From Apostichopus japonicus (taxonomy: Eukaryota; Echinodermata; Holothuroidea; Aspidochirotida; Stichopodidae): a stretch of 64,000 bases of DNA. The notes below the pieces were generated by a model that was given only the letters and a program-made list of their open reading frames with translations, had not been told where the DNA came from and ran no database searches. Position 1 is the stretch's first letter; every line of letters begins with the position of its first letter. The DNA lies in the NCBI RefSeq assembly GCF_037975245.1, contig NC_092577.1:20024898-20088897 (forward strand). The letters run 5' to 3'. A program made the translations under genes and the position numbers. Positions 1-64,000 of this stretch are shown piece by piece.

Positions 1-274
1 CTACGTGGATGACAGTTACCCATACGGAACGTTCGTATGGAGTAACTGTCAAACCTTCAACCCCACTCAGCAACGTGACACCCTTCTGCCGGGTCACGTC
101 ACTGGTAAAACGTAGATCATACGTATTACGACCCTGGAGAGCTTGTAGAGCATCAACCTCTCCAGGCACAACAACACCCTTACTTTTTAAAATACTAAAA
201 ACTTGCACCGGTGGAACCGCTTGTTCACCGGTGAAGGTCAACTTAACAATTTTCGAATCACGGCGCGATGCCAT
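1..274 (-). CDS. ORF1 start of Tx1/L1-like LINE, copy A (partial)
   Basis: The minus strand is open from an ATG at 274-272 to the window edge, with no stop. The translation begins MASRRDSKIVKLTF and matches, almost position by position, the ORF1 at 805 on the plus strand (MAARRDSKIVLLSF): shared blocks are PVQVFS, VPGE.DALQ, the DLRFTS/DVRFTS block, and VTP..SVWVTV at the edge. ORF1 of this class is a nucleic-acid-binding protein that packages the element RNA. The agreement of both copies fixes the start at this ATG. No frameshift is visible in the 91 codons seen, so this copy looks less damaged than its partner. The zinc knuckles would lie outside the window. Coding homology between the copies is seen directly; clade assignment is inferred from the better preserved LINE at 36 kb. 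Confidence 0.8.
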   Translation of the reverse strand, partial: MASRRDSKIVKLTFTGEQAVPPVQVFSILKSKGVVVPGEVDALQALQGRNTYDLRFTSDVTRQKGVTLLSGVEGLTVTPYERSVWVTVIHV

Positions 275-505
275 GATACCGAAGGTGGCCAGGCCACAGA
301 GGAGTAACAAAAACAAACTATAAAGACAGGTTTAAACTTAAAACGATATACGATAACTATATACGACAAACGCACACACCCGCCTGGCGGGAAGTATAGC
401 ACAGTACAGTACAGTAAGGTAAGGTAAGGTAAGGTAAGGTAAGAAAGTAGCTGTATCAGATGGAGAGCGAGAGCGAAACACGTCTGCACTCCACGAAAGC
501 CAAAT
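275..505 (-). promoter_or_regulatory. 5' UTR / internal promoter region of LINE copy A
   Basis: On the minus strand this stretch precedes the copy A start codon. Its distal part (455-505) matches 624-673 of copy B in inverse orientation (shared words CGTGGAGTGC and GCTCTCCATCT). A 13-bp palindrome GTGGCCAGGCCAC lies at 285-297, 10 bp before the ATG. A second palindrome, CCCGCCTGGCGGG, lies at 379-391. An AAGGT pentanucleotide run (414-442) sits inside. Promoter function is inferred from the element class only. Confidence 0.5.
414..442. repeat. (AAGGT)n microsatellite
   Basis: About six tandem copies of a 5-bp unit, preceded by three ACAGT copies (401-415). It lies in the 5' UTR of LINE copy A and is absent from the matching part of copy B. 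Confidence 0.9.
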
Positions 506-778
506 GTGCCTAGGTCGTTGCTGGTTAGGGCGGGAAGCACCATCACGATGAGCACTATAGAACTTTCAGCATCTTGAAGGCCAACTGTTCAGGCCAACTT
601 GAAGGCCAACTGAAAAAGTTCAGTTCTCGTGGAGTGCGGACGTGTTTTCGGCTGCTCTCCATCTTTCGTTGACCACACATTTATTGTGTTTTTACGTTGG
701 CCCTTCATTAGTTTACAGTTTGTTTTAGTGAAGTTTGTGTGTTTTGGGTTTGTTTCGTTTTGGTTTGTGTATAGGTGC

Positions 779-791
779 GTGGCTTTGCCAC
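779..791 (+). promoter_or_regulatory. Hairpin just upstream of ORF1 start
   Basis: GTGGCTTTGCCAC folds as a 5-bp stem with a 3-base loop, 13 bases before the ATG at 805. Copy A has a different sequence with the same stem design at the same place (285-297), which suggests the structure is conserved in the mRNA leader. Confidence 0.45.
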
Positions 792-804
792 ACCCCTAGC
801 TGTC

Positions 805-2068
805 ATGGCGGCTCGCCGTGACAGTAAAATCGTATTGTTGAGTTTTTCGGGGGAGGCTAAGGTCGTCCCCGTACAAGTTTTTTCAGTTTTGCGTTCTGTT
901 GGTTTAAAGGTCCCTGGAGAGCTCGACGCGCTTCAGCGTAAACCTCTCCGGGGTATGAATTGTTTTGATGTACGGTTTACCTCGGAGGCTGCCCGCGTCC
1001 GAGGCGTCCATGTGTTGGGGGGAGTTGAGGGACTGAAGGTCACACCGCATGACAGTTCGGTGTGGGTGACAGTCCTCCATCTCCCTCTGGACATGTCTGA
1101 ACAGGTTGTTGTGCGGACACTGGGGCGTTTTGGGAAAGTGACCGGCTACGAGGAGCCGGAATTCCTTGAATGTAAAGGTGTCAAGACCGGGACTAGACGA
1201 GTTAGAATCGAACTCAAGTCCGATATCCCCTCTACCTTGTGGGCTAATGGGCACAGGGCCCACATTGCATACCCGGGCCAGCTTCGCACTTGTTGGAGGT
1301 GTGGGCTGGAAGGGCATGAGGCCAGGTTGTGCCCGAACAAGCGGTGTAGCCGCTGTTTACAGGTTGGGCATACCCTGGCCGAGTGTTAAGGGGATATCGT
1401 TTGCAACTCGTGTGGGAAAACGGGCCATCTCGCCCGTTTATGCCCAGACCGCTCATACGCCGCGAGAGTGGCTACGGGCGTGGTTGCAGCGGTCCCTGTC
1501 CCGGCCTCTGACACCGTACCACATGATGATCCTGTCATCGCCCCAGTGTCCGACACTAGCGCCCGATGGAGGCTTTGTTCCCCCTTTCGTGTCCGACCTC
1601 TCCCCTGATCGAACTTACCGAGACTGCCAGCCTGCCCACTGAGGCAGAGCAGGACAAAACGGCGGAGATGGTACTAGCGGAGTGGCACGCGGCGCAGGAT
1701 GCCGCTTGTACTGGTTCACCGGTAGCTACGCCCGCTATCGGTGATACTAGTCGGGCCCAGATTCTGACTCGCCAATGGAGGACTGCACTACAGCCTTATT
1801 AGTTGTGGCTAAGGAGTCCTCCGATTGGTTTGATGAGACAAAACAGGCCACTGATCTCATTGACTCGAGTGGCCCTTCCACCCTACCCGCAGCCGCTTCC
1901 GCTATACCGGACACGATGGTCGCTAGTGGACCTCCTGTTCCTGACAGGGAGGTCCACTCGATCAAGGTTGACGAGGAGTTAAGAACTCTGCTCCCTCGTA
2001 AGAAAAGGGAGAATACTGTTAGGGGCTTGAAAGACCCGTATTGGGAAAATTTCGCAGGTAATGCCTAA
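805..2068 (+). pseudogene. LINE ORF1 with three CCHC zinc knuckles, broken
   Basis: Nucleic-acid-binding ORF1 protein of the LINE. The start at 805 (MAARRDSKIV) is preferred over one at 775 because copy A begins at the equivalent ATG. Two CX2CX4HX4C zinc knuckles lie at residues about 163-176 (CWRCGLEGHEARLC) and 181-194 (CSRCLQVGHTLAEC). A TAA at 1387-1389 then interrupts the frame, but the same frame continues into a third knuckle (CNSCGKTGHLARLC, 1402-1443). The rest drifts through further frames (1566-1802, then 1775-2068) with an acidic, Pro/Ser-rich C-terminal tail. One stop and at least two frameshifts make it a pseudogene. Three CCHC knuckles at the C-terminal side are normal for L1/Tx1-type ORF1 proteins. 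Confidence 0.8.
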
Positions 2069-2070
2069 GC

Positions 2071-2412
2071 CTGTCGTCTGCTATCGGGACGGCGTACCCC
2101 GGATGAATTTTGCAGTTAGTTAGTTGTTTGTGTGGGGTGGGGGGTTTGTTTGGTCCTTACATAATATGGGTTGGGGGTTTTCTGTTTGTGGTTTGGTGTT
2201 GGCTTTTTGGGGCTGGTTTGTGGAGATTTATTGTTTTGGTTCTGTTAGCCTTTGGGTCCGTGTCCTTTTCACGTCACGTTAAACGCTATATTTTCTACAT
2301 TTGTGGGTAAGTGAGAGATTTCTGTTTGTGGGTTTTCAGTTGGGTTTTTGGTGGTTGTTAAACAGACTGGGATTGTTTTTGGTTTTGTTGACCTTTGGTC
2401 CGTGTCCGTTTC
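2071..2412 (+). other. GT-rich tail of LINE copy B
   Basis: Strongly strand-biased GT-rich sequence with no credible coding frame. It follows directly where ORF2 should begin. The bias resembles LINE untranslated regions, but I cannot match it to the 3' end of the 36-39 kb copy. Confidence 0.4.
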
Positions 2413-2424
2413 TTCAGGCCAACT

Positions 2425-2703
2425 ATACAAAACACTCCCTTGGAAATAGCAACACAATCCTCACCCTCAGAATGTGGATAACCAACTAACAAAATCTAAC
2501 GTACGTTGTGAAGGCGTTGTCTGTTGATTCTTGTTTTTAGCCATTTTAGTTGCTCTTCTAGTACGGGAGGAGGGACTCATGGTGACAAACAGTTGAGAAT
2601 AGTCAATATGATTATCTCACCAGATATAAGTAGTATGTAGATGTCCCGATGTCGTTAATAAGAATGAATTCCGCGGAGCCCAAATAACGTGGAGCACTCT
2701 ACT
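2425..2703. other. No feature recognised
   Basis: Unique-looking sequence between two retrotransposon pieces; no ORF, repeat or RNA gene seen. Confidence 0.5.
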
Positions 2704-3058
2704 ACACCGCCATTTTGAAAATCCGCATTAAAAGTAATGATTCTTTTAATTTGACCAACATTTGTTTTGGTGATTTTGGTGATATAGATAATCCTGTGAA
2801 CTTTTTAATTTTGCATGCTAAAAAGTACATTTATACTTGTAGGTTGGATAACAAAATCCCACATGTGCACGAATTTTATTTTAAGTTTCGCTTTCAACTT
2901 GACCTGCACTATTTCATTTCTAAGCATAAGAACAATTTGTGTAACCTTAACGACTTCTATGATTTCTTTATGTAAGCTTCTTATGTAAGTCTTTTTGCTG
3001 ATTCTTTTGTATTATGTGTTACGGTATTGTAAATAAATACAGTGGAAAAAAAAAATTA
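2704..3058 (+). mobile_element. 3' end of a second, different LINE
   Basis: A short open frame (about 2715-2975) encodes the kind of C-terminal tail found after the reverse transcriptase of many LINEs, with the pattern I.FG......N..IL.AKKYIY.C followed by a basic/aromatic helix. It ends in TAA, then a 3' UTR, an AATAAA signal at 3032-3037 and an A-run at 3046-3056. This is what a heavily 5'-truncated retrotransposed copy looks like. The family cannot be named from 86 residues. No clear target duplication is seen. It abuts the OTU fragment on the other strand. Confidence 0.55.
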
Positions 3059-3532
3059 AGGTGGAAGGTGGCATTTCTGAATAGCTTGGACTACTACATG
3101 TCTTAAAATATGATAATTAGCTTCTGAATTTGTTATTAAGAATGACAAACTTCTAAAGAAGCAATTGCCATCACCTGTTATTTTCCAAACATTACATGGT
3201 TTTGAAGTATTAACATACAAGATCGGACTGTTGATTTGTGGCCAATTCAAATACCAACTGATATGGATATTTTGTGTATATTGTTTCAACAGGTCAATCT
3301 TTCAAATACTCCATTCATTATTAACTGGAAAGAAAACAAATGCATCATGAGTCTGCACAGAGTGCAAATAAATATCAGTTAATGCATCAGATGAATGTTG
3401 GATTGACACATCATCCATAATTTGGGTAGAGTTTGTGCCTGATTGACATTCTTGGTTAGTTCTCCTTTGTTGCATTTGTTGTTGATTTGCTTTTTTTCTT
3501 TGCTGGTAACTCCTTTTCTTTGTTCGTGGCAT
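3056..3532 (-). pseudogene. OTU-family cysteine protease fragment
   Basis: Reading minus from 3532, a basic Gln-rich N-terminus (MPRTKKRSYQQRKK) leads to a TGA at 3304-3302. The same frame then continues into an OTU-like catalytic start: KITGDGNCFFRSLS followed by SEANYHILRHVVV. In OTU deubiquitinases the D..C pair of GDGNC is catalytic, and the following helix has this L..VV pattern. The catalytic His region is missing because the frame ends at an A/T-rich junction where the LINE piece begins. It is therefore truncated and carries an in-frame stop. OTU domains of this flavour are scattered through invertebrate transposon-like genes; whether this is host- or element-derived cannot be told. 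Confidence 0.65.
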
Positions 3533-3580
3533 GACTGATGTTTTCTGTACCTTTAATATATAAGCCTGCTTTTATAAAGT

Positions 3581-5000
3581 TTGTCCAATATGGAAATATT
3601 GAAATTGAAAGTCTGATTGATATGCAACTTATAAGGCTTCACTGATATACATGTTAATAGGCCAATTGATATGGGAGTTGATAATGTCATTGATATGCAA
3701 GTTTATTGGCTAATTGATGTGCAGGGTATCGATATGCAGGCTAAGAAGTTGATTAATATTTGATTTGAAAAGCTAATTGATATGCAGATTGTTTCAACTT
3801 TGTTAAGATTGTTAAAATTCTGTTCAAGTTTGTTCATGGATGTTAAAATTTTGTTCAATTCTAATTAAAATTCGCAAGGTTAATCAACTTTGGTTTCAGT
3901 TTCATCAATTTTTTTTCATGTTTTAAAGAAATCTAAAATTTTGTCCAAGTTTGTTCAATGGTTATTACAATTTGTTAAACTTTGTTCAAATTTCAGTCAT
4001 GATTTGTTCAACTTTGTTCAAAAATTGTTCAAATTTGGTTCAAGTTTATTCAAATTTCGTTCACGGTTGTTCAAATATGGTTCAAGTTTGTTCAAATTGG
4101 GTTCACAGTAATTCAAATTTGGAAGAAATATTTTGCAGAAATCTCCAAATGTTTTCAAGTTTGTTGAATTTTTTTTCAGATTTCTTGAAATTGTGTTCAA
4201 GTTTGTTCAAATTTTGTTTTGGTTTGTTAATATTTGTTATAATTTGCACATTAATCAAATTCATTAATTTTGTTCCACTTTTTGAAGAAACATCAATTTT
4301 GTGTTCCACTTTTAAAGAAATATAAAAGTTTCTTCACCTTATTTCCAATATTTGTTCAAATTTAATTAAAGTTGAATGGTTCATTGATATGCAAGTTTAA
4401 AAGCTGATTGAAATAAAACTTGATTGGTTGATTGATATGCAAATTGAATGTCTTATTGATACCCAAGTTGATCAGCTACTTGGTATGCCAGTTCAATGGC
4501 TAATTAGTTGATATGCAAGTTGATTGGTTGATTGATATGCAAGTTGAATAGTTGATTGATATGCAGGTTGAAAAGCAAGTTGATAGGCCTATTGATATGC
4601 AAGTTCATTGGTTGCTTGATATGTAAGTTGATTGGCTAATTGATACGCAGGGTAAGTGATATGCAAGTTGATTGGTTGATTAATATGCAAGTTGATATCT
4701 GATTGATATGTAAATTGATAGGCTAGTTGATATAAAAGTTGATAGACTGATTGATATGCAAGCTGATTGGTTGCTTGATATGTAAGTTGATTGGCTAATA
4801 GAAATATGTGATATATAGTTTATTAATATGCAGACTAATTGATATGCCAGATAAAAGTTGATTTATGTGCAAGTAGATAGGTTGATTGATATGCAAGTTG
4901 TCTGAATAAATAATATTCAGGTAAATTGATGTAAAAGTTGAATGGTTGATTAATGTTCAAGCTAAATTGATGCAAATTTGGAGAATGGTTGACAATAAGA
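3581..5000. repeat. Degenerate tandem repeats (TTGATATGCAAGTTGATTGG type and GTTCAA type)
   Basis: From about 3600-3790 and 4380-4990 a degenerate unit near 20-28 bp, core TTGATATGCAAGTTGATTGG, repeats many times. Between them (3790-4340) a related simple repeat of GTTCAAATTT-like words dominates. Short ORFs here on both strands are products of the repeat. Confidence 0.85.
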
Positions 5001-8000
5001 CTAAATAAATTTGTAGTATGACTAGAGTTCTTATGTCAAAGAAAAAGTGTAACAAATAACACAAAGTGAATAGGGAGCAATGATAGTGATTGATTGAAAA
5101 CTAAACTAAACTTAGAACAGAGCAAAATGCTTGTTGACAATATTGTAAGACTGATTACCGTATATGAAGTGGGTCAAGAGTGCAAATAACCAGGAAGTCC
5201 AACAGGAAACCTGAAAAGAAAAGAAGGAAGCAATTTTGAATATTTGTCATGAATATATATCAGCTAATGGCAATTCTCTAGACCTATTGTTATATCGACT
5301 ATAGATTACAAAAAGTGATAAGCTAAAGTATTATCCGACTTGTTGTTGAACAGCTATGTAACCATGTAATGTGTCACTGTTATTTTATATTTTATGGCGT
5401 TAAATGGTGTTAAATCAATTCTGAAACTGTTGAAATGCAACTGAAATTGTGCAAAACAGATTATTGACCAAGTTTTCAAAGAAATCGTAAATTACTTGGC
5501 AAAGTATTCCCTAGTAGCCTTACTTGTGTTCAATTGTTAGACAACATAGAGGGTTGGGTTGATGTGAACAGAAGAACTGTCAATATCTCTTTTCACTTCC
5601 ACATATTTGGGAAGTATTTTCACAATAAACATGCTGTATTTTTGTTTCTACTGTAAATGCTTGATTTTAAAGAAGTTGAGCAACAGTTTGAATTATTGTG
5701 AAGTGCAAAAGTTCATTTGTTTGTAGGTATATTGGTTATTTAAAAAATTCAATCAATTGTATCAGTTGAACCCAAAATAAAGCACATTGATGGTTATTAA
5801 AGTTCCAAGTATTGTGGATGTCACATTTGTGATTTGGTTCTGTTTTTAGAAACTGATACAACCATAATGGTGGGAATGAGAAATAACCGTGACACAAAAA
5901 TATTTCAAGAAGTGGGATGGGGCACATGTAAAAATTATCATTTTGTGATATCTTGATTGATTTACAGCTCATTTTGTCAGTGCAGCTTAAGATAACAGCC
6001 AACCATGTTTTTTTTCCACTTTGTGGCTTGCTGGATTATTTTCCCTGTTCCAATTTTTTCTTGCTGAATGTCAAGTGGACTGGCAATATGTTTTATTTAA
6101 GTCTTTGGTATGACTCAGGCAGAATTCGAAGCCTGACCTCCCAGCTGGTTTACAGCCTTAAGAAAATGGAGTTTCCCAGAGATCTTTTCTCTTTTTTTCT
6201 TTTCCCTAATCAAAATCCCTAAGGTCAAATCAAATACACAGTCCAGAAGGTCTACTAAATAAAGTTGATTGATTACACAAACCACTGTAGGTATATAGTG
6301 ACACAGTGACACATTTAATGTCTGGTATCCATCTACTGTCCATTGACTCAGTTCTTTGGAAAAATTATCATACATATCATTTATCATTAAATACAATTTT
6401 TAGTTTAAACCCTAATCTCCAGACAATAGAAGCTGACAGGACAAAATGGTAAAAAGTCAATCAGTCAAGCCTGCAAGCAATGTTAAAAGCATAATTAACA
6501 TTCCCTATTATATGAATGACTAAAAATAAGTTAGTTACAGTGTATTAAAGACTAAAGTATTCTTATATTTCCAGGGATGCAATTTCCCAAAAATGGAATG
6601 GTTTTTTAATGGACTGAATAACTATTTTGTATACAGTTTCAATGGTGAAACCATTCATTTTGCCAGTACTATGTTTTTCAAAGCTATTTCAGTATTATTT
6701 GAGGGGGGGGGGAAGCTTCATCACACCATAGACCCCATGGTTTTGCTACACAGGTATCGTCTGTAATGATTTCTCCCTTCCCCTTTTTCCTATTGCATAT
6801 CAGTTTTACCAAATGTGCACCAAATTACTGTATTTCAAATACTGCATTGATGATCAATCGGGAAACAATTATGTGTCATTATTCATCACAGTACTAAGGT
6901 AATATTGAAGGCCTGTCTACGATTGGCATATTAAGCTATATTTCTCAAAATGGTATTCAGATGCAAACAGTCTTTGGCTCTTCAAAATTTGTAAAACAGG
7001 GATATTAAGTTGGTTTTCTTGATTTGAGTCTTTATTGGCACTTAAATAAAATTGAAATGGTTGCATATTCTGAAAATCCAGACCACTTGGGTGGTACTGT
7101 ATCATCAGATGTACACAAAAATGTTGATCGAACCAATCAATATTATGAGAGGGGGAATACCCCATGTGCCACCCTAAGATGTTCACTGACATGTTCATTG
7201 GTTTACGATAACAGTTTGTTTGTTTTCTTTCATTACTCCAATCAAGACTATATGATTGCTTCGGTATCCTAGTGTAATGATAAAGCTATATTACTATGTA
7301 CCATCATCATTATACCATGTAGCAATAAAGGGATCATGATATTAATAATGTGAAAATGAACACCTAGTTTCCTTCATCAGTTCATTTCATTTCAGCAAGA
7401 AACATTTTTTTTTCGAGTCAAGTTGAGTAATGTCATAAGTACCCTGTGTGTGAAACGTATAGGTGGTATGTCGGATGGCTATATAATATTGCCTATATAT
7501 ATATTATTAATTGGAAAATGTTAGGATATAAAGTTTTCTTGGAGCCTGGTATTTAGTCATGTTTACTTTGTCTGTGATTAAGTATCAAATTCATAGTTTC
7601 ACTATAAAATTAATGTTCATATCTTTACTACAGGTGATCTGACAAGCACAAAAGTTGATACAAATTTCAAATAACCAATAAGAAAGTAATACAAGTCACA
7701 AGTCACCCAGATGCAGGTGAACTATTGGATTACAATAGCTAACTCCCAACCTTAATGTCCATCCATGCATGCATTCTATCAGTCATCACTGCTGATAATA
7801 ATCTGAAGTGGAGACAGCTGCTTGACCTCTCAAGTACAAAAGTTGGCAAATTGTCCAAAAGCCAAGTTCAATGTTTGGATAAAGCATGAGGTATCTCATC
7901 AGTGGCAACACTAGCCTTAGTAAACCAGGAATTTGGCGGGGGCGGGGGGGGGGGGGGGCAACCAGGAGACAAAATAGATTCTTGTGAGGTGTAAACATGT

Positions 8001-8660
8001 ATCAAATGGGAACAACTGTTAAATATCCAACCTTCGAAAATATTGCAATTTGAAACCTGATTAGAGAAATTTTAATGAGTACAAGATCTGAGTGGGATTG
8101 GGGGTGGGTTGAAAGGGCAAGGAGAAAAATCTGAGGGGACAAACAACCTCCTCCCCTTGAAGGCTGATGTAATTTTTGGTCTGAAGTAAAATGAACATGA
8201 AAGTTCTGCCTTAAACTTTGGAATTTTAAGTGATGCAACATTTATATCATTGCCAATAACTGATATATTTGAGAGTACATAGTTGCAACTGACACATTTG
8301 TGTGGTTGATTTGAAGATGAAATAAAAATATCAAGCTACGATATTGTTATCCCAATATTAAATACTTGTACTATAAACTTTCTAAGCTCCTTGAAATCCC
8401 AGATTAAATACTAATTGTCTTCATACAATATTTAGAAAAGATACAGAACTCAAAATAGTGCAGTGTGACATAAACCAGGTATAGTAGTAGTCACTTGTTT
8501 GATAATTGTACAGACCTGCAGCTACACTACAACCTGAGTACAAGCCTGTATCCTTTGGATACATGTCTCCTGTGTGATTAGCCATAAACATTTTGAGATA
8601 AATGGGTATTAACTATCATGTTTGCTTTTTATTACCTACTTGACTTAGAGTATGATGTAC
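5001..8660. other. Intergenic, no gene recognised
   Basis: AT-rich DNA with only short unsupported frames. It holds a G-run at 6703-6711 and a long G-rich run at 7938-7958. I see no exon-like block, RNA gene or terminal inverted repeats. Confidence 0.5.
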
Positions 8661-8664
8661 CGGT

Positions 8665-9290
8665 TACATCTCTATGTTCCGACGTCTCTTTGTTCTGACA
8701 ATACCAAATAATTTTGGGACAAATTTTCAGACCAAAATTGTTTCGGACCAAAATATTTTTGTCACCAAATTTGTTTCTTTGTACAATTTTTTGGACCAAC
8801 AATTGTTCGGACCAACAATTGTTCGGACAAAATTGTTTGTGTACACACATTTTTTGGACCAGCATGTTTTCAGACCAAATTTTTCGCAGCAATTTTTTTT
8901 TGGACCAACATGATTTCGGACCAAATTTGACCGACATGATTTCGAACCAAATTTTTTAGGACCGAATTGATTTGGGCAAAAATTTTTGGGACAAAATTGG
9001 TTTGCAAAAATTGGGGCCTAAAAGTCTAAAAGAAAACTTTGGTGCAAAAAAAAATTTACTCCCAAAAAAATTGTTCCCTCAAAATTTTAGTCACAAAACT
9101 AGTTGTCTTGGTACAACCAAAGTAAATAAAGAAAAATTGCTCTTATTTTTATTTTTTTCCGAACATAGAGATGTCAAAACAAAGAGACGTTGGAACATAG
9201 AGACGTCGGAACATAGAGACCTCATAACATGAAGACCTCCGAACATTAAAGACCTCCGAACATAGGGACATCACAACATAGGGATGTCAC
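8665..9290. repeat. Inverted-arm repeat around degenerate GGACCAA/TTTTT units
   Basis: Left arm 8671-8705 (CTATGTTCCGACGTCTCTTT) pairs with right arm near 9165-9205 (AAAGAGACGTTGGAACATAG). Between the arms runs a degenerate 12-25 bp repeat built on TTTGGACCAA and GACAAAATT. Right of it, about seven copies of GAACATAGAGAC-like words run to 9290. It may be a foldback element or a simple-repeat expansion. Open frames on both strands are repeat artefacts. Confidence 0.7.
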
Positions 9291-9339
9291 CATGATAATA
9301 ACCTACCCATCCCTACAAACTTTTTATGCAACGGTTCTG

Positions 9340-10360
9340 TGAAAGTTACATATACATTTTACGTAACGTTACATTACATAAATCGAAAACAGACATGCAA
9401 CTTTGTGGAGGCACATGCTTGTAACAGTTCCGTAATATGTTATGTCACCTAATAATGTAACCGTTAACATAGTTACACAAACTGTTTGCACAATAGTAAT
9501 AATCCAGTTACCTAACATGTTATGTAACATGTTTTGTAACATTTGGTTATATAATTTTGTAACCTTGTGGACGCAGGGGCTTGTAACCGTTTCGTAATAT
9601 TTTATGTCACCTTATAACGGAACTGTAACAGAATTGTTACACAAAATGTTTGCATAATAGTATTGCTCCAGTTACCTAACATGTTATGTAACATGTTTTG
9701 TAACAATAGGTTATATACTTTAGTAACATACATGTAACCTTGTGCACGTACCAGCTTGTAACCGTTTTGTAATATTTTACGTCACTTAATAATGTAACCA
9801 TAACAGAATTGTTCAACAAAATGTTTGGCATCTCGATAATGAAACTAATGATATTGTTCCACAAAATATTATGTAATGTAGTGAGGTAACTGTAATAGTA
9901 TTGTTACACAACAGAGTTGGCAAATTGATAACCAAATTGTAATTTTGTTGTTACAAAATATTGTATGTAACTTATAATGTAACTGTAAGAGAATTGTTAC
10001 ACAGATAGTTTTCTATCTTAATAACCAAACTGTAATGTTTTTGTTAAATAACATTTTACATAACCAGTTAACATGACTGTGACAATATTTTTTACACAAA
10101 AAAGGTTTGTATTTTGATAACCAGAACTGTTATGTGTTGTTACAAAACATTTGAGTAAATTTATAATGTAACTTCAACAGTTTTGTTACACAAAAGGTTT
10201 TGTTACTTTAGTATGTTGATAACCAAACTGCATTGTTATTGTTACAAACATCCTATGTAACTGTACAATCAGTATTTTTACACAAAATGTTTGGTATCCT
10301 GATAAACAAAGTGCAATCCAGTATTGTAACAAAAGGGTTTTATATCTAGATAAGTAACTA
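9340..10360. repeat. Degenerate GTAACA-rich minisatellite
   Basis: Repeated blocks of the type CCAGTTACCTAACATGTTAT followed by GTAACATGTTTTGTAACA, then TTACACAAAATGTTTG. Two nearly identical blocks start near 9505 and 9670 (spacing about 165 bp). Further copies become more diverged toward 10360. Confidence 0.75.
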
Positions 10361-11572
10361 AATTTTGATGATTTTGATTAATAAAATATTTTTTACCCTG
10401 GCAACATAATTTCAATATAACAGAATACTAAAAAAGTTAAAAAAATGCAAGGTTTCAATTCAATCATTTATTCAGAAACATTCATAAATGCCTAAACAAA
10501 CTTTCTGTATACTGGACCAGTCTCGAATCCAATTCGAGACTGCTCGAGTGTATAGAGAGGAGAATTGCTTCAGGATCGAAATGTTACACAAACACTGGTT
10601 TGTTGCCGTGGCAATCATGAAGTCATAATTAAAAGAAATGAAGACATGGTGTAACGTTGCCATGAGTATATGCAAATATGTTTATGGGCAAAGAAATGTT
10701 TCAAATTGCAAAAGAATACTGTACAGTATATATAGCCTACTTGCAATTAGTTACAGCAGTACATTACATGTTTTCACACACACCGAGTCTCAATACACAC
10801 TGTACGTACTTCTTAAATCATCCAGCTAAATACTTCGAGTAACATGAATGACATAGGGATTAATTTTGAGCTAGTGCTAAAGTCAGCGGTGCTTCAACGA
10901 AGAACCGAAGCGTAAAGCGTCCAATATTGACACTATAACAGAAGAAACCGTGTCGCTAAGCCTAGCAATAATGTAAGCACTAGGCCTACTACTAGTACTA
11001 CTTCTAGCAGCAACGACATGACTGACCAGGGACTAGGCCTAGCGATCTTTCAGACTCGCAATAACACTGCGGTTACTACAAGTCCAAACCTGTCGAACAA
11101 TCATACAATGGGGCTCGGAACCTCTTCAAAAACTGCTCATTCTCAGGCCCAGTAAATGTTTATTTAAACAGTTCATCTACCGACCTGGGATAGACGAGTT
11201 CTACTCAAAAGAATGTTAGCAACATGCAACGTTGCTATCCTAACAGTTGTAGCGTTTACGGACTTTCCAGGACACACACAACTCAGCATCTGCTTATTGC
11301 GCAATTTGACCTGGTAGGTAAAAAAAAAAAAAAATTTAATTTAAGACCAAACGATACCGCTTCATTCGTATTTTTTCACTCTTAATTTTCGTCGGAAGAA
11401 AATGCTGTTTTACATGAGGTGACTATTACCTCATTCAGGAAAAAGATCAAGAGAGGCATAAGGAGAATTAAATACAGATCAGCAAAATTTAGCGAAAAAA
11501 TGCCGTTTTCTAACATTTATGAATGAGGATAAAAACGAGGGTACCCGGTCTTAAATTTGATTTCAGACCTCT
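10361..11572. other. Intergenic downstream of the DUF4806 gene
   Basis: No coding block seen. The minus strand near 11160 carries an AATAAA hexamer that could serve the gene ending at 11644, but this is weak. Around 11325-11350 and 11548-11562 short inverted words (TTTAAGACC and GGTCTTAAA) may mark a small mobile element. Confidence 0.35.
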
Positions 11573-11645
11573 GATGACGTCATCGAGAAGGGCAGCGGAC
11601 CTCGGCTTCCGCCTCGGTCCGCTCAGCCTCCTCGATGACGTCATC
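11573..11645. repeat. Long palindrome with two TGACGTCA sites
   Basis: Arms GATGACGTCATCGAG (11573-11587) and CTCGATGACGTCATC (11631-11645) are perfect inverse complements. Inside, AGCGGACC (11594-11601) pairs with GGTCCGCT (11616-11623). Each outer arm holds TGACGTCA, the consensus CRE/ATF site. The right arm overlaps the stop codon (11646-11644) of the DUF4806 gene, so the mRNA would carry the hairpin at the start of its 3' UTR. Confidence 0.75.
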
Positions 11646-11807
11646 ATTCAGTAGGCATCTGAGTCTGAGTCTGACTCCAATGTGCTGTTGTGCTGCTGTT
11701 GTTCCCACTTTTGCTTCTCATCGGGGAGGATCTTAGCCAAGATTCCACCCCATTTTTGACCAGCACCCTCAAGTCTGGGGTGCTTTCAAATCTTCTTTTC
11801 ACAGCAT
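11644..11807 (-). CDS. DUF4806 gene, terminal exon
   Basis: Acceptor TTTTTCAATGCAG before 11807. It completes a Tyr codon split with the previous exon, then encodes AVKRRFESTPDLRVL and ESWLRSSP (the last helix of DUF4806), a Ser/Gln/Thr-rich tail, and TGA at 11646-11644. Confidence 0.7.
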
Positions 11808-14800
11808 CTGCATTGAAAAAATGAAAGGGAAAAATTATTACTACAACACCGAACAAATGCTCTATTTAGGTCACAGCTGAAAAAAATACACAATTAGGCT
11901 AGAGTACTTATTCTATATATAATAATTTTAACGACCCTATAACTTTTTGAACCACTTTGGCAAAGACTCCCAATAATGCATAATCATTTTGACAAACACT
12001 AAAGACCGTGCCATAAAAAAAGAGACAAGCATTTATTATGTTTTCATGAAATGGCCACTAGAGGACCTTAAGCCCAAACCTGGGTCGTGTGTGTCCCATC
12101 TCTTCCTCTGGCCACGCGCAACTTGTAACTGCCAGTAGGTACCAGAATTTGGACTTACAAATTCAAAAGAACTACATTTTAACATATTGAATTAATTAAG
12201 CAACTATAATTGAGAAACATATGAGTTTCTTTTCCCTTCAGTCTGATTCAGGAAACTTGTATATTAGATTTGGAAACAATATTTTTTTTTCAGTTCAGTA
12301 GTGGGGCATCCTCCCCATCCCAGGAAATTTGATCATTTTATGGGGCAGTCAGAGTGGGTAAGATGAAGAGCTATTATTCTCGATGGGTCAGCAATCCCAA
12401 TGGTTTACCTATTTTTTTTTTTTTTACAAGCGTACCACATGGCACTGTGATAGCTTGTCATAGGTAGATGTAATTTTATGTAGTTAGATATTTAGTATTA
12501 TAGATCTACTCCTGATGAATATTTTTGTTCATCACACTAAAAATTGCGGCTCAAACCTATTACTTATGTACACACTTTGCTAAACCTACATACCAAGTAA
12601 TAGCTTCATCAAAGTTGACCTTGAGAATGTTTACATGCTAGCTCTGCCTACTCATGAATATTAATGACATCAAATTTTGTATGTGTCCGAATCCCAACTG
12701 TTACAATAGCGCCAAATTTGAAGAAATTCTGACTTACGGTTGCAGGGATATTGATGTCCAAGGAACTAACATTAGGCCCTGCTTACTTGTAATTATTCAT
12801 GCCATCAACACCAAAAACAATAGGTTAGGCCCCTATTAACAATCTACTCACTGTGCTGAACCTACATACCAGTATGAGCTTCATTGAAGCTGACTTTCTT
12901 TGAGATATCATGTTTACAAGGAAGTGTCACACACATACATACACACATACATACACCATCATGTTTGATTCTCTTTTGCCTCCGGCAAGGTATAACCAGA
13001 AAACAAAAAGGTTTTGAGATTCCATGCCATGTTACCATGTTATATACTACAGAACCAAAATGAAAATGCTTAAATTTTGGGAATATATTTCCTCCCAGTG
13101 TTTGTTGGACTGCTCCAGCACATCAATGACACAAATGCCTACATGTGCTCCAAATGGTCACACTCAACTGAACTTTCCATATTCAATGCTGAGCATCAAA
13201 CAGGAAGGTCACCAAGATCTCAAATTCCAATGTAGTTGCTCTAGTACAGGGTTGTCCAACCTTTTGCAGAGGAGGGCCGCATGGAATGATTATGATGAAG
13301 GAGGGGGCCGCATGAACCCTACGCTCGATTTTTCGATTTTTGCCCGAAGCCCAAGGCAACAGATATGAGCACTGCGCGCGGAGCGCACTGATTTATTTTC
13401 CTTCCTGATAAAACATGAAAAAAGTCCAGCCCCCCCCCTCTCCGCTGAGAGAGTGTCACACAAACTGACCTGTATGCAGTTTTTTGGACCCAGAAGGCTG
13501 GAATGACTGATTACATAGCTTAAAATTGTTATCAATAAATCTGCTCACTAACATTTCGCACCGTAGAGCATCTCCGGCGGGCCGGACGCAACCATGCGGC
13601 GGCGGGCCGGACTGTGGCCCACGGGCCGTAGGTTGGACAACCCTGCTCTAGTACTACTTAGGTAACAGCAATACTACCAAACTAGAGCACCAATGGTGCA
13701 GAAGCACATACCTTTTAGAAGCCAAAAATTGTAGGGCCCACAAAATTGTTGCAGGGCACACATAATTTTTGTAGGGCCCAAACAATGTTAGGGCCCAAAA
13801 ATATTTTCAAAGCCAACACGATTATAGGCCCACAAAATTTCTAAAAAATTTGTTTTCAGAGCCGACAACATTTTGGGCACACAAGGCCCAAAATTTAAGG
13901 ATCACAGAAATTTTACGCCATCCAAAAATGAGGGCCCTTCATTACAATTCCAATATGTTTCAACACTTGTTTAGCCAACAAAACTTCAATAAATACACTG
14001 ATGGAAATTGAATATCCACCAATTTACTGGACCAGTCCATTTGTCATGCTTGTTTATAAATGACTCTCTCTATAAACCATTTGCTTCCTGGATTGACCTT
14101 AATGGATTGAGTTTTCTTTAACAATATAGGGATTATAGGGATTATAGAATGAAAGCACAAGCATACCTTTGTGTGGAGTCATTCCTATAATTTTGACAGC
14201 CCTTTTTAGAAAATGGATCAGTCCATTGTGGGGCGTGGTTAGCCAGAACTAAGCCTTATCTTGTTATCTAGGTGTTTAGTATAAAAAAAAAAAAAAAAAC
14301 TGTTGATTTCAGTTATGTAGAATATTTCTAAACTGTTAAATTAGCATTTACCAGATAGGCAAGCTAAATTAGGGCATTTATCAGAATTTGATTATCTGAC
14401 CTCATGTGACCTTCGACCTACACCCAAAACAAGACAAATCATGTAATATCCATGAGGAACCCACATACCGAATATAAACTTCATACAAGTTAGCCTTATT
14501 AAGTGGTGGTGTTTACAAGGCTTTTAGAGTTTGACCTGAATGACCTTTGACCACCACCAAAAATAATGGGGGTTTTGCACTTACTATGGGGAACTGACAT
14601 ACCAAGTATCAACTTGCTAACCTTGTCAAGTTATGCTGTTTACAAGCTGTGAATCCGTTTTGACCAGATTTTCAGTGTTTGACCCCTCCTGACCTTTGAC
14701 ATACACCAAAAACAATAGGGACCATTTAGTCACCACAAGGAACCTACATACCAAATCGAGTACAAATTTGTCTATAAAAGTTTTTTTCTTCGCCCCAAAC

Positions 14801-17800
14801 TCCCCCCTCCATGTGCCTCCATTCTCCAACCTGTCGTATACTTCACTTGCCTTCGCTCCCCATCAAGGAACTTGGACAAGCAAATGCTGGCGCCATCACT
14901 GTTTTTCACTACATCTTGTAGCATGCACAAGAACATAATATGGTGTGTGCTTTATGAAGAAAACACTTACAGTAAATGCACTTGTTCAAGTACAAGCCCT
15001 TGAACGGTAGTTTTGCAACTCCATTCTTGGACTTCCCAGCATAGGAGTACTGCTCAGCCAGAGAGTTTTCGGTGACAGCCGTCATCATGGCCAGGACCAT
15101 TTTTCCAGGGTCTGCTCCCGAATATGTTGTTAAGTACGAGGTCTGAAAATAATGGGACATTTATTCAAGAGAGGAAATGCTACACGGTCACACATTTGTA
15201 TTATTATTATACAAGCACACTGTATTTTGAAAGACTGAATGTAACCAAAAATAAACAAGGCGGTTCTCGAACCTGTAGTTTCGTCTGGTTACGCGACAGT
15301 GCGTTTTTGCTTTGATTGCAAACATGTTATGATCTGGTCATGTACACTTTTTGGTAAACTCTAAGAGTGAAAAAATTTACATTGAAAAACTTGAACAGTG
15401 GAAAATGAGAAGATTAGATACAGGTCACTGGAGGTCAAAGGTCACCCAGGTGCAATTCGACTATTGTATTACAAAAGCATAACTTTTGACAGTGACAGAC
15501 ATTTTGTTCTTCAGTTATTGCAAAAATACTAGTTTTTGACCCCTAATTGACCTTTGTTGACCTTGTCTCACATGATGGTTATGATTGAAATTGATCCTTC
15601 ACCCCATTCACAACTAGTCCCAAAGTATCAACCATGTTGGACCATGTTAGTGGCAGTTTTGTAACAACTTATTGCCAAAATACTAGTTTTTGATCCCTGA
15701 TTGACATTCGTTGACATTGGATAATATGACCGTTATGTTTGGAAACGATCCTTTACCCAATGCACAACCATGTCAACCTTATCAGGAGGAGTTACACAAG
15801 TTATTGCTAAAAAACACACATTTTGACCCATAATTGACCTTTGGTGACCTTGGATCAAATAACGGTCATTTTGGAAAATCTTTGGCCCCTCATAAATTCT
15901 GACAATATCATACCACTTTCTGCCTGAAGGGCTGATCCTTTAGTTTCTGTTCAAATTGGTTCAATTCTAGAACCGTGGACAGCTTTTTGTTGAAGCACTC
16001 AATCACTTCCTCCGCTTCACCAGGAGCAATGTCATGCTTGTTTTCTATGTTAAGCCTTCTATTCTCCTCTCCCACTTGCAGTAATCTGCTGAGTAAATGT
16101 GAAATTGAAATGAAAACATGCAGTCACTATTTTTGTTTTTAAATAGTATGCTCCATTTTCTCTGATATATAAAATAGGGCACCAGGGGTGTTATGGTGTG
16201 TGAACTTAGTCACTCTAAGCAATTTACCAAGAGGCATTGCTGTAGCCAATTCTGTCACTGCAGTAGATTGTATGTGTGCAAGTCTCTAAATCAGACTTAT
16301 TACAAAGCTATGCCATAGCTAGCTATGCCATGAGTGGAGTAGCGTTCTCTATCATATATGCACTGATCAATGTAGAACTTTTAGGTAAACATATCAATAC
16401 AAATATATGTCAATGACAGCTGTGGAGCTTATTCCAGCAGCAAAAATCTATTGATAACATGACCTAATGCAGCAGTCATGCAGTTACTTGTGTTACATTT
16501 CTCAAGCATCCTAAAACTGAAAATCAGGTTTATCCAAAACGTGCAGTACTGATACTGAATGAAGTAATACTAATGTTCATTTGCCTTCACATTGAATGGC
16601 ACACATATATTTAATGGGGTGCATAGTATTGTTACAGAATTTACCATTTTCGGCGAAATACCAAAATGGTCAATTACTTACATCATGGTTACTCCTGTTA
16701 CACTAGAGTTCAAACATACAAATTTCTGTATAAACAAAATTAGACAGACCTTGTGTCAACTTATCGTATTCACAAGCGGTGTCACAGATTTTCACAAACA
16801 CGCACAAACAAAGCATGACTGTATATATTTATGTGTATATTATGTATGTGTATCTATAGATACAGGGCTCGAAATAAGATTAGAAAAGGGCACGGCCAAA
16901 CGGCTATCGGTTTTTGTTAAATTTGGAGGGAGTTTCGTCGGGACCTTAGCCCCCATGTCGGGAAATCCTGGCACCACACCTGGTGCCCATGATGTCATGT
17001 GTGCACATATGGAAAAATTTACATTAAAATCATGATGATGAAACCTCTACAACATTAATGATATATTTTCTGGATAGGTGTTGGTGGCAAAGAGCAGGGC
17101 TAGTGCCATGGTGTCACTTTTGTGTTCATACTACAGTATTGTATGTACAGTATTGCAGATGTTACATAATGAGAATAAATGATAAATGGAATGGCATGAA
17201 AACAGCTCTTTTCTTTATTTATCATTAATCTAGGAAGTGAGCTTTTTTTTGAGAGGGGGGGGGGGGTTGAAGGTCATTTGATGTCATCACCATTTTTCCT
17301 ATTTTCAGCCAAGAGAGAACTCATCTGGAGGTACATTTTCAGGGGGCACATGCCCCCCTCTACTTCCCCACCCCTGTCGTCCATGCCACTAAGCTGCCAG
17401 CTGTATATTCCCTCCCCCCATGCCCCTTTGCGAGGTCAATGAGTGCTGGCAGTTGTATACAATCTATCTTGCATTCTTGCTCTCATCATCTAAAATTGGA
17501 AAAGTGCCATCTAGTTTGATTTTGCTTCTCTTCAATTCCACCGCAATTCCATGTCTTTTATCCGCGAAATTTTGCACAGATGTTCAACAGGTGTATGCTT
17601 ATCAACATGCAAAAACTTATTCAATAAAAGAGATGCCTGTTTCAATTAGAAAAACTTTTGGAATTAGTACAGTTGTGTTTAGCAAACTGTCATCCATTTT
17701 GTTTAATAGTTTCTTAAAGTGCACAAGTTTGCGAACATTAGTTTTATGAAAATTGACATTTTTCTTAATAGAACTGTGAAATTTGTTTTAGTGTAGGTAT

Positions 17801-20800
17801 TCTGGGAACGGAAATCAATTTCTAGACACATTTTTGGACTACGACCCACGGTCTAAATGAAAGACAATTACTAATTTGCCAGAAGTTGAGACTAATTTCA
17901 GGGCATTGTTAACTTTTTCATAGAATTGCCCTTAATTTAAAAAACACTCACCATAGAGGTCATCATTTTTCACGGGTGTTGGCCGGTTGGAGATACGCCT
18001 CGGTGTTAAGGTTTCTTCATGCCTACTAGTAATATGTGCCACTGGTGAAACCCCTGGTGTGTCCAAATCTTCCTGAAAGCAATAACAACCATTTCACTGC
18101 AGCAGCATTCAGTACTAATTTGAAGTCAAATACCTAACAAGGGATTCAACATTCAGCAATCATGCAGTATTTAATTACTTCAAAGCAGACAGAGCTGACC
18201 TGTTCACTAAACCAGAATGCACACATTCTGTGAACAGTTAAAGTACCCCCCCCCCCAAAAAAAAAATAACATAACATTTAACACACACAGTGACATGCAC
18301 TGGTCAGTTATCACTCCAACAACGTCAAGTCAAGTGTGACATATGTCAACTTCATACAAGACTTCTCTGGTGACCTTATATACAACTTATGTTGCAATTT
18401 GAATAATTTAACATCTGACCCTGTGACCTCAATGATATTTGTGATACACTGTATAAGCATAGATATTAAACAATAGGTTTCGTCTACTCCATATGAGTCT
18501 TCCACCCACAATGTTTTTTGGATGAAAAATCATTTCCTTGTTGATGTAGCAAGGTAGCTAAAATGTATTTTTGTTCTTATAATAAATTAATTTGTCTAAT
18601 GCTATAACATCCTTGAATTCTTGAAAGTTTAGACTTGCTCCAGACATTTTCTTCCTGAGTAATCCCCAACTGATCCTCTGTAACATGACATCACTATTTT
18701 ATTTTTTAGGAAATTGGTTCAGTGACCCGTGAAGTCTATTACTCTGTGGTATAATCTTTTGCTCCGTATCCACTAATTAAAAGAATACTCCAGGTCATTA
18801 TCATAACTTTGTGGATCCTTCTAAATAATCTAAAAGTACCATATATCTAGTTCAGTAGACTAGATTATTGACAAGAGTAACATAATATTCAAATTTACCA
18901 CTCAATTTTCGAGATAAAAATGTTCAAGCCAGCCTCATGAATATTTAATTACTACTATTTAGTGACGTACAACTTTCACTACTTGTTTACATTAAATAGC
19001 AGAAAATTACCTACCACAGTGCAAAACACACTAACAAGACATAGTGTCTGGCTGATCATGTTAAGGGCTTAAAAAACCTCCAAAATATTAATTGTGCTAT
19101 CCCTAGCTCTGCTGCACTCTAGCGAAAAAATGGATAAGTTTTAAAGCGCAGACGACTAGACGTCGTAGTATTGTTTGGTTTTCCGACTAATTAAAATTCC
19201 CTTTTGTGCCAGTGGAAGAAGCCAATAATTTAACTTGTATGATGCTGGATATTTTAACCATTTAAAAATGTACCGCGATGGCCACGAAAGAATTAATTTA
19301 TGTTTACAAACTATACAAGGTTATATAGTTTTCCCACATACCCGAGACAGGTGATAGGACCCGAGTGTATCAAGTTTCTGGTGGTGGTGGAAGCTCGCTT
19401 TGCTGTTTTGCAGGTCCATCTATAGATATAAAAGTAACGCTTAAACCAATACACAAATTTTAAGTCATCATAAAGGAACACTGTAGAGTTGACCCCAAAT
19501 CCCCGACAACACTCACTACCCATATTCCTATGATGATTGCAGTGCCCAAGTGTCATCAAAATTTATAAGGGGTGTACCGGATATCCGGTACCCCCTGATA
19601 TTTTTTATTATCCGGTCAGATATTTTTAGAAATCCGGCTGGAACCGGATCTTTTTCAAAATGTTATAAGCAGCTGTCAGCACAAGTAAACAAGGGCGTAG
19701 GAACCGGGGGGGGGGGGGCACCAGGCCCCCCAGTCAAAATATGGAGGGGTGGAAGTATCATTCCGCTTCGCAAGTCAGAAAACCCCTTTTTTATTTCCAA
19801 ATGAGAAAAAAATCTCATTTGAAGCAACAAATTGCATCTAAGGCCAGGTGAAAATGCAAGAGTTTTTGGTTCCTTGCTTTAGCAAAAGGAACCTATGCAG
19901 TCAGGTTGGCGTGTGTGTGTGTGTATGTATGTATGTGTGTGTGTGTGTGTGTCTGTGACACTTGCTTGGGTACGCTCTATCTCAATAAGGGAATGTTGGA
20001 TTGAGGCCAAACTTTGACTATAGATCCGCCATATGGAGAAGGTGTGCCCTATTTTTTCTGGTGCCCACAAAGGTCACCAAAGGTCAGTTATGGTCCAAAA
20101 ACCGAAAATATTAAAACTGCAATAACTCCCAGTGCCAATGTGTGACAAGATTGATATTTTAGGACAAGTTGTGAACTGGTTAGGGGAGCATTTTCAAACT
20201 TAACGGTCATGTGATCCGAGGTCACCAAAGGTCAATTAATGATAAAAAACTAGTATTTTTGCGATAACTTGAGAACAAATTGTCCGTTAGGGTTGGGAGT
20301 TGCTTCAATGTTATCCAATTGTCGACCCGCATCTCGGTGACCCTTGACCTCAATTTGACCTCTGGTGACCTTGACGTGTTTTTGGGGATTTTTACAGTTT
20401 TGATGCTATTTTCAGATGTCAAAGGTACCTTCTGATCATAAATGTCAATGGGTTGACCCCGTGTGACCTTTATGTGCGAAGTTATATGGGGTCAAAGTTT
20501 TTCGGTCGGAGTTAGGATGGTTGTACAGACTTGTCGTTTTGTTTTTTGGAATCAGGAGATTAAACAACATCTGAAACCAAGCTCAAAAGGTCAAAGGTCA
20601 CATTAGAAAAAATGTGCTTATTTTGGGAGGAAACGAGCAAAAAAGGAAATGTTTGGTTTTGATGCTAGATTTGGATATCAAAGGTACCTTCTGATCATAA
20701 ATGTTAATGGTTGACCCCCGTCTGACCTTCGTGTGCGAAGTTATATGAGGTCAAAGTTAATTTTCACACATTTAATGCAATTACTCCCAGTTCCAAGTTG

Positions 20801-23800
20801 TGACAAGGTTGATATTTTTGGAGTAGTTGCAAATGGTATAGGGGAATATTTTCAAACTTAACGGTCATGTGATACAAGGTCACCAAAGGTCAATTAATGA
20901 TAAAAAACTAGTATTTTTGCGATAACTTGAGAACAGATTGTCCGTTAGGGTTGGGAGTTGCTTCAATGTAATCCAATTGTCGACCCGCATCTGGATGACC
21001 CTTGACCTCAATTTGACCTCTGGTGACCTTTTCGTGTTTTGTGGATTTTTACAGTTTCGATGCTATTTTCAGATGTTAAAGGTACCTTCTGATCATAAAT
21101 GTCTATAGGTTGACCCCCATGTGACCTTCGTGTGCGAAGTTATATGAGGTCAAAGTTAATTTTCAGACATTTAATGCAATAACTCCCAGTTCCAAGTTGT
21201 GACAAGGTTGATATTTTTGGAGTAGTTGCAAATGGTATAGGGGAATATTTTCAAACATAAGGGTCAGGTGATCCGAGGTTACCAAAGGTCAATTAATGAT
21301 AAAAAACTAGTATTTTTGCGATAACTTGAGAACAGGTTGCCCGTTAGGGTTGGGAGTTGCTTCAATGTAATCCAATTGTCGACCCGCATCTGGATGACCC
21401 TTGACCTCAATTTGACCTCTGGTGACCTTTTCGTGTTTTGTGGATTTTTACAGTTTCGATGCTATTTTCAGATGTTAAAGGTACCTTCTGATTATAAATG
21501 TTAATGGTTTGACCCCCGTCTGACCTTCGTGTGCGAAGTTATATGAGGTCAAAGTTAATTTTCACACATTTAGTGTAATAACTCCCAGTGCCGAGGTGTT
21601 ACACAGTTGATATTTTGAGACAAGTTGCAAATGGTATAGGGGAATATTTTCAAACTTAAGGGTCATGTGATCCGAGGTCACCAAAGGTCAATTAATGATA
21701 AAAAACTAGTATTTTTGCGATAATTTGAGAACAAATTGTCCGTTAGGGTTGGGAGTTGCTTCAATGTAATCCAATTGTCGACCCGCATCTGGGTGACCCT
21801 TGACCTCAATTTGACCTCTGGTGATCTTTTCGTGTTTTGTGGATTTTTACAGTTTCGATGCTATTTTCAGATGTTAAAGGTACCTTCTGATCATAAATGT
21901 CAATGGGTTGACCCCCATGTGACCTTCGTGTGCGAAGTCATATGAGGTCAAAGTTAACTCGCAGTGCCAAGGTGTGACAAGGTTTATTTTTTTGGACAAG
22001 TTGCAAATGGTATAGGGGAACATTTTCAAACTTAACGGTCATGTGGTCCAACGTCACCAAAGGTCAGCTAATGTTAAAAAAGTAGTATTTTTGGGGGGGG
22101 GGGGGAAATGGGCAAAGAAAAATGTTTGAATTTTTACAGTCATGCTCTTTTTAGGTCTCACCGATCAAAAATGTCAATTGCTTGACCTTCGGGTGACCTT
22201 TGTGTGTGAAGTTATGTATACAAGTTCAAAGTTAATTTTTTTTAATTTAATGCAATTAAATCTCAATGCCAAGGTGTGACATGGTTGATATTTTGGGACA
22301 AGTTGTGAACGGGGTGGTGGAACATTTTGAAACTTAAAGGTCATGTCATCTGAGGTCACCAATGTTATCATATCTGTTGACACGCTTGTAGGTCTCTTAT
22401 ATTTCTTACATTTTCGACGCCATATTTAGATCTCAAAAGTGCCTTTTGATCCAAAATCCGATCACATTTTGTGATCACAAAAGTGTTGGCTATAGTTTTG
22501 GTTACTTTATGGGAACATGTACGACCACAATTACTTGACTATTTGAGCCCAATCTTGCTTGATAATATTATGTGTATTGTCATATACCCCAAGCAAGGAA
22601 CCACAGTGCCCTTGGGCTCTTGTTACAAAATGGAGTGGGTGTTGAAGTGTGCTACATTGCACCAAATTGCATCTGACGCCACCTGGAAATGCCCAAAAAT
22701 TCCAAAGGGGAGGGGGTGTGGGGAGGGGGACAACCCATCCCCTTAGACTCCTCCCCCAGGCCGGCCATCAGTCTTCAGCCCCCCACTCAAAAGTACCTTC
22801 CGATGCCACTGCAAGTAAATGAGAACTAATATGAACATTATCATGATAATGAAGAGTCCAAAAGGCTCAGTGATATTCCTTTGCTTACTATATAAACCAA
22901 AATCATAGTGAAAGAGCACACCATTAGAATTATCCAATAGGGATTATCATTAAAGATATAGTCTGACAAACACGTGTGTATATCAGCGCATCAGACTACA
23001 TAGTCATTTTTTGAGTGAAAATATTAGTAGCAAGTTTCTGGGTGAAGATAGGAGCACACTTACGTCGTCCCATCAAAATAATCATGGCTACACGTACGTG
23101 AATGGCCCCTATAGGCCTGTACCCTTCCTTTTGATGTGCCATTATAACTACAACCTGGTCCGGCTGGATAGTTGGTACTATCCGGGATAATTCAGGATCC
23201 GGTACATCCCTAAAATTTATTGGGAATGCAAGCACAGGGTCACTTTCAACAATTGTTCACAGATAGATAGAAAGGGTGATAGAGTGATAGGTATGAGAAG
23301 GTAAGGATATTGGAAGGGATAATATGGGATGGGGAGTGGAAGGAGCGGACAAGATAATTGTCCAGATATGGGAAGGGAAAGGGAGGAATGTGAAGTTCAA
23401 GATATGGGAATGGGAGGGGGAAGAGAATATGGGAATTGTAAAAGGTAAGGGGAACGAGGGGATTTAATAGGAAAAGGATGGCGTGAACATCTGTACTGAA
23501 AATGAAGAACCAACATCATGGAAAATCATGAAGACATCAGTATTTATAACGGAGGTATGAAAACTGATGTATCAGCATATAATATGATATAAACTCTGAG
23601 TTTTTCTGAGTGTAATACACTGTACATGTACCTGTTCTGAAAATCATACAACATATTCCTAATATAAGTACACAATTTTGTATTTACCTACCTTATTGCC
23701 TCAGCACAGTGTGCTTCTATTAGAATGAATATGGCCACAGCAAATTTTCAACAGGAAACGTTTCTTTCCTAAATTTTTAGGATTTTATTTACCAGATTCA

Positions 23801-26391
23801 GAACTGGGTTCTTCTGTAGTGTGACTGGCTTCGTCCAACTCGGCATCATGTAGAAAACGTTTCTTGGTTCCTTTCTTTGAGTTTTCTCCAGTTTCATCTT
23901 TAAATGCATGTTAATTCATCACCCTTTCTGAATGGAAATGAAATGAGGTATCCATCCAAACATTCCAAATTGGGGTTGGGTACTAGTATTCATTACTATA
24001 GATATTACTAACTGGTATAGTAATTATTATTATTATATATTATTAAGTATTACATTATCTATACTTACTGAACTCCTGATTACCCATCAGAAAATGTATA
24101 CTCATTGGGAGTTATACTATTTATGGTAACGATGGTAGCCAGCTATGTTTCATTCAATGTTATCCATCAAAGACTGTGCAAGGAGTAGTAATCCTACCTG
24201 CATCAAGTGTTAATTAACATGCATGTTTACTGTGGCCAGGTTTTATTTTTGGTACAAATCTAATTCTCTGTGCTTCTCTACCAATCTTCTGAATCAAGAA
24301 GTTCAAGGGTTTCTCCTTCAGGAAGAAGTTTACTTTTAGTATTATTTTTTGGCCTCTTTTTACCCTCTGCAAGTTTAGTTTTCCCTAATGCTAAGACCTA
24401 TATAGCCTTCCTTCTCTTAGGCGTTATATGTAACAGTGGCACACGTCTACCAAATGAATCATGTGTCACAGTAGGTTTACTGCTTTCATATACTGGGGAG
24501 ACTGGTACGCATAAACAAATATGTTATTTACCAGATTCAGAACTGGGTTCTTCTGCAGTACTGGCTTCGTCCAACTCCGCTTCGTCCAAAGTATGAAGAG
24601 AACGTTTCTTGCCTCTTTTCTGTCTTTGGTTCTTTGAGTTTTTTCCAGTTTCATCTTTAAATGATAAAATCATAATTTTGTGAAATAAATACTATGTACA
24701 TCATTGACACGTTACTGTATAACAAATACCAGATCCTTAAATTTCATGCAAATGTAATTGTCATATGCTCATTAGCTACATGGGCCCTCATGTAAAGTAC
24801 TACCCAATGAGTGTACAATACAATATGTAGGAGTTTAGTGATATCATATTACCCCAAGTTACCTGACCCCAATAAAGCAGATTTTGTTGGAAAAAAATAC
24901 ACCAAAGGTACAGTAGAGTAGCTGATACCATAAATGAAATATCCCCCCCCCCCCCTCATATTTAAAATGTGAGGGAATACACAAAAACACTACAGGATTC
25001 CCGCAATCCCGGTCCTTACGCCAACCCTGCAGGGTGCATGCATGCTAAATGAGGTGCCAATTAGGAAAGAGACCAGACAATGTGCAGTTTTGACACCCAT
25101 CAGCCGCTCACCTTTTGCCCCCCACCCCCTCCCCCATAGTTTGATATACTTCATCAATGAATATTTGCAGCAATATATTAGTTCAATGTGTCACACAGCT
25201 AATTATCACTAAAGTACTGTAGGCTTTTCCTACTAATATTTCCTGATTTAACAGAACTTAATATCATTTCACCCAGCAGTCACAACTTTAACATTACCAA
25301 ATTAGCAGTGTTGGAGTTTGGTTCTCCGGTGTAGTGGAGGGGCCTAAATATGTTTCTTTTAGAATTACTGGTGCTGCTTGATGTGGCAGGATCTGCCTCA
25401 GGGAAGTTTAGGTCAGCCTCCGTCACCTCCACTGTGCTGCTGTGCTCAAACCCAAGACAGACATTATCAGCTTCACTGTAAGATGCTAGAAGAGATATAA
25501 GATTAGTTTGAGAATTAGTTTGGTTAATATTGAGGCCCTCTTAGAAAGCTGCGGGCTTAGTGATTCCTTGCCTTTGAGATTTAAACTTTGTCTGAATTAG
25601 AATTTTAAATGATATTTGACCGTGGTTTCTGTTACAGGAAGACTAGAGATCTATTTTTTATCTTGGCGGTGACAGTAAATGGTGATGTCAAATGTTAATG
25701 TACGAAAACTTTAGACAATGTTCCCCCCAAAAAATCATCTTTGTAAACCACTCCCCCCCCCCCAACAAAAATACATTCATGGCTATTTCATTTTATGATG
25801 TCAAATGAGCATATATATCAGGTCTGGCCTGTGTTTCTATATCATGTTAGATTTTTACTGTTGAAAAATGAGAAAATTTCCGATTACAACAGCAGTCACA
25901 CTAGGGCTGCGCTTGAGCTGCGACCAATAAATCATGGAAGCGAAGAAGTGAGCGCAGTAAAAAAATTGGGTACCCGGCGGGTATATAGGGAAGTCCGGGT
26001 AACCGGGACGAATTTTCTATCCAGTGCAAACACTTCACATGTGTGCATGTAGAGTGCCCTGAGGAATGTGACTAGTTTGGGGGAATTTCTTGTGCATGTA
26101 TAGATACAGAGATATACCAATTTACTGACATCTGCTTCTCTCACGTTTGCTTTTTACAGCAAACTATCACTATGCATTATTTAATACATGTATAATTCAC
26201 CTACCTCTGTATGCAACAACCCGTTTAATTGAGGATGTAGTCCATGATGGATTGGGCAGCTCGCATGCAATTGTTTTAGTCCGGGATGCAGTCCATTTGC
26301 ACCAAATTTTTCCATCTTTCTTAAATATCCAAGAAGTTGGCACCACTCCAGCAAGACTGTTTTGGAATTCCACAATAGCATATTTCTCCAT
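11644..26391 (-). CDS. Multi-exon gene with VVEF-type N-terminal domain and C-terminal DUF4806
   Basis: A spliced minus-strand gene inferred from exon-like blocks with GT..AG borders. Exon 1 (26391-26205) encodes a 62-residue module (MEKYAIVEF...VVPTSWIF...CKW) of the kind that heads DUF4806 proteins. The last three exons (16088-15914, 15142-14971, 11807-11644) join in phase. Together they give a coiled region, F..KL.D..FR..V, a YSGADP..MV block, an AEQYSYAGK block, and a final AVKRRF....VESWLRSSP, which matches the DUF4806 layout I know. Middle exons encode low-complexity acidic/Ser linkers. One fully in-phase path is 26391-26205, 24654-24532, 24492-24282, 16088-15914, 15142-14971, 11807-11644, but its third exon has an in-frame TAG (24400-24398). 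Other exons (25485-25298, 23897-23793, 18072-17952) suggest alternative splicing or missed exons. DUF4806 function is unknown. Confidence 0.65.
13247..13645. mobile_element. hAT-type MITE, 399 bp
   Basis: Terminal inverted repeats CAGGGTTGTCCAACC and GGTTGGACAACCCTG are perfect over 15 bp. They are flanked by a perfect 8-bp target duplication CTCTAGTA (13239-13246 and 13646-13653). Subterminal GGGCCGC / GCGGGCCGG motifs are typical of a widespread hAT non-autonomous type. It has no coding capacity and sits in an intron of the DUF4806 gene. Confidence 0.93.
14380..14760. repeat. Diverged TTTGACCTTTGACC-type repeat
   Basis: Intronic DNA rich in words such as CTGACCTTTGACATACACC and CATACCAAATATCAAC, a dispersed repeat that recurs near 12570, 12850, 15420, 28670 and 29800. 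Confidence 0.5.
14971..15142 (-). CDS. DUF4806 gene, core exon
   Basis: Acceptor ATTATTTTCAG before 15142 and donor ACT|GTAAGTG at 14971. It encodes TSYLTTYSGADPGKMV, MMTAVTENSLAEQYSYAGK and LPFKGLYLNKCIY. This fits the DUF4806 core: GG-like turn, acidic residue, hydrophobic helix, LA..Y.W.G-like motif, F..L. Enters in phase 0, leaves in phase 1. Confidence 0.75.
15420..15900. repeat. Fragment of the GACCTTTGGTGACC satellite family
   Basis: Repeats of TTGACCTTTGTTGACCTTG and CAAAAATACTAGTTTTTGA-like words, in the same orientation as 45.5-47.6 kb and opposite to 20-22.4 kb. Confidence 0.6.
15914..16088 (-). CDS. DUF4806 gene, coiled-coil/first DUF4806 exon
   Basis: Acceptor TTTACTCAG before 16088 and donor GTG|GTATGA at 15914. 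It encodes LLQVGEENRRLNIENKH, then EAEEVIECFNKKLSTVLELN and FEQKLKDQPFRQKV. The F..KL.D..FR..V pattern begins DUF4806. Only one frame is open; it needs a phase-2 upstream exon and leaves in phase 0. Confidence 0.7.
16089..17951. other. Intron of the DUF4806 gene
   Basis: No further exon confidently seen, although a missing phase 1-to-2 exon would reconcile the neighbours. It contains a G-run at 17257-17267 within a dispersed repeat. Confidence 0.4.
17952..18072 (-). CDS. DUF4806 gene, linker exon
   Basis: Acceptor GCTTTCAG before 18072 and strong donor TATG|GTGAGTG at 17952. The only open frame enters in phase 0 and encodes EDLDTPGVSPVAHI and ETLTPRRISNRPTPVKNDDL. It leaves in phase 1, which does not fit the next exon I see (needs phase 2). 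Confidence 0.55.
18073..19566. other. Intron sequence
   Basis: No exon or RNA gene recognised. It ends at the 8-bp target duplication (19559-19566) of the hAT-like element. Confidence 0.45.
19567..23212. mobile_element. 3.65-kb hAT-like element without transposase
   Basis: Left end AAGGGGTGTACCGGAT and right end ATCCGGTACATCCCTA are 14/16 matching terminal inverted repeats. An 8-bp target duplication AAATTTAT lies at 19559-19566 and 23213-23220. Subterminal CCGG-rich words repeat inside both ends. The interior holds no transposase; most of it (about 19860-22620) is a satellite-containing repeat block with (TG)n tracts, probably nested. It lies in an intron of the DUF4806 gene. Confidence 0.85.
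20040..22450. repeat. Satellite of about 398-bp units
   Basis: The word AAAAAACTAGTATTTTTGCG recurs near 20246, 20905, 21303 and 21702; the last steps are 398 and 399 bp. Units carry CCAATTGTCGACCCGCATCT, GGTACCTTCTGATCATAAAT and many TGACCT/AGGTCA half sites. An inverted array lies at 45.5-47.6 kb. Confidence 0.9.
23240..23480 (+). repeat. Purine-rich low-complexity stretch
   Basis: GGGAAGGGA- and ATATGGGA-type words dominate one strand. Confidence 0.6.
23793..23897 (-). CDS. DUF4806 gene, linker exon (duplicate of 24532-24654)
   Basis: Acceptor CATTTAAAG before 23897, donor TCTG|GTAAATA at 23793, phase 1 to phase 1. It encodes DETGENSKKGTKKRF and AELDEASHTTEEPSSES. Nearly the same sequence and splice sites occur 757 bp upstream in the gene, so the exon is duplicated. 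Confidence 0.6.
24282..24492 (-). CDS. DUF4806 gene, putative linker exon with in-frame TAG
   Basis: Acceptor GTCTCCCCAG before 24492, in phase with the exon at 24654-24532. It encodes YESSKPTVTHDSFGRRVP and HITPKRRKAI, meets TAG at 24400-24398, then continues in the same frame with a Lys-rich stretch and LLPEGETLELLDSED to donor ATTG|GTAGAG. Either two short exons, a damaged exon or a sequence error. Confidence 0.4.
24532..24654 (-). CDS. DUF4806 gene, acidic/basic linker exon
   Basis: Acceptor CATTTAAAG before 24654, donor TCTG|GTAAATAA at 24532, phase 1 to 1. It encodes DETGKNSKNQRQKRGKKR and LDEAELDEASTAEEPSSES. It can follow exon 1 in phase. Confidence 0.6.
25298..25485 (-). CDS. DUF4806 gene, exon 2
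   Basis: Acceptor TCTCTTCTAG before 25485; the exon-1 phase (one base, G) joins its first two bases to make Ala. It encodes SYSEADNVCLGFEHSS, VTEADLNFPEADPATSSS and PLHYTGEPNSNTANL, a disordered linker. Donor TTTG|GTAATG at 25298 leaves in phase 0, compatible with the exon at 18072. Confidence 0.6.
26205..26391 (-). CDS. DUF4806 gene, exon 1 (N-terminal domain)
   Basis: ATG at 26391-26389; donor AGAG|GTAGGTG at 26205. It encodes MEKYAIVEFQNS, VVPTSWIFKKDGKIWCKW and a W....IKRVVAYR end. This beta-rich module with conserved VVEF, VP..W and CKW is what I associate with the head of DUF4806 proteins. It starts 95 bp after the transposase stop. Confidence 0.65.
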
Positions 26392-26486
26392 AATGAGTGT
26401 ACTGAATGATGACAAAAAAAAACTAATAGTATTATAGAGGACAGTGCAATTATTTCTAGCAATTCGCAATATTGTGTTACTGGTTA

Positions 26487-28566
26487 TTATAGGTTATGCA
26501 GATATGGCAGTACAACTCCAGTTTTGTTGTTTAGAGGAATGAACAGAGCTTTTTCCTTGAATGCAGCTTTCTGTAGTTGTATCATTTTGCTGTTTTTCAT
26601 GCATACTTGAGATATTCTCAGTAGCTGAGATTCACATGGATTGGTGTAGAAGTTTGCTGGTTTGTGGAACTCTTCACATAATATATATGCCATGTTGACA
26701 GCATGTACCAAACAGTAATGTCCACTTTTCAATAGATAACAGTTATCTGGCTTCGCAGAGCTAATCTCCAGTTCCATAGGCACCACATTTGTATTTTTCG
26801 ACTGATGTTTCTCATATTCTGCAAGTCTGTGAGCTACTTGTACCAAAGGATTTTTACCAGATCTCACCATTGATTTTAGTTTCTGCATGTAGTTCTCAAA
26901 ATGATATGCAGAACAGTTTTCCAGACACCCATGCTCTTTTGCAACTATTGGCAAATGGACAACAGCATGGAAATTATATGATGAAATTTGTCTTCCATAG
27001 AGTTCCATGCCTTTGTGGAAAAAGTACTCTAAAAGTTCCTGAGCATAGTCCACATATTTCCTAACTAAATTCTCATTCAATAATATTGAAATACCTATGG
27101 ACAAACACATGAAATGTTTGTATTGCTCATGGCTGATAATGTCACGCAACACAAATTGACCTGTATACAACAAGAATGTCCTGTACTCTGTAGCCTTCCA
27201 GAGTTTTTTATAATGAAGTAGACTTCTTGGTTGGCGAGAAAATTGTTTCCGTGGGAAATGTTGTTTCATATCACTTTAATCGTTGGCTTAGGCATCCTTT
27301 CAGAGCTGGAGAAAGTCGAAAGTAATGATTACCCTGTCCATAAACCAATCAACTCCTTTGTGATTCCTAAATTTACAAGGTGCATATAATCTAAGGGGAA
27401 ACATTTGACCATGTCTACTGGCAAGTCTAGAAATGGGCTGTCAACTTTATGGTGTTTAGCATTTGATTTTGACCTGAAGGAAGCGTCAGTACGTAGGGTA
27501 TCAATATCACGAAACTGCATGGATCCATTTTCCCATACACCTCGAATTTCACAATAATCGCACCCATAAGTACCATTAAACTGAATAATTCCTTTGACCA
27601 TAGCTCTTGCAGGAGCATCACAAACCACACTTTTAAGAGTGACTTGGATGGTTTTCCCATTGTGTAATATCCCTCCCAAGAGTAGAGTCTTTATTTCTTC
27701 AACGAAGTCTGTCAAAAAGTCTAGGTCAGATGGCTTTGTGTCTCCCATGTAGAGAGCGGCAACAAATGGTTGTGCTGGTAAAAGGTTTGAAATTGTACAC
27801 AAAATCGGCCAAAATCATTTGTCACTCCCATCAAATATTGGCACACCATCCACATTTGCAGATAAGTGAATACCAGACTCGATTGCATTAAGATCTATAG
27901 ATTGTGACAACAAATTTGTAATGCCTTTGCGTATACCAAAATATGTGTACTTCCCACCAGACTTTTCTTTTTCATCTACATTTTTAGGTGTTTCTAACAG
28001 GGTCTCAGCTTTTGCTGGCAAATTGAAGTTATGTTTCCTCAGAACTTTCAGCAGGCCATTTATCATTGTATGTGGTACTCTACCATCACATGCCCATTTG
28101 GCGATGTCATCTTGTAAATTCAATTCTTTCATTTCGTTAACAAATTCATCATCATGGTCATCTTCGTCAATGTCCACAATGTTTGAAGGCTTAAAATGAT
28201 CAGCAATTTTAATTTCCTTAACAAATTCATCACTATTGTCATCTTCATCCATGTCCACAATGTTTGAAGGCCTAAAGCTATCAGCAACGGCAAGATGTCC
28301 TTCAGCAACATCACCTTCACATGGAACTATACTGTGACTGGTAGTTATACTATGTGATTCCTTACTCAGAAAACTTGGAACACCGAATGGTTCTCCAAAG
28401 GACATTCAGGGACTTCGAGCACATCCTCAGAAGCATGTTTGAATTGTTGAAAGTTTTCTATGAATTCTTCATCACTGCTGGCTTGATTCATTACATGTTT
28501 GTTTACTTTCCTTCGTGCGGCTTGCCACCTCGACTTGTCTTGTCTTCTTCGCTTAAGTGCACTCAT
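26487..28566 (-). pseudogene. CACTA/Plavaka-like (Tnp2-type) transposase, broken
   Basis: Cut-and-paste DNA transposase of the En/Spm-CACTA group, intronless. It starts MSALKRRRQDKSRWQ at 28566. Order: acidic N-terminus; a domain with AKWACDGRVPHTMINGLL; GGKYTYFGIRKGI; the IHLSANVDGVPIFDGS block ahead of FWPIL; a Tnp2 core with VVCDAPARAMVKG, the GCDYCEIRG zinc site and FPLDYMHLVNLGITK; and a C-terminal block with KATEYRTFLLYTGQFVL, HLPIVAKEHGCLEN and LKSMVRSGKNPL. Damage: a frameshift near 28390, an in-frame TGA at 27817-27815 just before FWPIL, and a frameshift near 27300-27330. Length (about 690 codons) fits the family. No CACTA terminal repeats were found. Confidence 0.85.
28138..28299 (-). 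repeat. 81-bp in-frame tandem duplication in the transposase N-terminus
   Basis: The coding unit with PSNIVDMDEDD...DEFV is repeated exactly 81 bp (27 codons) later as PSNIVDIDEDD...DEFV. The in-frame spacing shows it arose while the gene was coding. Confidence 0.8.
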
Positions 28567-28639
28567 GATGACTGTCCCGATAACAGAAAACCCTGATGAA
28601 ACAAAGTTGACATACACTCTGAACTTGACCGGACCAGGC

Positions 28640-30418
28640 ATGGTCAACCTAAAGTGTTGACAAGAATTTTCAGTGTTTGACCTCTGCTGACCTCAGTTGT
28701 GGAAGGAGATACATTTAGCATGTTTTCATGGAATGAGCCAGATGGCCCATGTGGGACCTTGGACCAAAAATTCCTGAACACCCCCAGGCCCAAAGGTACC
28801 CCTACCCAAGTACTATTGTGACAAAGTTTTAACATTTTACAATGTAATCTGTAGGAGGAGATACATTTAGCGTGTTTTCACAAAGTGGGCCCAAATATGG
28901 CCCTCTTGGTGACCTTTGATCTCAAATCTCAAGGCCCTGGTGGCATCTGGTGGCCCTCCACCCAGTGGTTAGTGTGACCAAGGTTTGTAGAAATCCAACA
29001 AAGTGTGTGCAAATGAGAGCAATTTTAATAATTGTTGACAGATACATAGATAGATCGAGTGACGGTGCGTGATCACAATAGCTCAAACAGCTTATAGCTG
29101 GTTTGAGCTAAAAATTGCAGTTGTATTTTTGACCCAAATTGATACATGTGTGCACGAGCAGCGTGCACCGGTATGAATAGAGCACGGATCCCAGCCCCGA
29201 ACCTCTTACTGAGCTGGTTATTAAAATGTATCATTGTAAAACAAGACAAGATATTAAATATATAGTTACATGTTAGGAAAATTGTGTATTAATACAGGCT
29301 CTAGTCCAGGGTTCACGCTAGAGCACAGGATTGCTGGATTCTCGCACTTTTCTTGCCAATCCCGCATTTTGGATTTGTTCGGGGGATTTTTCATTCTCAA
29401 AAAAAAACAAAAACACTGGGGGGGGGGTGTGTTACCTGATTTCATCAGCTTATATTTTGTACTAGTACTGGTGCCCAACTGTCATTTGTAAATGCATAAA
29501 ACTAGTACAACATCATTTTATAATAAAGACAGTATTAAATTTATGCTTAATTAATTCCTGATCCCGAATGGGAGGGATGAGATGCGCTTCATCTTTAACC
29601 AAATATGTAATTTAAAGGTAACTATAAACAAAATGGTGCAATATTTTGGCTTCAAAGGGGTTGTGCGGGATTCATTCCAGCAGGCTAGAATAATGTTAGT
29701 GGGATAGGCCTACAGCAAATCCAGCAATTGCATCCCCACCCTCGTCCCTGTAGTTACACTTCTGGTCTAATTATGGTGGTTACAAGGTTTTCAGGTTTTG
29801 ACCCCTGTTGACCTCCAACATAATCAACATGTTTAATCTACTCAGTGGGGCTAACCCACATACTAAGTATGAGATCAATCCAAGTTGGCATTGTGAAGTT
29901 ACGGTGATTACAAGGTTTTCAGTGCTTGATCCCAAATTACCTTTGACCTCTTACACAATCAATATGGTTCATCTACTCACTGAGGCCAACAACATAAGGC
30001 CTACTCACGGCTAACGAATGGGGATCAAATCCCATACACACGCCTGGTCGTGAAACATTTGGCACGTACATACTACCATTTGAAGGGTCATGGTTCACGG
30101 GTAGGCCTAACCCTAACACAAGCCTATTTATTATTTATAGAATAATATAGGATACAGGAAAAAACATTTGGGAATATAATTATATTATACCATAGCCTAG
30201 ATATTAATATTATAATTCAGAATCGTAGGCTTAGCTTAGACTAGGCCCACCCTGATTTTGAAAATTTCCCCAAAAATGTGTAAATTCCTGAAGAATCGAT
30301 TGGCCTTGGTCGTCCTAGGAAGAGAATCACGCGACCGGGCGTGCACTAGTATGGGACTTGGTCTGGATTCCGTACGACTATGCCAGTGACTAAAATGTGA
30401 AATTTTACTAGGCCTGCC
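28640..30418. other. Repeat-rich intergenic DNA
   Basis: Diverged copies of the TTTGACCTCTGCTGACCTC-type repeat (28660-29000 and 29780-29990), a G-run at 29419-29427, no gene. It should contain the upstream end of the CACTA-like element, but no terminal repeat is obvious. Confidence 0.45.
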
Positions 30419-30426
30419 AGTGCCAC

Positions 30427-31544
30427 ATAAGCATGCACGGTTTCGTGAAAACTTACAACCGGTTTTTCTCTAGCAAAAAACCGAATCTGGTTCAAAAACC
30501 GTATTTTTTCCACCTCCCGAATTGCATTGAAAACATCCAAATCTCGATCGCTAAGATGCATATTTTTGAAGCTTTACCAACAGTGGGTACAAGGCTGTTC
30601 GTTCGCAGTAAAGGGTTAAAAATAAGGAGAATAAATTCAACAAATGTTATTGCCATTCATGACTATCATACCATAACCTACGTTAACTCTACTGAAGTAA
30701 ATATGTCGAAATGAAATGTGTTGAATTTTTTCTAAAAGTTTAACATCACGTACACGTATCCTTTGTCTTGTGTTTACTGTACTTCACGAAGTATAAATTT
30801 GTGTTCAGAAAAAATATCACTCAAGCCTGACGCCAAGGTGTCTCTTGTGAATAATGGACTGATTGTTCTCATGTTACTTGTTGCATCTTAGTTGTTAAAC
30901 TCAGAGCCCTCCCCCCCCCCCCCGTGATTGTTACTTGTTGCATCTAAGTTGTTAAACTCAGAGCCCCCCGTGATTGATTGAATGTTACTTGTTGCATCTT
31001 AGTTGTTCAACTCACAGAGCCCCCCCCCCCCCCTGCGACTGTACATGTCGTATGGTTTTGTGGATTGCGCATTGTACCTTTGAAGTTTTAACGTTCATTT
31101 TTTCAACACGAGCTGTGATCAATGTGTTTGAAAAGATTTTCTCCATATCCTCTACTAATAAACTGAAGTTAAATAATAACTACTAACGTTGGCCACCAAG
31201 ATCAGTTCAATACTACAAGGTCACCTAACTGATGCACGCATATAAGGGCTGCATAGCCTAATGTTAGGCCTAGCTGTCCACCCTCAAGCACTGGTTATAG
31301 CGTGTGCCGATCGTAGCTGAGAATGTCGTCTATCAGAAAAGCTTTCTCTTGTTGCAATTTACTTTCATATTGCCAAAAAAAACGGTAGATAGGAGAAACC
31401 AAAGTCAACAAACTTTGTTTTTTCCAGTATTTGGAATTCACATTTCGGTTTTTCCGGTTTTTTCGGTTCTCTTAAAGTAAAAAATAGTACCGAAATTCGC
31501 CCGGAAAAACCCGGTACTAAAACCGGTTTACCGTGCATGCCTAG
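30427..31544. mobile_element. hAT-like non-autonomous element, 1.1 kb
   Basis: Ends share GCATGCACGGT / ACCGTGCATGC as terminal inverted repeats, with subterminal AACCGGTTTT and repeated CGGTTTTT words on both sides. The flanks AGTGCCAC (30419-30426) and ACTGCCAC (31545-31552) are 7/8 identical, a probable 8-bp duplication. Inside are about three copies of a 55-75 bp repeat containing GTTACTTGTTGCATCT and C-runs (30840-31040). No transposase. Confidence 0.7.
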
Positions 31545-31552
31545 ACTGCCAC

Positions 31553-33290
31553 GATATACTGTTGCCTATGGCTATCATATAATAACGTTAGCCTAGCCTA
31601 TGCTAACAGAAGTCGTTTGATGATCCTAGCCTGTTCTAGTTGGCGGTTTCTCGTACAATTTAAAGAACAAAATACGAAATTAAAGGTACCGGATGTACTG
31701 TTACATACCAGTTTTATAGCCTGATTTCCTGAAGGTTTGTCTGATCTCTGTTGGATTATGGTAGATGAATGACCGCGGATATGAGAAAAGCGAAGACTGG
31801 TTGTATGGTCAAATTAATTGTGCATGCAGTCTAATCTGCAACAACTCTGCATAGTGCTAGTGCATGCATCGCTGGCAGATACCGCGTATTTTTTTCCTTG
31901 GACCGTTACCAGCAGTGTGCCACTGTGTGGCCAATGTAAAAGCCAAGATAAGAAAAAATGCTTTTCTGCATTAGTAGAATCCTAGCTTTAGGCTCAAACC
32001 TTTCTTTACAATTTTATGAAAGACGCCAATATGTGGGGGTGGGGGAGGCTGGAAAACTGTTGAGACCACTTGAACACGCCACTGAGATAATATGTTGAAT
32101 TGGCCACACTTCGAAAATTCGTGTTGATGGTTGAACACACATGAAATTTTGGATCTGTGCCAAACGATTAGTACGTGGTTTATGTATAATATAATAAGGC
32201 GGGAAATAACCAGTTTAACAATGTTGCACTGCAGGTTCGTGTGGCGCGCGTGCCACCGATCTCAGTAGAAAAACTTGTTATTGCGATCGGTTCGCGCGTA
32301 CGTACGCGTTTCCCTATGGGCGACCATCAGGAAAAAAAAGACAACAAATGGAAAGTAAAGTCAAGTTAAAAAACAACATAGGCTATGCCTAGCTCGGAAT
32401 AAATAAACGATTTCAGACATAAATTATTTCAGTGAGGCTATAGGTCTGGCACATGATCGTGGAGAAAGCTGATGACAGAGCTAGTTGTCTAGACGAGTCT
32501 CAATCTACTACTACTATAAAAGTAGATTTCAGTAGTATACTACTACTAGCTCGGAAAATCAATTAGAATTGAAACAAAGGGATAACATATTGGAAAATAT
32601 AAAATATATATGTGAAAAATATGTGACAAATCCAAACAAAATAATGAATAGATATCAAATTATATTTCAACATTGGAATATTTTAGTCAGATTGTGGGCA
32701 AAAAGAATTAAATTTATAACAAAATGAAATTCATTTCCGAAACAAATGGCAACGCCAAAATAAAGTTTTACCTCAAATCAAATTTAGGCCTTTTTCATAA
32801 CAAACAGCGCAATAATAAGTTGGTAACCGAAATTCAGTTTATTTCACTGTGAGCAACAAACAGCGCGAAAAAGACATAACAGAGGGCGCCTACAAATTGA
32901 ACCACAAAAAGACAATAGATCGGAAATTATTTTTTAAAACAGAATATAGCCTATCTGAAACAAATATTCGCAATTAAAGTGTGGACAAAACGGCAGCAAA
33001 TTAGAATTCATTTAAATTCATCTCCAATGATATTTATTTCAGAAGCAACAGACAACGCGAAAAAATTGTAATCGAAATCATGTTATATACCGTATTTCAC
33101 AAGCAAGGGCGCACCCAATAAGGGGAGGGTGGGGGTCACGACCCCACCTTTTATGTGGACCTCCCCAACTTGTGTAAGACCTTGGTTTTTGGGAAGGTCC
33201 AAAATTATCCGATAAGCGTTTATTATCGTGAAACATCCATATTTCACAGGAGGTTAAGGTTAAATCCCCGATAGAAATTTCGCGTTGTAT
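31553..33290. other. Intergenic, no gene recognised
   Basis: AT-rich with AACAAACAGCGC words recurring near 32803, 32858 and 33045. No coding block. Confidence 0.45.
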
Positions 33291-33299
33291 AGTGTGTGT

Positions 33300-33444
33300 A
33301 CGTATATATATATATACATATATATACATATATACACATATATACACATATATACACATATATACACATATATACATATACATACATACATACATACATA
33401 CATACATACATACATACATACATACATACATACATACATACATA
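33300..33444. repeat. (TATACACA)n and (CATA)n microsatellites
   Basis: TATACACATA tract followed by about 17 CATA units. The Met/Tyr/Val ORFs on both strands are artefacts of the repeat. Confidence 0.95.
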
Positions 33445-33655
33445 AAGATACATGCAATATTACAACGCGAAAAAAAATGGTCGGGAACTTGTCGGGTAAA
33501 TCCTGGTGCCACCTCTGTTTTGCCCCCCCCCCCCAAATTTCAACACGTGGTTACGCCCTTGTTCGCAATAACAGACAAGTTTGTAATCGAAATCAATATG
33601 ATATCACAAGCAAACATAAGACAACGCAAAAAAATATATATAACAGAGGGCGTCC

Positions 33656-35435
33656 ACCCAGTAAACATTTTGACGTCGGATCGACGTCGGGTTTAGGTCC
33701 AGATGGTCGGTTAAACGTTGGTGTCCAACATAAGTGCTAGTTCAGAGGTCGGATTGACGTCCCAAATTAATCCTTTCACTATTAGACGTCCTAACGACGG
33801 CGGATGGACGTTTGTTAATATCGTAGTTATATAAAGGTAGTCTTTTCGACGTCGGATGACAGCCCTTTGATATACGTCGCGTTTTAATGGTCCATCCGAC
33901 GCCGAAATGACCTATTATAATAGACCTATAATCAAATGTTCGTTGGATCGACGTCGGTTCAACTACGGACAGGACACGTCGCACTGAAAACGTCCCTCCG
34001 ACGCTCAAACGACCAGTCAGAATAGCCTTATGATAAACGATATACCCCCACCGCATATCCTCAGAAACACAACCACATCCCCGACTACGTATTTATAACA
34101 CTTCCGTAGACAAATGTGCGTCGGCAGCGCTTTCATCAGAAGCTGAGCGAACGTGAAAGAGGAATGTCAGTTTTCTTTTTATGCGCTGTGCAAGACTATG
34201 GAAGCGCAGAAGGGACATTGCATTGAAAAGTTACCGACTTTTCTAAACCACAAACAACGGTAAATTGTCGAGTTAACGAGACGATAACGTCATAAAATTC
34301 ACAAACTTGGTATTGAATGTTGTTAATTTATTAATTTTCTGTAATTTGCTGAGTCGCACACTGAGTTGGTACTATCTCAAAAATGACAGAAGTCGGAAAA
34401 TGTTGACGAGATAAAGTATCTCCTTCAAGTTTCTGCAAATTGGCAGGCAACCAACTTTAACAAAACTAGAAATATATGAAAAATGTTGAGATGGTAACGT
34501 GATTCTAGAAATTGCCGTATTGACCGTACAACCGACGGATCTCGTTAACGGATTTATTTTCTGTAATTTGAAGAGTGCCAAACTTTTGGAAAGTCGGGAA
34601 ATTAACAAGAAAATTACTCTTCAATGATTTGACGAATTGCACTACATTAATCTCGCGAACATAGCGTTATATAATTGAGTTGAATTTTGATTACTCCATA
34701 GTGGAATTCAGTGTTGTTTTTTTTTATAATATTTACGAGTTGTAATTGTGCATCACGACACTTTTACGGTGTTCATAAGGGGACATTTCTCACACATTAT
34801 AGAATAACTCAACTTCTTGACAAAAATAGTAGTTCTGTCGAGATACTGACGCTTTCTTGACATGTCTGTCAAAATGCATATACCATTGGTTTAATTCTAG
34901 GTAGACTCTGGGCCACTGTATAGCCATGTAGTGCCCCCCCCCCCACACACACACAGAAACACTCATTTATAGGGAGTTTCATCCTCCATTTCCGGTCACA
35001 ATCTATTTGTTTGTTAATTTGGTGTGGGCGTTAGGGCTGTTGCCACGGCAACTCAATTTTAAATTGGAATTAATGTAAACAACATAAAAACAGTACGACT
35101 CTTTCATACCGTTTTATAATGTTGGAAAGACGTCCAATAAAAGTCATTTCAATGTATACCGAAGAGTCGGCCAAACGTCGGATCAACGAATATTGGACAG
35201 TTTCATCGACGTCTAATCGACGTCGACATTGACTGTTGGAAAGACGTCCAATGAATGTCGTTTGAACGGTACACCGAAGAGTCAGCCAAACGTCGGACCA
35301 ACGAATATTGGACGTCTGAATCGCCGTCGAATCGACGTTGCGCCACTTTGCAAACGGGAACGTGGGAGACGTCGGTCCGACCATTTCACGCGACCCAAAC
35401 CCAACGTCGATCCGACGTCAAAATGTTTACTGGGT
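33656..35435. mobile_element. 1.8-kb terminal-inverted-repeat element, non-coding
   Basis: The left end ACCCAGTAAACATTTTGACG continues to about 33698, and the right end is its inverse complement from about 35394 to 35435, nearly perfect over about 40 bp. The interior is full of CGACGTCGG and AAACGTCGGA words. Two direct copies of a roughly 120-bp block start near 35112 and 35234 (each with GAAGAGTC and CCAAACGTCGGA). No transposase and no clear target duplication. A MITE-like DNA element of unassigned superfamily. Confidence 0.8.
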
Positions 35436-35449
35436 ATATGCACAATGGC

Positions 35450-35760
35450 GTAGCTAGGGGATTCCCGAATTTAGGTTTTTTTTAATTTAGACGGATACAA
35501 CATTATACATAAAATGGAAATTAACCATTTCGCCTCGAGACATGTTTTATAAATTAAGGATCATTAGATGCAATCTGGTGCTATATTTTGCAACTTGAAG
35601 TAATTTTTTTGCTTTGAGAATTTAAGAATTAGAGTACTTAATAATTTTGTTTGAGTATTTTTTAACACTCCAAATCTCATCTGGGGGCACCTGGTGGCGG
35701 GAGGGCAAGTGCCTCGGCCCCCCCCCCCCCAGGCCACCCTGACAACGCCACTGCACGTTC
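35450..35760. repeat. Dispersed repeat with GGCGTAGC...C-run
   Basis: The block with ATTAGATGCAATCTGGTGCT ahead of ATATTTTGCAACTTGA recurs inverted at 43680-43830 and again at 43970-44040. It ends in a C-run (35710-35720) and GCCACTGCAC. Confidence 0.65.
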
Positions 35761-35993
35761 GCAATAGTGTTGATAGACTGGTGCTATAGCCTATCTCTTC
35801 CACGTCGCGTGCTCTTCGGATAAAGTGGCTTACACAAGAAAGACAGTGTTACAGCCCGTTCATGTTACATGAAATTGTTTTACCATCTTACCAAATCCTC
35901 CGTTGCCCCAAACAGGGTTGGGAGAATTATTACGGGCATCTCAATAGCCAATCGCCAGCTGTAACTGTTGTAAGTGAAGCCTAAACCACGCCT

Positions 35994-36204
35994 CGGGGAC
36001 TCGGTAGTCATCGGGTCTCCGGAGGCTCTGTCTGACAGCGACTCCGGAGACTCGGTGATCGTAGAGCCGAAACGTGCCACCGGGACGAGCTGGTACGACG
36101 AGATGGGGGAACCCTCTCTAAAAAGGTCGGCCTCAAGCGACGACTCAGACGACGATATGTCGTCTAGAGCTCGCTTGAAGCTTACAGAATCGTCGTCGGC
36201 GTAG
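35994..36204 (+). pseudogene. LINE copy C ORF1, C-terminal end
   Basis: Only the last 70 or so codons remain: acidic Ser/Asp-rich sequence (SPEALSDSDSGDSV, SASSDDSDDDMSS) ending in TAG at 36202-36204. The frame seems to begin at 35974, but those first residues belong to the target duplication and flank. Zinc knuckles were lost with the 5' truncation. ORF2 begins 20 bp downstream in another frame. Confidence 0.75.
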
Positions 36205-36224
36205 TTTTGCGTCATTGCCCTCTC

Positions 36225-39200
36225 ATGGCCCATACTTTTTCAGTTGCCACTTTCAACGTCAATGGCATGAGGGATCATCGCAAGCGCAGTCGCATTTTCC
36301 AATATTGTATTTCAATGGAAGTCGACTGCGTTTGCCTGCAGGAAACATATTTTGGAAGAAGATGTCCCTCTATGGGCTTACGAGTGGGGTGGTGGGCTGC
36401 ATGCTTCGTTTGGTTCGTCTTCATCCTGTGGCACTGTCATCCTTCTGTCACCTCGTCAGGCGGGTTGTGCCACTAGGGTGGAGACGGATCACGAGGGCCG
36501 ATTGGTTTGCATTCTATTCAAGTATCCACAGGGTAACATCTCCCTTTGCAATGTGTATGCTCCCAATCGGCCTTCTGCTAGACGAGAATTTTTTAACACG
36601 CTACCTTCCTTTGTTCCTGGTAGTGCACCATGTGTCATGGTCGGAGACTTTAACTGTGTCCCAGACTCGGGTCTTGACAGACTCGGGGCCTCTGTGTCTG
36701 CTAGTCCTGACGCTGGGATCACAGAATTGGACAGATTCACTTCGCCACACCATTTAGCCGATGTCTGGAGGCATATGCACCCGTGTAGTACGGTGTATAC
36801 GTGGATGGGGTTTAACGGAGAAGATTCCTCCAGGATAGATCGAGTGTATGCGCCCGTAAGTTTTAAATTTTCGGGTTGCGAGACGCTCAGCTGTCCGCTC
36901 TCTGACCATGACACTGTAGTAGCACGTTTTGTTTTGCCTTCCATTTTCCCGATCGGGCGGGGCCTATGGAAGCTTAACTGTCGGATTCTTGGCGAGGCAG
37001 AGTTCCGCCAAGGTTTCGAGACCAGGTACAAAGGATGGCAAACATTGAAGCCGGCCTTTGCTTCTACATCCCAATGGTGGGATGATGTCAAGTTGCGCAT
37101 CAAACGCTTCGCAATTCAGTATTGCGTGACCCGCGCACGGCGTCGAAGAGAACATTTTTCGAAGCTGTGCGCGGAGGTGAAGTTTGGCGACCCTTCGGCT
37201 GTCATCGCTTTGCAGACCTATCTCGATGAAAAGTACCACGGTGCCCGCGTCAGGGCCCGTGTCGAAGCGGTGGAAGCCGAGGAACGCCCTTCACTGAGGT
37301 TTTACCAGTCCGTAAGCTCATCGGCGTGTGACAGACGCGTCCCGTCTGTGCGCGCTACTGATGGGACCGTGGTTAGTGACCCTCACGGCATTGTCCGCGT
37401 ATACAAGGATTATTATTTGAGTTTGTTTACGCGTGGCAGTGTCGACTTGTCGGCACAGGCCGATTTATTGAAGGGAATCTCAAAAACCGTTCCCCACGAT
37501 GTCAATGATATTTTGGGGGGCGGAATAACCACTGTTGAGCTTTGGAAGGCGCTTTCGACGATGAAGAATGGCAAGTCCCCGGGTTCGGACGGGCTTCCGA
37601 GGGAGTTCTACCGAACCTTCTGGGCAATAACAGGACCCGACCTCAGAGCCGTCTTCGAGGACGCCTTCCAAAACGGACTGTTAAACGAAAGTCAACGTCT
37701 GGGCATGATTACTTTGCTGCCCAAGTCTGGTGACCCCTTGGACCCTCATAACAAGCGTCCAATCACCTTGTTAAATGTAGACTACAAGTTGTTGGCTAAG
37801 GCTTTGTGCAACCGTCTTGCACTGGCTATGCCGCATCTTGTGGGTGATCTCCAGACTTGTGCAGTGAAGGGTCATTGCATCCAGCAGAACTTGTGGTTGA
37901 TGCGCGACTTGACCGACTTTGTTATTGAACGAGATCTGCCATGTGCATTGGTGTCTCTGGACCACCAGAAGGCCTTTGACATGGTGGATCGGGGGTTTTT
38001 AATGAATGTATTGGAGACGTTTCAGTTGCACCCTGTTTTTCGTAAATGGATTTCTGTTTTGTATCAGGAAAGTTTCAGTTCTGTTATCGTAAATGGGTTT
38101 TGTTCGGAGGTTTTTAACGTGGAGAGGAGGGTGCGCCAGGGGTGCCCTCTGTCTCCATTACTTTGTTTTGTTTAGCGAGTCCCTGTCTCGTCTTTTGGAA
38201 AGGGACTCAAGACTTGTTCCATTCGTTGTGCCAGGGGGTGCCAAAGTGAAGTGCGTTCAATATGCAGATGACGTCACGTGTGTTATTTCGAGTCTGGGCT
38301 CCTTTCGTGCTCTCTCGCAGAATTTATCTATCTTTGAGAGAGCTACCGGGGCGAAGTTGAATCCGGAAAAGACAAAGGGCCTTCGCCTTGGTAGCTGGAG
38401 ATACAGAGACTTACCATTCGGTGCATCGTGGTCGGATCAAAATATCAAAATTAATGGTATATGGTTCGGCTGTGATGCACCTTGTGATGTAACCTGGAAC
38501 GAGAGGGCTGAGGTTCTTGAGAGCAGGCTCGAAACCTTTGGCACCCGCTGGCTTTCGATCCTAGGGAAAGTCACCGTAATTAATCGTTTTGTTTCGCCCA
38601 TCTTGTGGTACCCGGGCGCGGTGTATCCAATTCCGCGTCGCGTCCTGGTGCGGTTGGAGAGAGCGATATTTTCATTTATTTGGTCGGGTGGTACAGAGCT
38701 TGTCAAAAGGGCGCTAATGTAGCAAAAACTGGAGAAGGGTGGGTTAGGGGTGGTTCATCTGGGAAGTAAATTAACCTTTTTGTTATTTAAGCAGTTGTTT
38801 GTAGCGGTAACTGACCCACGGTTGCCTTGTTCATATTTTTTACGTTTTTGGGGCGGTTTGCACCTGCGTCGATGGGTCCCGGCGCTGTTTAGCAACAGAG
38901 AACCGCATAGTAGTACTCCAAACAGGGTGGTGCGTGTCATTTGCTCCGCCCTGATTGAGTTGCCCCCTGTTGACCTGTCACAGCCGGCCCTCGTTCACAG
39001 TTCGTTGCAGGATAGGGCCTTGAATGCAATTTTTGTCCAGGGACGTCATTCTGCCGAAGTATGGCGTTCGGTGCATTCAAGGCTGAATGGTGGCAGGCTC
39101 CGTGATCTTGCATGGAGAATTGCACACGGTGCCTTGGTGACGAACCTAAAAAGATACCATTGGCGATTGGGTGATGGACTGTGCCCGAGGACCGGCTGTG

Positions 39201-39612
39201 ACAGCTTAGAGAGTACCGCTCATGTTTTTTGGCATTGTTGCTTTGTAGTTAACTTATGGGAGTGGTTCCAGACCTGGACCGACCGTGTTACGGGAGACCG
39301 TTCATGGTCGGTAGGACAGGGCTTTATTTTATATGGGGTAGACCCTCCAGTTTGTTCGGTTGCTGTTTTGCATCGCATTATTTTTGTTGCTCTACTGTGA
39401 AAAAACATGTTTGGCGGAATAGATGTGATGTGGTTTTTAGGGGGAAATTTGCCAGTTGGCAGGCAGTCCTGGAGGCGGTGAAGTCTGATATTCGCCTTCA
39501 GATTGAAGGCGATTTTCGCTGGGGCTGCCTTTTTTGGACGCTGGTGTGCTGGGGAGGGGTTTTTCGTTTCGCTCCGTACTGGTCGTCCTTTTGTGGTTTT
39601 TTGAATGTTTGA
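36225..39612 (+). pseudogene. LINE ORF2: APE endonuclease and reverse transcriptase, decayed
   Basis: Begins MAHTFSVATFNVNGM at 36225. AP-endonuclease motifs follow: NVNGM, CLQETYF, a GDFNCVPD block near 36643, SRIDRVY and LSDHDTV. The reverse transcriptase has NGKSPGSDGLP (about 37570), KRPITLLNVDYKLLAKAL, VSLDHQKAFDMVDR, VRQGCPLSPLL and catalytic YADD at 38261-38272. The C-terminal CCHC block (CPRTGC...HVFWHC) lies near 39183-39240. Damage: frameshifts near 36350, 38165 and 39395 and an in-frame TAG at 38720-38722. About 1,130 codons, a normal length. It nicks target DNA and copies the element RNA in intact relatives; this copy cannot. Confidence 0.92.
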
Positions 39613-40009
39613 GTGGGGGGTTGGGCGTTTTGTCTCTGCAGGTCGGCGGGCGTATGTTTTATTGGCTCGCTTGACCTGAGTTTCGTTTTTCAGAATGGGA
39701 TGTTTCGGTAGTGCCGTTTGGCCGTGACGTTTTATATCCCGCATGGCGGGTCACGTAAAAAGCACTAAACCACGCCTACACCTTCCTTATACACTGCTTG
39801 ATTCGATAGAAAATGTTCAATGTAGGCAGATCCATTCTGTGTCACGTAAGTTTCAGTAGCCAATAACATAGGCCAACACTGACTAACACAACACTCAAAA
39901 AAATGAAGTGTTAAATTTGAATCGTGTTTGGATTAGGGATAACACCCACCGGGCTCAATTAACACTTCAGAAGTGTAACATAATATAACACTTTGCGAGT
40001 GTTGCCTTA

Positions 40010-40330
40010 ACAACACCCATACAAGTGTCAAAATAACACTTCCTGGTGTTGAAGGTACACTACAGGGAGTAAAATTAACACAATAAAGTGTTCATTTGTT
40101 AAAACTTCTGGGTGTCAACATGACACTTCAGGAAGTAAAATTAACACCATAAAGTGTTCATTTGTTAGCACTTCTGGGTGTCAAAATTGCACTTCAGGGA
40201 GTATAAGTAACACTCTAGTGCACATTTTTTGGCCTTCTGGGTGTCAAAGTTCTGCTTCAGTGAGTAGAATTACCACCATATAGTGTTCATTTGTCATCTG
40301 TGTCAAGATGATACTTAATGGACTCTCAAC
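40010..40330. repeat. 66-bp subterminal tandem repeat
   Basis: About five diverging copies of a 66-bp unit with AAAATTAACAC, AAGTGTTCATTTGTTA and CTTCTGGGTGTCAA; clear unit starts at 40071 and 40137. Confidence 0.85.
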
Positions 40331-41151
40331 ACACAATAGTGCTCTCTCGTTTATACTTCTGGATGTATATTTAACTGCTGGTTTGTAAAGTTTTACATGT
40401 TTATTATGTAACACAAATACAATACTGTTATGTAAAATTTTGCCAGAAAAGTTTACATCGCACCCGTTTAGTCAATATTTTATACAGGTTTTAGGTTAAT
40501 TATTACCTAGTAATTAGGTAAACAATATGGATGCATGTTTGAATCGCTCACAGCAGAAAGTTACATTTAAGAGAGAGCAAAAAGCAATGACAACACAAAC
40601 AATTCAGAATGTGGGATTTCAGCAATTAAACACCCTACTACCTTCCTATTCCAAAGGTCCATTTATTATATCCCATTAAATGTAAAACGAAAAATTTAGG
40701 CTATAAAAGTATTGTCTTGTGGAATTAAGTCAACTTAAAAGTGCCAACATTTTCAAATGCTACAGTGCAGTTACTTGGTCTTTGTTGTTGGCAAATGCCT
40801 TTTGGTATTCCAGATTAAACGCAAGAAACAACTCTTCCCAAAGTCAATTTTAAATAAGCAACAACTTTAGATATATGCTGATCCGTGGGATGAGAAAACG
40901 TGGAGTACTGTCTATGATGACTGCTACACTGCAGTTACTTTGTCTTTGTTGGCTCGTGCCTTTGGTATTCCAAATTAAACACAAAGACAAAACTCTTCCC
41001 AAAGACATTCCAAATAAGCAACAACTTTACATACATTCTGATCAGTGAGATGAGGAAACATGGAGTTCTGTCTATGACAACTGCTAAACTGCAGTAACTT
41101 TGTCTTTTTTGTCGGCACGGTGAGCATAAAAATGTCGAATCTGGTTGCGTT

Positions 41152-41445
41152 TCACACCACCAGGCAACTTGTAGACAACTTTTTGGAAAAATTCCCAGGC
41201 ACCGAGACTTGCAATTTGGTATAATTCAGATTTAACACGTACAATAATTTGAAGCAAACACCAATGGCTTCATAAATGTCCTCTGGGGTAGGGCATGTCT
41301 CTGGATGATCACAAATGACTGCTTGGGGTGTATTTTGCTTCCTCCAAAAAGTAACACATATTGCTGAGGTCTTTCTGAAATCTTTTGCAAATAGAATTCC
41401 AAGTTGATGCTTCCTAAGTAACAAAGAAAAGAAAATTCCCATCAT
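41152..41445 (-). pseudogene. Unassigned ORF fragment in the inverted-repeat element
   Basis: The 97-residue frame holds CPTPEDIYEAIGVCFKLLY and VLNLNYTKL. The pattern D.Y.AI..CF.LL.VLN..Y recalls a family of multi-copy animal proteins of unknown role often carried by transposons. I cannot name it. It may be an eroded exon; upstream and downstream parts are not seen. Confidence 0.3.
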
Positions 41446-42665
41446 AATGAAGTTGTGTTAAAACCTTCTTGGAGCATAAGCAGTTTTTTACATGTACCCC
41501 TCACAAAACATGAACATTCCTAAAGAAAATGCACACAATTTAATCAGTTGTGATTGTAACTTCTTCAAGTACGTTTGAATCTAGAAAGCCAGATGGCCTA
41601 TAGTGATTACTTGTCAAAACAGGAACTTGCATTAAACTTTCATCAGACAAGGTAGGCAACTTTTATAACCAACGCATCATGTTAACAATGCTTAAAACAA
41701 TGCTCACTCCCACTGTATGCAATTATGTAGATTCATATGAATTATAACAGCTAGATCACTTCCATAAGATAGCTAAATTATAGTTGGGCCTAGGTCTAAA
41801 AGTATCACCAATCCACATCAGCTTCGGCCTACTTGCTACAACTTACAAGCTAAAATGGCAATTAGTGGTAATGATATATTGCATTACATGAATATATGTT
41901 TATCCCTTATTGAACATATAGTACCAGCGTAACTATAGGCCCATGCCCGATGCTATTTAAAATGCATTGTCTTGAAATAGCCTAAGTATACCCTACTAGT
42001 ACTAGGCCTAGTAGTACTACTTAAAAAAGTGACTCGCAGGGTATACGAAGTTACGGTTAACGCACAAAAAGGAATAGAATGCACTAGATTACAATAAAGG
42101 CCTACACCAAAGTCCTCCGTCCGTCCGAAGGCAATTCCGTTTAATGTTTACTTGTATGTAGGCTACACTGATTCGTTGACAATTATGAGTTGACTATGAC
42201 AAACAGCAGCTAGCCTATTATATTAACTTATAGTATGACTTTAACGTTAGGTCTACGTAACGCAAGCGATTCAAATGCATTCGTCTACCCAGCTTAGTCG
42301 TGGGTCTCTAAGCATATCTCGTTCTTGTCACGTACACTTACATAATATCAAAACATACCTTCGAAATTTAAAAACGTATATATGGCTGTGGTAACTATAG
42401 TACATTTAGTAACGATAAATGTCGACTGCTACAAGTATTGCTAGGTACGGTAAATGGGTGTTCACGGTACGGTGGTACCGTTTAAACACTTAATTTACAC
42501 TAAGAATCCAGCTGACAGGAGGTTTGACCAATCAGAATGCTCGAACTGAAAGTACACTTCTGCAGGTGTTAAAAAATCCACGCTACATAAATTATGTAAC
42601 CCTACTCAGGGTAAACGGTTACACCTGGAAAGTGTTAAAATTCAACACTCCATTTTTTGGCGTGT

Positions 42666-43180
42666 TATACTACCACCTCGTGGCCTGGCTGAAGGTAGCA
42701 GCGATTAACAGAAGACAATAAGACAGTATGTCAAAACTGTGGGTGGACGGAATGACACTTCGAGCGGCTGTTTTTTGTCACCATTAATTATATACTAAGT
42801 ATATATGCTGTCTCTATATGTATCATGTGGCCCAAAGTGCAATGTAACGGATACAGTCATGCTGTCATGATGTTTTAGTTATGTATCTGTTGTGTTGTCT
42901 ATATATGTGAGATATGACCCAAAATACACTGTAACAGATACAATAATATTGTGTGTATTAGTTACGAATAACAGTTACTAAAGCAAAGAACGTATATGCT
43001 CAGTAACTGTTTCGCTGTCTTTATGTGTAACAAATGTACTGAACTGCAACGTAACTGATATACTTATTCTATGTATTAGTTGCGCTTTGAAGTATCTGTT
43101 ATGCTGTCTCTATATGTAACATACGGCCCAAAGTGCAATGTAACGGATACATTGAAGTTATGTATCATGTTTGTAGGGAT
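42666..43180. repeat. Tandem repeat of about 90-120 bp
   Basis: Blocks of GCTGTCTCTATATGTA then GGCCCAAAGTGCAATGTAAC and GATAC recur near 42808, 42893, 43014 and 43103. Confidence 0.7.
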
Positions 43181-45540
43181 ACTACTTATAAACTAAAAGC
43201 TAAGAGTACTTTAGACTGAGTAGGCTATTAACAAGTAATAACAATACTATAGCAATGTAATAGTACTTGACCAGGTTGATATACTTCAAATTTTTTTCAC
43301 AAGAGTAAACTGATCATGATTCCATTACATACTTAGAAATATCCAGTAATACTTTAATCATATTAAATGCAAAAGAAAGGTTTTACCTTACTGCAAAGAC
43401 GCTAAACAAGTTGAAGCATGAAGTTGAAAAAGTGGACTGTTGATTGTCCGGTGGACGGTACTGAAAGTTGTATTATCCGTCTGTGTTACTTTTGGAAGTC
43501 AGCAGAATAAATTCCTGAAAATGAAATTCAATTACCATTTTATTCAACACTGATCAAAAAAGGCATAATCAATAGCTATAAGACTCAGTGTTACTAAAAG
43601 TAAGAAAGTAAAATTGAACAAAATGTATTCATGTTGGAAGAACTACGTGAATGCAGTGCGATGCCTAAGTGTTGCCGAACATGGGAGGTGGATGTGCCCT
43701 CTCCAAAAACATTGTGCCCCCCACCCCAGATGAGATGTGGAGTGTTAAAAAAATTATTGAAATGAAAAATTCTTAAACATTTAATTATTTAAAGTTGCAA
43801 AATATAGCACAAGATTGCATCTAAGGACCCTTAATTGATCAAAAAAATCTCCAAGCAAAAGGGTTAATTGCTATTTTTGGTAAATTTGTTATCTGTTTTA
43901 ATGAAAAACATAATTCCAGACAGATTAATAATTCCGAAAAATAAGACAATATTTGAACGTAAACTTTCTTCAAGTTGCAAATTATAGCACCAGAATGCAT
44001 CTAGAACCCTTAATTTATATAAAAATTCTCAAGGTGGAAGAATTCATTTCTATATTTTTTCTTTTATCTGTCTCGATTAAAAACAAATTCAGACAGAATA
44101 ACCCAAAAATAACACAATTCTTCAACATAACTCATAATTGAAATTGAAGCTTAACTATATTCATTATGAAGAAATTGCAATTTCTTTACATGCTCCATGG
44201 AACAGTATGGTAGTTGCATACTTCTAGACTAACCTAGTACTTATATTACTAGTAAACTATACTAGACAGTTCTAAAAGTTTGTCAATTGCTTGAATATAC
44301 TGACCCTGGTTCCTGCCAACTCTGTACTACTAGAAATTACAAATTAATACTTGAACTGAAAGCCTTACTATTATTATGAAAAGATTTTTGCTGTAGAACT
44401 AATATTACTAGGCTAGCATACTTGACTAAGTTTGTTTAGTCACAAATCCTGATTCCATTCCAAACTAATAAGTATCCAGTAATAAAATTGACATTTATTT
44501 AAATTTATAGTAAATACAAAACAAAGGTACATACCTTACTGCAGTGAAACGGAACAAGTTGAAGTTGAATTGAATTATCAACAAAGTACTTGAAGAAAAC
44601 TGTCCTCTAAGATGAATGATGAATTATAGATATTGTTGAGTCTGGCTCTTTCTGAAGTTTGCAGCAGAGTGATCACCTGTGCTTCGATTCTACTATGTAA
44701 GTACTACTTACTTACTCCCAATCAGGTCACCCAGGGATTTGGAAGTTAGAACTCCCTGGTACTAGGGACACCAGCATCTTCTCACTCAACACAGACTCAA
44801 ATTTAAAACCCAAGCACTCTATCATTAGACTCCTTATAATTGATGATAATAGTTTCTGCATTATACCCTATGAAAAGGTCAAATTGGTCCAGTAGACAAT
44901 CAAGATGGATGTTTGTATAAAACATCTGTGAAAGTATGATTAATGATTATGGGAAAGTTGAGTAAGTCATGTATGGTACCTAGGGGGGTGGGAGGGGGAG
45001 ATACTATATTGGCCTGTAGTATGGAACTTCATTGGAGGTGTAGCAAGAGGAAATATTTTTACTGACCATGTTTATATGCATAGGTATTGCAACTGTTATC
45101 AATGTTAGTAGTCTCATGGTATTTTGAAAATGTGCCCCTATTTCTTTCACAAATTGTCTCAATACATCAGCCATGTTGGACTTTGTCAACTAAAAACAGT
45201 AACATCAGTGGGCATTTTTCTATCAATTAATACACTAACATAAGTGGGCATTGTTTGCCCATAAGGGACCTTAAATGACCTGACAGTTTTTATCAAAAAT
45301 GTTTTCCTCGATGAAGAGCACTCTGTCCTAAAATTGTTAAGTGCTCTAATGTACACACACAATGTAATTGCTAAAAAGGTATCAAAACCAACCTTTTGCC
45401 CCTCATAACTTGAGAACCGGGTGTCCGATTGAAGTGTGAGTTGGTTTCCTCTACATAGCACACAGAGCTCTATCTCATATGAAAATATTGACAAACTGTT
45501 TCTTTTTGCCCCCTTTTCCAAAATGAGCTTATAGGGTTAG
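43181..45540. other. Intergenic with dispersed repeat copies
   Basis: 43680-44110 holds two partial copies of the TAGCAC.AGA.TGCATCTA repeat also seen at 35.5 kb. No gene otherwise. At 45530-45546 there are two GGGTTA units, too few to be telomeric. Confidence 0.5.
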
Positions 45541-47640
45541 GGTTAGTAGTCACACAAATGCAGGTCGACTATTGGATTACAACTGTACTTATTAAAAGAA
45601 AAATTGACCTCTGATAACTTCGCACACACGAAAGTCGCACAGGGGTCAACCTAAGACAATTTTGATCGGAAGGTACCTTTGAGAACCGAATATGGCCACG
45701 AAAATTCAAATAACAAAAGAAACTGATAGAGTTCACCTGAGGTCAAACTGATGTCATCTAGATGCAAGTCGACTAATGGATTACAATACGAAAATAAAAG
45801 AAATATATGAGACCTACAAGCGTGTCAACAGATATGATAACATTGGTGACCTCAGATGACATGACCTTTAAGTTTCAAAATGTTCCACCACCCCATTCAC
45901 AACTTGTCCCAATATATCACCCATGTCACACCTTGGCATTGAAATTTAATTGCATTAAATGTCTAAAAATTAACTTTGAACTTGTATACATAACTTCACA
46001 CACAAAGGTCACCCGGAGGTCAACCAATTGACATTTTTGCTCGGTGAGACCTAAATAGAGCATGACTGTAAAAATTCAAACATTTTTTCTTTGCCCATTT
46101 TCTCTCCCCCCAAAATACGACTTTTTTTAACATTAGCTGACCTTTGGTGACGTTGGATCACGTGACCGTTATGTTTGGAAACGATGCCTTACCCATTCAC
46201 AACTACTCCCAAAATATCAACCTTGTCACACCTTGGCACTGGGAGTTATTGCATTAATTGTCTGAAAATTAACTTTGACCTCATACAACTTCGCACACGA
46301 AGGTCACACGGGGGTCAACCTATTGACATTTATGATGAGAAGGTACCTTTAACATCTGAAAATAGCATCGAAACTAAAAATCCACAAAACACGAAAAGGT
46401 CACCAGAGGTCAAATTGAGGTCAAGGGTCACCCAGATGCGGGTCGACAATTGGATTACATTGAAGCAACTCCCAACCCTAACGGACAATTTGTTCTCAAG
46501 TTATCGCAAAAATACTAGTTTTTTATCATTAATTGACCTGTGGTGACCTCGGATCACATGACCGTTAAGTTTGGAAATATTCCCCTATACCATTTGCAAC
46601 TTGTCCCAAAATATCAACCGTGTAACACCTTGGCACTGGGAGTTATTACACTAAATGTCTGAAAATTAACTTTGACCTCATATAACTTAACATACAAAGG
46701 TCACCTTGGGTCAACTTATTGATATTTTTGATCGTTGACACCTAAATAGAGCATAAAACTATAAAAATTCCAAAAATTTTTTCTTTGCCCATTTTCTCCT
46801 CCCAAAATACTACTTTTTTTAACATTAATTGACCTTTGGTGACCTCGGATCACATCACCGTTAAGTTTGAAAATATTCCCCTATACCATTTGCAACTTGT
46901 CCTAAAATATCAAGCACGTCACACCTTGGAACTGGGAGTTATTGCATTAAATGTGTGAAAATTAACTTTGACCTCGTATAACTTCGCACACGAAGGTCAC
47001 ACGGGTGTCAACCCATTGACATTTTTGATCGGAAGGTACCTTTGGTATCCAAATCTAGCATCAAAAGCAAACATTTTCTTTTTTGCTCGTTTCCTCCCAA
47101 AATAAGCACATTTTTTTAATGTGACCTTTCACCTTTTGACCTTGGTTTCAGATGTCGTTTTGTGTTTTGGAACACAAAACGACAAGTCTGTACAACCATC
47201 CTAACTCCGACCGAAAAACTTTGACCCCATATAACTTCGCACATAAAGGTCACACGGGGTCAACCTATTGACATTTATGTTCAGAAAGTTCCTTTGACAT
47301 CTGAAAATAGCATGAAAACTGTAAAAATCCCCCAAAACACGTAAAGGTCACCAAAGGTCAAATTGAGGTCAAGGGTCACCCAGATGCGGGTCGACAATTC
47401 GATTACATTCAAGCAACTCCCAACCCTAACGGACATTTCGTTCTCAAGTTATCGCAAAAATAGTTTTTTATCATTCATTGACCTTTGTTGACCTTCGATC
47501 ACATTACCGTTATGTTTGGAAACGATGCCTTACCCCATTCACAACTACTCCCAAAATATCAACCATGTCAAACCCTGTCAATGGGAGCTATTGCTGTTTT
47601 TAATATATTGGTTTTTGGCATCTAACTGACCTTTGCGGGC
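45540..47640. repeat. Inverted array of the 398-bp satellite family
   Basis: The inverse complement of 45801-45930 matches 22277-22411 closely, including ACAGATATGATAACATTGGT. Blocks with CGCAAAAATACTAGTTTTTT and GGGTCAACC...GACATTT repeat. A perfect 13-bp hairpin GTCGTTTTGTGTT/AACACAAAACGAC lies at 47154-47183. Confidence 0.88.
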
Positions 47641-47754
47641 ACCAAAAACAATAGGGATCTTCCTCTTACTATGGGCTATCCACCCAACAAGTTTCATCAT
47701 GATACATCATTTCCTTATAGTTCATCGGCTGAGTATCAAATTTCCACACTTTCG

Positions 47755-47775
47755 TTGCACCCCCCTTGCAGCTTT
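47755..47775. repeat. Left member of an inverted pair flanking the nuclease-type gene
   Basis: CGTTGCACCCCCCTTGCAGC is the inverse complement, with one mismatch, of 55436-55456. Outside each, ACTCAGCCGATG.ACTA also matches. It may be element termini or two copies of a dispersed repeat. Confidence 0.5.
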
Positions 47776-48004
47776 AGTTTGAGTAATGAAATGGGCAGTT
47801 AAAAGTAAAAGAAACAATATTCAGTGTGTTTTCCGCAACGACATGAGTTATTTTGGAAGAAAACAGTGGTTAAACATGGGCATATTTTAAATGAGCGGAA
47901 GCCCAAAAGCAGTAATGAGGCCCATCCGCTGCTGCACTTTCAACCAATGAATGACCCTTATTTAGGTCATGTGATCTGCTTTCAGTATTTTGTCAACACA
48001 AAAC

Positions 48005-48297
48005 ATGGCTGCCGCCACAACTGCCTCTTGTTTGTGTCATACGCGGTTAAAAAACGACGAGAAACTCACATTTTACAGATCGTAGTTGGAAAACGTTTGT
48101 GTCAAGTGCAAGAGAGTGGAAAGAAATTGATTCCGGGAGGAAATTTCAAATTGCACAGCAAACGGAGGCATTATGGAATGTAGTAGGCCTAGCTAACTTC
48201 GACCAATTCGTTTACCATCGCCGTTGCTATCAAGACTTTACCAATAAAGCAAATCAAGCAAAGGCCAAAAGGAGGCTACATTCGGCAACGACTGAAG
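48005..48297 (+). pseudogene. N-terminal exon of the nuclease-type gene
   Basis: Starts MAAATTASCLCHTRLKND; a frameshift near 48080 moves to the frame with SWKTFVSSAREWKEID and FVYHRRCYQDFTN. Donor GAAG|GTAATT after 48297 leaves in phase 1, matching the acceptor ATTACAG at 49812. The Cys pair plus H..CY suggests a zinc-binding module. Confidence 0.65.
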
Positions 48298-48904
48298 GTA
48301 ATTAGGCCCTAATAATATTGTTATCACTTTGAAATACAGATTCAGAAATGCATTTATGGTGTCTATAATATGAATTTATTAACCTATGCTATCTTAGGCT
48401 ATAGGCCTAACTTTAGGCCTAACAAGTAAACGTTAGGGTAACTGTTTACTGTAGTTACTAGGCAAGGCCTAACGTTAGTAACGGTACTATATAGGCTAGG
48501 CCTAGGCTAGTATACGTTAGGTTTAACGTTATTGTTAGCTAACGTTATGGGCCAACAAAAGGTGTACACAGTCACATACTTGACATTGAAACAATATGCA
48601 AAGGTTAAGAGGCTTGATTTACGAATTACGAACTAGGCTATGACTTAATGAGACTAGGTTAGCTTCGATTTGCTGGTGAACGTAGTTTACCCGGCTTAAG
48701 GCATAGGCTTACTAGGATATTCATCTAAATAGTTAGGCTACCGTCATATTAGTGTTGATAAGGTAAGGATTGGGGACAGGGTTAGGAAAAAGGGTGTCGA
48801 AGTAACAAGGCGGAAACAGGGGTCACTGCATGATTCTTAAATCAAGCCAGTCAAGATTTCAATATCAAAATGTGCCGTTAAAATAACAAAAAGAAAATGT
48901 TCTA

Positions 48905-49600
48905 TAGTAGGCCGAAGGCCGTGCAAATATTTGGCTGCATCGAATACACCGTCGTGTTTAGCCTTGGCCTGTCCTATTAGCCTAGCCTACATTTCTTGAC
49001 ATCAAATGTGCTGTTAAAAGACACAAATGTTGTAGTATAGGCCGAAGGCCCTTCCAAAAATGTTGCTGTATCAGATACACATTTTTATTTAGCCTTGGCC
49101 TATAGCCTAGCCACCATTCTTTACATAATATGTGCCGTTAAAAATGAAATGTTTTAGTATAGGCCGAAGGCCCTGCCAAAATGTTTGCTGTATCAGATAC
49201 ACATTTATATTTAGCCTTGGCCTATAGCCTAGCCACCATTCTTTACATAATATGTGCCGTTAAAAATCAAATGTTTTAGTATAGGCCGAAGGCCCTGCCA
49301 AAATGTTTGCTGTATCAGATACACATTTATATTTAGCCTATAGCCTAGCCAACATTTCTTTACATCAAATGTGCTGTTAAAAGAAACAAATGTTGTAGTA
49401 TAGGCCGAAGGCCCTGCCAAAATTTTGGCTGTATCATATACACTGTTATATTTAGCCTATAGCCTAGCCAACATTAGTTAAATTTGCCGTTAATAAAAAA
49501 AAAATTATAGTATAGGCCGAAGGCCCTGCCAAAATTTTTGCTGTATCAGATACACATTTATATTTATTAAGCCATAGCATATCCTACTAGCTTAGCCTAC
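48905..49600. repeat. Intronic tandem repeat of 112-130 bp, six copies
   Basis: The word GCCGAAGGCC recurs at 48911, 49041, 49163, 49285, 49404 and 49516. Units also carry GCTGTATCAGATACACA and TAGCCTTGGCCTATAGCC. The array lies in the single intron of the nuclease-type gene. Confidence 0.92.
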
Positions 49601-49610
49601 ATTTCTTTAG

Positions 49611-49680
49611 GGAGCGGAATAGCTCAGTCAGTAGAGCTCCGGATTACAAATCGAAAGGTTGGGAGTTTGAGATTCCTCTA
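49611..49680 (+). repeat. tRNA-like sequence, probably a SINE head or tRNA fossil
   Basis: GGAGCGGAATAGCTCAGTCA followed by GTAGAGC has a good D arm (GCTC/GAGC, box A). GTTTGAGATTC resembles box B. The anticodon stem does not pair, and the loop (TTACAAA) gives no sensible anticodon. The extra stretch AAAGGTT is tRNA-like. It directly follows the tandem array. A working tRNA gene is unlikely. Confidence 0.45.
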
Positions 49681-49812
49681 TGATTCACAGAGAGGACATT
49701 CCCTTCCAAAAAAGCGCACTTACTGGATGGCGTAACGCCTACCCTAACTTTCACTACTGTTGTATTTATCCTCTTTGTTGTATAACTAGAAAATCATTTA
49801 TATGTATTACAG

Positions 49813-52051
49813 AACTTGATGAGACGCCTCCTCTGAAAAAAAAACGCGATCACGACAACAAGGCCAAACAGCAATCCTGCCACGAAAATGCATCTTTCAT
49901 TTGGCGTCATCTCCTCACAAGCTGTGTGGTCAATCCGGTTTGAAATTCTTTAAGGACAGAAGTTCAGGAAGTAGACAAGAAGCAAGGTTAGTTCAGTGTC
50001 TAACTCTAGATGCCTCTACAAGACTGAAGAGTGCAGCAATTGCCAAGAATGATGAAGCTTTGTTACTCATGGTTAGAAACTCTGATCTTATTGCTAGTGA
50101 AGTATGTTATCACAAATCGTGTTATGCTTCATACATTTCCAGCTACCGACGGGCAAGTGAGATGAATGACAACAAAGAAGAGTTAGATGACATTGATCAA
50201 TACTCTGAAGCATTCAACGAACTTTCCAAAGAGGTTGAGGTTACTGTCATTGATAACGGAGACATCATAAAGATTTGAAAGCTAAAAGAGCGCTACATTG
50301 ACATTTTGGAAACCAAAAATGTGCACATTCTACAATACAGAACTGAAAAGTTAAAAAACAAATTAGTTGCATAATTTGGCTCTAGAATTGGCTTTTGCCG
50401 TCCAAATAAGAGGAACAAATGTGAGATAGTGTATTCGGAAGAAACACCAAAAGGAGAATTGCTTGAAACCTCAATAGAGTCGGAATCATCGCAGAGTGAA
50501 GTTTCCGAAACAGAATTGCCAGAATCGTCACATGCCCACCTATCATCTGAAACAAGACACCTCTACCATTCTGCTCAAATATTGCAGAAATCACTCAAGG
50601 ACTCACGCCATGGCACCATCTGGCCTCCGACAAGTGAGCAGTTAACAGCGGAAGTTGCTGACAGCATAATACCTTGGCAATTACATAACATATTAGCATG
50701 GTTGATGCAACCCACAATATCTGCATTGCCTGTAAACAGCGATAAAGTAGAGTTACCGGTTGATATCATGGTTAGGCTAAGATCTATTGCACAGGATATA
50801 ATTTATACTTACCATCATGGGAGGATAGTAACTCTGAAGCATATTGCTCTTGGTGTGAGCATTCACCACCTGACAAAGAATGTTCAAGTCCTCACACTTT
50901 TGAACAGATTTGGCCACAGTGTTTCTCACAGCTACATTTGTGAGCTTGAAACTGCTGTTGCACAAGATGTCATTGAGGAACATAAGGTCCTGCCTCAAAA
51001 CATTGATTCGCAGATTTACACTACAGCTGTTTGGGATAACAATGATCTTTCGGAGGAAACTTTGTCGGGCAGAGGGACAACACACAACACTAATGGTATT
51101 CTAATACAACGGTCTGGTGACAACAGTATGACTAGGACGTCATCCAATGATAGCTCACAAACGCCAAGACAGAAGAGAAGCGGAAAGCGATCATTGGAAC
51201 AGCAGCCATCTACATTTGTACCTTACTTTTTACAGAAGAGACAGGGACCTGGGAAATACAGTATCGAAGAAACTAGGAAATACAGTATCGAAGAAACTAA
51301 ATTGGCTGAAGACAAATCTTCTCAAGTTACCGCTGAACGTCATGACTTTGCATGGCTGTTGCTCCGCCAGTCTCTGAATGACCAATCTGAATGTCAAACA
51401 GGAAGTTCCCAAGTAATTCCATCATGGTCTGGATTTAATGCTGCAATCAAGGAGGAATTTCCAAACCAAAGTTCTGTTGGATACTTACCAGTAATTCAGT
51501 CTAGTCCAACTGAAATGTCAACTGTGTATGAAATGTTAATGAGAACACTAGATATTTGTTGAAATCTTGAGCAAAGTGAAATCGTTGTGGTGTTGGATCA
51601 GGCTATATACTGCAAGGCACTACAAATCATGTGGAAGGAAGTTGACAAATTCAACAGAATAGTACTTCGATTGGGAGCTTTTCACACGGCTTGTGTTATG
51701 CTGGGCATCATTGGAAAGAGGTTTGGTGAAGCTGGATTCAAAGATGCACTTATTGAGTCAGAGATTGTTGCATCAGGGTCAATGTCTGGGGTAATATCTG
51801 GCAAGCACTATAACCGATCATTGCGAGTTTGGAAAATAGTATATGAAGCATTACATCGCTTACGCTGGCAATCGTTCAAAGATTCTGTTGAATCCACCCA
51901 GGCAAGTGAAAGAGATAACCTCTTAAGTCTTCTGCAACAAATTCAAAATGGCAGATGCAATCCAACGAACATTGAAGACCTTTTAGAAAATGAGGAATTC
52001 CTGCAAGTGAAGCAAGTTTATGATGACTTTTGTTCAAGCATTAAATCTTAA
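49813..52051 (+). pseudogene. Main exon of the nuclease-type gene, first part
   Basis: Begins ELDETPPLKKKRD; a frameshift near 49865 leads to CIFHLASSPHKLCGQ, then LTLDASTRLKSAAIAKND and the second YHKSCY module. After stops at 50276 and 50372 the same frame runs to 51562, a 377-codon stretch with STHEE-independent helices, GRGTTHNTNGILIQ and a basic SSQTPRQKRSGKRS patch. After TGA 51560 it goes on with VVVLDQAIYCKALQIMW and GVISGKHYNRSLRVW. Confidence 0.65.
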
Positions 52052-53192
52052 ATGTTTTATATTTTGGTCATCCTTCATCAGCATGGTGCAAACATTGCTG
52101 AACTTCACTCGAGCAACAAGAACAGGAGACTTCAAGCTACATCTCTCTTCATTACGCTCAATGTTACCTTGGATGTTTGCGTATGACAGAAAAAACTATA
52201 GTCGTTACTGCTCAGTGTACTGGTTGGAGATGGTCTCACTTCCACAGACACATCCATCAATTAATGAACAGTTGCACCAGGGTGAATTTGCTGTCCAGAA
52301 ATCCACAACAAACCCCTTTGGGCGAGTAGCTTGTGATATGGCTATAGAACAGACATACAACCGGGACACTAAGACATATGGAGGGATTGTTGGGTTTAGC
52401 CTAAAGCAGGGAGTCGTACAGAGATGGACATTAACTGCACCAGAGAGAGCAAAGAACCTGGCTGCATGTCGTGACTTGGCAGGTATGAACAATACAGGTA
52501 CATGGCATCACAAAGATGTAGGACGTTTGCAGCGTGATGAAAATGATGTAGTGAAGGTCACCAACACTTTACAGGGGTTTATAGATCCATTTTGTAGTGA
52601 TAACGACCATTTAGTCCAGTTAGCCTCTGGGTATATGCCAACAGTTGATGTTCAGAGTGACCTGATCAATGCAAAACAAAAGGGTGAAGATGCGCTGCAA
52701 AAGTTTGTTCAAGAGAGGTTGACAACGGATACGACAGACTTCTTTGCCCCAATCAAGCAACAGAAATTGAAAACGTTCAGTGACATTAAGAAGATAGTTA
52801 CAGTTTCTGCATCAAAAGGCAAAACTATAATTGTTCAAGAAGATCGCAATCTCTTCTGCAAAATTTTCACAGTGAATGACCAGCTCAGGCGGAAAATAGA
52901 TTTGAAGGATATGTTTCAATATTCGTTGGGTACTTATCCGTATGCACTCGCAACCGTTCATGGGTGCCTTGTAAAGACTAACAAGTCAAAGCTAATGGAG
53001 TGCATGGAAAGGGGGCATGATCCTATTGATCTGGAATCCATCAAGGACAAAGAATCTGTGTGGATTTATGATGCTATGGCTATCCTGCAACAGCTAGGCA
53101 ACAGCTCTGTAAGTACCTATGGCGAAGTTGCTAATTCCGTGTTAAATGTTATACTGTCTGTTACCAAGAAAAATAACTGTACCCCGTGTTGA
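52020..53192 (+). pseudogene. Nuclease-type gene, central 390-codon block
   Basis: Open without stops. It holds TRTGDFKLHLSSLRSML, AYDRKNYSRYCSVYWLEM, FGRVACDMAIEQTYNRDTK and FSLKQGVVQRWTL, a conserved core of this protein type. It ends with DLKDMFQYSLGTYPYALA, leading across a frameshift near 53175 into the nuclease region. The first residues overlap the preceding frame (shift near 52040). Confidence 0.65.
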
Positions 53193-53937
53193 TTTTGTTG
53201 CTGACACCTATCCATCAATAAGTATTAAGAGTGCTGAACGTACGAAGAGAGCAACATGTGGTGAAGTAAGAGTGAAAATAACTGGTCCCACTCAAAGGAA
53301 GACACTCCAGTGGAAGAAATTCTTGTCCAATGGTTCTAATAAAACAGCATTAGTAGAATTCCTTTACAGGGAGTGGAGTAAGCCTGAATATGCTGGCAAA
53401 CTGAAGGGAATCGAACTAGTTGTGACGCATGGTACAAAGTGTCACTCTATCAAAAGTACTGATGGGATAAATTTGACTGTCAATGATGTACAAGAGCTAA
53501 GTAGCACCCACGAGGAAGCGGATACCCGACTTCTACTGCACGCAGCTCATGCAGCACAAACAGTACCAGTGGTAGTTATCAGAAGCCCAGATACCGATGT
53601 AGCCGTTCTGGCAGTAACATTCAAGAAACAAATTTCTGCAGACGTGTATTTTGACACAGGTGTCAAAAATCGAAGACGTCTTGTCAACATTAATCAGCTG
53701 AGCGATCAACTTGGTGAAAAAAAGTCTTCAGCACTATTAGGTCTCCATGCCTTCACTGGTTGTGATGCTGTAAGTGCTTTCACTGGAAAGGGTAAAGTAA
53801 AGGGCTATGATCTACTACTGAAGGATGAGCAAGTTGAGCAGCTTATGTGTGAACTTGGAACATCATCTCTTGTATCACCCGAGCTTATGACCGCTTGTGA
53901 AATGTTTGTATGTAAACTCTATGGCTCACAAATCTGA
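53146..53937 (+). pseudogene. Nuclease-type gene, FEN/XPG-like region
   Basis: HEEADTRLLLHAAHAA, then IRSPDTDVAVLAV and LLGLHAFTGCDAVSAFTGKG give three acidic clusters (E.D, D.D, D) in the order and spacing of PIN/FEN-type nucleases that bind two metals. Upstream is VDFVADTYPSISIKSAER. All acidic residues look intact, so the nuclease part decayed last or least. The TGA near 53935 results from a frameshift. Confidence 0.65.
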
Positions 53938-54053
53938 GACATATACTGTTTACAAAGAAAACTGCAAAGAGTGAGTTACTGCCACCTAACTTGGACTCTC
54001 TAAAGCTACATTGCAAAAGGGCGAACTACTAATCATATATATGGCGAAATGCA

Positions 54054-54344
54054 TTGATAGCAAATCCAATGATCGACAGCCCTCATGGAATGGGATGGAA
54101 GATATCACATGATAGCATTACCATTGAATGGGCGACCCTTCCACCAGCACCTCAGGCTATACTACAACTAATGAGTTGTGGGTGCAGGAGAAGCTGTGCA
54201 TCAAATGTCTGCCAATGCAGGAAAAATCATCTAAGATGTACGGATGCATGCAAGTGTACTTTGTGTGAAAATGTGGATGAAGACAATGACAACAGTGAGG
54301 ATGATTCAGAAGAAGATAGTGAGGATGAGGACGATAGAGATTAA
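54054..54344 (+). pseudogene. Nuclease-type gene, CXC-like cysteine-rich C-terminus
   Basis: SPHGMGWKISHDSITIEW and LPPAPQAILQLMSCGCRRSC lead into nine cysteines spaced like a CXC (tesmin/TSO1-like) zinc module, then a run of Asp/Glu to the TAA at 54342-54344. The frame is continuous upstream except for TAA at 54030-54032 (after RANY). Confidence 0.65.
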
Positions 54345-55430
54345 TTGGTCACGGAGGATATGTACATGTAAGTATATGACCCAAGCCTCACTTGGTCCTT
54401 ATCAAGGTGGTTGCGTGGCCATTCAGTGTCCAAAACACAGCTGCGTGTGCAGTATCATACAGTAAATATGACAAATCTGTCATATATTTTTCTCTGAGCA
54501 AATAAGCCAGTTTACGGTTAATATTGTGCAATCAGGTCAAAAAGTTACGAGGGTACACCTGGCTACATCTGTACACATAGCTTATGCTAAGCAGTATACA
54601 ATGTTGATTTACATTTGGCTCTCACATTCTGCTCTCATTTTGCCAGTACCTTCAATAATTTACAAAGAAGTTTAAATCGCCAACGTAAGAAGAATTAATG
54701 ATACAGAGCATCGATAGAATATTTTTTTTGGATGAAAAGTAAGCTCTTAATTAGCAGTCTTAACCAGACTTGTAGTAATGATTAGCTAATTTACATAACT
54801 CAAATAGCAATATATGTACCATTAAATTCACATGTGGTAATTCATTGTGCCTCCTTGCATCAAAACGTAGGTTTACGTATTAGATTCCTAATGATATGAT
54901 GCTTAAATAAAGGGTTATCATAATCGTACATTTTGTGATGTAGCTATATGCATACTTTACTAATTTGCATATTTCAAATAATTACATGCATACATAGCAT
55001 ATAATTACTATAAGTCATACATATGTTAATCATACTTCCCAGCCCTAAAAATGTCAATTTTCACTTTCACAATTGATATGATGGGATACATAAACTAAAT
55101 TCCATTTATTCACAATAGTTGTTTGCTAATTTGCATATTATGCAATTTTAAGCATTCTTGCATATTTGTAAATGTGCTTTTACGCGTATGAGGTTCAAGG
55201 GTACATTTTCATAACTCTTATGATTGCAATAACATCTATTGGAATTTAAAATAAGTGATTCCAGAGCAAATGTGCTACGTTGACTGAGTTAACAGTATAA
55301 TATGTAATTAATGCACATAAATTACGAATGTATGCATACTTGATTTACTTGCAAATTAACACCTCTCAGACTGGAAAACATACAGATTTATATTGCTCAG
55401 GGATATATTTACCAAACCCAACTTTGCAAA
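54345..55430. other. AT-rich downstream region
   Basis: No gene or tandem repeat. Many TAATTTGCATA-like words. It would contain the 3' UTR and terminus of the nuclease-type element if one exists. Confidence 0.45.
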
Positions 55431-55435
55431 CAAGG

Positions 55436-55615
55436 CTGCCAGGGGGGTGCAACGGAACCCATTTTCTAGGCCTCTTTTTGGTACTCAGCCGATGGACTAT
55501 TATTGAGATATCGTGTACACAAGCCAAGCGTCACATACACACACACACATACACACACACGCCAAGTTGAACGCATAGGTTCCTTGCTTTGCAAAAAGTA
55601 AGGAACCGAAAATTC
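55436..55615 (+). repeat. Dispersed repeat with (CA)n and GGTTCCTTGCTTTGCAAAA end
   Basis: Inverse relative of 19872-19990: both share GGTTCCTTGCTTT...GCAAAA, CATAGGTTCC or its inverse, and a CA/TG tract followed by a GTGAC...CTTGG block. Its left end pairs with 47755-47775. Confidence 0.7.
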
Positions 55616-55729
55616 AAGAAGGGCCTCCTAATTTTTTTTTCACTTGGTCTAAACAGAGACAATACAAACTGAAATAAACATCTTTCAAATATTGGCATTT
55701 TTTCCTTCTATCCCAGAAACTTTTTCATA

Positions 55730-56340
55730 GATATGTTGAAAATTATTCTAATTTCATGGGGAAGCAGGCAGAGTGGCTATGATGGCCCCAGTTACACGTA
55801 CTTAATTCTGCCTATCCTTTTATACAGAAAAATAATGGAAAATATTTGAGTCTGAGGGTCGCAGGCAGAGTGCCTAAGATGGCTTTAATTCCATCGTTTT
55901 CATTGCGGCCTATTTTTTATACAAACAAATGTTAAAGACAATTTTAAGTCGGAGGGGAGTAAGGATAGTGGCTACGATGGCTTGGTTTTCATTTCTGCAT
56001 ATCCTTTTAGATTCTATTAAAGGCGAGGGAAGTAGAAAGTCTGGCTACCATGGCTCTGATTGCATCGGTCTCATTTCTGCCTATCTTTTAATAAAGAAAA
56101 ATGTGAGGGGAGTAGAAAGAGTGGCTAGATGGCTCCAATTGCAGCGTTCTTATTTCTGCCTATCTTTTGATACAGAGAAATGTTTAAAAAAAATTAAATC
56201 TGAATGTGTAGGAAGAGTGGCTAGGGTGGGTCCAGTTGCATCTTTCTCATTTGTGTGTATCATTTTGTACAGGGAACAGTAGAAAATAAATCTGAGTCAG
56301 AGTGAAGTAGGGATAGTGGCTACGATTGCATCGTTATCAA
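55730..56340. repeat. Minisatellite of about 85 bp
   Basis: Units with GTAGAAAGAGTGGCTA, ATGGCT, TCATTTCTGCCTATCTTTT and A-rich ends recur about seven times with indels. Confidence 0.85.
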
Positions 56341-57490
56341 GAACGTAGCCATTTAAGAACGTAGCCACCTAGCAGCCACCTAGGCCTACGGGGTGCAGGT
56401 AAATTGTGGCGGGGTATTAATGCAACTAGGCCTGGCTGGAGCCTTTATTACATATATTTGAACTGGTAGGTATTTATTTTTCTCATGCTGAAATATTACG
56501 TAAATGAAGGTGTTCAGACTATGCATTGCTCCTAACTTCGCATTACTCTTACTGTAATATATTACTTACGAGTACAACTAGCCTAGTACTAGTAGTATTA
56601 CTAAATGGACCCTGCATAGTTTAGAAACAGAATAAGGGAGGATTTTCAATCATTGAACTGAAGAAATACCTGTGTGAAACAAAATTCACCCTTCATTAGA
56701 TCTGCTCAGCAGATGTCAAATTGTGAAAGTTTCGGAAATTCCGGTAAATTTTGTACGGAAAATTTTGTGTTTTCTGTACAGGAAAATATTGGCTCAGCCT
56801 AGCCTATGCCTAGGTTGACAACGTCGGAGTATAATTCGAACGGCCAACTAAAATGGCGGCCAAAAATTCAAAGGCATTAAATATTTCATATACACTGGTC
56901 TTATTCTTACCTTCAATTCATAATATATTCATTTTGTTCAACGAAAATTGTGGTTGATTGGTAATAAAAGTGTTGAGTTTTGCGAGGTTCCATTCAAGTT
57001 AACACAATGTTCAAATACCTGAGGGAAATATTTTTCAAACGTCATTTTTTGTGGGAAGATCGTAAAATGTTGTGACCTAACATTGAATTTATGAATGATT
57101 TTTATTACATATTTGAAAACTGCTAGGTTTACATTTTCCCTTGCTGTATTATTACGAACATGAGGGTGTCCAATCTTAGCAGAGTTCCTAACTTCGCAAT
57201 ACTGTATATAGGCCTAGGTTAGGCCTCATAATAATAGACTAGTACAAATCAGCCTTAACTTACACCTACGCTAGGTCCACTGTACTAACAGAGTAACGTT
57301 AGATCGAACACAGTGGCGTACCAAAATTCATATTATTATCATTTAAATATTATCATTAAGTACTTACTAAATAAATAGACTTACCGCTTTCTTCTACTGG
57401 CGAGTCGGATTTGGTAAATATGGAAAGCAAATACCAATATTTTGCTGCACTGGATCTATCTGATTGTGGAGAGTTGGGTTTGGTATGCTT
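56341..57490. other. Intergenic, no gene recognised
   Basis: No coding block. Around 56450-56560 and 57100-57210 a diverged duplication occurs (CATATTTGAA.CTG.TAGGT and CTAACTTCGCA). Confidence 0.45.
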
Positions 57491-57527
57491 GTTACGTGAC
57501 CCGCCATGCGGGATACAAAACGTCTCG
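57491..57527 (-). mobile_element. 3'-terminal tail of the Tx1-like LINE family
   Basis: The stretch TTACGTGACCCGCCATGCGG continuing GATACAAAACGTC.CGG is the inverse complement of the LINE copy C 3' end (39723-39758) with a few mismatches, including the CCCGC/GCGGG hairpin. Only this tail is shared. Either an extremely truncated LINE or a SINE that borrowed the tail. Confidence 0.65.
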
Positions 57528-57959
57528 GTTAGTACGAGCACGTGCACAGTCTAGACGGAAATACACCCAGCGCTGCACGGCTGCAGGCTTGCACAGCAGT
57601 TCCATTTATTTTTGCCCCAAACATCCAGCATATCGACAAGCGCTCGTCCAATCACGATAGGAATCATAAATTCAACCAATGATATTGCCTTATTACTGCA
57701 TGATCACCGTGTGTTTTATCTACTTATCATAAAGACAGGGAGTTGAATTTAAAGGTACAGGTGACGATAACAAATAATAACACTATGTTCACCGATGTAA
57801 TTGAGCAAATGGTTACGTCTACATCGCAATACCTTTAAGTACCATGCGCTGTATTAAAAATCAGCTACAAAATTACGGAAAACGTACCAAAAGTATGTTT
57901 TCTGATCATTTTAAAATGTTATCAATAAGTAACATTAAGTAACAATAAGTTAAATATGA

Positions 57960-58096
57960 ATGTGAGAGACTGACTTCGGTCAGCTTGCGGCTTTGATAAG
58001 CCAATTAGGCTTCTTCGCGAGTTCCTGCTTGCAGGAGGATCTAATATACATACATACATAACATACATACATAACATACATACATACATACATACA

Positions 58097-58128
<32 letters not shown>

Positions 58129-58160
58129 CATACATACATACATACATACACACTTACATA
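57960..58160. repeat. (CATA)n microsatellite with repeat head
   Basis: About 27 CATA/ACATA units (58045-58152) preceded by a GC-richer head with AAGCC.AATTAGGCTT and CCTGCTTGCAGG palindromes. Confidence 0.85.
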
Positions 58161-58164
58161 CCAG

Positions 58165-59433
58165 CAAGAGTTACATTGTGGGGTTTTTGCTGTATGAACA
58201 GTATGGGGTGAATCATTTCAGTACATGGGTACCATATGGGTATACCAGAAAAAGTTTGTACAGTGATACAATGTGGGAATATTAAGTATGTACCATGTGG
58301 GACTATTCACATGCCTCCCTGTGGGGTTGAAATATAACTGCACTGTGGGTATAGAAATGTATATGTGCACTGTGGGAATATTAAATAACATTGTACAGTA
58401 CTACTCTGTAAGTAGAAATGCTGGTAACTGCGTTGTGGGATCAGTGGTTTACTAATAAACTAGTGAGTGAATTTGAGCATAATGCCTGATCTGCAGGGGT
58501 TGTGCATTTGTAGATCCATAAAGTGAAATATAGCTAATAGGAGAGGAACAAAATTTTCAAAGTACCTTTAGCTACTAATACTCAAAAAGTGGAAATTCAA
58601 AAGAAAGAAAAAACAATGGCATTTTCAATACTTCCAGGTGTATTTGATGACTCTTATCTATTACATTGCATCAGAATATGACAATGCATACATATGTTGT
58701 TGATATATCAAAGTCATATACTGTAACGGAACTTGCTGGTAATTAAAAAAAAACATGAATTAGCAACAGATTTGTTTTTCCTTTTCAACAAACTTTAACA
58801 AGAACAAGTTTTGATCAGTGAATGAACATGGAAACATATACGAGGGGATAAAACGGTAACAACTGCCTTTCTTAGAAAATATTCTCCAAGAACTGAAAAT
58901 GAAAAACAAATTAGATGTTTTCAAGTGCATGTTTTGTTGATGTCTTCTAGCGGTAGTCAGTTAATTTTATGTAGACATCATATTACACTAATAACATCTT
59001 GAAGCTTCTATGTCATGGATTACTGCTAACTACAATATAAACCAGCGTGATGCCATCGGTGTTCAATGATCACAAACTGACTACTGCCTATGAATAACAC
59101 AAATGCATAAGAATGAAAGTTGATGTAATAATTAATGGAACCTTGTCCAAAGCAAATGAGGTGATAAAAACTTCTCACGTTTCACCCACCCAAACTTTTT
59201 AAGATACTGTCTTTACAATGTTTTAAAGAATTTACCATCTCTTGCCCTAAATTATATGACCTTCAACCCCAAGAATAGCTACTTCCCAGTCACTAATTAT
59301 GCACCAGCTGTTCAACAAGTGGTTTAAAACTTTGACCTCTGGTTAACTGAAATGACCTTTGAAAGTCATGTAAAACAGTAGGCATCATTTACATGTACGT
59401 CACAACCTACATACTATGTCCACCCTCTTATGG
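58165..59433. other. Degenerate GTGGG repeat, then intergenic
   Basis: 58170-58450 has loosely repeated ACAATGTGGGAATATTAA-like words. 58450-59433 shows no feature and may hold the 3' UTR of the gene ending at 59434. Confidence 0.45.
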
Positions 59434-59672
59434 TTATTTCCCCTTCGTCCGCATCCAACTAACTTTGGCCTTAATACTTTTCAGTGGTATCTTCCACATT
59501 GTGCCCCCCTTTTCTTTACTGGTTTCGATAGCCTTCTTGACAGCCTTTTCCCCGGGTGTTTTGTTTCTCTTAAAGTAAATGTTGAACAGCTGTCTGACTT
59601 CATCGATTTCAGCCGGAGTCCATGTATGCCTCTTGGTTACCTTCCTTTTCTTCTTTGATTGTCTTGTTCTAC
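59434..59672 (-). CDS. YR-like gene, terminal exon (Myb/SANT-like)
   Basis: Acceptor TTGATAG before 59672 joins in phase with 60036 to make a Cys codon. It encodes a basic run (SKKKRKVTKR), HTWTPAEIDEVRQLFNIYF, KTPGEKAVKKAIE and MWKIPLKSIKAKVSWM, then TAA at 59436-59434. The W...E...V...F / PG / W..I..KV pattern suits a small DNA-binding helix bundle. Confidence 0.7.
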
Positions 59673-60035
59673 CTATCAAGAAGAATGTGCCATAGATCAG
59701 ATTCTCATCTTATGTTACATTGCAGAGGCTAATGTCACTGATCCTGAATTGAAGCTGAGTAAAATAACATCATAGCTGGCTGGTGTGTACTTTTACATCA
59801 TTAGTAGACTCGTAGGAAAAGAAACATTTGAATCACAAATTTTACATTTCATGATTAGTAGGGGAAACAGAACCTCAAATACAAGATGCCTTGACCTTTT
59901 GACCACTCCTGGTTATGAACTTCCAGCATTTTTTCGTGAAATACTTTTACCTATTTACTACTTTTGAACCAAAAATTCCCACCCATACACATTTTTTTGG
60001 CTTTTGAACATTACATTTAGTACTCTGAGACTTAC

Positions 60036-60194
60036 ATGTGCCCAAAGATTCTTCTTCTTCCTGGGGTAAATCAGGCAGATATTCCTCCTCAGCCTCAGAG
60101 TCACTACAGTAGTTAGAGTGTTCAAACTGCTCTTCATCTTCATCTGTTGGTTCACCCACAGTGGCGCCATTAGTCTTGGGTCCATCAAGAAGCT
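60036..60194 (-). CDS. YR-like gene, acidic linker exon
   Basis: Acceptor TCTTTGCAG before 60194 and donor ACAT|GTAAGT at 60036. It encodes LLDGPKTNGATVGEP, DEDEEQFEHSNY, SDSEAEEEY and LPQEEEESLGT. A longer alternative end at 59951 also has a GT donor, but the short form fits the next exon's phase. Confidence 0.65.
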
Positions 60195-60627
60195 CTGCAA
60201 AGAAAGGAAATATTCATAACCACTAAAAACTCCTGAACAATGTATTAATTGCTTTAGGGCGAGGATGCAAATAACACTGTCATTATTTCTTGACACACTG
60301 GTATATCAGCATTGGGAATGAGTGCAAATAAATGTTCCCAACTTTTGGACAGATATTACCTACAGATTGGTTAGTTTTCATGAACATGCATATTCAAAGA
60401 GTTTGGACTTTGGGCAAGAAGCACTATGAATGCTGAGCAACAAAGGTTTCAGCAATGGAGTTGATTGTTTTCAGTGTTAACATGAAATAGTGGGTTTGAA
60501 GTTATATAAACGCCACACTGTACCCAGAACAACAACACTTTCATGGCATGATCAGGCCAAATAACACAACATGAAGGTTTCAACCACAGTAAAGGGAATT
60601 TAGTGTAGAAGAATCCTTGTAAAATAC

Positions 60628-60822
60628 CTTGAAACTTAATATCTTCCACTTTCTTGTTCTTGAACCGTCCAATATGCCCCGAATCCATCATCAGCAGTAA
60701 CTTAGTGATATCAATCCTCTCAATTATGTCGATGGTGGAACGCTAATGAATGTGATGAATGTCCAACGTGTGGCCCATGTGGTCCACTACCCATTGTTGC
60801 TGCTGGGCAGATATGTTGATCC
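60628..60822 (-). CDS. YR-like gene, exon with GH motif and lost Tyr
   Basis: Acceptor TATGCAG before 60822 and donor CAAG|GTATTT at 60628. It encodes ISAQQQQWVVDHMGHTLDIH, HIH, TAG (60745-60743), RSTIDIIERIDITKLLLMMD and FKNKKVEDIKFQ. It needs a phase-1 partner while the upstream exon ends in phase 0, so one base or an exon is missing. Confidence 0.6.
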
Positions 60823-61297
60823 CTGCATAAGAGGACAACAAAATATTATTCTACTTATACGTATTTTCTGTTCAGATAACTATGTGCATCCGGTTTAGAC
60901 ATGAAAGTGAAACAGATAACTCATATGATCCATAGAACTGTGATAAGTTGTTTCATTCACTACATTAAAGAGAACAGTTTTCAAATTTTCTTTTATATCT
61001 CTAGGTTTGACAAATAGCCGCTTAATGTCAAGAATGTCACATTTAGTTCTATTTCATACAGAAATTTTCATCGTTCACGACCAGAAACCACCAGCTGCCA
61101 CCTTCATTAGAGGACACAATTCAAGTACAGACCGGAGAAACAGAACAAGACAAACTGTTGTGAGTCATATACATACACATGACAAGATCTTCATGACTAA
61201 ACCAGGTCCCATGGTGAATAAAAAAAGTAGTCTCGCTTTTCAGGTACATAATTAGCAAAAGGCAATCACAAATATATAGAATTTAAAAGACAGTTAC

Positions 61298-61416
61298 CTG
61301 GGTCATTGTAGCGATGTACTTTCTCATGTTTGTTGCCCTTATTCGTTCTGGGTTTTTTAGCTTTGCAGCAGTTTTCATGACACCAGTCGCGTAACCCCCA
61401 CGAATAACACCAGACT
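61298..61416 (-). CDS. YR-like gene, exon with second catalytic Arg
   Basis: Acceptor CTTCACAG before 61416, donor CCAG|GTAACT at 61298. It encodes SGVIRGGYATGVMKTAAKL and NPERIRATNMRKYIATMTQ. ATNMRKYIAT corresponds to the H..RH..AT box of tyrosine recombinases, with Thr three residues before the Arg instead of His. Confidence 0.65.
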
Positions 61417-61700
61417 CTGTGAAGTATGAAAAGTAATTGCCACGCACGTTCTACAATTTAAATCTATAAGCCTACAATTCAATATACAGACACATCCACA
61501 CAAGTGAAACAGACAATATTCTTTGGTTCTTTAATATGAACACACTGGTGAAAAAAACTGGGATACACATTTAATATGTGCTGGCATAGGTATCAAAACC
61601 TTAACATTCCTTTTTATCTGAAAATAGAGTACGAACAAATGATATACCTGGATCCGTTTTGAAATACATACTTGTTAGAATAAAGAGGAATACAACTTAC

Positions 61701-61827
61701 TGTTATTGGCAAAAATGTAAGTATTAGTTGTTGATATTCCTGCTTCATTTCTTGTTTGCTTTCAGGTGATAAATTCCATGAGGGGTTTCACATATGATGG
61801 TAAGATAACAGGCACAAATTTTCCACA
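61701..61827 (-). CDS. YR-like gene, exon with VPV block and TGA
   Basis: Acceptor CCACTTCCAG before 61827, donor AACA|GTAAGT at 61701. It encodes CGKFVPVILPSYVKPLMEFI, a TGA at 61764-61762, then KQTRNEAGISTTNTYIFANN. Phases fit both neighbours, so the exon is real despite the stop. Confidence 0.6.
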
Positions 61828-62261
61828 CTGGAAGTGGTAAGAAAAGTGACTTTTTCAGGAGGAAAATTAGAAATGAATAGAATAACAGTACACCCCCCAT
61901 CTTCCAGTACTGCTTTCTTTCAATACCCAACAGCTGTTCTTATTTCTTTGTATGATATTTCCTCATTTTATTGTGTTTCATGTAAAAAGCTACCCCATAG
62001 AAATACGCTACAAAATATTTCAATAATATTATTACATGACAAAAACCCTTTCAATATCAAAAAATTATTGTAACTGATTTCTAGTAGTTAATGTATTGAA
62101 TCATCTGTTTGTATAGGTCATGTCAGTCCCATCAGTTTTGCTGTTCTTACCATTAATACAAAGTATCTTAGACATATATTATGTACTGCATGTTGCCCCT
62201 ATTTTCAGTTTGAAAGTACCAGCATCTAGGGTACTCTATATGTGTGCACAATATTTATTAC

Positions 62262-62385
62262 CTTGCCCCTGACCTCCATTACATCCTGTTCAAGTAGTAG
62301 TCTTCTTTCAAAATCTGTTAAATCGCCAGTAATGGCTTCGGTAACTTCATCGGTGCCCGACTTTCGAGCGAAGTATTTGGCAGCT
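62262..62385 (-). CDS. YR-like gene, exon 2 in the window
   Basis: Acceptor TTCACAG before 62385 completes the Lys codon of exon 1. It encodes KAAKYFARKSGTDEVTEAI, LTDFERRLLLEQDVMEVRGK. Donor GCAAG|GTAATA at 62262, phase 0. The RGK end is the start of the beta hairpin bearing the recombinase Lys. Confidence 0.7.
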
Positions 62386-63230
62386 CTGTGAAGTAAATTT
62401 GACATTTCCTCATTAATTGATGTCCATTACTTTGAAAAAGAAGTTATAGTATAATATCATGTAATGCCTGAGTTCAATCAAGAACTCTCTACTTGCAAGC
62501 CAGAATGCTTAATATCCTTTTCAGCTAATAAATGAATAAACTGATCACAATAATATGGAGGGTATTAGAGAATTAGGAAAGCAGCAGAAATGTGGTTGGC
62601 TGACCAGTGCCATGTTGTATTGACATTCCTGCAAAATGCACAAATGATCCCACTTCAGAGGCATAATTATGCTATAATTTAGCCTAGGCATCTTTGATAT
62701 CCCTCCGAACATAAACATGCACCTAATCCAGGGAATCTTGCTAGAATGTATTGCTTATAGCCACCAACTATGATATTTGCCTACTTACATTACACACTCC
62801 AGGTCTGGGGTTATTCTATTTTTCAAAGCCAATCAAACCTGATTTAAATGGTTGTTTTAAATGATTGTGAGAACTCAAAAACTAATGGTGACCCAACAGG
62901 GGAGTGGGTTGCATGCTTTCTTTTGTCATATTAATACTCTGAGAGATACATAACCAGTCATGGTTCAGCACCCAGCTAGATGGCAGTTCAACCTCATACT
63001 TGACACAAGTATACAAATACATAGGAGTGCAAATTAATGATACTTGTTTAAGCAGAAACATGTATGCAAATCTTAAGAAACACCAGATGAATGTCTTACT
63101 CAGTCGTACATAACTTTACATGATTGAAATAAGGCCTTTGTAAATGGAAGACCAGATTCATATTTGATGACTTTAACCAGGGCACCATTATGAATTACAG
63201 TAACCAATAACCCATTTGAAATTCACTCAC

Positions 63231-64000
63231 TTTATTGCTTGGACATCTCCGGGTCTTCTGCGGTTGTAACTAATGAGGGCTGCCAGGGCCACGATTACCA
63301 CTTTTCTGAAGTTGGCATAGGACATGTCTTCAAAGTTACAAGAAACTGCCTCATTAGTCAGGTACTTGCTGAATGCCACCACATCACTTGGGAGAGGAAC
63401 AGGCTTGTTCTCCACTCTTCTTCTCTCTTCCAGTACAACCCGTTCCAGTTTGGTTGTCCATTGAATGGACATGAGCTGCAGAAAATCTTGGGCTGCCTCC
63501 TTTTTGTCTTTGCTGTGACTTTCAATGGCCTTCCCTAGTTTGATGTTGGCCAATCTTTTTATGTCAAATGACAACTTGAGGGCATTTGATGGTGCCTTCA
63601 AGTTCTCCTCATCATGAGCATCTTGACCAGCTACTTTGAGAGTTGCACGGACAAAATGACTGAAATATGCAGGATCTACGTAGTCCTCCATGTCATTACC
63701 TGTGTTTGGTGTCACCATGCCTCTAAGTGCCACAAGTAATCTGCTTGAAAGACGCATGGCTGCCGAAACATAGTATTTTCGCATGAGCCGGTTCCCAAGA
63801 TTTCTCAGCAGCCACTCATTCCCAAGAGTTACAATTAAGGGGTCAGTCATCGCAAGTTTGCCGATTGCATCGTTTCGCATAATCGGAAAGACTTCCTTCA
63901 CAATGTTGCTACTTGCCTCACCATTTAGTCTTCCGGCTATAATAGCACTCTGGATGATTAGGTTCCCTTTCGTTTGATTGATACCTTTCTCACTACCAAC
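63231..64000 (-). CDS. YR-like gene, large exon (partial at window edge)
   Basis: Open for 256 codons from the edge to donor AATAAA|GTGAGT at 63231. It encodes KEVFPIMRNDAIGKLAMTDP, YYVSAAMRLSSRLLVALR, YVDPAYFSHFVRATLKVAG, LKAPSNALKLSFDIKRLANI, LPSDVVAFSKYL and finally ALISYNRRRPGDVQAIK. The mostly helical region before RRRPGDVQ would be the core-binding domain. No methionine is needed here because the frame comes from further upstream. Confidence 0.8.

Follow-up and report, generated by a model that had tools for sequence, protein, structure and literature searches.

Animal DNA transposons that carry a tyrosine recombinase are few and poorly described. The joining of a SET domain to a transposon enzyme is known from SETMAR, a single primate gene that combines a SET domain with a mariner transposase. 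Cryptons are known from sea urchin and medaka, and animal Cryptons are reported to be without a C-terminal domain (PMC3212892). The tyrosine recombinases of endogenous nimaviruses carry a zinc-binding motif, are in some cases encoded by multi-exon genes, and insert into microsatellites; they reside within large viral genomes alongside viral core genes and target (TAACC)n or 28S rDNA (PMC10871703).

The window considered here, a 64,000-nt stretch of the genome of the sea cucumber Apostichopus japonicus, holds a decayed relic of a mobile element extending from a 3' end at about position 58153 to beyond the window edge. This relic is best read as a decayed copy of a family of intron-bearing tyrosine-recombinase transposons with two zinc-finger-like motifs, an interpretation that we regard as probable. 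The first-pass annotation had joined seven exons by phase into a gene with the motif order of tyrosine recombinases. All seven exons, encoded on the minus strand, are confirmed (Table 1), with AG acceptors throughout and GT donors in all but the last exon. The motifs are real, and their arrangement is not due to chance, since the same order and spacing recur in the relatives. Phase is kept at five of the six junctions but is broken between the NMRKYIATM and HMGH exons, the former ending in phase 0 (CAG|GTAACT) and the latter requiring one leading base. Two in-frame stops that the annotation did not report, a TGA and a TAG, lie inside the recombinase core, and the TAG falls exactly at GH+9, the position expected for the nucleophilic Tyr. 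The window copy is inactive, since the TAG at the Tyr codon, the TGA in an upstream exon, and the phase-breaking junction leave it unable to encode a working recombinase. Its gene start lies beyond the window edge, in locus L009, and exon A falls within a 503-codon open frame. The finger-like motifs of this exon were called from Cys/His spacing and have no Pfam match. The C-terminal tail had been described as Myb-like, a label that is not confirmed: no Pfam Myb family was matched at E<=1 by the window tail or by L022, the only relative whose tail was included in the scan. A LINE-type insertion, judged by eye, is present in the 5' region of the window copy (L009, about 2964-7850).

Table 1. Features of the relic element in the window (positions in nt of the window).
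Feature	Position	Strand	Evidence and remarks
Exon A	63231..64000, continues to L009:896 outside the window	-	Open frame and family alignment; holds NRRRPGDVQAIK
Contents of exon A			Acidic region, C2H2-like and C2HC-like fingers, long helical region, box I Arg in NRRRPGDVQ
Hairpin Lys exon (MEVRGK)	62262..62385	-	Splice sites and phase agree
CGKFVPVIL... exon	61701..61827	-	In-frame TGA at 61764-61762
Second Arg exon (TNMRKYIATMTQ, NMRKYIATM)	61298..61416	-	Phase-0 donor mismatches next exon
HMGHTLDIH exon (HMGHTLDIHHIH, then stop)	60628..60822	-	TAG at 60745-60743 in place of nucleophile Tyr
Acidic linker exon	60037..60194	-	
Basic C-terminal tail exon	59435..59672	-	"Myb-like" in the first-pass annotation; no Pfam Myb match
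Subterminal array of CCCACA-like words	58172..58445	-	
Putative 3' terminus GGTATGTAAG	58153..58162	-	Resembles GGCATGTAAG of two relatives (L054, L055)
ACAT/ATGT microsatellite, presumed target	58046..58161	.	Period 4, 29 copies; flanks the 3' terminus of the relic

The relic belongs to a large family. A search of the same genome, with a query reaching into the core only as far as its box-I end, gave 80 matches, the window copy and 79 others, the best of which is 33% identical. The matched part is free of stops in 71 of the 80, and many of the matches lie in long open frames. Among the fetched loci, seven groups of copies were observed whose members sit on different chromosomes and match each other at about 97-99.8% identity across the whole of 3.7 kb or most of it, and one pair of copies is 98% identical over 14.5 kb. 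Ten compared pairs differ by about 32 synonymous and 34 nonsynonymous changes at about 1:3.6 sites (pN/pS about 0.3). The family seems to be a large one of animal mobile genes that moves by means of a phage-integrase-like enzyme, and its dozens of open-frame copies, several of them near-identical, would provide systems for insertion tests. The multi-exon gene structure and the very long stretches in common would also fit host genes multiplied by segmental duplication rather than by transposition; copies on different chromosomes nevertheless have a single 3' end in common, with unlike sequence past it, and we find this explanation very unlikely. Domestication of such a recombinase as a host gene, also suggested in the first-pass annotation, would imply that the window copy has lost catalysis and kept DNA binding. 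The divergence of this copy from its next best relative, its many introns, and the open frame around exon A are in line with that proposal, whereas the TGA and the phase break that precede the lost Tyr, the LINE-type insertion on the 5' side, and the preserved element-like 3' end favor plain decay. Domestication is not supported, since the window copy bears three lesions and is a member of a multicopy mobile family, and we consider it very unlikely.

In the relatives, the catalytic positions are largely intact. Among the 29 family loci read, 28 have the GH with a Tyr at GH+9, the feature that the annotation had proposed to look for in paralogs and that the window copy lacks, and 28 have both the box-I Arg and the second Arg, the exception in each case being L018; the hairpin Lys was found by pattern in 27 (exceptions L018 and L017). 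R281, K330, R405, H431, and Y440 are invariant across nine aligned relatives, although the aligned loci were chosen by a pattern requiring GH and a Tyr or stop at +9, so that part of the constancy of those two columns comes from the selection itself. The His of the HxxR motif is replaced by Thr (T402) in all nine. The family shows very weak sequence similarity to known recombinases. An hhalign comparison of the XerD profile with the family places the catalytic residues in register with a score of 32.9 and an E-value of 0.0021, yet with an HH probability of only 13%; none of 150 column shuffles reaches this score (the maximum, 31.8, is close to it), and a reversed control gives 16.0. HMMER scores for XerD are near noise, the best being 7.6 bits. 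A profile search of PDB sequences yielded no recombinase, its single row being irrelevant (E 1.5), PHROGs gave weak rows of unknown function only (E 0.14 or worse), and IMG/VR scans contained no relative of the family. Pfam Phage_integrase is listed for two of the nine members' core segments; in the genome-wide search this profile matched 16 places, none coinciding with the 80 family matches. The Phage_integrase match in L036 (547-594, below the cut-off) was rejected as evidence, since it precedes the motifs at 628-775. The domain thus goes unrecognized in both the Pfam and the PDB searches. The AF2 prediction of the window exon sequence has a pLDDT of 36 and gives no usable fold. Taken together, a tyrosine-recombinase core in the family, as the annotation had it, is supported, not proven, on account of the invariant R, K, R, H, and Y, the Tyr at GH+9 that all but one of the 29 loci keep, and the XerD profile in register.

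The annotation had further suggested a Crypton-like lineage. If the family were a more divergent, intron-bearing branch of the Crypton superfamily, within CryptonA or a different Repbase group, its enzyme and element would be of the same class, and the sea urchin and medaka Cryptons mentioned above (PMC3212892) agree with such an origin. DUF3504 did not appear at E<=1 among the profile matches of the ORFs of seven relatives or of nine core segments, in a scan run without a Crypton positive control. Animal Cryptons are reported to have no C-terminal domain (PMC3212892), whereas L022 and the window gene are extended at the C terminus. Crypton membership is not supported by these profile scans and published descriptions; we view it as possible but doubtful.

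The copies share a precise 3' terminus. The exact end ...GTAAGAACA is present in seven of nine 3'-end matches and in two subfamilies, the two matches without it (L052 and L053) being the same place. ACAT/CA repeats start right at the terminus in all seven exact ends, as read on the 3' side of the copies only, and copies on different chromosomes diverge in sequence beyond this common end. Within the final 400 nt of the relic, 11 CCCACA-type words lie on the minus strand, compared with a mean of 0.55 and a maximum of 4 in shuffles, and the 1-kb bin from 58000 contains eight TGTGGG-type words on the plus strand and none on the minus strand. Judged from the repeat flanks, the family probably targets microsatellites, and a preference for one microsatellite class would reveal how an element of this kind keeps clear of genes. 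The microsatellite could instead belong to the element itself, as a 3' tail of the sort seen in some non-LTR retrotransposons: the 3' ends alone were seen, and the repeat begins at the terminus in seven of seven. In one subfamily, however, L050 and L051, two of its five copies, are followed by impure CA/CATA stretches rather than ACAT runs, and the frame listing of copy A (see below), which covers 15.7 kb and is the sole basis here, includes no long reverse-transcriptase-like frame; a tail is rather unlikely. With the microsatellite as target, the fingers and the core-binding region would bind the subterminal CCCACA-type words, and the Tyr nucleophile would cleave both the end of the element and the ACAT/ATGT or CA microsatellite and rejoin the DNA there. 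Joining would probably use a short core that is shared and pass through a circular intermediate; catalysis, core, circle, and the 5' end are what we infer for the element.

Copy A (C9), a young copy, has KMT5A-like SET exons and 17 near-identical 45-bp exons that run in phase into the recombinase exon. Pfam SET was matched by two of the three copy A exons scanned (2.3e-7 and 3.4e-8), and the best PDB match of one SET exon is KMT5A (6.7e-10); with both the SET profile and KMT5A/SETD8 as the closest match, these exons are predicted to encode a KMT5A-like SET methyltransferase. In the 15.7 kb, no frame longer than 111 aa was listed besides the recombinase and microsatellite frames. In one reading of copy A, the symmetric, near-identical exons of this tandem array would encode a variable run of 15-residue peptides, and the copy would exceed 19 kb if the exon array belongs to the element. 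We tentatively propose, at somewhat less than even chances, a new lineage of animal DNA transposons, large and intron-bearing, in which a KMT5A-like SET domain, 15-residue peptides, two zinc fingers, and a tyrosine recombinase are fused; it would insert into ACAT/CA microsatellites, the methyltransferase marking the chromatin of the target or of the element and so easing insertion or escaping silencing. If the SET exons travel with the element, a chromatin-modifying enzyme would be physically joined to a mobile recombinase, an arrangement of which we recognized no description among the open-licence papers searched.

Compared with known systems, the family resembles Cryptons in that the tyrosine recombinase is the sole recognized mobility enzyme and no long terminal repeat was noticed at its 3' end. 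It differs from them in its much larger size (14.5 kb common to two copies), introns, finger-like motifs, C-terminal extension, and microsatellite flank, and in having no DUF3504 match. Nimaviral recombinases, compared here by their published features, share the combination of a zinc-binding motif with a recombinase, the multi-exon genes, and the association with microsatellites, whereas no viral gene was noticed in copy A, whose frames were read by eye only. DIRS, Ngaro, and PAT retrotransposons also use a tyrosine recombinase, but no long reverse-transcriptase-like frame is found in the listed stretch of copy A. With Xer and phage integrases the family has in common R, K, R, H, and Y in order, the GH-to-Tyr spacing of 9, and a GK..VP hairpin, while identity is very low and Thr (T402) takes the place of the HxxR His in the nine aligned members. 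As in SETMAR, a SET domain is joined to a transposon enzyme, but here the family is multicopy, and the SET exons stand ahead of the recombinase exon in one of its copies.

The gene at the end of the window is best read as a dead and divergent copy of a recently active family of intron-bearing tyrosine-recombinase transposons. When the portion of exon A inside the window was used to search the genome of Apostichopus japonicus (671.6 Mb in 35 contigs), at least 80 matches were obtained, including the window copy itself, to which the closest other match among those listed is 33% identical. The matched part is free of stops in 71 of the 80 matches listed, and many family matches lie in frames of 650-1498 aa. 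Seven groups of the fetched loci contain copies on different chromosomes that are approximately 97-99.8% identical along nearly the whole of the 3.7-kb loci (L029 along the greater part only), and the copies of the 744-aa group on contigs C9 and C11 share 98% identity over 14.5 kb. Nei-Gojobori counts for 10 overlapping pairs, with small numbers, gave approximately 32 synonymous and 34 nonsynonymous differences despite approximately 3.6 times more nonsynonymous sites, which suggests that the near-identical copies have been under purifying selection. With respect to location, C17, the contig of the window (37.2 of 671.6 Mb; the window spans 20024898-20088897), carries 19 of the 80 listed matches including the window copy, vs. 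approximately 4 expected by length, as well as 8 of the 9 listed matches that contain internal stops; recombination may be low on this chromosome, or it may be decaying for another reason.

The window gene starts outside the window, in the adjoining locus L009. Its exon A opens with an acidic segment, followed by two finger-like motifs (one C2H2-like, one C2HC-like), a long region, and lastly NRRRPGDVQ. The recombinase motifs listed in the first-pass annotation are all present in the order proposed there, and five of the six junctions between its seven exons join by phase, whereas the junction before exon 5, which encodes HMGH, does not. The core is also interrupted by two in-frame stops that the annotation did not report, a TGA at 61764 and a TAG at 60745. 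The TAG stands exactly nine residues past GH (GH+9), where the nucleophile Tyr is expected. Because of the phase break and both stops, this copy is unable to encode a complete recombinase. Upstream of exon A, the relic has symmetric exons of 78, 63, and 78 bp, both 78-bp exons lying within a 147-bp repeat (97% identity), and a LINE-type element, judged by eye, precedes the second of them.

Features of the window, of the adjoining locus L009, and of copy A, a relative on C9
Feature	Location	Strand	Content or basis
Exon A	L009:896 (outside window) to window 63231	-	sequence and splice-site reading
Exon 2	62385-62262	-	sequence reading
Exon 3	61827-61701	-	sequence reading
Exon 4	61416-61298	-	sequence reading
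Exon 5 (HMGH exon)	60822-60628	-	sequence reading
Exon 6	60194-60037	-	sequence reading
Exon 7	59672-59435	-	sequence reading
Window relic 3' end	58162-58153	-	...GGTATGTAAG, then TGTG(TATG)n
LINE-type insertion in 5' part of relic	L009:2964-7850		by eye; zinc-knuckle ORF and 1114-aa endonuclease-type ORF
Imperfect GTACT repeat upstream of relic	L009:9543-9634		
LINE-type endonuclease/reverse-transcriptase reading set	36271-39400		resembles L009 element by eye
Zinc-knuckle ORF	775-1389		resembles L009 element by eye
Tandem repeat	20680-21957		period 399 bp, 3.2 copies, 94% matches
Exon array of copy A	L046/L040, about C9:21971640-21979864		~17 units of ~495 bp, each with one near-identical 45-bp phase-0 exon
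KMT5A-like SET exons of copy A	L056:157-2335 (C9:21967756-21969934)		directly 5' of the array; phase fits

The catalytic residues were followed in 29 relatives' loci (L011-L039; 30 fetched with the window copy; 50 matches were left out). GH with Tyr at GH+9, the check proposed for paralogues, was found in 28 of the 29 loci, 27 of them by motif pattern; L034, deviating from the pattern at another residue, was added. The box-I Arg and the second Arg each occur in 28 loci, and the hairpin Lys is matched by pattern in 27, being unmatched in L017; none of these residues was found in L018. Across nine aligned core sequences, in which each of the seven groups is represented, R281, K330, R405, H431, and Y440 are invariant, with the order and spacing of XerD, as is T402 at the position of the HxxR His. 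The invariance of H431 and Y440 is partly by choice, since the nine were picked from loci fitting a pattern of GH followed by Tyr or stop at +9.

HMM-HMM comparison with a XerD profile (built from 80 relatives of XerD together with E. coli XerD, lambda Int, and Cre) aligned R, GK..VP, LR..AT, LGH, and Y in register over 267 columns (E 0.0021, probability 13%). None of 150 column shuffles attained this alignment's score of 32.9, yet the top shuffle scored 31.8; the reversed-alignment control scored 16.0, and HMMER against XerD gave scores near noise in both directions. Pfam lists Phage_integrase in two of the nine aligned members; the below-cut-off match in L036 (547-594) was rejected as support because it lies ahead of the catalytic motifs (628-775). 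The profile search against PDB was negative, and a structure model built from the window sequence alone was worthless. The family is likely to be one of tyrosine recombinases, a reading that draws on the conserved catalytic set and the XerD register and not on a library match. Genome-wide, Phage_integrase was above the cut-off at 16 places (L002, L003, and others), none coinciding with a match of the family search; they could belong to the DIRS type or to other elements with a recombinase.

When the 3' end of one copy was searched at the DNA level, nine matches at eight places were obtained. Seven of the matches reach one terminus: ...GGCTAGTAAGAACA in five loci of the first subfamily (L047-L051) and ...GGCATGTAAGAACA in two of the second (L054 and L055). 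The terminus is absent from L052 and L053, two matches at a single place. Past the terminus the flanks diverge, yet each of the seven opens with a repeat of ACAT, CA, or mixed type, impure in two cases. As these flanks begin in repeats and the end of the window relic adjoins one, the family likely inserts into microsatellites, judging from 3' ends only; the main rival is that the microsatellite is the element's own 3' tail and not its target. CCCACA-type words crowd the end of the window relic (11 in 400 nt vs. a shuffle mean of 0.55 and maximum of 4) and that of L054 (9 with both strands counted; shuffle maximum 4), whereas the C9 copy has only 4 (shuffle maximum 5), so this subterminal crowding varies among copies.

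Upstream of its recombinase exon, copy A carries 17 copies of a 45-bp exon (TICEANDEIVTENSK and one-residue variants) spaced by approximately 495 bp, each flanked by AG and GT sites, with one diverged copy standing before the array. Since each unit holds one phase-0 exon, the exon number is free to change with the frame kept; the symmetric 5' exons of the window relic reflect a related habit. A SET domain was read from the three exons preceding the array, two of which match Pfam (2.3e-7 and 3.4e-8) and the short first of which has no Pfam match; it is closest to KMT5A (6.7e-10). As read from the sequence, the phases of the SET, array, and recombinase exons fit one another, so in copy A, where alone the arrangement was seen, one fused protein is possible. 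The NH motif of KMT5A reads ND here, making SET activity uncertain, and SET may or may not lie within the mobile unit; if general, the fusion would be the striking part of the finding.

Compared with known systems, the family resembles Cryptons in its mode of working, but no DUF3504 match, the test used for Crypton membership, was found among the relatives scanned, and the Crypton-like lineage suggested in the first-pass annotation is not supported. Certain nimaviral recombinases insert into microsatellites (PMC10871703), and the family would work alike in this respect.
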